Positions 1-32,107 of a DNA stretch of 32,107 bases are shown here, one piece after another. Source of the DNA: Acidimicrobiaceae bacterium (GTDB taxonomy: Bacteria > Actinomycetota > Acidimicrobiia > Acidimicrobiales > RAAP-2); assembly GCA_003133325.1 (NCBI GenBank), contig PKXA01000083.1, positions 817-32,923 of the forward strand, written 5' to 3'. The notes under the pieces were generated by a model. The model searched no databases, was not told the DNA's origin, and saw only the letters and a list, made by a program, of their open reading frames with translations. How positions within the stretch are numbered: the first letter of the stretch is position 1; every line of letters begins with the position of its first letter. A program made the position numbers and the translations under genes.

Positions 1-13
1 CGCCTTCGGGCAT
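1..13 (-). CDS. Possible start of a gene leaving the left edge
   Basis: On the minus strand an ATG at 13-11 opens a frame reading Met-Pro-Glu-Gly before the window ends. A purine-rich GAGGAGG lies immediately upstream (plus-strand 16-22), which is the main reason for calling it; the distance to the ATG is short. Only four codons are visible, so nothing can be said about function. It could be chance. Confidence 0.3.
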
Positions 14-309
14 TGCCTCCTCAAACCTGAACCCCGCTCTTTGGGGTGGACCGCCAAGTCCCAGCCACTCCCAGATCGATCACCGTTCCTCAACCTCTGG
101 CGGGTCACGCCCTGATCGCTGGTGACGTCACGAAACGATGTCGGTGGCATCGACTGCCGGCCCGAAACGACAACTTCCTCGGTTCCCCAGAAATAATTCG
201 GTGAATCGAGGCTTAGACCAATCAGGAGGTTACGTCAGCAGGTACTGGGGAACTCGCGTCGGAACAGGGTGAGGTGCGGCGCTACCCTGGGGACGAAGGG
301 AGAATACCC
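14..309. other. Non-coding stretch at left edge
   Basis: No convincing reading frame lies here apart from the antisense shadow of the next gene. It probably holds the divergent promoters of the left-edge minus-strand gene and the DinB-like gene; an AT-richer patch around 190-205 is the likeliest place, but no clear -35/-10 pair was found. Confidence 0.4.
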
Positions 310-819
310 ATGACGACCGACGAACTGCTGTCCGACGCCTTCGACCGCATTCACGAGGTGGTGCATCACATTGTCGACGGTCTCACCGTCGATCAGCTGG
401 GCTTCCGCCCCGACAATGATGCCAACTCCATAGCGTGGCTGATCTGGCACCTGACCCGCATCCAAGATGACCATGTGGCCGGGGCGGCCGGCTTCGAGCA
501 GGCCTGGACCTCCAAGGGTTGGCTCGAGCGCTTCGGACTGCCCTTCGACGCCGGGGACACCGGCTACGGCCACGGGGCCGATGACGTGGCCAAGGTCACG
601 GTGGCATCGGGGGAGCTCCTGACCGGCTATCACGATGCGGTCTACCAGCAGACGACCCGTTTCCTCTCCACTCTCATCGATAGCTCGCTCGACCGGGTCG
701 TCGACCGGTCGTGGGATCCTCCGGTCACCCTCGGCGTACGGCTCGTCAGTGTGATCTCCGACGACCTGCAGCACGCCGGGCAGGCGGCCTACCTACGCGG
801 CCTGGTCACCCAGGAATAG
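310..819 (+). CDS. DinB-like / DUF664 helical-bundle protein
   Basis: A 169-residue protein resembling the DinB superfamily, which are four-helix-bundle proteins usually binding a metal through three histidines; some members are thiol (mycothiol or bacillithiol)-dependent transferases. Visible support: a first helix with HEVVHHIVDGL, the segment SIAWLIWHLTRIQDDH near residues 47-62, and a late DDLQHAGQAAYLRG helix, which carry the expected histidines. I start at ATG 310 rather than the upstream in-frame codon at 274, because MTTDELL matches the usual short N-terminus and GAAGGGAG precedes it. The real reaction is unknown. It sits next to an OsmC-like gene, which loosely suggests thiol or stress chemistry, but the two are not clearly one operon. 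Confidence 0.75.
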   Translation: MTTDELLSDAFDRIHEVVHHIVDGLTVDQLGFRPDNDANSIAWLIWHLTRIQDDHVAGAAGFEQAWTSKGWLERFGLPFDAGDTGYGHGADDVAKVTVASGELLTGYHDAVYQQTTRFLSTLIDSSLDRVVDRSWDPPVTLGVRLVSVISDDLQHAGQAAYLRGLVTQE

Positions 820-884
820 CGGCGGAGAGATGGCCCGCGCCCCTTCGCTCGGCGGTGCCGTCCCTCCTGGGTATCCTGGCGAGC

Positions 885-1313
885 ATGGCCGACAACGAAA
901 CAGCTGCGGCCAAGCCCATCGCCATGGCCACGGTGACCAGCTCCGAGGGATACCGGGGCGAGGCTCGCACCGGCACCCACCGGTTCGTGGTCGACGAGGA
1001 TCCGGTGGACGGCGGTAACGATGAAGGTCCGAACCCGTATCAACTACTGATGACCGCCCTGTGCCAGTGCACTTCGGCGACGCTGCGCATGTACAGCGAC
1101 CGGAAAGGGTGGAAACCGGGGGAGATCCGGGTTGAGGCCCGGTTGGTCCGGATCGGGGATGGGGCGTCCAAGACCGAACAGGTCGAGCGGTCCATCCGAT
1201 TCGGGGCCCAACTCACGGAGGAGCAGGTCGATCGGCTGATGGAGATCGCCGAACGGACACCCGTCACTCGCACGCTGCGTGCCGGTGTGGCCATCGACAC
1301 CGTTCGCGGGTAA
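885..1313 (+). CDS. OsmC-family protein
   Basis: A 142-residue OsmC/Ohr-fold protein. Family members reduce organic hydroperoxides using two active-site cysteines. Here the first cysteine region is clear (ALCQCTSATLRMYSDRKGW, Cys62 aligning with the conserved one), but the second motif, normally CPVxRTL, reads TPVTRTL, with Thr125 in place of cysteine. The two-cysteine peroxidase mechanism therefore looks unavailable and the role is uncertain. Start ATG 885 was chosen because longer upstream extension has no family similarity; no strong ribosome site precedes it. It lies 65 bp after the DinB-like gene on the same strand. Confidence 0.85.
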   Translation: MADNETAAAKPIAMATVTSSEGYRGEARTGTHRFVVDEDPVDGGNDEGPNPYQLLMTALCQCTSATLRMYSDRKGWKPGEIRVEARLVRIGDGASKTEQVERSIRFGAQLTEEQVDRLMEIAERTPVTRTLRAGVAIDTVRG

Positions 1314-1317
1314 CGCG

Positions 1318-1610
1318 GTGAGCGCGTGCCCGACCCTCACCACCGAGCGGTTGATCCTCCGTCCGTTCGAAGAGTCCGATCTCGACGCCTACACCGCCAT
1401 CGTCACCTCACCCGAGGTGCGTGCCGCCCTCCATCTCCCCGATGGGTTCTCACGTGCGGACGCGTGGACAGGCATGGCCAAGTGGCTCGGTCAGTGGGAG
1501 CTTCGGGGGACAGGGCAGTGGGCGGTGGGCAGTGGGCAGTGGGCGACAAGTCCAGTCGAACGCTGCTCGGGCGCGCCGAGTGGCAACCCCGGACCGAGAG
1601 ACCCGCCGTC
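1318..1610 (+). pseudogene. Frameshifted, truncated GNAT acetyltransferase (RimJ/RimL type)
   Basis: From GTG 1318 the frame encodes a typical GNAT N-terminus (PTLTTERLILRPFEESDLDAY, then a helix ending in LRGTGQWAV). At 1513-1544 the reading runs into a 7-bp tandem repeat. After it the family similarity continues in a different frame (VGDKSSRTLLGRAEWQP), as expected for the strand that binds acetyl-CoA. Gain or loss of 7-bp units shifts the frame, so slippage is a simple cause of the break. Similarity ends near 1610 and the acetyl-CoA-binding half is missing. The 3' end abuts the convergent FAH operon, suggesting a deletion join. Confidence 0.65.
1513..1544. repeat. 7-bp tandem repeat, about 4.5 units
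   Basis: Units GGGCAGT, GGGCGGT, GGGCAGT, GGGCAGT and a partial GGGC follow head to tail. Seven is not a multiple of three, so unit changes break the enclosing GNAT frame. Confidence 0.9.
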
Positions 1611-1662
1611 AGTCAGCCATCGAGCCCAGGCCGTCGTTTCCTACGATCCGGACACCCATCCG

Positions 1663-2496
1663 TTACGCGCTTACCATTCGGTTCTGCATCCGGCCGACAC
1701 CATCGATCTCGGTGACAACGACATCCCCGACCGCCAAGTACCGCGGCGGCTTTCGGATGAACCCGACACCCGCCATCGTTCCGGTGAAGATCAGGTCACC
1801 AGGCAGCAACGTGCAGACGGCCGACAGTTCCGCAATGATGTCGGGCACTGAGTGGATCATTCTTGATGTCCGAGCATTCTGCATGATCTCGCCGTTGACG
1901 GAGCAGGAGATGATCAGGTCATCCGGGTCTGCCAGCTCGTCAGGGGTCACCAACCACGGACCGGTGGGACCGAACGCGGGGTAGGACTTGGCCAACCCCC
2001 ATTGACTGGCCGCCATCTGGCGTTCCCGCTCGGAGTAGTCCTGGCCGGCTGTCACACCGGCCACGTGGTCCCAGGCGCCCTCACGGCTCACGTGACGAGC
2101 AGACGTTCCCATCACAACGACGAGCTCCGCCTCCCAGTCCACCGTTGCCTTCGGCAAGGGTACGTCCGCGTTCGGCCCGACGATGCAGGACGGAAACTTC
2201 GAGAACACCTCCATCACCTTCGGCAGCTCGAAACCAGCTTCTTCGGCATGGTCTGGATAGTTCGCACCGATCGAGAACACCTGCCGAGGAGACGGCGACG
2301 GGGCTCCGAGTGCGTCCTCGTCAATCGGCTCGGCGGCCGTGCTCACGCCCGTCTCCGCCCACTGCCGAAACTCCACCCAGCGGTCATAGATGCCGGCGGG
2401 GTCAGCCGCGAAGTGGCCATCACTTGCCTTCTCGACATCGATCCCAGCCCCATCCACGATGAGGGAGAGACGCCCACCAATGTTTGCTATTCGCAC
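1663..2496 (-). CDS. Fumarylacetoacetate hydrolase (FAH) family protein
   Basis: A 277-residue FAH-fold enzyme. The family cleaves or decarboxylates acylpyruvate-type products of ring cleavage using a divalent metal. The metal-site signature is visible: VDWEAELVVVMG (Glu122, Glu124) and GVTAGQDYSERERQ (Asp153), followed by the SxxP-like segment KSYPAFGPTGPWLV and the C-terminal LLPGDLIFTGTMAGVG, all typical of the family. Start is GTG 2496, nine bases after GGAGG. It is the last gene of the minus-strand ring-degradation operon, 43 bp after the Rieske beta subunit, so it probably processes the extradiol cleavage product. Exact substrate (hydratase, decarboxylase or hydrolase step) is not determinable. 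Confidence 0.9.
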   Translation of the reverse strand: MRIANIGGRLSLIVDGAGIDVEKASDGHFAADPAGIYDRWVEFRQWAETGVSTAAEPIDEDALGAPSPSPRQVFSIGANYPDHAEEAGFELPKVMEVFSKFPSCIVGPNADVPLPKATVDWEAELVVVMGTSARHVSREGAWDHVAGVTAGQDYSERERQMAASQWGLAKSYPAFGPTGPWLVTPDELADPDDLIISCSVNGEIMQNARTSRMIHSVPDIIAELSAVCTLLPGDLIFTGTMAGVGFIRKPPRYLAVGDVVVTEIDGVGRMQNRMVSA

Positions 2497-2539
2497 GATG
2501 CATTACCTCCGTTGCTGAAATGACGATTGGCGTTGGTCC

Positions 2540-3061
2540 TCACAGGATGAAACTGACCTTCCCCTGCGGCCGGAGTTCCTCGGCATCGAGAGTTGCTCTG
2601 CGCTCGCTGATCCGGAGGCTCCCATCCGAAGAACGGACGAGCAGGTGTCGATATTCACCGACGAACACGTGCGATACCCCTCGCCGGGAACGGTAGACAG
2701 CGAAGTTCGAGTAGACCTTGTATTCGTTCGGGACAGGCTCGTGAACCCGCACGTTCGTGATCAAATGGCGCGTGCGGGAACGTGGTCGCTCCACGAACGC
2801 CATTGCGCTCTCGAGCCGTTCCACACGGCCACAGATCTGTGCGTAGGTGTCGGAAATGATGAAGACCGCTTGTTGCGGGGACTCGGAGTCTGGCGCGTCG
2901 GTGGCCGGCACCAGGTAGCAGCAGTCCTCTGTGAGCAGCGTCAGCCACTCGGTGAGTTGCCAGCCGTCGAGGAGCTCCGCCTCGTAGTTCAACAAAGCCT
3001 GGATCTCGTGTGTCGTCTCGAGGTCGGCCAGCGCAGGACCGCGCGTCGCCATCTCGGTCAT
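2540..3061 (-). CDS. Ring-hydroxylating dioxygenase beta subunit
   Basis: A 173-residue protein of the small (beta) subunit family of Rieske non-haem iron oxygenases, an NTF2-like cone fold that supports the alpha-subunit trimer. Typical features are an N-terminal helix with EIQALLNYEAELLDGWQLTEW, then LLTEDCCYLVPATDAPDS, SRTRHLITNVRV, and the C-terminal RISERRATLDAEEL. The start at 3061 is fixed by a 4-bp ATGA overlap with the stop of the alpha gene, so the two are translationally coupled; an in-frame ATG three codons on (3052) is the alternative. Length is normal. Alpha and beta should form an alpha3beta3 hexamer. Confidence 0.92.
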   Translation of the reverse strand: MTEMATRGPALADLETTHEIQALLNYEAELLDGWQLTEWLTLLTEDCCYLVPATDAPDSESPQQAVFIISDTYAQICGRVERLESAMAFVERPRSRTRHLITNVRVHEPVPNEYKVYSNFAVYRSRRGVSHVFVGEYRHLLVRSSDGSLRISERRATLDAEELRPQGKVSFIL

Positions 3062-4350
3062 CCCTGCCTCCCGCCCGTGACAGCCGCCGCCTCGTTGGTG
3101 CCCGCCACATCGTGCTGCCACTGACGCCAGAAACCGCGCATCTGCTCCTCATCGGTCATGCTTGGAACTTCCTTCCCCATTCCTTTCGACACGATGGACC
3201 ACTCGATCCCACGCACCTGTCCATAGCCCTCCTGGCACGCCTCGATCACCTCGTTGTCATCCGGGGTGGCGAAGCCGCCTGGTCCGAGGAACTCCAGATA
3301 GCCCTGGATGCGATGTTGGCGAAGTTCCTCCTCCTCGCCGACCGGAGCTAGGCACCATGCGCTCACGTCGGTGTGGTCGACGGCAATCGGGTCGAGTATC
3401 CGAATCTGCAGTGACGCCGCGTCGATGATGAGCAGGTTCGGGTAGATCAGGATGTTCTTCGACGTCTTGGTGATGAGGTCGGCCTTCTCTTCTCCGTGCT
3501 TGTCGACGAGCTCCGATGCGATCGTTTCGACCCGCTGCCTGGCCTGCTCGCTCATGGCCGGCCAGGGGCGCGCCACCGACCGACCGAAAGGAGCCTTGTA
3601 CCGCAACATGGCGTGCCCGTTGCCGAGGCTGAGGCCTACCCCCTCCAGGCCTCCGTCCAGGTCGTACCCGCGGCCGGCGAGATACTTGAAGTATGTCTGG
3701 TGGACAGCGAAGCCGTGGTAGCCGTCGAGGCTGTTCTCGACGATGAGCTTCCAGTTCCCGCCCATGCGGTACAGATGTGACCCCATGAGCACCTCCATAT
3801 CGCCTGTCAGCGACTGGTCGACGATGGAGTCGAGATAGGGAAGAACGGGCGCCAGGTAGTCCTGGAGGGGCGATGCGTCCGCCCCGAACGTAAGAAAGAC
3901 GAAATCCCGGTAGACCTCGAAACGTGGTGACTCGAGGCCATTGTCCTCGAGGCTGAATCCTTCCGGGAACGATGCCCGCTCGGCAACCGCGACGAGCTCT
4001 CCGGAGTTTCGGTACGTCCACGCGTGGTAGAGGCAACGGAACCTGGCCGTGTTCCCGGAAGGCTCCCGACAGACCAGGGCCCCGCGGTGCCGGCACGAGT
4101 TGAAGAACACCCGCAGCTCGCCCCCGGTGTCCCGGCACATGATCAGACGCTCGCCCACGATGGTCCTGGTGATGAAGTCACCCGGGTTCCTGACCTCGGA
4201 CGCGTGCCCGACGTACAGCCATCCGTTGGTGAAGATCGTCTTCTTCTCGCGCTCCAGATAACGCTCATCAGTGAAGACGGAGCGATGAACCCGAAAGTCC
4301 ACGCCCGGCGTTTCCACCACCAGGTCCTCGAATCCGTTGCTGTCGCTCAT
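3058..4350 (-). CDS. Rieske aromatic-ring-hydroxylating dioxygenase alpha subunit
   Basis: The 430-residue catalytic subunit that adds dioxygen to a ring, giving a cis-dihydrodiol. The N-terminal Rieske [2Fe-2S] site is complete: CRHRG (Cys86, His88) and CLYH (Cys106, His109). The mononuclear-iron motif follows at NWKLIVENSLDGYHGFAVH, with bridging Asp209 and ligands His212 and His217; the third ligand is probably an aspartate in the C-terminal PDDNEVIEACQ segment. Start ATG 4350 has AGGAG ten bases upstream; an ATG at 4368 would overlap that site. It sits between the dehydrogenase and beta-subunit genes. No reductase gene is adjacent; the ferredoxin at 23367 is a candidate electron donor. 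Confidence 0.94.
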   Translation of the reverse strand: MSDSNGFEDLVVETPGVDFRVHRSVFTDERYLEREKKTIFTNGWLYVGHASEVRNPGDFITRTIVGERLIMCRDTGGELRVFFNSCRHRGALVCREPSGNTARFRCLYHAWTYRNSGELVAVAERASFPEGFSLEDNGLESPRFEVYRDFVFLTFGADASPLQDYLAPVLPYLDSIVDQSLTGDMEVLMGSHLYRMGGNWKLIVENSLDGYHGFAVHQTYFKYLAGRGYDLDGGLEGVGLSLGNGHAMLRYKAPFGRSVARPWPAMSEQARQRVETIASELVDKHGEEKADLITKTSKNILIYPNLLIIDAASLQIRILDPIAVDHTDVSAWCLAPVGEEEELRQHRIQGYLEFLGPGGFATPDDNEVIEACQEGYGQVRGIEWSIVSKGMGKEVPSMTDEEQMRGFWRQWQHDVAGTNEAAAVTGGRQG

Positions 4351-4403
4351 TCCGATCCCACTCCTCATGTCGTTGCGTTCGTTCGCCTGGCCCAGTACCG
4401 CGA

Positions 4404-5162
4404 TCAGGCGAGCGTCGACCCCCCGTTCACCCCAAGGACCTGACCATTGATGAAGCCCGCCTCCGAGCCCGCGAGGAACTCGACGGCAGCTGCGACCTCG
4501 CTCAATTCGGCGGGACGTCCCATCGGTATCTGAGAGACGAATCGATTGGTGAGCTCGGGCTGCTCCCGCATGTATCTCTCGAACTCGGGAGAACGAACAG
4601 CCGGTGGCGCGACCACGTTGAAGGTCACGCCCTTCATCCCGAACTCACGGGAAAGCCCGCCGACGAGTGCGTGCACGCCGCCCTTGGCCGCGTTGTAGAT
4701 GGCGTGGTCCTCAAGTCCGTTGCGAACCGAGTCGGCGCCGATGAAGACCATCCGTCCGTAACCGGCGGCGAGCATGACGGGAAGCGCCGCGAGTGTGCAC
4801 CGGAGCGCCGACCACAGATTCCGGTCGATGGTGGCCTGCAAGGTCTCTTCCGTGTGCATCAAGGTGGGCCGGATGACTCCGCCTCCCGCGTTGTTGACCA
4901 GTACGTCCAGCCGGCCGAACGTCGACGTCGCCACCTCCACCGCCTGCTTGGCGCCGTCCGGCGTGCTCAGATCACCCACGCTGGTCACGACTGGGATTGC
5001 GTAGTCGTGCTCCAACGCCACAGCGAGCTTCCCAACCCCCTCGTCGTTGAGGTCGGCCAACACCAGGGACGCCCCTTCTCTGGCGAACCGCTCACTGAGA
5101 GCTTGGCCGATTCCCCCGGCTGCACCCGTGATGATGACGCACTGGTCCGTGAACTTGCCCAT
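4404..5162 (-). CDS. SDR-family dehydrogenase, probable cis-dihydrodiol dehydrogenase
   Basis: A 252-residue classical short-chain dehydrogenase. The nucleotide-binding motif TGAAGGIG lies at residues 12-19, NNAG at 90-93, and the catalytic Ser145, Tyr156 and Lys160 (YNAAK) are present. The acidic Asp at the end of the second strand (LVLADLND) suggests NAD(H) preference. Start ATG 5162 follows the stop of the LigB gene by one base and a strong GGGGGTGAG site; an in-frame start at 5180 is possible. Between a ring dioxygenase and an extradiol dioxygenase the natural step is oxidation of the cis-dihydrodiol to a catechol. That assignment comes from context; SDR sequence alone does not give substrate. 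Confidence 0.9.
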   Translation of the reverse strand: MGKFTDQCVIITGAAGGIGQALSERFAREGASLVLADLNDEGVGKLAVALEHDYAIPVVTSVGDLSTPDGAKQAVEVATSTFGRLDVLVNNAGGGVIRPTLMHTEETLQATIDRNLWSALRCTLAALPVMLAAGYGRMVFIGADSVRNGLEDHAIYNAAKGGVHALVGGLSREFGMKGVTFNVVAPPAVRSPEFERYMREQPELTNRFVSQIPMGRPAELSEVAAAVEFLAGSEAGFINGQVLGVNGGSTLA

Positions 5163-5163
5163 G

Positions 5164-6240
5164 TCACTCACCCCCTGCAATCTCGTAGACGCCGAAGACC
5201 TTGTTCGATGTGAACAGGTCGCTTTCGATGAGGTTGAGCCACCGGGGACGCATGCCCAGCCGGTCTACGGCACCAGCCAGGCAGAACCAGTTGAGCATCT
5301 CGTGCTGACCGGCACGCTCGACCTCGTCCAGGCTCACATCGCGCCACGCCGCGGGCTTGTCATCGACCAGCAGCGAAAAGAGCTCCCGATCCCGCGTGGT
5401 GTCGGGCAGGAGGAAGTGGCTCTTCTCATTGAGGAAGGCGTGGGACCAACTCGACGACGCAATCAGCGCCACCCGGGAAGCGCTTTGCGCACAGACCTCG
5501 GCGATGGCAGCACCCACATCGAAGCATCGAGTCGGCGTAGGGGAGGGCGGGTCGAGCTCGGCGGCGCCGCGCGGGATATCACCCAGATAGGCGAGGCCTC
5601 CCTTGTGCTTGACCAACCGCCGCCCGTAACAGTTGACGGACACGAAGAGGGCAGGGTGCGGAAACCCCTCGCCGTTCCAGTCGAGGTACCTCAACGTGTT
5701 CACGAACGCGGCCGGCATCGGCCGACCAGCCGGCGGCTCGTAGCTGTAGGCGACATCGACACCCCGCGCCAGCAGTTCGCTGGCCAGCTTCTTGCCTGCA
5801 CGCCGGGCTCCCTTGATGGGATACGACGTGTCCTCGTCCTCACCCCACGCATTGGGACGACCGGAGTAGAACGGCCTCTTCCACAGACACGTCTCCAGAT
5901 CGTCGAACGCGCAGACGGCGAATGCCGGGACGCAATCCTCACGGAACAGTTCGTACTGGTCGTCTCCCCAAATCAGGACCACGTCCGGCTGGAACTCGTC
6001 CAAGGCGTCCCGCACCTGCTGGAACTGCAAGCGCAGCTCCTCGCGGTGATGAGCCGCAGCACGCAGCCCCTCGTCATCTGCCCATTCGCGGCGCAGCCGA
6101 TTCGTCCAGGTGCTGGGATCGCGCTTCTCCTCGGAAAGTTCGGGGTCGCGTAACGCCCACCGGAAGACGTCGGCCATCCGCTCGTCGGGTAGGGCCAGTG
6201 GCGGAAAGTGGGTGAGGCCTGCAGCTAGTACGGCACCCAT
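5164..6240 (-). CDS. LigB-type extradiol ring-cleavage dioxygenase
   Basis: A 358-residue protein of the class III (LigB superfamily) extradiol dioxygenases, which open catechol-like rings next to the hydroxyls with an iron(II) centre. Visible are the N-terminal GLTHFP with a likely metal-ligand histidine at residue 11, the PDVVLIWGDDQYELF strand, the VSVNCYGRR core and SSSWSHAFLNEK, typical of the large single-chain members. Start ATG 6240 has GGGAGG about eight bases upstream, and MGAVLAAG is repeated at the start of a decayed second copy at 16385, supporting this start. It is the first gene of the operon and overlaps nothing upstream. Its promoter must lie in 6241-6320, overlapping regulatory copy A. 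Confidence 0.88.
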   Translation of the reverse strand: MGAVLAAGLTHFPPLALPDERMADVFRWALRDPELSEEKRDPSTWTNRLRREWADDEGLRAAAHHREELRLQFQQVRDALDEFQPDVVLIWGDDQYELFREDCVPAFAVCAFDDLETCLWKRPFYSGRPNAWGEDEDTSYPIKGARRAGKKLASELLARGVDVAYSYEPPAGRPMPAAFVNTLRYLDWNGEGFPHPALFVSVNCYGRRLVKHKGGLAYLGDIPRGAAELDPPSPTPTRCFDVGAAIAEVCAQSASRVALIASSSWSHAFLNEKSHFLLPDTTRDRELFSLLVDDKPAAWRDVSLDEVERAGQHEMLNWFCLAGAVDRLGMRPRWLNLIESDLFTSNKVFGVYEIAGGE

Positions 6241-6270
6241 GGGTGATACCTCCCTGATTCGGACACTTGA

Positions 6271-6476
6271 CTTGCCTATCACATATGCCTCAGCTATGAT
6301 GACATGTGAGACATGTTAGTCGGATGGAACTCTCAAAGGGGAAGTCGTGGGTCGACTGGGGGGCACCGCCACCGCAAGGGTGGTCAACGTCGATGCCGGC
6401 GTGGTTCCCGTCCACGAAGGTCGTGGTGCTGCTCTCCATGATTGAACAGCATCGGCGGTCCGATCCGCAAGCACCC
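6271..6476 (+). repeat. Inverted duplication, copy A
   Basis: These roughly 206 bp match the reverse complement of 23794-23998. In the 123-bp core starting at ATG 6325 I count about 17 differences including one deleted base; the first and last 30 bp are almost identical. Copy A has lost one T (near 6357) relative to B, shifting the short reading frame that B keeps open. The copy carries regulatory site A, a conserved AAAGGGGAAGTCGTGGGTCGAC segment split here as a ribosome-site-like AAAGGGGAAGTC and GTGGGTCGAC, and the downstream CGGCGGTCC and CCGCAAGCAC blocks. Confidence 0.85.
6272..6313 (+). promoter_or_regulatory. Regulatory site A: promoter with 37-bp dyad operator
   Basis: On the plus strand a -35-like TTGCCT (6272-6277) and a -10-like TATGAT (6295-6300) are 17 bp apart. 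The dyad at 6277-6313 has half-site TATCACATATGCC on the left and GACATGTGAGACA on the right, mirror images at most positions around an 11-bp centre containing the -10 box. The same layout recurs at B and C. Rightward it now leads only into remnants; on the minus strand it lies just upstream of the LigB operon and may control that too. The pattern is seen directly; control by a repressor is inferred. Confidence 0.7.
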
Positions 6477-6478
6477 AG

Positions 6479-6592
6479 ATGTTCGTATTCTCCCAGCAGG
6501 ATGGTCGCGCTCGCCTATCCGACGACCACGACGGCGCCGTACGGGAAGCCGTCGAGGAATGTCCCGGCGAGTGCATTGTCATCGAGGTATGA
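6479..6592 (+). pseudogene. C-terminal remnant of a ferredoxin
   Basis: The frame encodes 37 residues ending DDHDGAVREAVEECPGEC and a short hydrophobic tail. This is nearly the same as the C-terminal half of the intact ferredoxin at 23367 (DDHDDAVREAAEECPGEC). The N-terminal half with the first two cluster cysteines is absent, so it cannot bind a cluster alone. It directly follows duplication copy A, whereas in copy B the intact ferredoxin lies about 200 bp further on. The locus is therefore an ancestral regulatory-site-plus-ferredoxin unit with an internal deletion. Confidence 0.85.
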
Positions 6593-6824
6593 GCGCCGAC
6601 CATCGCTGATTTCTGCCGTCTCTTGATCGGCCGCAAGCAACACCGAAAGACGGCTCACCAGCCCATGCTTTCGGGTATCGAATCGGTATCGTGAAGGATC
6701 AAATTCGATTCATGTAGTCAAGTAACTATGAGAAGCGGCCTGTCGGAGATCCGGCAGGGATTTGCCGCTTCGACGAGCGGCGGGATTCGTGCAACGACTC
6801 CAAGCGCCGGGAGGGGGAGTAAGA
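6593..6824. other. Leader of the first Liv operon with a two-tier hairpin
   Basis: No gene is seen. GAAGCGGC at 6732-6739 and GCCGCTTC at 6764-6771 are perfect inverted repeats. Inside them CTGTCGG and CCGGCAG pair around AGAT with one G-U pair, leaving an asymmetric GGATTT bulge. A weak promoter (TTCGAT 6704-6709, TATGAG 6727-6732, 17 bp apart) would place this stem at the very 5' end of the operon transcript. The stem is seen; the promoter and any regulatory role are guesses. Confidence 0.45.
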
Positions 6825-7322
6825 GTGCTCAGCCTGAACAAGAAGAGCGAACCGGCCGGCCAAGAGGCTGACGGAGCGAACCGGGGGGCGCATTCGCCCA
6901 CGGCCAGCCGACGATCGAGCGACCTCGGCGACTGGTTGCGGCTGGAGTGGGATCGCGTCAGTGCATGGGTCCTCGTCGTGGTGGGGCTGGTGATCCTGGT
7001 GGTCGGTTACTTCAAGGTGAGTGGGACCGTCTACCCGGCCGAACAGCTCCCCTACATCATGACCGGAGGCTTGGGGGGTCTTTTTTCCTTGGGGCTCGGA
7101 TGCATGCTGTGGCTCTCGGCCGATCTGCGCGACGAGTGGCACAAGCTGGACCGGATCGAGGCGGCGATCAAAAATGGCGATCGAAGCGACCTTGCCGACG
7201 GGGACTCACCTGACCACGGCGTGCATGGAGAACTGCTGAATCCCACTGCCCCGAGCATTCCCTCAGGCCCTGTTGGCTCTTGGCAATCTGATCTTGGAAG
7301 TGACGGCTCGCGGCTGTCATGA
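6825..7322 (+). CDS. Small membrane protein, first gene of Liv operon 1
   Basis: A 165-residue protein I do not recognise by family. It has a charged N-terminus (about 40 residues), two hydrophobic helices (VSAWVLVVVGLVILVVGYF and the glycine-rich YIMTGGLGGLFSLGLGCMLWL) separated by a short loop, then a charged helical stretch DLRDEWHKLDRIEAAI and a disordered tail. Start GTG 6825 follows GAGGGGGAG by five bases; an upstream in-frame start (6762) would lie in the hairpin leader. Its stop overlaps the next start by ATGA. Being first in the operon of a branched-chain-type ABC importer suggests an accessory role in that system, but this is inference only. Confidence 0.75.
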   Translation: MLSLNKKSEPAGQEADGANRGAHSPTASRRSSDLGDWLRLEWDRVSAWVLVVVGLVILVVGYFKVSGTVYPAEQLPYIMTGGLGGLFSLGLGCMLWLSADLRDEWHKLDRIEAAIKNGDRSDLADGDSPDHGVHGELLNPTAPSIPSGPVGSWQSDLGSDGSRLS

Positions 7323-7789
7323 GCGAACGGGCCGTGGACCGGGGGGGCGTCGACAGTCCCTGGATAGCTGAAGACCTTGTGCGGTGGGCGACCACCACCG
7401 CGGTGGCGCTCGCCGTCATTGCCGTCGCCGGGATCGCCGCGCACGGGCAGAAGCTGTTCCACAACCAGTACGTCTGGGGTGACCTGGCGGTCGCCGGAGC
7501 GCTCGTGGGGTTCTACGCCAACGTCATCTGGCTGTTGCGCGGCCGCAGGAGTGTTGGTGAGCGCATGCAGACGCTGCTCGGAGACGCCCCCCCGTCTCAA
7601 GTCAGGACTCAGGCGGGCCCACGTGCAGGGGAGGGACATGCGGTGTCCCTCGAGTTGGTGGCGCCGAATGGTGCAAAGCTCTTCCACCGTCCCGAGTGCC
7701 TCCTGGCCGTGGGCCGAGAGGCCTTTTCCGCCAGCCGGTCGGCCCATGAGGCAGCCGGGCGGGCACCGTGCGGAGTGTGCAGGCCGTGA
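7319..7789 (+). CDS. Small membrane protein with C-terminal His/Cys motif
   Basis: A 156-residue protein with two predicted membrane helices (WATTTAVALAVIAVAGIAA and GDLAVAGALVGFYANVIWLL), a cytoplasmic-looking arginine-rich linker, and a C-terminal segment reading FHRPECLLAVGRE, ending PCGVC then Arg-Pro. The HxxxC with CxxC spacing resembles the small metal-binding tails often written YHxxxCxxL with GxxPCxxC, also seen at the C-terminus of some nucleases; here it may bind zinc. No enzymatic domain is visible. It overlaps both neighbours by four bases (ATGA at 7319, GTGA at 7786), so it is translated together with the transporter. Function unknown. Confidence 0.8.
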   Translation: MSERAVDRGGVDSPWIAEDLVRWATTTAVALAVIAVAGIAAHGQKLFHNQYVWGDLAVAGALVGFYANVIWLLRGRRSVGERMQTLLGDAPPSQVRTQAGPRAGEGHAVSLELVAPNGAKLFHRPECLLAVGREAFSASRSAHEAAGRAPCGVCRP

Positions 7790-9786
7790 ACGCCTTCATC
7801 GTCGCGGTGATCCTCGGACTCGCCACCGGGTCCATCTACGCACTGGCCGCCATGGGGCTGGTGCTCACCTATAAGACATCAGGGATCTTCAACTTCGCCC
7901 AGGGAGCGGTCGCGGCGGCGGCGGCCTACCTGTTTTACACGCTGCGCCAGAGCGATGGCATTCCCTGGCCGATCGCCGCGCTCATCTCGGTAGCACTCAT
8001 CGGGGTCGTCGGCGGACTGCTGCTCGAACGCATGGGCTACGCGCTGCGAGAGGCCCCGGTGGCCTCCAAGGTGGTGGCCACCGTTGGCCTCTTGGTCGGC
8101 ATCCCGGCACTGCTTGCTGCCTGGTACGGATCTTCCAGTCGTCCGTTTGACCACTTTTTGCCATCTCATCCGGTCCATCTCTTCGTGAACGTCGGCACCG
8201 ACCAGATCATCATCTTCTTACTGGCATCTGCCTCCGCCGTCGGGCTCAGCCTGTTCTTCCGGCGGGCCAGGCTGGGCATCGGCATGCAGGCCGTTGTCGA
8301 TGATCCTGATCTGTTGTCGCTGCAGGCCCGCAACCCCATCGTGGTACGCCGCTGGGCGTGGACGATCGGCACCTCCTTCGCCGCCGTCTCGGGCATCTTG
8401 ATCGCTCCCACCATCGGTCTCGATGCTCCGATTCTGACCCTGCTGGTCGTCCAGGCCTTCGGCGCCGCCGCCATCGGATCGTTCACCAGTATTCCGCGGA
8501 CCTACGTGGGTGGACTCATCGTAGGAGTGACCACGGCCCTCTCCCAGTTGTATCTGGCCAGTCATTCGGGTTTCCAGGGCGTTCCGCCGTCAATGCCGTT
8601 CATCATCTTGTTCGTCGTCCTCTTGGTCACCCCCAAGCGCCTGTTGTTGGAGAAGGGCACTCGACTGGCGCGGCGCCTCGACTTTGCGCCGGCGCTCAAC
8701 AAGAGAATCTCGGTGCCGACAACCCTGGTCGGGCTGGGTCTTCTCATCGCTCTACCCCAGTTCGTCGGGTTCCGTCTGCCGCTCTACATGACCGGACTGC
8801 TCTTCGTGATCCTGTTTGCCTCCCTCGGACTCCTGGTGCGCACCTCGGGTCAGGTCTCGCTCTGCCACCTCGCCTTCGCGGCCGTCGGAGCTTCCTCATT
8901 TGCCCACTTCGAGAGCTTCGGCATTCCCTGGCCGTTGGCGGTGCTCTTGGCCGGGCTGGTCACGGTACCGATCGGAGCCATCCTGGCTATCCCGGCCATC
9001 CGACTGCCCGGCATCTACCTGGCCATCGCCACCTTCGGATTCGGGATCCTCATGCAGCGGTTCGTCTTCACCAACCGAGTCATGTTCGGGTCCACCGACA
9101 GCCTGACCGCCCCCCGCCCCCACCTCGGCAGCTTTCACCTTGGGACCGACACCGGCTACTACTACGTGATCCTCGGGATCACCGTGGCCTGTTGCGTGGT
9201 CGTGGTGCTCGTCCAGCGGAGCCGGCTCGGGCGACTGCTGCGCGCACTTGGGGACTCACCCGTCGCCCTCGATGCGCACGGAACGAACACGAACTTCGTT
9301 CGGCTCCTGGTATTCGCCATCTCGGCCGGGTTGGCCGGGATCGCCGGAGCGCTCAGCGGTCCGGTTACCGGGTTCACCGACGGACTCACCTTTGACTACT
9401 CGATCTCGCTCCTGCTGTTGGCGGTGCTCGCCCTCTCGGGCCGCCGAGCTCTCGCCTCGGCCTTCATCGCCGGCGGCCTTCTGCAGGTAGTGCCGGGCTA
9501 CATCACGAATGCCACCGTCAGCGCCTATGTACCGGCGTTCTTCGGGGTGGCTGCCGTTGCCGTGGCGGTGGTCCCGGGTATCGGCTTTGCCAAGCGGTTC
9601 TTGGTCGCCCGACGGGTGCGCGAGCGCCGCGGCGCTTCGCCGGTTGCTGAACGCCGCGCCCTGGTTCGACCCGAGGTTGTAGTGGCAGGAGCACCCTTGT
9701 CGGGGACCGGGCGAGCCGGCGGTCGCAACGGTGACAATCGAGTAGCCGAGCGGGTCGAGATGGCCCGGCTGGGAGCCCACCAATGA
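7786..9786 (+). CDS. LivH-LivM fused permease of a branched-chain-type ABC importer
   Basis: A 666-residue integral membrane protein joining two permease halves normally made as separate LivH and LivM. Residues about 1-285 match LivH (GLATGSIYALAAMGLVLTYKTSGIFNFAQGA is the classic start; not all quoted residues are unique to it). Residues about 310-600 match LivM (LLVRTSGQVSLCHLAFAAVG, AIPAIRLPGIYLAIATFGF, RSRLGRLLRALGDSP). The last 60 residues are arginine- and glycine-rich and look disordered. Start GTG 7786 is chosen for the 4-bp GTGA overlap; GTG 7768 and 7777 are alternatives. With the two ATPases and the LivK-like protein it should form a complete importer. Substrates of this family include branched-chain amino acids, urea and many aromatic or acyl carboxylates. 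Confidence 0.88.
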   Translation: MNAFIVAVILGLATGSIYALAAMGLVLTYKTSGIFNFAQGAVAAAAAYLFYTLRQSDGIPWPIAALISVALIGVVGGLLLERMGYALREAPVASKVVATVGLLVGIPALLAAWYGSSSRPFDHFLPSHPVHLFVNVGTDQIIIFLLASASAVGLSLFFRRARLGIGMQAVVDDPDLLSLQARNPIVVRRWAWTIGTSFAAVSGILIAPTIGLDAPILTLLVVQAFGAAAIGSFTSIPRTYVGGLIVGVTTALSQLYLASHSGFQGVPPSMPFIILFVVLLVTPKRLLLEKGTRLARRLDFAPALNKRISVPTTLVGLGLLIALPQFVGFRLPLYMTGLLFVILFASLGLLVRTSGQVSLCHLAFAAVGASSFAHFESFGIPWPLAVLLAGLVTVPIGAILAIPAIRLPGIYLAIATFGFGILMQRFVFTNRVMFGSTDSLTAPRPHLGSFHLGTDTGYYYVILGITVACCVVVVLVQRSRLGRLLRALGDSPVALDAHGTNTNFVRLLVFAISAGLAGIAGALSGPVTGFTDGLTFDYSISLLLLAVLALSGRRALASAFIAGGLLQVVPGYITNATVSAYVPAFFGVAAVAVAVVPGIGFAKRFLVARRVRERRGASPVAERRALVRPEVVVAGAPLSGTGRAGGRNGDNRVAERVEMARLGAHQ

Positions 9787-10547
9787 GGGGAGAAGGCTTG
9801 GGCATCGAAAAGCTCTCGGTCCGTTTCGGCGGTTTGCTGGCGGTCGACGAGGTCACACTGTCGGCCCCAGGAGGTGCGATCACCGGGCTGATCGGCCCCA
9901 ACGGAGCCGGCAAGACCACCACCTTCAACGCCTGCACTGGAACGGTGCCGGTCACGTCAGGGTCGGTGAGTCTCTTCGAGCACGATCTCTCGCACCACGG
10001 GCCGGCCAGCCGGGCCCAGTCCGGGCTCGGCCGCACCTTTCAGCGCATGGAACTCTTCGATTCGATGACCGTGGCGGAGAACGTGGCTCTCGGACCAGAG
10101 GCTGCACTCGCCGGCCGACACCTGTGGTCGCACCTGATATCCCCACCGCGCCAACGTAGGGACATCGCACAGCGAGCCGACGATGCCCTGGCCGGGTGCG
10201 GGCTTTCGCACCTGGGCCAACATCGGGTCCGCGATCTTTCGACCGGCCAGAGGCGCCTTGTTGAGCTGGCCCGGGCGCTGGCCAGTGGTTTTCGCTTCCT
10301 GCTCTTGGACGAGCCCTCCTCTGGTCTCGACAAGATCGAGACCGAGCGCTTCGCTGAGATCATCTCCGGAGCAGTCGCATCAGGGCTCGGGATCTTGTTG
10401 GTCGAGCACGACATGGCATTGGTGCGAAGCGTCTGTGAGTACGTCTATGTACTCGACTTCGGACAGCTCATCTTCGAAGGATCCATGGCGGAGGCTCAGA
10501 ACTCAGAGGTCGTCCGGGCCGCCTACCTCGGTTCAGAGGCGGCCTAG
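9783..10547 (+). CDS. LivG-like ABC transporter ATPase
   Basis: A 254-residue ATPase. Walker A is GPNGAGKTT near residue 38, the Q-loop region contains GRTFQRMELFDSMTVAENV typical of LivG, Walker B with catalytic Glu is FLLLDEPSSGLD, and the switch histidine is in VEHDM. The ABC signature reads LSTGQRR rather than LSGGQ, a tolerated variant in this family. The start overlaps the permease stop by ATGA. It should pair with the LivF ATPase to power the fused permease. Confidence 0.93.
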   Translation: MRGEGLGIEKLSVRFGGLLAVDEVTLSAPGGAITGLIGPNGAGKTTTFNACTGTVPVTSGSVSLFEHDLSHHGPASRAQSGLGRTFQRMELFDSMTVAENVALGPEAALAGRHLWSHLISPPRQRRDIAQRADDALAGCGLSHLGQHRVRDLSTGQRRLVELARALASGFRFLLLDEPSSGLDKIETERFAEIISGAVASGLGILLVEHDMALVRSVCEYVYVLDFGQLIFEGSMAEAQNSEVVRAAYLGSEAA

Positions 10548-11233
10548 TGCTCGAGCTCCTCGACATCAATGCCGGTTACGAGGGCTCGACGGTGCTCCGG
10601 AATGTCACCCTCTACGTCCCCGACCGCTCCGTGGTGGCCCTGCTCGGCCCCAATGGGGCGGGCAAGACCACCACGCTCCGAGTGGCCTCAGGCTTGCTTG
10701 ACCCGGCGCAAGGACGCATCGTCTTGGACGGCGTCGACATGACTCGTTGGCCGCCCTTTGCGCGGGCCGAGCGTGGGATGTGCCTGATCCCGGAAGGGCG
10801 GGGTGTCTTCGCTGCCCTCAGTGTCCGCGACAACCTGCGGCTCCAATCGGAACCAGGGAGCGAGTCCGACTCGATCGATCGGGCCACACAGACCTTTCCT
10901 CGTCTCGGCCAACGCCTCAACCAGGTGGCGGGCACCTTGAGTGGAGGGGAGCAACAGATGCTCGCCCTGGCCCGCGCCTACCTGGCCAACGCCAAGGTGG
11001 TGCTCCTCGACGAGGTGTCCATGGGATTGGCCCCGGTGATCGTCGATGAGATCTTCGAGTTCATCGATCGCCTCCGCTCAACCGGTGTCTCCTTGCTGAT
11101 CGTCGAGCAGTACGTCCAACGTGCCCTTGACATTGCTGACTACGTCTATGTGCTCAACCGCGGCGCGATCAACTTCGTCGGCGAGCCACAAGAGATCGAG
11201 GGCGAAGCGATTTTGGAGTCGTACCTCGGATGA
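10547..11233 (+). CDS. LivF-like ABC transporter ATPase
   Basis: A 228-residue ATPase of the LivF branch. Walker A GPNGAGKTT, the LivF-specific RGMCLIPEGRGVFAALSVRDNL, signature LSGGEQQMLALARA, Walker B VVLLDEVSMGLAP and switch His/Gln region IVEQYVQRAL are all present. GTG 10547 shares its G with the TAG stop of the LivG gene, so the two are coupled. It makes the second half of the nucleotide-binding pair. Confidence 0.93.
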   Translation: MLELLDINAGYEGSTVLRNVTLYVPDRSVVALLGPNGAGKTTTLRVASGLLDPAQGRIVLDGVDMTRWPPFARAERGMCLIPEGRGVFAALSVRDNLRLQSEPGSESDSIDRATQTFPRLGQRLNQVAGTLSGGEQQMLALARAYLANAKVVLLDEVSMGLAPVIVDEIFEFIDRLRSTGVSLLIVEQYVQRALDIADYVYVLNRGAINFVGEPQEIEGEAILESYLG

Positions 11234-11246
11234 GGGGAGTAAGGGA

Positions 11247-12620
11247 ATGAACGGCCAAGAGCACACGCGGCGCGCCACGCGTCGAGGACATCTGTCGCGC
11301 GCGGCTACTTGGTGCGGAACGGCAGTGTTCATTGCGGTGGGCATTCTCGGATTGGGAACCCCCTCGCATGCTGCGGGTCCGGGGACCGACAACACCAGCG
11401 GGTCAAGCGCTGGTCCATCCAGCACCTTCGGCTCCTTCACCGCGCTTGGGAGGTCCGACGGTTTCAGCCTCGAGGTGGACGATCCTTCTGCCCCGCTGGT
11501 CCCCAAGGGCCAACTCATCTTCGCCACCGACTCTTCAACTCAAGCGCAGCTCGACTCGCTCGGCGAGTCCCAAGCCTTTGCCTCGGTCCCCTATCCGGGG
11601 CCCCTGGTGGCCACCCTCCCCAACCTGGTCAACGGGCTGACCGCGGGCCAGTTCCCTCCCCTGCCGACCTACCCGCTCTATGTCTCCTCGCAATACCCCA
11701 CCACCCCCAGCGATGTGGTGACCCAGGGCCCGTATCAAATGAGCGCGATCAGCGGCACGACCGATTCCAAGGCGCTCGGTGTCATCGGCGTATCGGCTAG
11801 TGCGCCGTCCGTGGCCGAGGTGAGCACCTCGGCCGAGGCCACCCAGAATGCGGACGGGAGTGTGTCGGCCACCGCCCAGACCGATGTCAAGGGGGTGGAC
11901 TTCGGCGCCGGCAGCCTTCTCCAGATCGACGGGGTGCAGACCTCGGCCAGCGCGAGCCGGGCTTCGGGTGCAGCACTGCACACCTCGTCCAAGTTGAGCG
12001 CCGCCAACATCTCCATCGGCGGGATCGGGCTCTCGCTCACCGATCAAGGTCTTCAGGTCGCCGGTACGTCGATTCCGATCCCTGGGATTGGTTCCACCCT
12101 GGCGTCGTTGCTTGGCAGTCTGGCATCCAGTGGGATCACCCTCACCTACCTGCCGGCGAAGCAACTGCCCGACGGCGTCCAGTCGGCGGCACTCCAGGTG
12201 ATAGAGCAGCAGAAGGTTCCGGGCCAGGGCAATGTCGTGGTCACTGTCACCATCGGTGGTGTCATGGCGACGATTGATTCGACTGTGGTCTCGGCTGTCT
12301 CCGGATCATCGTCCCCGTTGCCAGGGTCGTCGCTGCCTTCGACGCCATTCACGATGTCCCCGATCATCTCGGGCCTTCCCTCATCGTCCGTTCTCCCGTC
12401 GACGAGCACCCCTTCCTCGGTGAGCAGCACCGGCAGCGTCCCGGGGGGATCAACCCCCCAGCAGATCACCGAGCTCATTCGGAATGCTCTTCCGCTCAAA
12501 GGCTCGGCCAGTGTCTTCTACCTTGCGCTCATGGCGGGGGCTCTGCTTGCCCTGATGGCCACAGAACTCTTCCGACGTCTCGGTGTCCAGCTTCAGCTCT
12601 TCCGACGGTCTCGACGATGA
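11247..12620 (+). CDS. Secreted, membrane-anchored surface protein of unknown family
   Basis: A 457-residue protein I cannot place in a family. It has an Arg-rich start and signal peptide (AVFIAVGILGLGTPSHA, probable cut after SHA near residue 43), an extracellular region rich in Ser, Thr, Gly and Ala, a low-complexity Ser/Pro/Thr stalk at about residues 345-415, then a single C-terminal membrane helix (VFYLALMAGALLALMATELF) and a basic tail ending RRSRR. That order is typical of a surface protein held on a stalk. Repeated VxxTSAxATxNADGSVSATAQ-like segments suggest beta-rich structure. Start ATG 11247 follows GGGGAGTAAGGGA. Location between the ATPases and the binding protein of one operon suggests a role in substrate contact or capture. 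Confidence 0.75.
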   Translation: MNGQEHTRRATRRGHLSRAATWCGTAVFIAVGILGLGTPSHAAGPGTDNTSGSSAGPSSTFGSFTALGRSDGFSLEVDDPSAPLVPKGQLIFATDSSTQAQLDSLGESQAFASVPYPGPLVATLPNLVNGLTAGQFPPLPTYPLYVSSQYPTTPSDVVTQGPYQMSAISGTTDSKALGVIGVSASAPSVAEVSTSAEATQNADGSVSATAQTDVKGVDFGAGSLLQIDGVQTSASASRASGAALHTSSKLSAANISIGGIGLSLTDQGLQVAGTSIPIPGIGSTLASLLGSLASSGITLTYLPAKQLPDGVQSAALQVIEQQKVPGQGNVVVTVTIGGVMATIDSTVVSAVSGSSSPLPGSSLPSTPFTMSPIISGLPSSSVLPSTSTPSSVSSTGSVPGGSTPQQITELIRNALPLKGSASVFYLALMAGALLALMATELFRRLGVQLQLFRRSRR

Positions 12621-12666
12621 CGGACGTATCGGGTAACCAGATGAAACAAAGACGAAAGGAATACAG

Positions 12667-13200
12667 ATGACAACCAAATTGAGTATCTTCCGACGGGCCG
12701 GAGTGATTGCCGGGTTGGGGACCGGCGCCAGTCTGCTGGTTGTGGGCCTCGCTTCTGGTGGTCCAGCGCAAGCCAGCTCGGCAGCGCCGCCCTGCGTGTC
12801 CACCCTCACGCCCACCATCGGGGCCTTCCAAGAGGGGAACACCGTGTTGTTCGGTGAGGTAGCGGCTGCTCCGGGGCTGGTCAGCGGCACCGTGCTCGGT
12901 CCTCTCGCTCAGGTCCCGGGCATCACAGAGACCAGCTCGACCGTCTATGCCGCCTTCCCCGAGCTCAATAGCGTGGCCAACCAGATCTCCTCGCAGGGCT
13001 CTCAGGGCCTCACCGTCTTCGGTCAGTCGATCGGGCCCCTGGCCAGTGCCAATCCGGCACTCGACGCGCTGGTCGCCCTGGGTTCGGGAGGTCTTGGATC
13101 CGGCGCAACGACCTTCGGCACGTCCATCGCCCCGTTCAACGGGACGCTGGCCCAGCTGTCTCAGACGATCGCCTTCTTCTCATCTTCGTCGTGCAAGTAG
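12667..13200 (+). CDS. Small secreted protein of unknown family
   Basis: A 177-residue protein with a clear signal peptide (RAGVIAGLGTGASLLVVGLA, probable cut after AQA at residue 36). The mature part, about 140 residues, is small, neutral and rich in Gly, Ser, Ala and Thr. It has only two cysteines, one a few residues after the cleavage site and one as the second-last residue, which could close a disulfide between the two ends. No membrane anchor is visible, so it may be free or wall-associated. RBS GAAAGGA is present. It lies 46 bp after the stalked surface protein and just before the LivK-like gene. Not recognised; possibly a structural or substrate-binding partner. Confidence 0.7.
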   Translation: MTTKLSIFRRAGVIAGLGTGASLLVVGLASGGPAQASSAAPPCVSTLTPTIGAFQEGNTVLFGEVAAAPGLVSGTVLGPLAQVPGITETSSTVYAAFPELNSVANQISSQGSQGLTVFGQSIGPLASANPALDALVALGSGGLGSGATTFGTSIAPFNGTLAQLSQTIAFFSSSSCK

Positions 13201-13245
13201 GTCTCGTCGTAGTCCCTCGGCACCGAAGCTAGGAACGGCATAACC

Positions 13246-14739
13246 ATGACCAGACAGGGAGCACCGATCATGCAACCAAGATCCGGGCGCAGCAATGCTC
13301 GTGCCCATCGGCGCTCGAGCGGTCGAGCACACGGGGGGAAGAGTTGGGCCACCTACATCGCGCTGGCGCTGGTCCTGGTGTTCGCCGCCGGTTGCGGAAA
13401 TCGGTTTGCCCACTCAGCCGTGGTGCAAGCGCAGGAGGGGAGCGTCGTCAAAGGGGGGTCGGGGGTAGCGTCGGGCAACGGCGGCCAGGCGTCGACTGCG
13501 GGGGGAACCAGTACTTCGGGAGGATCGGCAGCGACCGGGCCGAACCCTGCCGGTTCAGGTCCTACGTCGAGCAGTGGGAGTTCGCATGGGACGGGCGCGA
13601 CCGGGTCCGGCCCTGCGGCATCCTCCGGGGGGGGGAGCTCTTCTGCCGGATCCGGATCGACCATCGTGCTCGGCAATGTCGGGACCTACAGCGGGGTAGT
13701 CGGCGCCTCGACCGCGACAGTGGAGCCAATGCTGCAGGTGTGGGCGAAATGGGTCAACGGGCACGGCGGACTCTCCGGCCACCCGGTCAAGGTGATTTCG
13801 GCCGATGATGGCTCCAACCCGTCGACGACCTTGTCGCTCACCGAGCAGATGGTGCAACAGGACCATGTGGTGGCCTTCGTCGACAACGTGCAGCCGCTGA
13901 CCCTCAATGCCAGCCTCAACTACCTCCAGCAGCAGGGGATCCCCGTGGTCGGAGGTGACCTCCTATCCGAGACCTGGAACCAGAGCCCGATCTTGTTCCC
14001 CCAGGGGACTGCGGTCGACGACCTCATCAACAATGGCATCAAGGCGACGAAGCTGAGTGGGCAGACCAAGCTCGGGTTTCTCTACTGCGTCGAGACGCCG
14101 GACTGTACCAATGGCTATACACAACTATTCACCAAGGGCGGAGCCGCGGCAGCAGGCCTCCACCCCACCTATTCGGCCCAGTTCTCACTGGCCCAGCCCG
14201 ACTTCACCGTGGAGTGCCAACAGGCCCAGTCTGCCGGGGTGACCATCCTGGGTCTCGCTGGTGACGCCAATTCCCTGGAGCGGATGGCCAGCAACTGCAA
14301 CGGCCTGGGCTTCCACCCCCAGTACTTCGCTTTCGCACTCTCGGTGGTAGACAGCCTGAAGTCGGACCCCAACCTGAACGGGCTGATAGCCCCGGTCGGG
14401 GACTTCCCCTGGTTTGCCGGCAGTACCCCCGCCAGCGCCGCCTACCTCCAGGCCGTTCAACAATACGATCCGAGCCTCGCCACTTCGGCCGGAACCTCGC
14501 AGATGTGGACAGCCGGCGCCCTGTTGGGCCAGGCGATCACCAACCTCAACGGCGCCACGCCTACCTCGGCCAACATCATCAAGGGTCTCGACGCCATCCA
14601 GAACAACACCTTGGGTGGCCTGGCTCCGCCACTCTCGTTTACCGCCGGCCAACCCGCGCCCCGCGCCTCGTGCTACTTCGTGGTGCAGATCAAGAACGGT
14701 GCTTGGACAGCTCCCGAGGGTAATGCCCCGGTCTGTTGA
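13246..14739 (+). CDS. LivK-like substrate-binding lipoprotein
   Basis: A 497-residue (489 from the alternative ATG 13270) extracellular solute-binding protein of the type-1 periplasmic-binding fold. A lipobox, VFAAGC, gives lipidation at Cys50. A long Gly/Ser linker (about residues 60-125) follows, acting as a tether to the membrane. The binding domain starts near STIVLGNVGTYSGVVGAS and continues with GHPVKVISADDGSNP and GIPVVGGD, typical of the Leu/Ile/Val- and amide-binding family. It should deliver substrate to the fused permease encoded upstream. The unusually long linker may matter for reaching past the surface protein layer. The stop overlaps the next start (TTGA). Confidence 0.88.
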   Translation: MTRQGAPIMQPRSGRSNARAHRRSSGRAHGGKSWATYIALALVLVFAAGCGNRFAHSAVVQAQEGSVVKGGSGVASGNGGQASTAGGTSTSGGSAATGPNPAGSGPTSSSGSSHGTGATGSGPAASSGGGSSSAGSGSTIVLGNVGTYSGVVGASTATVEPMLQVWAKWVNGHGGLSGHPVKVISADDGSNPSTTLSLTEQMVQQDHVVAFVDNVQPLTLNASLNYLQQQGIPVVGGDLLSETWNQSPILFPQGTAVDDLINNGIKATKLSGQTKLGFLYCVETPDCTNGYTQLFTKGGAAAAGLHPTYSAQFSLAQPDFTVECQQAQSAGVTILGLAGDANSLERMASNCNGLGFHPQYFAFALSVVDSLKSDPNLNGLIAPVGDFPWFAGSTPASAAYLQAVQQYDPSLATSAGTSQMWTAGALLGQAITNLNGATPTSANIIKGLDAIQNNTLGGLAPPLSFTAGQPAPRASCYFVVQIKNGAWTAPEGNAPVC

Positions 14740-15611
14740 GGAGCTTCCTTGGCCCACCCAGCCCGCGCCGGCGGCGGGCGGGGCGCGCCTGTCCGCTGAT
14801 GCTGGCGATCGCCGGGCTGACGGCAGCCTGTGGAGGTCCCATCCACGGGGGACAAGCGAGCAAGCCGACAACACACGGCTCGATGGCGCCGCCGTCTGGC
14901 GGCATCACTAGCATTCCCGGTTCCCCGGTGCCATCCTCGCCCGGTGGCTCGACCAGCTCACCTGACAACGTCCCGAGTGGCGGCGCCATCACCAACCCCA
15001 TACCAGGGGTGTTCGACACTCAGTACAGCCCAGCCGCGCCCGGCAACTACCCCGAGCAGGTCTCGGGTTCCTACACGCTCAACGGAAAGTCTGTGAACGT
15101 CTCGAGCACAGGTGTGCTGACCGTCCGACCGGCGAGCGCCAGCGGGATGCAGGTGTGGGCGGAGACCTCAGGGCAGAACCAACCCACTGACTCGCTGGCT
15201 GTGGTGTTCGACCAACAGGGTGCGTCACTGCACACCGAGACTCTGGGCCTCACGGCCAGCACGTTGACCTGTATTTTCTCCCCACCGGTGCCGATCCTCC
15301 CCACCCACCCGGTGTTCGGCAGCACCTTCAGGGCCGGCGCGTCGTGTGGGAACTTCTCCGCTGACGTCAACGGAGTGGTGCAAGGCACCAAGACGATCAC
15401 TCTGGCCGGAGTGAACTACGCCACGCTGGCGGTGCGGACCACGATCGTCACGAAGGGGACCACTCCGGCAACCATTGTCGAGACCGACTGGGTGTCCCCG
15501 GCGTTGCGCTTCGTCCTTCGCTCCACCCAGACGACGACCACCACCTATGACGGCTTTCCGTACCAGATCACGACAATCACGGCGGTCACGTCATTGCCCG
15601 CCCCAGCGTGA
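14736..15611 (+). CDS. Lipoprotein of unknown function, last gene of Liv operon 1
   Basis: A 291-residue predicted lipoprotein. A basic start (PRRRRAGRA) and hydrophobic MLAIAGLTAAC give a lipobox LTAAC with Cys at residue 32 if TTG 14736 is used. TTG overlaps the stop of the upstream gene by four bases; ATG 14799 is the alternative but would leave no basic region. After a Gly/Ser/Pro linker the mature part (from about residue 90) is rich in Thr, Val and Ser in alternating pattern, suggesting a beta-sandwich. No family was recognised. It ends the operon, so a role at the cell surface with the transporter is likely but unproven. Confidence 0.7.
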   Translation: MRSFLGPPSPRRRRAGRACPLMLAIAGLTAACGGPIHGGQASKPTTHGSMAPPSGGITSIPGSPVPSSPGGSTSSPDNVPSGGAITNPIPGVFDTQYSPAAPGNYPEQVSGSYTLNGKSVNVSSTGVLTVRPASASGMQVWAETSGQNQPTDSLAVVFDQQGASLHTETLGLTASTLTCIFSPPVPILPTHPVFGSTFRAGASCGNFSADVNGVVQGTKTITLAGVNYATLAVRTTIVTKGTTPATIVETDWVSPALRFVLRSTQTTTTTYDGFPYQITTITAVTSLPAPA

Positions 15612-15845
15612 AAGAGGCAAGTCAGGCAATGCCCGCCCGATTCCGAAGCGCCGCGCCTGATGGGTCGTAGCGAGGCGGCGGCCGCGATGGAACAGTCGGG
15701 CCTGGACGGGCTGATCTCACCGACAGCGATATGTGGCTGATCGACCCTGACAATGGCGGGGCCGGTCGAGGCGATCTCGCGGGCCCACGCGTCATCGGGC
15801 TGGTGCGCCGGAATCACCCAGGCGCGGGTGCCGCGTGGTACGGTG
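15612..15845. other. Gap without a supported gene
   Basis: No convincing gene. A minus-strand frame (15545-15817) is open and includes WAREIASTGPAIVRVDQPHIAVGE, which has a protein-like look, but it lacks a ribosome site and overlaps the preceding gene antisense. A gene remnant is possible. The upstream operon must end here; no strong hairpin terminator was found. Confidence 0.35.
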
Positions 15846-15882
15846 TGTCACACATGGCTCAAGTGCAATAGCATATGAGACA
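15846..15882 (+). promoter_or_regulatory. Regulatory site C: 37-bp dyad operator with promoter
   Basis: Left half-site TGTCACACATGGC, 11-bp centre, right half GCATATGAGACA plus preceding A, giving the same 37-bp dyad as A and B. The -10-like TGCAAT is at 15864-15869; the -35 position (CGGTGT) is poor. The following GGTCGGATGG is also shared with A and B. It lies about 95 bp upstream of the SnoaL-like gene and should control it. Confidence 0.65.
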
Positions 15883-15892
15883 TATTGGTCGG

Positions 15893-15967
15893 ATGGTTCC
15901 AAAGGGGTGGCCATCACGCCCAATGCCGTCAAGAGTTGCGCGTTTCGAAAAGGGGGAAAGTTCATGA
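15893..15967 (+). CDS. Possible 24-residue leader ORF coupled to the SnoaL-like gene
   Basis: ATG 15893 sits in the GGATGG element shared by regulatory sites A, B and C, and opens a 24-codon frame (MVPKGWPSRP at its start) that ends in TGA overlapping the next ATG as ATGA. Coupling at exactly this point is suggestive, but the frame is short, has no strong ribosome site, and differs from the 40-codon frame at the same place in copy B. It may be chance. Confidence 0.3.
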   Translation: MVPKGWPSRPMPSRVARFEKGESS

Positions 15968-16371
15968 CCGATGGAGAACACCAGATACTCGACGTTGTGG
16001 GGAACTTCTTCGATGCACTGGAGAACGGGGATCTGGGAGCCTGCCACGACATCATGGCCGACGATGCCGTTATCTGGCACAACTACGACCAGATCGAACA
16101 AGCGAAGAGCGAGGCGTTGGCGAGTCTGGGTTTCCTGACTTCGCTGAAGCCCCACTTCCGCATCGTGCGCCGTGACCTTCTCCCCGATGGCTGCGTCCAG
16201 CAGCATGTCGCTGAGATCCGTTTTCCCGATGGAAGCGAAATCGACGTTCCGGCTATCGAGAGAATCTACTGCGCAGCCGGCCGAATCACCCGGATCGAGG
16301 AGTACATGGATTCTGCACCGATGGGCGAAGTAATGCGGAAAGTGCAAAGTCTGAACCGGACCGAGGCATAG
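15964..16371 (+). CDS. SnoaL/NTF2-like polyketide-cyclase-type protein
   Basis: A 135-residue NTF2-like-fold protein. Features are a first helix ILDVVGNFFDALENGDLGACHDIMADDAVIWHNYDQ, the typical start for the SnoaL and limonene-epoxide-hydrolase-like families, and a strand-turn-strand C-terminus (IERIYCAAGRITRIEEYMD). Such proteins isomerise, hydrate or bind small hydrophobic rings, and many are non-catalytic. Start ATG 15964 has GGGGGAAAG upstream. It is followed by the decayed start of a LigB gene, so it was probably once part of a second ring-cleavage operon. Regulatory site C lies upstream. Confidence 0.85.
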   Translation: MTDGEHQILDVVGNFFDALENGDLGACHDIMADDAVIWHNYDQIEQAKSEALASLGFLTSLKPHFRIVRRDLLPDGCVQQHVAEIRFPDGSEIDVPAIERIYCAAGRITRIEEYMDSAPMGEVMRKVQSLNRTEA

Positions 16372-16384
16372 GGAGCTATCGCCC

Positions 16385-16504
16385 ATGGGTGCCGTACTCG
16401 CTGCGGGTGCCACACGTTCTCCACCACTCGCGCTCCCTGACCAGCAGATGGCCGATGTCTTCAAGTGGGCGCTGCGTGATGAATTTGATGAGTTGCGAGG
16501 ATGA
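16385..16504 (+). pseudogene. N-terminal remnant of a second LigB-type dioxygenase
   Basis: A 39-codon frame begins MGAVLAAGATRSPPLALPDQ and goes on to QMADVFKWALRD. The intact LigB at 5164-6240 starts MGAVLAAGLTHFPPLALPDE and goes on to RMADVFRWALRD. The DNA match extends upstream through the ribosome site (GGGAGCTATCGCCC against GGGAGGTATCACCC). Similarity stops abruptly after the shared RD and the frame closes seven codons later. The metal-ligand histidine of the intact protein is Arg here, so decay has reached the active site. The rest of the gene has been deleted. Confidence 0.88.
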
Positions 16505-16521
16505 TCACCGAATCGGGATCG

Positions 16522-16680
16522 TCAACCCTTGGCGAGGGGTCCGAAAAGGTTGGTTCCGATGGCTGCCGGGATCTTCTGGCCAAACTCGGAGCCGGTGACT
16601 TTGGAGCTCACCGTTCGGTACTCACCGGGTCGCTTACTCCGATAGGCGAACGGAAGCCCATGTGATGACGTTAATCCGAG
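16522..16680 (-). pseudogene. Unidentified C-terminal gene remnant
   Basis: On the minus strand an open frame of about 50 codons ends in TGA at 16524-16522. It reads with protein-like composition (LPFAYRSKRPGEYRTVSS, then KVTGSEFGQKIPAAIGT). No start or ribosome site is visible and the frame enters from the region just upstream of the acyl-CoA synthetase gene. I take it as the tail of a deleted gene but cannot name the family. Chance is possible. Confidence 0.35.
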
Positions 16681-16737
16681 AAACCAGGCTGCTGGCACGG
16701 TGAGCGCGAATCGAGGGCGTCAACAGAGGAGGCATGG

Positions 16738-18375
16738 ATGGCACGGGATCGGGTGATCAGGCGTTGGCATGATGACGCGCAAGCACAGGAGTACCGCCGG
16801 TTGGGAATCTGGGGCGACCGCGCACTGATAGAGCTCTTCGATGAGTGCGTGGCGAGGCACCCTGAAAAGATCGCGATCATTGATGATCGCGTCCGGTGGA
16901 CGTACGCCGAATTGCGCGATCTGTCCCTGCGGGCCGCCCAACTCCTGCTCGACCTGGGGGTGGGCCCGGGGGATCCTGTTGCCGTACAGGTGCCGAGCTG
17001 TGGTCTGCTGCCTCTGGTCCACCTGGCCGCAAATCGCATTGGTGCAATCATGGTCGCTGTTCCCACCCGTTGGCGACGGGCGGAAGTGGGGTCCCTGCTG
17101 CGGACCGTCGAGGCCGAAGTGCTCATCGCAGTGCAATCCGAGCGCGGCGAGGACTTGTGTCCGCTGCACGAAGAGTTGCGGCAGCAACTGCCGGGCCTGC
17201 GGACGATCCTGTACGCGCGTACCGGATCAGCAGACTCGTTCGAGGAACAGATGCTGGCTACTGACCCGCTTTCGACGGAGGACCAGGAACGGCTACGCCT
17301 CGATCCCGACGAGCCCGCACACGTCATGTGCTCTTCGGGGACGACCGGAGTGCCGAAGGCCTCCTTGTGGAGCGGCAACGATTTGATAGCGATGCTCGTT
17401 CATCAGACAGGGGAGGCGTTGGAGCTCACGCCTGATGACGTGGCTGCAGCCATCGCCCCTGCCGGACAGGGCTCTACTGGCTACATCTTCCCGATTCTGG
17501 CCCCGCTGCTGATCGGCGCCACCAGCGCCATCCTCGAGCACTGGTCCCCGCCGGAAGCGCTGGAGCTGATCGTGCGTGAAGGCTGTACCTACGGCACAGC
17601 CATTCCGACCCAGATGACCATGCTGTTGGATCTGCCGCTCGAGTCCGTGGATCTTTCACGATTCACCCGCTTCAACAATGCCGGTGCTCCCTTGGCGCCG
17701 CGCGTAGCGGAACAGGTCGAGGCTCGAATGGGCTGCCGTGTCCAAAACGTCTACGGCACGACCGACGGTGGCGTGCCGACCATGACCAAGGTGAGCGATC
17801 CGGACTCTGCGAGGTGGAACACGGTCGGCCGGGTGTGCATCGGCGAAGAAGTGGAGCTGCGGGACCCGGATGGATCACGGGTGCCGCCAGGTAAATCAGG
17901 CGAGCTCTACTGGCGCGGTGCGAACAACTCCTACGGATACCTCAATCAGCCGGACTACGACTCGGCCAACTGGGGCGAGGACGGATGGTACCGCTCCGGC
18001 GACCTGGGGTGTTTCGATGACGACGGATATCTGCAGATCGTGGGCCGAGCCAAGGACATGATCCTGCGGGGTGGGGTGAACATATTCCCGATCGAGGTGG
18101 AGAGCCTTCTCAGCCACCATCCCCAGGTTCTTGCAGTGGCGATCGTTCCGGTGGCCGATGAACGCCTGGGTGAGCGCGCGTGTGCGGCCGTGGTGCCGGC
18201 AGGCGTCCCGCCGAAACTGGAGGACCTGACGGACTTCCTGACGGACAAGGGACTTTCGAAGTTCAAACTCCCCGAGTTTCTCGTCATCCTGGACGAACTG
18301 CCGATCAACCCTGGTGGAAAAGTAGACAAGCGCCGGCTGCAGAGCGTCGTCGCCGAGAGTCTCGAAGTGGACTGA
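16738..18375 (+). CDS. AMP-forming acyl-CoA synthetase
   Basis: A 545-residue member of the ANL (acyl-adenylate) family; it activates a carboxylic acid with ATP to the adenylate and transfers it to CoA. Core motifs in order: SSGTTGVPKA (about residue 198), NVYGTTDGG (about 336), YRSGDLG (about 417), the hinge RAKDMILRGGVNIFP, and the C-terminal catalytic lysine in NPGGKVDKR (about 526). Full length. Start ATG 16738 has AGGAGG seven bases upstream; an ATG at 16734 is out of frame. First gene of the beta-oxidation operon, so it probably activates the imported acid. Chain type cannot be told from sequence; neighbours suggest a side chain or ring-derived acid. Confidence 0.92.
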   Translation: MARDRVIRRWHDDAQAQEYRRLGIWGDRALIELFDECVARHPEKIAIIDDRVRWTYAELRDLSLRAAQLLLDLGVGPGDPVAVQVPSCGLLPLVHLAANRIGAIMVAVPTRWRRAEVGSLLRTVEAEVLIAVQSERGEDLCPLHEELRQQLPGLRTILYARTGSADSFEEQMLATDPLSTEDQERLRLDPDEPAHVMCSSGTTGVPKASLWSGNDLIAMLVHQTGEALELTPDDVAAAIAPAGQGSTGYIFPILAPLLIGATSAILEHWSPPEALELIVREGCTYGTAIPTQMTMLLDLPLESVDLSRFTRFNNAGAPLAPRVAEQVEARMGCRVQNVYGTTDGGVPTMTKVSDPDSARWNTVGRVCIGEEVELRDPDGSRVPPGKSGELYWRGANNSYGYLNQPDYDSANWGEDGWYRSGDLGCFDDDGYLQIVGRAKDMILRGGVNIFPIEVESLLSHHPQVLAVAIVPVADERLGERACAAVVPAGVPPKLEDLTDFLTDKGLSKFKLPEFLVILDELPINPGGKVDKRRLQSVVAESLEVD

Positions 18376-18468
18376 CGAGCAGGGGAGGCGCGACCGAGGG
18401 TGGCGCCGGATGTGTAAGTAGGGGCCGGCACCAGCCGGATCGGTATACGGGTTAGGGAAGGTATCTAC

Positions 18469-19251
18469 ATGGCAGACTTGGAATACGAGGTATCGGATGG
18501 CATCGGGACGATCCTGTTGAACCGTCCTGACCGAAAGAACGCCTTCACACTGGGCATGGTCGATGAGTGGGCGGCCGCGCTGCGCGCGGCGCGCTCCCAA
18601 CCTGAGGTCCGGGTGGTTGTGGTGACCGGGGCCGGACAAGCGTTCTGCTCGGGCGTCGATCTTGATGCGTTCCACGCGGAGGAACGGTCCGTACTCGAGC
18701 ACAAGATGATGCTGACCGAACGCATACACAGAGTGGCGCACGCACTGGAGGATCTCGACAAACCGGTGATCGCCGCTGTCAAGGGCGTCGCGGTTGGAGC
18801 GGGCATGGACATGGCATTGATGTGCGATATGCGCTTCGCCGGCGCGTCGGCCCGGTTTTCCGAGGGGTACGTCAAGGTGGGCCTGGTGCCCGGAGATGGC
18901 GGGTGCTACTTCCTTCCTCGCCTGGTGGGCACAGCCAAGGCCCTCGAACTGCTGTGGACGGGTGACTTCGTCGATGCGGATGAGGCCGCCCGGTTGGGCA
19001 TCGTGAACCATGTCTATCCGGATGATGAGCTCATCCCTCGCACCTATGAGCTTGCACGCCGGCTTGCTGACGGCCCGCCGATCGCAATCCAAATGATCAA
19101 GCGCGCCGTCTACCAATCATCGCAGTTGGACCTGCGGACTGCGCTCGACCTGATCTCGTCGCACCTGGCGATCGTCCAATCCACGCACGACTCGAAAGAG
19201 GCGTTCGAGGCCTTCCGTCAGAAGCGAAAGCCTGTCTTTGAAGGTCGCTGA
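18469..19251 (+). CDS. Crotonase-family enoyl-CoA hydratase/isomerase-like protein
   Basis: A 260-residue crotonase-fold protein acting on acyl-CoA esters. Oxyanion-hole segments FCSGVDLDAF and KGVAVGAGMDMALMCDMRFA are clear. Compared with classical hydratases, the two catalytic glutamates are not conserved: the GCELAMMCD glutamate is Asp (GMDMALMCD) and the FGQPE glutamate aligns with Tyr (FSEGY). Simple enoyl hydration by the standard mechanism is therefore doubtful; isomerase, dehalogenase-like or ring-hydrolase-like chemistry are alternatives. An unusual PGDGGCYFLPRL follows. It lies 93 bp after the synthetase gene on the same strand. Confidence 0.87.
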   Translation: MADLEYEVSDGIGTILLNRPDRKNAFTLGMVDEWAAALRAARSQPEVRVVVVTGAGQAFCSGVDLDAFHAEERSVLEHKMMLTERIHRVAHALEDLDKPVIAAVKGVAVGAGMDMALMCDMRFAGASARFSEGYVKVGLVPGDGGCYFLPRLVGTAKALELLWTGDFVDADEAARLGIVNHVYPDDELIPRTYELARRLADGPPIAIQMIKRAVYQSSQLDLRTALDLISSHLAIVQSTHDSKEAFEAFRQKRKPVFEGR

Positions 19252-19330
19252 CGTGCCGTCGACGCCAAGCTCGCCATACAGCGTGATCACGTTGAGCTTT
19301 ACAGCGGTGAGAAGGACGTGTCGTGCCTTT

Positions 19331-19430
19331 GGGCTCCCCTCAGGGCTACTTGCGCGGAGGGTTCCGAACCCCCCCCTTGGAGCCGCTGGCCTTTGAGCTG
19401 GCGCCGCGCAAGTAGTCCTGAGGGGAGCCC
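19331..19430. repeat. 100-bp element with 27-bp inverted repeats
   Basis: GGGCTCCCCTCAGGGCTACT at 19331-19350 continues to 19357, and the reverse complement lies at 19404-19430 with one mismatch in 27 positions. The 46-bp loop has its own near-palindrome (GGTTCCGAACC) and a run of eight C. As RNA this would be a very stable stem. It sits between the crotonase and acyl-CoA dehydrogenase genes inside an operon. It could be a strong attenuator or terminator, a processed RNA, or a small non-autonomous mobile element; no target-site duplication was identified. Confidence 0.85.
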
Positions 19431-19478
19431 CTTGTGATCTGCCCATATGTTCATTTGTTCTGTGAGTGAGGAGACAGT

Positions 19479-20621
19479 GTGAAGCGTCGTGTCTATGGCC
19501 AGGACCACGAGGATTTCCGAAAGACGGTGCGGAGGTTCTATGTCGACGAACTGCGGCCACAGTTCACGGAATGGGAAGAAGCCGGCTGCCCGCCGCCATC
19601 GTTCTGGCAGCGGGCCGGAGAATTGGGGTTGCTGGGCATCCAGGTGCCGGAGCGGTTTGGCGGTGGCGGCGTGGACAGTTACCTGTTCAATGCGATTCTC
19701 ACCGAAGAGACCCAGTTCGCGGGTCTGGCTCTGGGGGGATTGCGGGTGCACACGGATATCTGCATGCCTTACTTCCTGCGCTATGCGAATGCGGGCCAGC
19801 AGGAGCGTTGGCTGCCCCGGCTGGCTTCCGGCAGCGCGGTGACCGCCCTGGCGATGTCCGAACCCGGAGCTGGGTCGGATGTGAAGTCGATGGCGACCCG
19901 AGCGGTACGCGACGGAGACCACTACGTTGTCAACGGGGCCAAGACCTTCATCTCAAACGGGAGCACAGCCGATCTCGTGATCACTGCGGTCAAGACTGAT
20001 CCCGAAGCCGGACGGGCGGGTGTCAGCCTGTTCGTCATCGATGGGGATGCACCCGGCTTCGGACGCAGGCCGATTCCGAAGAAGATGGGGCTGAAGGGGC
20101 AGGACCTCGGAGAGCTGTCGTTCAGCGATGTGCGCGTGCCGGTCGAGAATCTTCTCGGCGAGGAGGGTCATGGCTTCGAGTACCTCATGGCGAACCTCCC
20201 ACAGGAGAGACTGTCGATCGCGATTAACAGCCAGGCTGCGGCCGTCCAGGCCTTGCACGGTACGATCGAGTACGTACGGGAGCGCAAGGCATTCGGGACT
20301 ACCGTGGCCTCGTTTCAGAACACCAAGTTCGAACTCGCCTCCTGTTCCACGGAGATCGAAGCCGGACAGGCGCTGGTGGATCGGGCGTTGGAAGCGCACG
20401 AGGCCGGTGAGCTCACGGCCGTTGATGCCGCAGTCGTGAAGTTGTTCTGCACCGAACTGCAGGGCCGTGTGGTGGATCGTTGCCTGCAGCTGCACGGTGG
20501 CTACGGCTACATGCTCGAATATCCGATTGCCAAAGCGTATGTCGACGCGCGCGTGTCGCGAATCTACGGTGGGTCCAGTGAGGTGATGAAGGTAGTCATC
20601 AGCAAGTCACTGGGCCTGTGA
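19479..20621 (+). CDS. Acyl-CoA dehydrogenase (FadE-like)
   Basis: A 380-residue FAD enzyme that makes the 2,3-double bond in acyl-CoA. The FAD/substrate signatures are visible: ALAMSEPGAGSDVKSM, GAKTFISNGSTADL, KMGLKGQDLGELSFSDVRVP, LHGGYGYMLEYPI. The usual C-terminal catalytic Glu position (IYEGT) reads IYGGSSEV. A candidate base at the alternative position used by isovaleryl- and long-chain-type enzymes is the Glu of PQERLSIA. Start GTG 19479 follows GTGAGGAGACA. A GTGA overlap leads into the thiolase remnant downstream. Confidence 0.92.
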   Translation: MKRRVYGQDHEDFRKTVRRFYVDELRPQFTEWEEAGCPPPSFWQRAGELGLLGIQVPERFGGGGVDSYLFNAILTEETQFAGLALGGLRVHTDICMPYFLRYANAGQQERWLPRLASGSAVTALAMSEPGAGSDVKSMATRAVRDGDHYVVNGAKTFISNGSTADLVITAVKTDPEAGRAGVSLFVIDGDAPGFGRRPIPKKMGLKGQDLGELSFSDVRVPVENLLGEEGHGFEYLMANLPQERLSIAINSQAAAVQALHGTIEYVRERKAFGTTVASFQNTKFELASCSTEIEAGQALVDRALEAHEAGELTAVDAAVVKLFCTELQGRVVDRCLQLHGGYGYMLEYPIAKAYVDARVSRIYGGSSEVMKVVISKSLGL

Positions 20622-20953
20622 GAAGGCACACGGTGGATTCGGTGGTCATCGGAGAGGAGGCCCATTCGCCGGTGGGCCGGGGAGCACTGGGCCGCGGAAC
20701 ACTGGGCGGGGGAGTGTCCGGATTGCACGCAGTGGACCTGTTGCCTCAGGTATTGGGCGCCCTGGTCGTTCGCACCGGTATCGATCCGGTTCGTGTCGAG
20801 GACATGCCGTCTGTGACGATCGACGTCGCGGGAATCGTCGGACATCGCCCACCCCGAGGTGAAGGAGGCCGATCCCGGGTATCGGCGAACTCGGTCGGAC
20901 GGGTGGACAAGTGTTCGCCGCATCGGCGGAACGTGCCTGAGCCGAGGGGATGA
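20618..20953 (+). pseudogene. N-terminal thiolase remnant
   Basis: The 111-codon frame starts with GTG overlapping the upstream stop (GTGA). Its first 65 residues follow the thiolase N-terminus: VVIGEEAHSPVGRG, then GGGVSGLHAVDLLPQVL and RTGIDPVRVED, matching the family pattern VRTPVGxxxGxLxxxxxxDLLxxVLxxLVxRTGIDP. After that the similarity is lost and the frame becomes Arg-rich. The active-site Cys, His and Cys of a thiolase are all missing. The coupling overlap remains, so this was once the operon's thiolase. The last beta-oxidation step would need a gene outside the window. Confidence 0.75.
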
Positions 20954-20954
20954 G

Positions 20955-22139
20955 ATGATGACGGCGCGAGGAACCTCAACGGATACCCCCCTGATCCCTC
21001 CGATGGTCAATCTTGGACCGGAGGTCGATGTCCTGCGAGCGGAGGTGCGGGACTTCCTCGCCGAGGAGCTGGCCGCCGAGCGCTTCGAGCCCCATTGCGA
21101 CGCCTGGCTGTCCGGCTGGGATGCGGGGTTCAGCCGCCGACTCGGCGAGCGTGGCTGGCTGGGCATGACAATCCCGAGGGAGTACGGCGGTCATGGGCGC
21201 TCATCACTCGAGCGCTACGCGGTTACCGAGGAACTGCTCGCGGCGGGTGCGCCGGTGGCTGCGCACTGGGTGGCGGACCGGCAGACTGCGCCGTCGCTGC
21301 TCAGATACGGTTCGGATGCGCTGAAACGTCGATATCTGCCGGCCATCGCTCGCGGTGAGTGCTTCTTTGCCATTGGACTGTCCGAGCCGGATGCCGGTTC
21401 CGATCTCGCCGCGGTTCGCACCCGGGCGGTGCATCGAGATGGCGGCTGGGAGCTGAATGGCACCAAGGTGTGGACATCTGGGGCCCATCAAGCGCACGCC
21501 TTCTTCGTACTGGCCCGCAGCTCGCCGATCGACGTCGCCGATCGGCACGCCGGGTTGTCCCAATTCCTGGTGGGATTGTCCTCTCCCGGGGTGACCGTGC
21601 GGCCCATCCGGATGACCTCCGGCGAGCATCACTTCAACGAGGTTCTCCTGGACAGCGTGTTCGTGCCCGATGACGCGGTCATTGGCGCAATCGGTGCCGG
21701 CTGGCAGCAGGTGACCTCGGAACTGGCATTCGAGCGGAGTGGGCCCGAGCGCTTTCTGTCGACCTTCCCGCTACTGGTCGCCGTGGTGGACCATTTGTCG
21801 GCCAAGGACATCCCTTGCGACTCGACGCGGGAGCTGGGTGAACTCATCGCCAGATTGTGGACCCTGCGGCAGATGTCCCTGGCAGTGGCTGGCGCGCTGG
21901 CCGGCGGCGAAGCTCCCGATGTGGCGGCGGCCCTGGTGAAGGATTTAGGAACGAGGTTGGAGTGTGACGTGATCGACACAGCTCGGCTGCTGGTTCATAC
22001 CGAGCCGGACCTCTCGTCGGGAGAGCGCCTGCCCAGGTTGCTGGCCGAGGCCGTGGCGCATGCGCCGGGATTCACCCTTCGTGGAGGCACGAACGAGATA
22101 TTGCGCGGCGTTGTCGCGAGGGCACTGGGGATGCGATGA
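20955..22139 (+). CDS. Acyl-CoA dehydrogenase, large-subunit type
   Basis: A 394-residue acyl-CoA dehydrogenase. Motifs include GWLGMTIPREYGGHG, FFAIGLSEPDAGSDLA, ELNGTKVWTSGAHQAH and a C-terminal RGGTNEILRGVVARALGMR. The C-terminal active-site loop lacks the classical YEG glutamate (LRGGTNE). It overlaps the next acyl-CoA dehydrogenase by ATGA, the arrangement known for actinobacterial heteromeric (alpha2beta2) enzymes such as those of steroid side-chain degradation, where one subunit supplies the base and each contributes to the FAD site. Start ATG 20955 (or 20958) follows GAGGGG. Probably acts on a bulky or branched acyl-CoA. Confidence 0.9.
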   Translation: MMTARGTSTDTPLIPPMVNLGPEVDVLRAEVRDFLAEELAAERFEPHCDAWLSGWDAGFSRRLGERGWLGMTIPREYGGHGRSSLERYAVTEELLAAGAPVAAHWVADRQTAPSLLRYGSDALKRRYLPAIARGECFFAIGLSEPDAGSDLAAVRTRAVHRDGGWELNGTKVWTSGAHQAHAFFVLARSSPIDVADRHAGLSQFLVGLSSPGVTVRPIRMTSGEHHFNEVLLDSVFVPDDAVIGAIGAGWQQVTSELAFERSGPERFLSTFPLLVAVVDHLSAKDIPCDSTRELGELIARLWTLRQMSLAVAGALAGGEAPDVAAALVKDLGTRLECDVIDTARLLVHTEPDLSSGERLPRLLAEAVAHAPGFTLRGGTNEILRGVVARALGMR

Positions 22140-23194
22140 CCGGAACGATGGATGCCAACGAGCTGGAGCTGCTCAGGCGTAGCTGTTCCGACCTGTTCAA
22201 CCGGTACCAGGATGAGCAGGACGGGCGGGCGGGGTGGGACGACCGACTGTGGCAAGCGATCGAACAGTCAGGCTTCGCCCTGGTATCGGTGCCGGTAGAG
22301 CACGGCGGGGAGGGTGGCACCTTGCGCGAGGCTGCGACGGTGCTCACCGTGGCAGGTGAACACTGCGTGATGGCGCCGATCGGTGAGACCGCAGTGCTCG
22401 GTGCCTGGTTGCTTGGGCAGGCAGGTCTGGAGATCCCGGCCGGACCCCTGACCGCCGTCAGCGCTCCGCCCGAGCTACAGGTCAACCCTGTTGGCGGCGG
22501 CTGGTCAGTGCTGGGTCGGTTACCGCGAGTCCCCTGGGGCCGGTACGTGGCGCGCGTCGCGGTGCTTGCCGGAGACCATGTGCTGTCACTGGCGCCGGAG
22601 GCGGTGTCCGTCGAGCCCGGGGCCAACCTCGCCGGGGAGCCGCGCGACACTCTGCTGGTCGACTGCATCGTGGATCGGGCAGAACAGGCTCGTGTCCAGC
22701 CCGGAACCGACGAGCTGCTACGCCGGCGGCAAGTCCTGGTGCGCATCGCACTCATGGCCGGGGCGGCACAGCGTGCGCTCTCATCGACGCTTCGCTATGT
22801 CAGCGAGCGCGAGCAGTTCGGCAGGCCGTTGAGCGGATTCCAGGCAGTTCAGCAACAGGTGGCTGAACTGGCGGGTGAAACAGCGGCGATGCGAATTTCG
22901 GTGGACGCCGCGATCGATCTCTGCGGTAGGCACGGACTGGAGCACGATCGAGCCGGCGATGTACTCGCAGCCGCCAAGGTGCAGGCGGGTCGGGGAGCGG
23001 GGAGGGTTGCTCGCATTGCCCACCAACTGCATGGGGCGATCGGGTTGACGGACGAGCATTCGTTGGGGCTGGCGACGACGCGTCTGTGGGCATGGCGGGA
23101 CGAGGCGGGGAGTGAGGCGGAGTGGGCTTGTGAGTTGGGGGCGCGAGTTCTTGACAGGGGCGCCGAGGGACTCTGGTGCTTCATCACCGGCTAG
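22136..23194 (+). CDS. Acyl-CoA dehydrogenase, small-subunit type
   Basis: A 352-residue divergent acyl-CoA dehydrogenase, shorter than usual. The middle beta domain is reduced and the SEPxAGSD and catalytic-Glu motifs are absent. What remains recognisable is the C-terminal helical domain: RYVSEREQFGRPLSGFQAV and AHQLHGAIGLTDEHSLGLAT. This is the pattern of the second chain in heteromeric enzymes. The start overlaps the large-subunit stop by ATGA. The two chains very likely form one enzyme; alone, this one is probably inactive. Confidence 0.88.
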   Translation: MTGTMDANELELLRRSCSDLFNRYQDEQDGRAGWDDRLWQAIEQSGFALVSVPVEHGGEGGTLREAATVLTVAGEHCVMAPIGETAVLGAWLLGQAGLEIPAGPLTAVSAPPELQVNPVGGGWSVLGRLPRVPWGRYVARVAVLAGDHVLSLAPEAVSVEPGANLAGEPRDTLLVDCIVDRAEQARVQPGTDELLRRRQVLVRIALMAGAAQRALSSTLRYVSEREQFGRPLSGFQAVQQQVAELAGETAAMRISVDAAIDLCGRHGLEHDRAGDVLAAAKVQAGRGAGRVARIAHQLHGAIGLTDEHSLGLATTRLWAWRDEAGSEAEWACELGARVLDRGAEGLWCFITG

Positions 23195-23366
23195 TTGCCG
23201 TCCTCTCCATGCCTACTGGCGGTGCGTCCCGGGCTCTGTGAAGTCGCCTCACTGGATGCCGTGCCACTGGCCGTCGGTCGAAGTGGAGACACTCATGCTC
23301 GATCGGCATGGCCACCCCAACCTCGACTCACCTGGTGGGTGAACCACGCGGGGGCCGATCAGGCGC

Positions 23367-23597
23367 TCATTCCTCGATGAAAATGCACTCGCCAGGACAT
23401 TCCTCGGCGGCTTCCCGGACGGCGTCGTCGTGGTCGTCGGGCACGCGAGCGAGGCCGTCAGAACCGGTGAGGTTGAAGACCTTGGTGCCTTCCTTGACAT
23501 ACGAGAGCCCGTCGTCGAGCAGAGTGAAGACCGCGGGGGCGATTTCCTCGCAGAGGCCATCGCCGGTGCAGAGGTCCTGATCGATCCAGACCTTCAT
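23367..23597 (-). CDS. Single-cluster ferredoxin, CxxDxxC type
   Basis: A 76-residue ferredoxin. Cluster residues are Cys10, Asp13 and Cys16 (CTGDGLC) and Cys67 (EECPGEC); Cys71 is extra. CxxDxxC predicts a [3Fe-4S] or Asp-ligated [4Fe-4S] cluster, like ferredoxins serving P450s and some Rieske oxygenases. An insertion (LSYVKEGTKVFNLTGSDGLA) lengthens the middle. It stands alone on the minus strand between two plus-strand operons, roughly 400 bp downstream of regulatory site B. It is the only intact ferredoxin in the window, so it may feed the Rieske oxygenases. A P450 partner outside the window is equally possible. Confidence 0.92.
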   Translation of the reverse strand: MKVWIDQDLCTGDGLCEEIAPAVFTLLDDGLSYVKEGTKVFNLTGSDGLARVPDDHDDAVREAAEECPGECIFIEE

Positions 23598-23793
23598 TGT
23601 TGGACATATCCTTTCCGGGACATAGACGTTATGGCCTGCGGGTATACACGTCCGGCCTTTGGATGGGCGATGTCGCCGGGCCCTAGCTTCGTACCGGTCC
23701 GGTGCCGCGCCATTGCGGTGCACCCGGTCGTCACGGAAATGGCCGTGTCAGGCCAGGCGGCAATCGTTGCGGCTGGGAGAGGTCGAGTACTTG
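23598..23793. other. Long leader of the ferredoxin gene
   Basis: No gene is supported. If transcription starts at site B this is untranslated leader of the ferredoxin mRNA, together with the 40-codon frame upstream of it. Confidence 0.4.
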
Positions 23794-23822
23794 AGTGCTT
23801 GCGGTTTGGACCGCCGAGCTGA

Positions 23823-23945
23823 TCAATCATGAAGAGCAGCACCACGACCCTCTTTGACGAGAACCTCGCCAGCATCGATGTTGCCCATTTCTCCGGTGGC
23901 GATGCCCCCCAAGTCGACCCACGACTTCCCCTTTGAGTGTTCCAT
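23823..23945 (-). CDS. Possible 40-residue small protein in duplication copy B
   Basis: An open frame from ATG 23945, at the GGATGG shared by sites A-C, encodes 40 residues starting MEHSKGKSWVDLGG and ending EGRGAALHD. In copy A the same frame is broken by one deleted base, but would read nearly the same ends (MELSKGKSWVD, EGRGAALHD) if repaired. Ends are better kept than the middle. No strong ribosome site precedes the ATG. The internal AAAGGGG may instead be a ribosome site for a GTG start, as in the SDR gene at 30190. I do not recognise the peptide; it may be the residue of a deleted gene. Confidence 0.35.
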   Translation of the reverse strand: MEHSKGKSWVDLGGIATGEMGNIDAGEVLVKEGRGAALHD

Positions 23946-23955
23946 CCGACGAGCG

Positions 23956-23998
23956 TGTCTCAGATGACATTGTAGTTGAGGCATATGTGACATTCAAG
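23956..23998 (-). promoter_or_regulatory. Regulatory site B: promoter with 37-bp dyad operator
   Basis: Read on the minus strand: -35-like TTGAAT, 17-bp spacer, -10-like TACAAT. The dyad (23956-23992) has half-site TGTCACATATGCC, 11-bp centre and GTCATCTGAGACA. It is the best-formed promoter of the family. It should drive the ferredoxin gene to its left. Confidence 0.7.
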
Positions 23999-24304
23999 AG
24001 CGGATGACTGGTTCCAAGGGTCAGTGCTCTTCAGCCACGAGCGATCGCAGCCGAGGCTGACCGCCGCTTGGCCTGGGGTCCCCCGCAATGAGTGGGTGGT
24101 AGTTGTTGGTGCCGCTCGGCGGAGCGTACGAAACCCGCGCGTTGTATGTCACAGATGGCTCATGTAGGTTGTCAGGAGTGCCATCGGCATGATACCGTCA
24201 CACGGCAGTAGGGCGGTGTCACATTGAATGGGGATCGACAGCATCGGCACGGATTCCCGTGCTGATTCGCTGGCGAGAGCCGCCCAAGGGGAGGGAGACA
24301 ACCA
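23999..24304. other. Intergenic region upstream of Liv system 2
   Basis: No gene is seen. It holds regulatory site D and about 130 bp of leader before the LivK-like gene. A small CAGCC/GGCTG stem lies near 24050. Confidence 0.5.
24142..24170 (+). promoter_or_regulatory. Regulatory site D: promoter with left operator half
   Basis: -35-like TTGTAT (24142-24147) and -10-like TAGGTT (24165-24170) are 17 bp apart and flank TGTCACAGATGGCTCA (24147-24162). The left part matches A, B, C and E; of the right half only GTCA is kept. It lies about 135 bp upstream of the second Liv operon, which it should control. Confidence 0.65.
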
Positions 24305-25534
24305 ATGTCCAGAAGGCCCACGCGACTTCTTGCCGTGCTCGCAGCTGTGGCTCTCATCGCCACCGCATGCAGCAGCAGCAGCACCAGCACCAGCAGCCCG
24401 TCGACGTCCTCCGTGTCCCTTGGAGCCAAGCACGAGGCCACGGGAACGCCGATCACCATGGGGTTCATCTCGCCGGGAAAGTCGGCGACCACCGATGAGT
24501 CCAACGAGACCGCGGCTGCCCAGGCGGCCGTCCAGTACGTGAACGGCTACAGCAACGGTGCCAACGGGCATCCCATCAAGCTGGTGACGTGCTCGACCCT
24601 CGAGACCTCCACCGGGGCGACTGCCTGCGTAAACCAGATGATCCAGGCGAACGTCGCCGGAGTGCTCCTGGGCGTCGAGGGGGTCGGCAACCTCGTCGAG
24701 CCACCTCTCGAGGCAGCAGGGATCCCCTACATCATCACCGAGGCCGGCTCTCAGGCGGAGCTGCTCGGCACCATGACCTACAACCTCACGTCCAGCATCG
24801 CTGGTTTGGCCGGTGGGCCTGCTCTCTACGCCCAGACGCACAAGATGACGCAGGTGACGACCGTGGTTCTGGGGCTACCGACACTCGCCGGTGCCTACCA
24901 GGCGTTCGGTCCGATTCCGTTCAAGAAGGTGAACATCGGCTATAACACGATCTCGGTGCCCGTGGGGACGCCCGACGTGACCCCGCAGGTCCAGACCGCA
25001 CTGCAGGGCAAGCCGCAGATGCTGATGATCGCCGGTGACCCCGGGTTCTGCCAATCCGTACTCAAGGCCCAAAAGACGTTGGGCTTCACCGGGACGATCG
25101 CCGTGATCCAGCAGTGCCTCGATTCGTCGACGGCCTCAGCTGTGGGGAGCCTGCAGGGCGTAATCTCGCCGACCTTCTACAACACGAACAGCCCGCAGTT
25201 CAAGGTGTTCCTCGCTTTGCTCGGCAAGTACGCCCCGGGCACGTCCTCGGGTGGAGCTGCACCTGACGGCTTCTCCGTCGTCGTGAGCTTCGCTGACGCG
25301 ATGACCATGGGGAACCTGGCATCGGTCGATGTGAAAGGTGTCAACAGTGCGATGACCGCCGCGAAGAACGTGCCGCTCGCCCTTGGGGGCGGAACCACCT
25401 TCAGCTGTGGCTCCAAGCCTGTTCCGCTGCTTCCCTCGGTCTGCAGTGGTGGGATCAACATCGCCACACTTGACGCATCGGGGGCGACCGCGAGTAGCGC
25501 GATCGTCGACGTCTCGCCTCTCTACCAGCCGTAG
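24305..25534 (+). CDS. LivK-like substrate-binding lipoprotein of Liv system 2
   Basis: A 409-residue solute-binding lipoprotein. Signal peptide RRPTRLLAVLAAVALIATAC gives lipidation at Cys22, followed by a short Ser/Thr linker. The type-1 periplasmic-binding domain starts at PITMGFISPGKSATTDESNE and shows the two-lobe pattern (HPIKLVTCSTLE, GIPYIITEAGS, PQMLMIAGDPGFC). Four cysteines lie in the domain, so disulfides are likely. RBS GAGGGAG is eight bases upstream. It is followed after 24 bp by the triple-fusion transporter and should load it. Only distant resemblance to the LivK-like protein at 13246, so the ligands may differ. Confidence 0.9.
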   Translation: MSRRPTRLLAVLAAVALIATACSSSSTSTSSPSTSSVSLGAKHEATGTPITMGFISPGKSATTDESNETAAAQAAVQYVNGYSNGANGHPIKLVTCSTLETSTGATACVNQMIQANVAGVLLGVEGVGNLVEPPLEAAGIPYIITEAGSQAELLGTMTYNLTSSIAGLAGGPALYAQTHKMTQVTTVVLGLPTLAGAYQAFGPIPFKKVNIGYNTISVPVGTPDVTPQVQTALQGKPQMLMIAGDPGFCQSVLKAQKTLGFTGTIAVIQQCLDSSTASAVGSLQGVISPTFYNTNSPQFKVFLALLGKYAPGTSSGGAAPDGFSVVVSFADAMTMGNLASVDVKGVNSAMTAAKNVPLALGGGTTFSCGSKPVPLLPSVCSGGINIATLDASGATASSAIVDVSPLYQP

Positions 25535-25558
25535 CGCGGCTTTCAGCATGCACGTTCG

Positions 25559-28336
25559 GTGACGACATACCTACAGTTCCTGCTGCTCGGTCTCGGGAGC
25601 GGCGCGGTCTTCGCCGCCCTGGCGATGGCGCTGGTGTTGACGTATCGCTCCTCCGGGGTGATCAACTTCGCCACCGGCGCCATCGCCATGTTCACCGCCT
25701 ATAGCTACGCCTCCCTCCGGAACGGGAAGCTTCTCGTCCCCATACCCGGTCTCCCCTCGACGGTGACGATCACGGGCTCGATGGGATTCCTCCCTGCTGC
25801 GGCCATTGCACTCGTCGAGGTCGGCATCCTCGGGCTTCTGCTCTACCTCGTCGTCTTCCGCCCTCTCCGCAACGCTCCGGACGTGGCACGGGCCGTGGCG
25901 TCGCTCGGTGTCATGGCGGTGATCCAGGCGGTCATGGTCGACCGTGTCGGATCATCCCCGCTCAACGTGGGCAGCATCTTCCCCTCGAGCACGATCTCGA
26001 TCGGCTCGATCAGGGTCCCCCAAGACAGGCTCTGGTTCACCCTGGTCATCGTGCTACTCGCGTGCCTCCTCGCCAGTGGCTACCGATTCACGCGGTTCGG
26101 GACTGCAACTCGCGCGGTGGCTGCGAGCGAGAAGGGTGCCTTCGTCAGTGGCATCTCACCGACGTCGATCGGGGCCGGCAACTCGATCGTGAGCGCTGTC
26201 GTCTGCGGTATCGCCGGGATCCTCATCGCTCCCATCGTCGCTCCCCTGCCACTCACCTACACCCTCTTCATTGTCCCTGCGCTGGCCGCTGCTGTCACCG
26301 CCCGATTCGACTCTCTCGTCATCGCGGTCGCCGTCGGCCTGCTGATCGGGGTCGTGCAGTCACTCGTGCAGTACGTCACCGCCCAGCACTCATGGCTCCC
26401 ACAGGTCGGAACGGTGGACTTCGTCCCCCTCATCCTCATCCTCGGCATCCTCCTCTTCCGGGCCAAGGCCCTCCCCGGTCGAGGAGAGATGCAACGTCGA
26501 TCGCTCGGCCACGCTCCGAGGCCTCGATCTCTCCTCCTCCCGAGCGTGGTCGGACTCATCGCCGTGGGCGTCTCGCTCGTCATCGCTCACGGGACGCTGC
26601 GCGATGCGATCATCACCTCGCTGGTCTTGGCGATCGTGACGCTCTCGATGGTCGTCGTGACCGGTTACGCCGGCCAGGTCTCGCTGGCCCAGCTGACGCT
26701 GGCCGGCGTCTCCGGCTTCCTGCTGAGCGACCTGACGACGAAGGCCGGAGTGCCCTTTCCGATCGCGCCTCTTCTCGCAGCCCTCGGAGCAACCGCTATT
26801 GGTCTCGTCATCGGTCTTCCATCCCTCCGGATCAGAGGGTTGAGCATCGCCGTCGTCACGTTGGCCTTTGCGGTCACCGTTCAGGATGTCTGGTTCAACA
26901 ATCTGGATCTGAACGGCGGACCGGCCGGGGCCCACGTGACGGGACCGACCCTCTTTGGGCTCGACCTCTCCGCTGGAGCCGGGAAGGCATTCCCCCGCCT
27001 CTCGTTCGCGCTGCTCTGCCTGGTGACGACGACGCTGGTGGCGCTCGGAGTCGCTCTGCTCCGAAGGAGCCGGCTCGGCTCTGACATGTTGGCCATCCGA
27101 GCCAACGAACGTTCGGCTGCGGCAGCTGGTGTCAACGTCGTCCGGGTCAAGCTCCTTGCGTTCGGAAGCGGCGCCTTCATCGCCGGCATCGGCGGAGCGA
27201 TGATGGGCTACCAACAGACGGTGGTCGACTCGACGCAGTTCAATGCCCTCATCGGCCTGGGCCTGTTCGCCATTGCCTACGTCGCCGGCATCACCTCGGT
27301 CTCGGGTGGCCTGCTGGCCGGCGTCCTGTGCAGCGGAGGCGTCTTGTACCTCGGGCTCACCCACATCGGATCCCTCGGGGTCTGGTACGACCTGATCACC
27401 GGGATCGCGCTGATCCTGACCGTGATCCTGAACCCCGAGGGCCTCGTGCGCCCGCTCCATTCATGGGCCAGCTCCCGGAGATTCAGCCGCCCGGTGGTGA
27501 CCGCCTCGCCGGGTGCCGCGACCCAGGAGGCATCTTCCGAGGTCGGTCTCGAGGCGGTACCGGGCCGATCACGGGCGACCCCACCGGAGGGACGCGACGG
27601 CGCACCGCTCCTCCAGCTCAAGGAGCTCAGGGTCAGCTACGGCGGGATGGTGGCGGTCGACGACGTCACGCTCTCCGTATCCCGCTCCGCCATCGTCGGC
27701 CTGATCGGTCCCAACGGAGCCGGGAAGACGACGCTGATCGATGCAGCGACCGGGTTCGTGGAGTCGACAGGTTCGGTCGTGCTCAACGGCCAGGCGATCG
27801 AGGGACTCCGACCCCACCAGCGTGCCCATGCAGGACTCGTTCGCACGTTCCAGGCACTTGAGCTCTTCGCCGATCTCTCGGTGGAGGAGAACGTGATCAT
27901 CGGTGCGCACCGCACAACCGGGCAAGGCGACAGTGGCCTGGCGGCAAGGGACCTTCTCGGCCTCGACGACATCTGGGACCGTCCAGTCGCCGAACTCTCG
28001 CAGGGCCAGCGGCAGCTCGTGTCGATAGCGCGAGCCGTGGCGGCACAGCCAAAGGTCCTCCTCCTGGACGAACCCGCGGCTGGGCTCAACAGCTCGGAGA
28101 GCCGGTGGCTCGGCGAGAAGCTTCGGGTCATCCGGGATGCCGGCATCGCCATCCTTCTGGTCGATCACGACGTCCAGCTGGTGCTCGACCTCTGCGACGC
28201 GATCCACGTCTTGGACCTCGGCCGGACCATCGCCGAGGGCTCACCGGCGGAGGTACGCAGCGACCCGGTGGTGGTCGCTGCGTACCTCGGGACACCACCC
28301 GACGAGGCACCGAGCGAATCGCTGATCCTCCGGTGA
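25559..28336 (+). CDS. LivH-LivM-LivG triple fusion (two permeases plus ATPase)
   Basis: A 925-residue single polypeptide carrying three normally separate importer parts. LivH permease: about 1-300 (FAALAMALVLTYRSSGVINF). LivM permease: about 320-645 (GYAGQVSLAQLTLAGVSGF, GLPSLRIRGLSIAVVTLAF, RSRLGSDMLAIRANERSA). A linker of about 45 residues (SPGAATQEASSEVGLEAVPG) then leads to LivG ATPase about 690-925, with Walker A GPNGAGKTT, signature LSQGQRQL, Walker B VLLLDEPAAGLN and switch VDHDV. The frame is open throughout, with no sign of assembly error. Start GTG 25559 has no strong ribosome site. With LivF and LivK it completes the importer in three genes. Confidence 0.92.
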   Translation: MTTYLQFLLLGLGSGAVFAALAMALVLTYRSSGVINFATGAIAMFTAYSYASLRNGKLLVPIPGLPSTVTITGSMGFLPAAAIALVEVGILGLLLYLVVFRPLRNAPDVARAVASLGVMAVIQAVMVDRVGSSPLNVGSIFPSSTISIGSIRVPQDRLWFTLVIVLLACLLASGYRFTRFGTATRAVAASEKGAFVSGISPTSIGAGNSIVSAVVCGIAGILIAPIVAPLPLTYTLFIVPALAAAVTARFDSLVIAVAVGLLIGVVQSLVQYVTAQHSWLPQVGTVDFVPLILILGILLFRAKALPGRGEMQRRSLGHAPRPRSLLLPSVVGLIAVGVSLVIAHGTLRDAIITSLVLAIVTLSMVVVTGYAGQVSLAQLTLAGVSGFLLSDLTTKAGVPFPIAPLLAALGATAIGLVIGLPSLRIRGLSIAVVTLAFAVTVQDVWFNNLDLNGGPAGAHVTGPTLFGLDLSAGAGKAFPRLSFALLCLVTTTLVALGVALLRRSRLGSDMLAIRANERSAAAAGVNVVRVKLLAFGSGAFIAGIGGAMMGYQQTVVDSTQFNALIGLGLFAIAYVAGITSVSGGLLAGVLCSGGVLYLGLTHIGSLGVWYDLITGIALILTVILNPEGLVRPLHSWASSRRFSRPVVTASPGAATQEASSEVGLEAVPGRSRATPPEGRDGAPLLQLKELRVSYGGMVAVDDVTLSVSRSAIVGLIGPNGAGKTTLIDAATGFVESTGSVVLNGQAIEGLRPHQRAHAGLVRTFQALELFADLSVEENVIIGAHRTTGQGDSGLAARDLLGLDDIWDRPVAELSQGQRQLVSIARAVAAQPKVLLLDEPAAGLNSSESRWLGEKLRVIRDAGIAILLVDHDVQLVLDLCDAIHVLDLGRTIAEGSPAEVRSDPVVVAAYLGTPPDEAPSESLILR

Positions 28337-29052
28337 CCGCACCGGCCCTTGACTGTCGAGCGCTGCAGGCCGGGTACAGCGATCTGACGGTGCTGCGCGG
28401 GTTGGACCTCCAGGTGGCTGCTGGCAGCATCCTGGCGCTTCTCGGGCCCAACGGAGCGGGGAAGACGACCCTCATGCTGACGATCGCAGGGCTCCTCCCT
28501 CGGCAGGGTGGTGAAGTCCGTCTCGGCGACGAGGTGCTCCCCATTGGGAAGCCGGGAAAGGCGAACCGATCTGGCGTCGTGCTCGTGCCTGACGACCGTG
28601 CGCTCTTCCCCAAACTTACGGTCCGAGAGCACCTCGAGCTGGCCGGGCGCCGCCATCGGCGCAACGTCGAGGACGCCGTGGAGTTCTTCCCAGGGATCGC
28701 CCGAAGTCTGCAGCTGAACGCGGGAGCGCTCTCCGGAGGCGAGCAGCAGATGCTCGCCCTGGCGCGAGCCATGGCGCAGAAGCCCCGCGTCCTGCTCATC
28801 GACGAGATGAGCATGGGCCTGGCGCCCATCGTCACAGAGTCTCTCCTCACGACGATTCGGCGTATCGCCGACACGACCGACACGGCCGTGGTGATCGTCG
28901 AGCAGCACGTCCCGCTGGCCCTGCGGATCGCCGACGACGCCGCGGTCCTCGTCCATGGGGACCTCGTCCTCTCCGAGAGGGCCGATGTACTCGCCGGCCA
29001 GCCCGAGCGGCTCGAGGCGGCGTACCTCGGGACCGACGCCAGCCCTTCCTGA
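28333..29052 (+). CDS. LivF-like ABC transporter ATPase of Liv system 2
   Basis: A 239-residue LivF-type ATPase. Walker A GPNGAGKTT, signature LSGGEQQMLALARAMA, Walker B VLLIDEMSMGLAP and switch region IVEQHVPLAL are present. The usual PEGRxxF segment reads VPDDRALFPKLTV. Start GTG 28333 overlaps the fusion-protein stop (GTGA), replacing a much longer in-frame extension that is antisense-like. It should pair with the C-terminal ATPase domain of the fusion protein. Confidence 0.93.
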   Translation: MTAPALDCRALQAGYSDLTVLRGLDLQVAAGSILALLGPNGAGKTTLMLTIAGLLPRQGGEVRLGDEVLPIGKPGKANRSGVVLVPDDRALFPKLTVREHLELAGRRHRRNVEDAVEFFPGIARSLQLNAGALSGGEQQMLALARAMAQKPRVLLIDEMSMGLAPIVTESLLTTIRRIADTTDTAVVIVEQHVPLALRIADDAAVLVHGDLVLSERADVLAGQPERLEAAYLGTDASPS

Positions 29053-29151
29053 GCGATCACCGGACCGGCGATCGCCAAGTAACTCTCCTCGAGTCATCCC
29101 GATGGTCAGGTTGATGCCCTGGTCAAGCTTTCTGATCGGACCAGACGTCGC

Positions 29152-29742
29152 TCAGCCGCGGACGAGTTGGGCGAAGACTCTCGACACAGCTTCGGTTCCC
29201 GGGGATTGGATGGAGAAGCCGGAAATCCCGAGACGGATGATGATCTCGGCGACCTCCGCGTCCGTCACTGCACCTGAGGACACGGCCGGGATCTGCTCTA
29301 CTACTGGCTCGATTGCCTTGCGGACGACTTCGATGTAATGGGGGAGAGTCGACTCGAGGTAGCCGAGCGTGAAGCCTGGCTCCATGCGAAAGACAGCGAC
29401 CGCCGCAGGGTGGTAGTCGCCGTAGTGGACTGTCGCCAACAAGACGGTTTCAATTCGTTTGTCGAGATCGGGGTCTTTGGCGATGGCGGCGTCGATGGCG
29501 CGGACATAGCTGGTGCCGACATGTACGGCAACGGCTTGGAGTACCTCGTCGCTGCTGTGGAAGTAGCGGTAGAGCGTCCTGCGGGAGATGCCTGCCTCGC
29601 GGCCGATGCCGGCCATCGAGAAGTTGTTGGCACCCTGACGAGCGAGAGTGCGTAACGCTGCCTCGAGGATTCGGCTCGCCGTCCCGTTGGGCGTCAGATC
29701 CACCGAGTGATCGTAGCGCCTCATTCGGTCGTGGCCGATCAT
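29152..29742 (-). CDS. TetR-family transcriptional regulator
   Basis: A 196-residue regulator. The N-terminal helix-turn-helix is clear at about residues 24-70: ILEAALRTLARQGANNFSM, then GIGREAGISRRTLYRYFHS. The C-terminal ligand-binding domain is divergent, as usual. It lies convergent with Liv system 2 and divergent from the SDR/Rieske operon whose promoter carries site E. It is the only regulator gene in the window and so the best candidate to bind sites A-E. That link is inference. Start ATG 29742 preferred; ATG 29724 is possible. Typical ligands would be a pathway acid or CoA ester. Confidence 0.9.
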   Translation of the reverse strand: MIGHDRMRRYDHSVDLTPNGTASRILEAALRTLARQGANNFSMAGIGREAGISRRTLYRYFHSSDEVLQAVAVHVGTSYVRAIDAAIAKDPDLDKRIETVLLATVHYGDYHPAAVAVFRMEPGFTLGYLESTLPHYIEVVRKAIEPVVEQIPAVSSGAVTDAEVAEIIIRLGISGFSIQSPGTEAVSRVFAQLVRG

Positions 29743-29758
29743 ATGCCTGCGTCAACCG

Positions 29759-29958
29759 GTCGACGCGCGCTTCCTGTTCGCCCACTACTTCGGTTCGATC
29801 GGCCTCCCCGTTGGCATCGGAGCCGCGATTGCGGAACCGTCTTCACGGGTGGTCTGGTGGAAGGAGATGGGAGCATCATGGAGACAATCCAGGAGCTGGA
29901 CACGGCCGGCCGATACGGAATTGCGCCGACCGTCGTCCCGCACCAACGCCTGCCCTGA
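29759..29958 (+). pseudogene. Thiamine-diphosphate enzyme remnant (acetolactate-synthase-like)
   Basis: Two frames in sequence read as the C-terminal cofactor domain of a ThDP enzyme. The first gives DARFLFAHYFGSIGLPVGIG and AAIAEPSSRVV; after a frameshift near 29850 the second continues VEGDGSIMETIQELDTAGRY, containing the GDG of the ThDP/magnesium motif. The expected Asn of the NN end of the motif and all other domains are gone. No start codon or ribosome site is present. It lies between the TetR gene and promoter E, and shows that a larger gene once stood here. Confidence 0.78.
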
Positions 29959-30114
29959 CGAGAAGCCGGCTGGCCGGCGTGGCTCTGCCGATTGTCGGGG
30001 AGCTTCCTCGAGCTCGGCAATTACCGTGGCGGCATACGTGTCGAGCGCGCCCATCAGGGCTGCCCCTCGAGAGCGTGGCGGTGGCCCCCTGACGGGGTCC
30101 ACGGATCCCAGGCC
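29959..30114. other. Gap between remnant and promoter E
   Basis: No supported gene. A minus-strand frame includes GALDTYAATVIAELEEAP, which looks protein-like, but there is no start signal and no family match. Confidence 0.35.
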
Positions 30115-30143
30115 TTGCATGTCACAAATGTCTCAGGTACTAT
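30115..30143 (+). promoter_or_regulatory. Regulatory site E: promoter with left operator half
   Basis: -35-like TTGCAT (30115-30120) and -10-like TACTAT (30138-30143), 17 bp apart, flank TGTCACAAATGTCTCA (30120-30135), the most symmetric 16-bp core of the five sites. It should drive the SDR and Rieske genes. The -10 box lies 46 bp before the SDR start. Confidence 0.72.
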
Positions 30144-30189
30144 GCCAAGCGGCGCATATCAGCGCGAACGAAGCTTTAAGGGGGTAGTC

Positions 30190-30990
30190 ATGGGTCGACT
30201 GGATGGGAAGATCGCGATTGTCACCGGTGCCGGGGATGGGATCGGTCGGGGGATCGCTCGGCGCTTCGCCCGTGAAGGCGCCACCGTTGTGGTGGCCGAG
30301 CTGAACGAGGACTCCGGCAGCAAGGTTGCCATCGAGCTGGAGGAGCTCGGCACGCCTGGCCTGTTTCTGCGGACCGATGTCTCCAACAAGCAGGACGTGC
30401 TCGACATGGTGTCGACCACGGTGGAGCGCTTCGGTCGGATCGACACGCTCGTCAACAATGCCATCATGGTGACTCCCGAGGTCCCGCTCGACTTCAAGAC
30501 CGACGAGATGTTCGAGGCCACCCTGAAGGTCGGCCTATGGGCCGTATGGTGGGCCATGCACGCTGTGCTCGAGCCGATGAAAGCCCAGGGCACCGGCCGG
30601 ATCATCAACTTCTACTCGGTCGACGCCGACAACGGGAACTGGTTGCATGGTGACTACAACGCCGCCAAGGCCGGTGTCGGCGCACTCACCCGCACCGCAG
30701 CCAATCAGTGGGCCCGATACGGGATCCTCGTGAACGCCATCTCCCCGATCGCAGCATCGGCGGCCTTCCAGAAGATGGTGGAAGCAAACCCGGAGATCCT
30801 CCAGGCGATCCCGATGATGATCCCGATCGGCCACATGGGTGATCCCGAAGAGGACATCGCTCCCGCCGCCGTCTTCCTCGCCAGCGACGAATCTCGGTAC
30901 ATCACCGGTGCGACCATCCCGGTCGATGGAGGCCTCCACGTCCCCCGGCTCAACACCCGCCCGCCGGACTTGTCGGTTTTCGATGCTTAA
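30190..30990 (+). CDS. SDR-family oxidoreductase
   Basis: A 266-residue classical short-chain dehydrogenase. TGAGDGIG at residues 12-19, NNAI at 89-92 (Gly of NNAG is Ile), catalytic Ser143, Tyr156 and Lys160 (YNAAK). The C-terminal loop is long and ends in a Pro/Arg-rich tail. It is only distantly like the SDR at 4404. Start ATG 30190 follows AAGGGGG; this start region resembles the AAAGGGGAAGTCGTGGGTCGAC-like block in duplication copies A and B (TAGTCATGGGTCGACTGG here). First gene of an operon with a Rieske alpha subunit, so oxidation of a diol or alcohol from that oxygenase is likely. Confidence 0.92.
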   Translation: MGRLDGKIAIVTGAGDGIGRGIARRFAREGATVVVAELNEDSGSKVAIELEELGTPGLFLRTDVSNKQDVLDMVSTTVERFGRIDTLVNNAIMVTPEVPLDFKTDEMFEATLKVGLWAVWWAMHAVLEPMKAQGTGRIINFYSVDADNGNWLHGDYNAAKAGVGALTRTAANQWARYGILVNAISPIAASAAFQKMVEANPEILQAIPMMIPIGHMGDPEEDIAPAAVFLASDESRYITGATIPVDGGLHVPRLNTRPPDLSVFDA

Positions 30991-31044
30991 GACAGACCCC
31001 ACACTCCGAGGCCGCTCGGTCCTCTCACGCTCTTAGGAGGCTCC

Positions 31045-32107
31045 ATGGCAATCGACGACATGGTTATCACCTCGTCCCCGTTGCTGGCTGACGGCACGGC
31101 AATCGAGGATCTGGTCGACGTCCGCTACCGCGAGGTCGCTCTCCGGCTGCTCTCCGATCCCGAGGTGTACCGGCTCGAACTCGAGCGGGTCTTCGCCAAG
31201 GCCTGGACCGTCGTGGCCCACGAGGACGAGATCCCCTTGTCCGGCGACTTCGTCCTGCGCTTCGTCGGGCAGGATGAAGTGATCGTTTCCCGGGCGCCCG
31301 ACGGCACGATTAACGCCGTCCTGAACGTGTGTAGCCACCGTGCCGAAAGGGTGTGTCGCTACGAGGCGGGGAACACGAACCGGTTCACGTGCGCGTACCA
31401 CGCGTGGGCGTTCCGTCCGGACGGTACATTCCTCGGCTCGCCCGTCGCTCGTGAGCGCATGCACGGCGATCTCCGTAGCAAAGACGAGCTCGGTCTGACC
31501 GGGGCCCGAGTCGACGTCTACGCCGGCATGGTGTTCGTGACGTTCGACAGCGAAGCCCCTTCCCTGCGCGACTACCTCGGCCCCATGACCTGGTACTGGG
31601 ACATGATGTTCGACCGCTCGAAGTCGGGAATGACCGTGATCGGAGCACCGCAGCGGTTCACGATCCGAGCCAACTGGAAGTGCGCTGCCGAGCAGTTCTC
31701 AGGCGACATCTTCCACACTCTCAGCCTGCACAAATCAATGCAGGAGCTCGGACTGCTCTCGAGCGACGGAGTCGTGCAGGAGCCGGCGATGGCGGGGCTC
31801 AGCGCAAGCCACCGAGGCCACTTCGTGCGCTGCTTCGACCTTGCCGAAGGCCATTACATCAACGCCCTCAAGGGTCGGAACCTGGCCGATCTCGATCCCG
31901 TGGAGCGGCTGCGACTGCAGCCCCCTCCGGGTATGACCGGCGAGATGATCGACGAGCTGCTCGAGCGGTTCGAGCCCGAGCGTCTCAAGGTGCTCGCAGA
32001 GATGCCACCACAGGTCGGCGGGCTGTTTCCGAACGTGGGTGCCCTCGCGATGCCCTTCCCCATGCCGGATGGTTCGGTGTCGGCCTTCTTCTCGTGGCGG
32101 GTCTGGG
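31045..32107 (+). CDS. Rieske ring-hydroxylating oxygenase alpha subunit, partial
   Basis: The gene runs off the right edge after about 354 codons, so it has no stop here. ATG 31045 has AGGAGG (31035-31040) just upstream. Rieske site: CSHRA (Cys96, His98) and CAYH (Cys116, His119). Mononuclear-iron motif: NWKCAAEQFSGDIFHTLSLH, with Asp221, His224 and His229. It differs clearly from the alpha subunit at 3058 (NWKLIVENSLDGYHGFAVH), so it is a separate oxygenase, not a recent copy. A beta subunit gene may follow outside the window. It is 54 bp after the SDR gene and probably under site E. Confidence 0.93.
   Translation, partial: MAIDDMVITSSPLLADGTAIEDLVDVRYREVALRLLSDPEVYRLELERVFAKAWTVVAHEDEIPLSGDFVLRFVGQDEVIVSRAPDGTINAVLNVCSHRAERVCRYEAGNTNRFTCAYHAWAFRPDGTFLGSPVARERMHGDLRSKDELGLTGARVDVYAGMVFVTFDSEAPSLRDYLGPMTWYWDMMFDRSKSGMTVIGAPQRFTIRANWKCAAEQFSGDIFHTLSLHKSMQELGLLSSDGVVQEPAMAGLSASHRGHFVRCFDLAEGHYINALKGRNLADLDPVERLRLQPPPGMTGEMIDELLERFEPERLKVLAEMPPQVGGLFPNVGALAMPFPMPDGSVSAFFSWRVW

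Follow-up and report, generated by a model that had tools for sequence, protein, structure and literature searches.

A 100-nt inverted repeat lies between an enoyl-CoA hydratase/isomerase family gene (ECH) and an acyl-CoA dehydrogenase gene (ACAD1) of an Acidimicrobiaceae bacterium, and it is probably a hairpin in the operon transcript, one that would terminate part of the upstream mRNA or shield it from decay. When RNA polymerase passes the repeat, a 27-pair, G+C-rich stem would form behind it, and part of the polymerases would pause or stop, either directly or with the participation of Rho/NusG, while the same stem would block 3'-to-5' exonucleases. The part of the message carrying the ligase and ECH could then reach a higher level or last longer than the part carrying the acyl-CoA dehydrogenases, which would give one operon two expression levels and so affect gene dosage.

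The inverted repeat and its gene setting

All positions refer to the window, that is, the whole stretch of 32,107 nucleotides that was analyzed. An inverted-repeat search places the 27-nt 5' arm at 19331..19357 and the 27-nt 3' arm at 19404..19430 of the plus strand, on both sides of a 46-nt loop (19358..19403); CTTGTGAT follows the 3' arm. The arms are 96% complementary, and since their single mismatch (19345 G against 19416 T) becomes a G.U pair in the plus-strand RNA, 27 of 27 pairs form there. The 100-bp repeat with 27-bp arms and one mismatch described in the initial annotation was thus recovered in full, and its assessment as far above background proved right as well. The repeat is the strongest of the 16 that the search lists for the window at spans up to 200. 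When each match adds 1 and each mismatch subtracts 2, the element scores 24, and the top score in 4.05 Mb of simulated sequence (126 first-order Markov copies of the window, together about the size of the genome) was 15. The genome itself is a 4.05 Mb draft of 133 contigs, of which 682,092 non-N bases including the window were surveyed, 2,923 of them overlapping; in the resulting ~679 kb, or 17% of the genome, the element ranks first among 10 repeats scoring at least 15, followed by scores of 21 and 20. A strength so far above chance favors the transcript hairpin.

The predicted fold of the plus-strand RNA, which is the sense strand, is very stable (-79.8 kcal/mol, z -7.85; none of 200 shuffles was equally good) and keeps all 27 pairs, which also argues for a hairpin in the transcript. 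In this fold the loop forms two small hairpins on a three-way junction, so that the structured loop noted earlier holds as a prediction. A three-way junction of this kind might belong to a lineage-specific RNA switch or attenuator that sets the output of acyl-CoA dehydrogenase in proportion to that of the ligase and hydratase, perhaps through a 30-codon frame described below, a proposal to which we give very little credence. The minus strand is predicted to fold nearly as well (-74.6 kcal/mol, z -7.71), with a different loop fold; the strand preference is therefore only slight, and this weighs against a role in the transcript. Almost perfect arms and good folding on both strands would also be expected of an element acting at the DNA level, such as a cruciform or the binding site of a dimeric protein, but the genome holds no second site, and 27-nt arms placed 46 nt apart exceed by far the usual operator half-sites, which are far shorter than 27 nt. 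We consider a DNA-level element highly improbable.

The bases that follow the stem bear on the transcript hairpin in two ways. On the plus strand, 4 of the next 8 bases are T, compared with 0 of 8 on the minus strand, which agrees with a hairpin acting in the sense transcript; the longest T run is two, and four T in eight is ordinary for the local composition (P ~0.17), which speaks against it.

The genes around the repeat are all on the plus strand: an AMP-dependent ligase (16738-18375), ECH (18469..19251; PF00378, E 2.4e-61), ACAD1 (19479..20621; PF00441, PF02770, and PF02771), and two further members of the acyl-CoA dehydrogenase family, ACAD2 (20859-22139) and ACAD3 (22136-23194). From their arrangement, these five genes can reasonably be taken as one putative operon. 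An NCBIfam scan of them returned related families, none at its curated cut-off among the matches listed. The ECH stop codon lies 79 nt before the repeat and the GTG start of ACAD1 48 nt after it. GAGGAGA (19468..19474, plus strand), likely the ribosome-binding site of ACAD1 to judge from its sequence, falls outside the hairpin. The repeat therefore separates two genes of the same strand and leaves the likely ribosome-binding site downstream free, a position that suits a transcript hairpin. Elsewhere in the window, positions 25559-28336 hold one 925-aa frame with two PF02653 stretches (branched-chain amino acid permease) and an ABC ATPase domain, apparently a fused permease-permease-ATPase.

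A 30-codon open frame from GTG to TAG (19323..19415, plus strand) spans most of the hairpin and could be a leader peptide, as yet unsupported, whose translation would unfold the stem and so allow transcription into ACAD1. Its GTG stands six bases after an AGAAGGA-like stretch. However, G+C-rich DNA often contains frames this long by chance, and an open frame is no proof of a gene; the frame has no codon run indicating a sensed amino acid, a search for an alternative antiterminator found none, and there is no homologue for comparison. Such a device seems to us exceedingly improbable.

Copies of the repeat and a separate palindromic family

The initial annotation had also allowed for a miniature mobile element, in our terms a MITE or REP-like unit that ends in 27-nt inverted repeats and survives, or was assembled, in only one copy. 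Its shape, with terminal inverted repeats and a length of 100 nt, fits this idea, and the genome carries another dispersed palindromic family together with two Y1 transposase genes. The searches for copies, however, argue against it. Positions 19325-19440 (116 nt) matched only themselves and their own arms in the genome at E 1, and the whole 227-nt gap between ECH and ACAD1 added four chance matches of 15-17 nt at E 10. None of the four congeners matched the repeat at E 0.1, and no copy was found in 172 genomes of the family, 395 of the class, and 396 of the phylum, samples that overlap and that each contain the genome under study. Plasmid and phage records gave no blastn match. Exact-arm patterns had no hit in viral_contigs or in genome_contigs, scans that may omit this genome and very near ones, while a pattern of the inner arm and the start of the loop found three stretches in genome_contigs. 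No inverted repeat scoring 9 or more surrounds two of these stretches (L068 and L069), and no matching repeat surrounds the third (L070), whose adjoining 16-bp hairpin is unrelated. No direct repeat of 3-11 bases, and thus no target-site duplication, occurs at the ends of the element. Rfam returned no match at the gathering score and two at 15.1 bits, far under their cut-offs of 40 and 35, and a word search of the literature found no paper on such repeats.

Short matches of 19-32 nt did occur in other genomes, namely in 10 of the 395 of the class (11 places; E 0.01), one of the 172 of the family (one place) and two of the 396 of the phylum (two places; both E 0.001). They first resembled a family because six of the 11 class matches fall in one genus, and these six look, from their sequence, like one stretch of dehydrogenase coding sequence. 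A repeat family was rejected for the short matches, which are confined to the loop and the adjoining arm ends and lack the paired arms; no inverted repeat scoring above 10 was found around any of the 14 places.

The dispersed family mentioned above has the arm motif TTCCRCSTCGCGGCGAA, which with up to two mismatches gives 23 matches in the genome, compared with 3 for a reversed control. Two congeners show a similar excess (21 against 1 and 20 against 2), and the two others, one of them 64% complete, do not (3 matches in each, against control counts of 3 and 2). Taken together, 16 genomes from other genera present no clear excess; individually, some have a deficit and some a small excess (e.g., 14 against 4 for G006 and 10 against 3 for G059). 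Fourteen of the 23 matches form seven inward-facing pairs of 32-118 nt with variable middles (L103, L105, L106, L108, L109, L110, and L118, on contigs C12, C16, C48, C49, C67, and C131). These repeats appear to form a true palindromic family at the level of the genus, REP- or MITE-like and apparently confined to part of it. The two next-strongest repeats of the genome survey share the arm TTCCRCCTCGCGGC and belong to this family, which is distinct from the operon hairpin: tested with TTCCRCCTCGCGGCGAA, the hairpin reaches at best 7 mismatches in 17 positions. The two Y1 transposase genes (PF01797; L162 and L163, contig C20) adjoin long frames whose sequences look like TnpB, so these loci are perhaps plain IS200/IS605 elements. 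Their 1.5 kb flanks contain neither the operon hairpin nor a close match to the dispersed-family motif, and no link between them and the dispersed repeats was found.

Of the features that define a MITE, the element shows the terminal inverted repeats and lacks both several copies and the target-site duplication. With a single copy in its genome, none in the sampled relatives and no flanking direct repeat, the mobile element suggested at first finds no support here, and we regard it as quite unlikely. The initial annotation had named one copy, at a position common to all relatives, as the result that would refute mobility; the single copy was indeed found, while for the position the relatives examined offer no comparison, as they do not share the flanking gene pair.

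The site in related genomes

Homologues of ACAD1 (E 1e-80) occur in 13 of 41 genomes including the one under study, or 12 of the 40 others, and in none of the four congeners. In the 11 wider loci that were compared, leaving out G417 and two lesser matches of G083, ECH was never directly upstream of the ACAD1 homologue, and the 300 nt upstream contained no comparable repeat (best score 11). At E 1e-60, ECH is found in at least 3 of 395 class genomes, its own included, with no congener among the matches listed. Against plasmids, ECH matched 24 records, the best in Rhodococcus, Streptomyces, and Embleya, and the best 5 of the 24 were compared. Three of these five loci (L164, L167, and L168), from actinomycete plasmids, carry homologues of ECH, ACAD2, and ACAD3 in this order on the same strand, without ACAD1 between them; we read a further frame between them in L164 as probably crotonase-like, judging by its sequence. 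The 300 nt downstream of the ECH homologues in eight loci contained no comparable repeat either (best score 13). These gene orders are suggestive of ACAD1 being an addition to an ECH-ACAD2-ACAD3 order, with the repeat standing at that junction.

None of the relatives examined was seen to carry ECH and ACAD1 as a pair, so they offer no site, occupied or empty, for comparison. The search for homologues did not recover this stem, hence there is no covariation, and the lack of a conserved stem counts against the transcript hairpin. Other inverted motifs were seen in two of the relatives: L062 has a repeated one at 8159-8284 (AACAGAAGGGGTCAGGCACC...), and L058 has the arm CTGGCTCCCGATTCG both at 8513-8560 and at 10000-10043.

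The absence of conservation, the seemingly added ACAD1 relative to three of the five plasmid loci, and the draft state of the genome (133 contigs) would all be compatible with a repeat that lacks a function and arose by chance or remained as a neutral scar, for instance after a template-switch duplication, or with an assembly error. Against an error stand the mismatch and the limited length of the arms, which are unlike an inverted chimaera, as this would presumably extend further. We judge this explanation unlikely.

Comparison with known terminators and hairpins

A terminator consensus scan of positions 18000-21000 returned no terminator-like site, but it allowed only loops of 3-8 nt and so could not have caught this hairpin. 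The element differs from a canonical (L-shaped) intrinsic terminator in having no T run longer than two and a loop of 46 nt. Mycobacterial reviews describe I-shaped terminators, which are hairpins without a U-tract (PMC12288462), and the present stem-loop resembles them in being stable, G+C-rich and located downstream of a gene without a U-run. It departs from them in its distance from the stop codon, 79 nt where terminators are placed "within 50 bp" (PMC12288462), and in its branched 46-nt loop, where the optimum is given as 4-8 nt (PMC8269248); both features fit terminators poorly and weigh against the preferred reading. Because the U-run, the short loop, and the short distance are all lacking, we do not file the hairpin as a terminator, only as an element possibly working like one. 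The terminator or processing site proposed in the initial annotation stays, in this form, plausible and is the reading we prefer; the missing T-run, the long loop, and the lack of a homologue with the stem tell against it.

Termination by U-less hairpins is still disputed (PMC5335608, PMC12288462): in vitro, a mycobacterial polymerase needed a U-tract (cited in PMC5335608). On the other side, in Streptomyces clavuligerus U was lacking from 353 of the 535 transcript ends that were highly structured (PMC8269248), and the I-shaped hairpin lying within alr-groEL1, a seven-gene operon of Mycobacterium tuberculosis, lowered the expression of a reporter downstream of it (PMC5335608). If the preferred reading is true, the present repeat would be one more example of an operon in a G+C-rich bacterium that is split by an internal hairpin lacking a U-run, a case that alone changes little.

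Among the known systems, MITE and REP elements resemble the repeat in their inverted terminal repeats and length of ~100 nt and differ from it in that the hairpin here is single-copy, with no target duplication seen. The U-lacking 3' ends of S. clavuligerus share with it a G+C-rich stem in a G+C-rich genome, although under the cut-off used there, at least 3 U in 8 nt, the present site with its 4 counts as U-rich; those ends are mapped and have short loops, whereas the present hairpin is predicted and has a 46-nt loop (PMC8269248). A counterpart in setting is TtsaD, the hairpin of the M. tuberculosis alr-groEL1 operon, likewise without a U-tract and placed inside an operon, between two of its genes. 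For TtsaD, an effect on a reporter was measured, while the present hairpin, which is branched and carries a 46-nt loop, is known from its sequence and predicted fold (PMC5335608). TtsaD has been proposed to divide alr-groEL1 into sub-operons, and its authors call it a hairpin-like cis-regulatory element (PMC5335608), a wording that, by analogy, would also fit the repeat between ECH and ACAD1.
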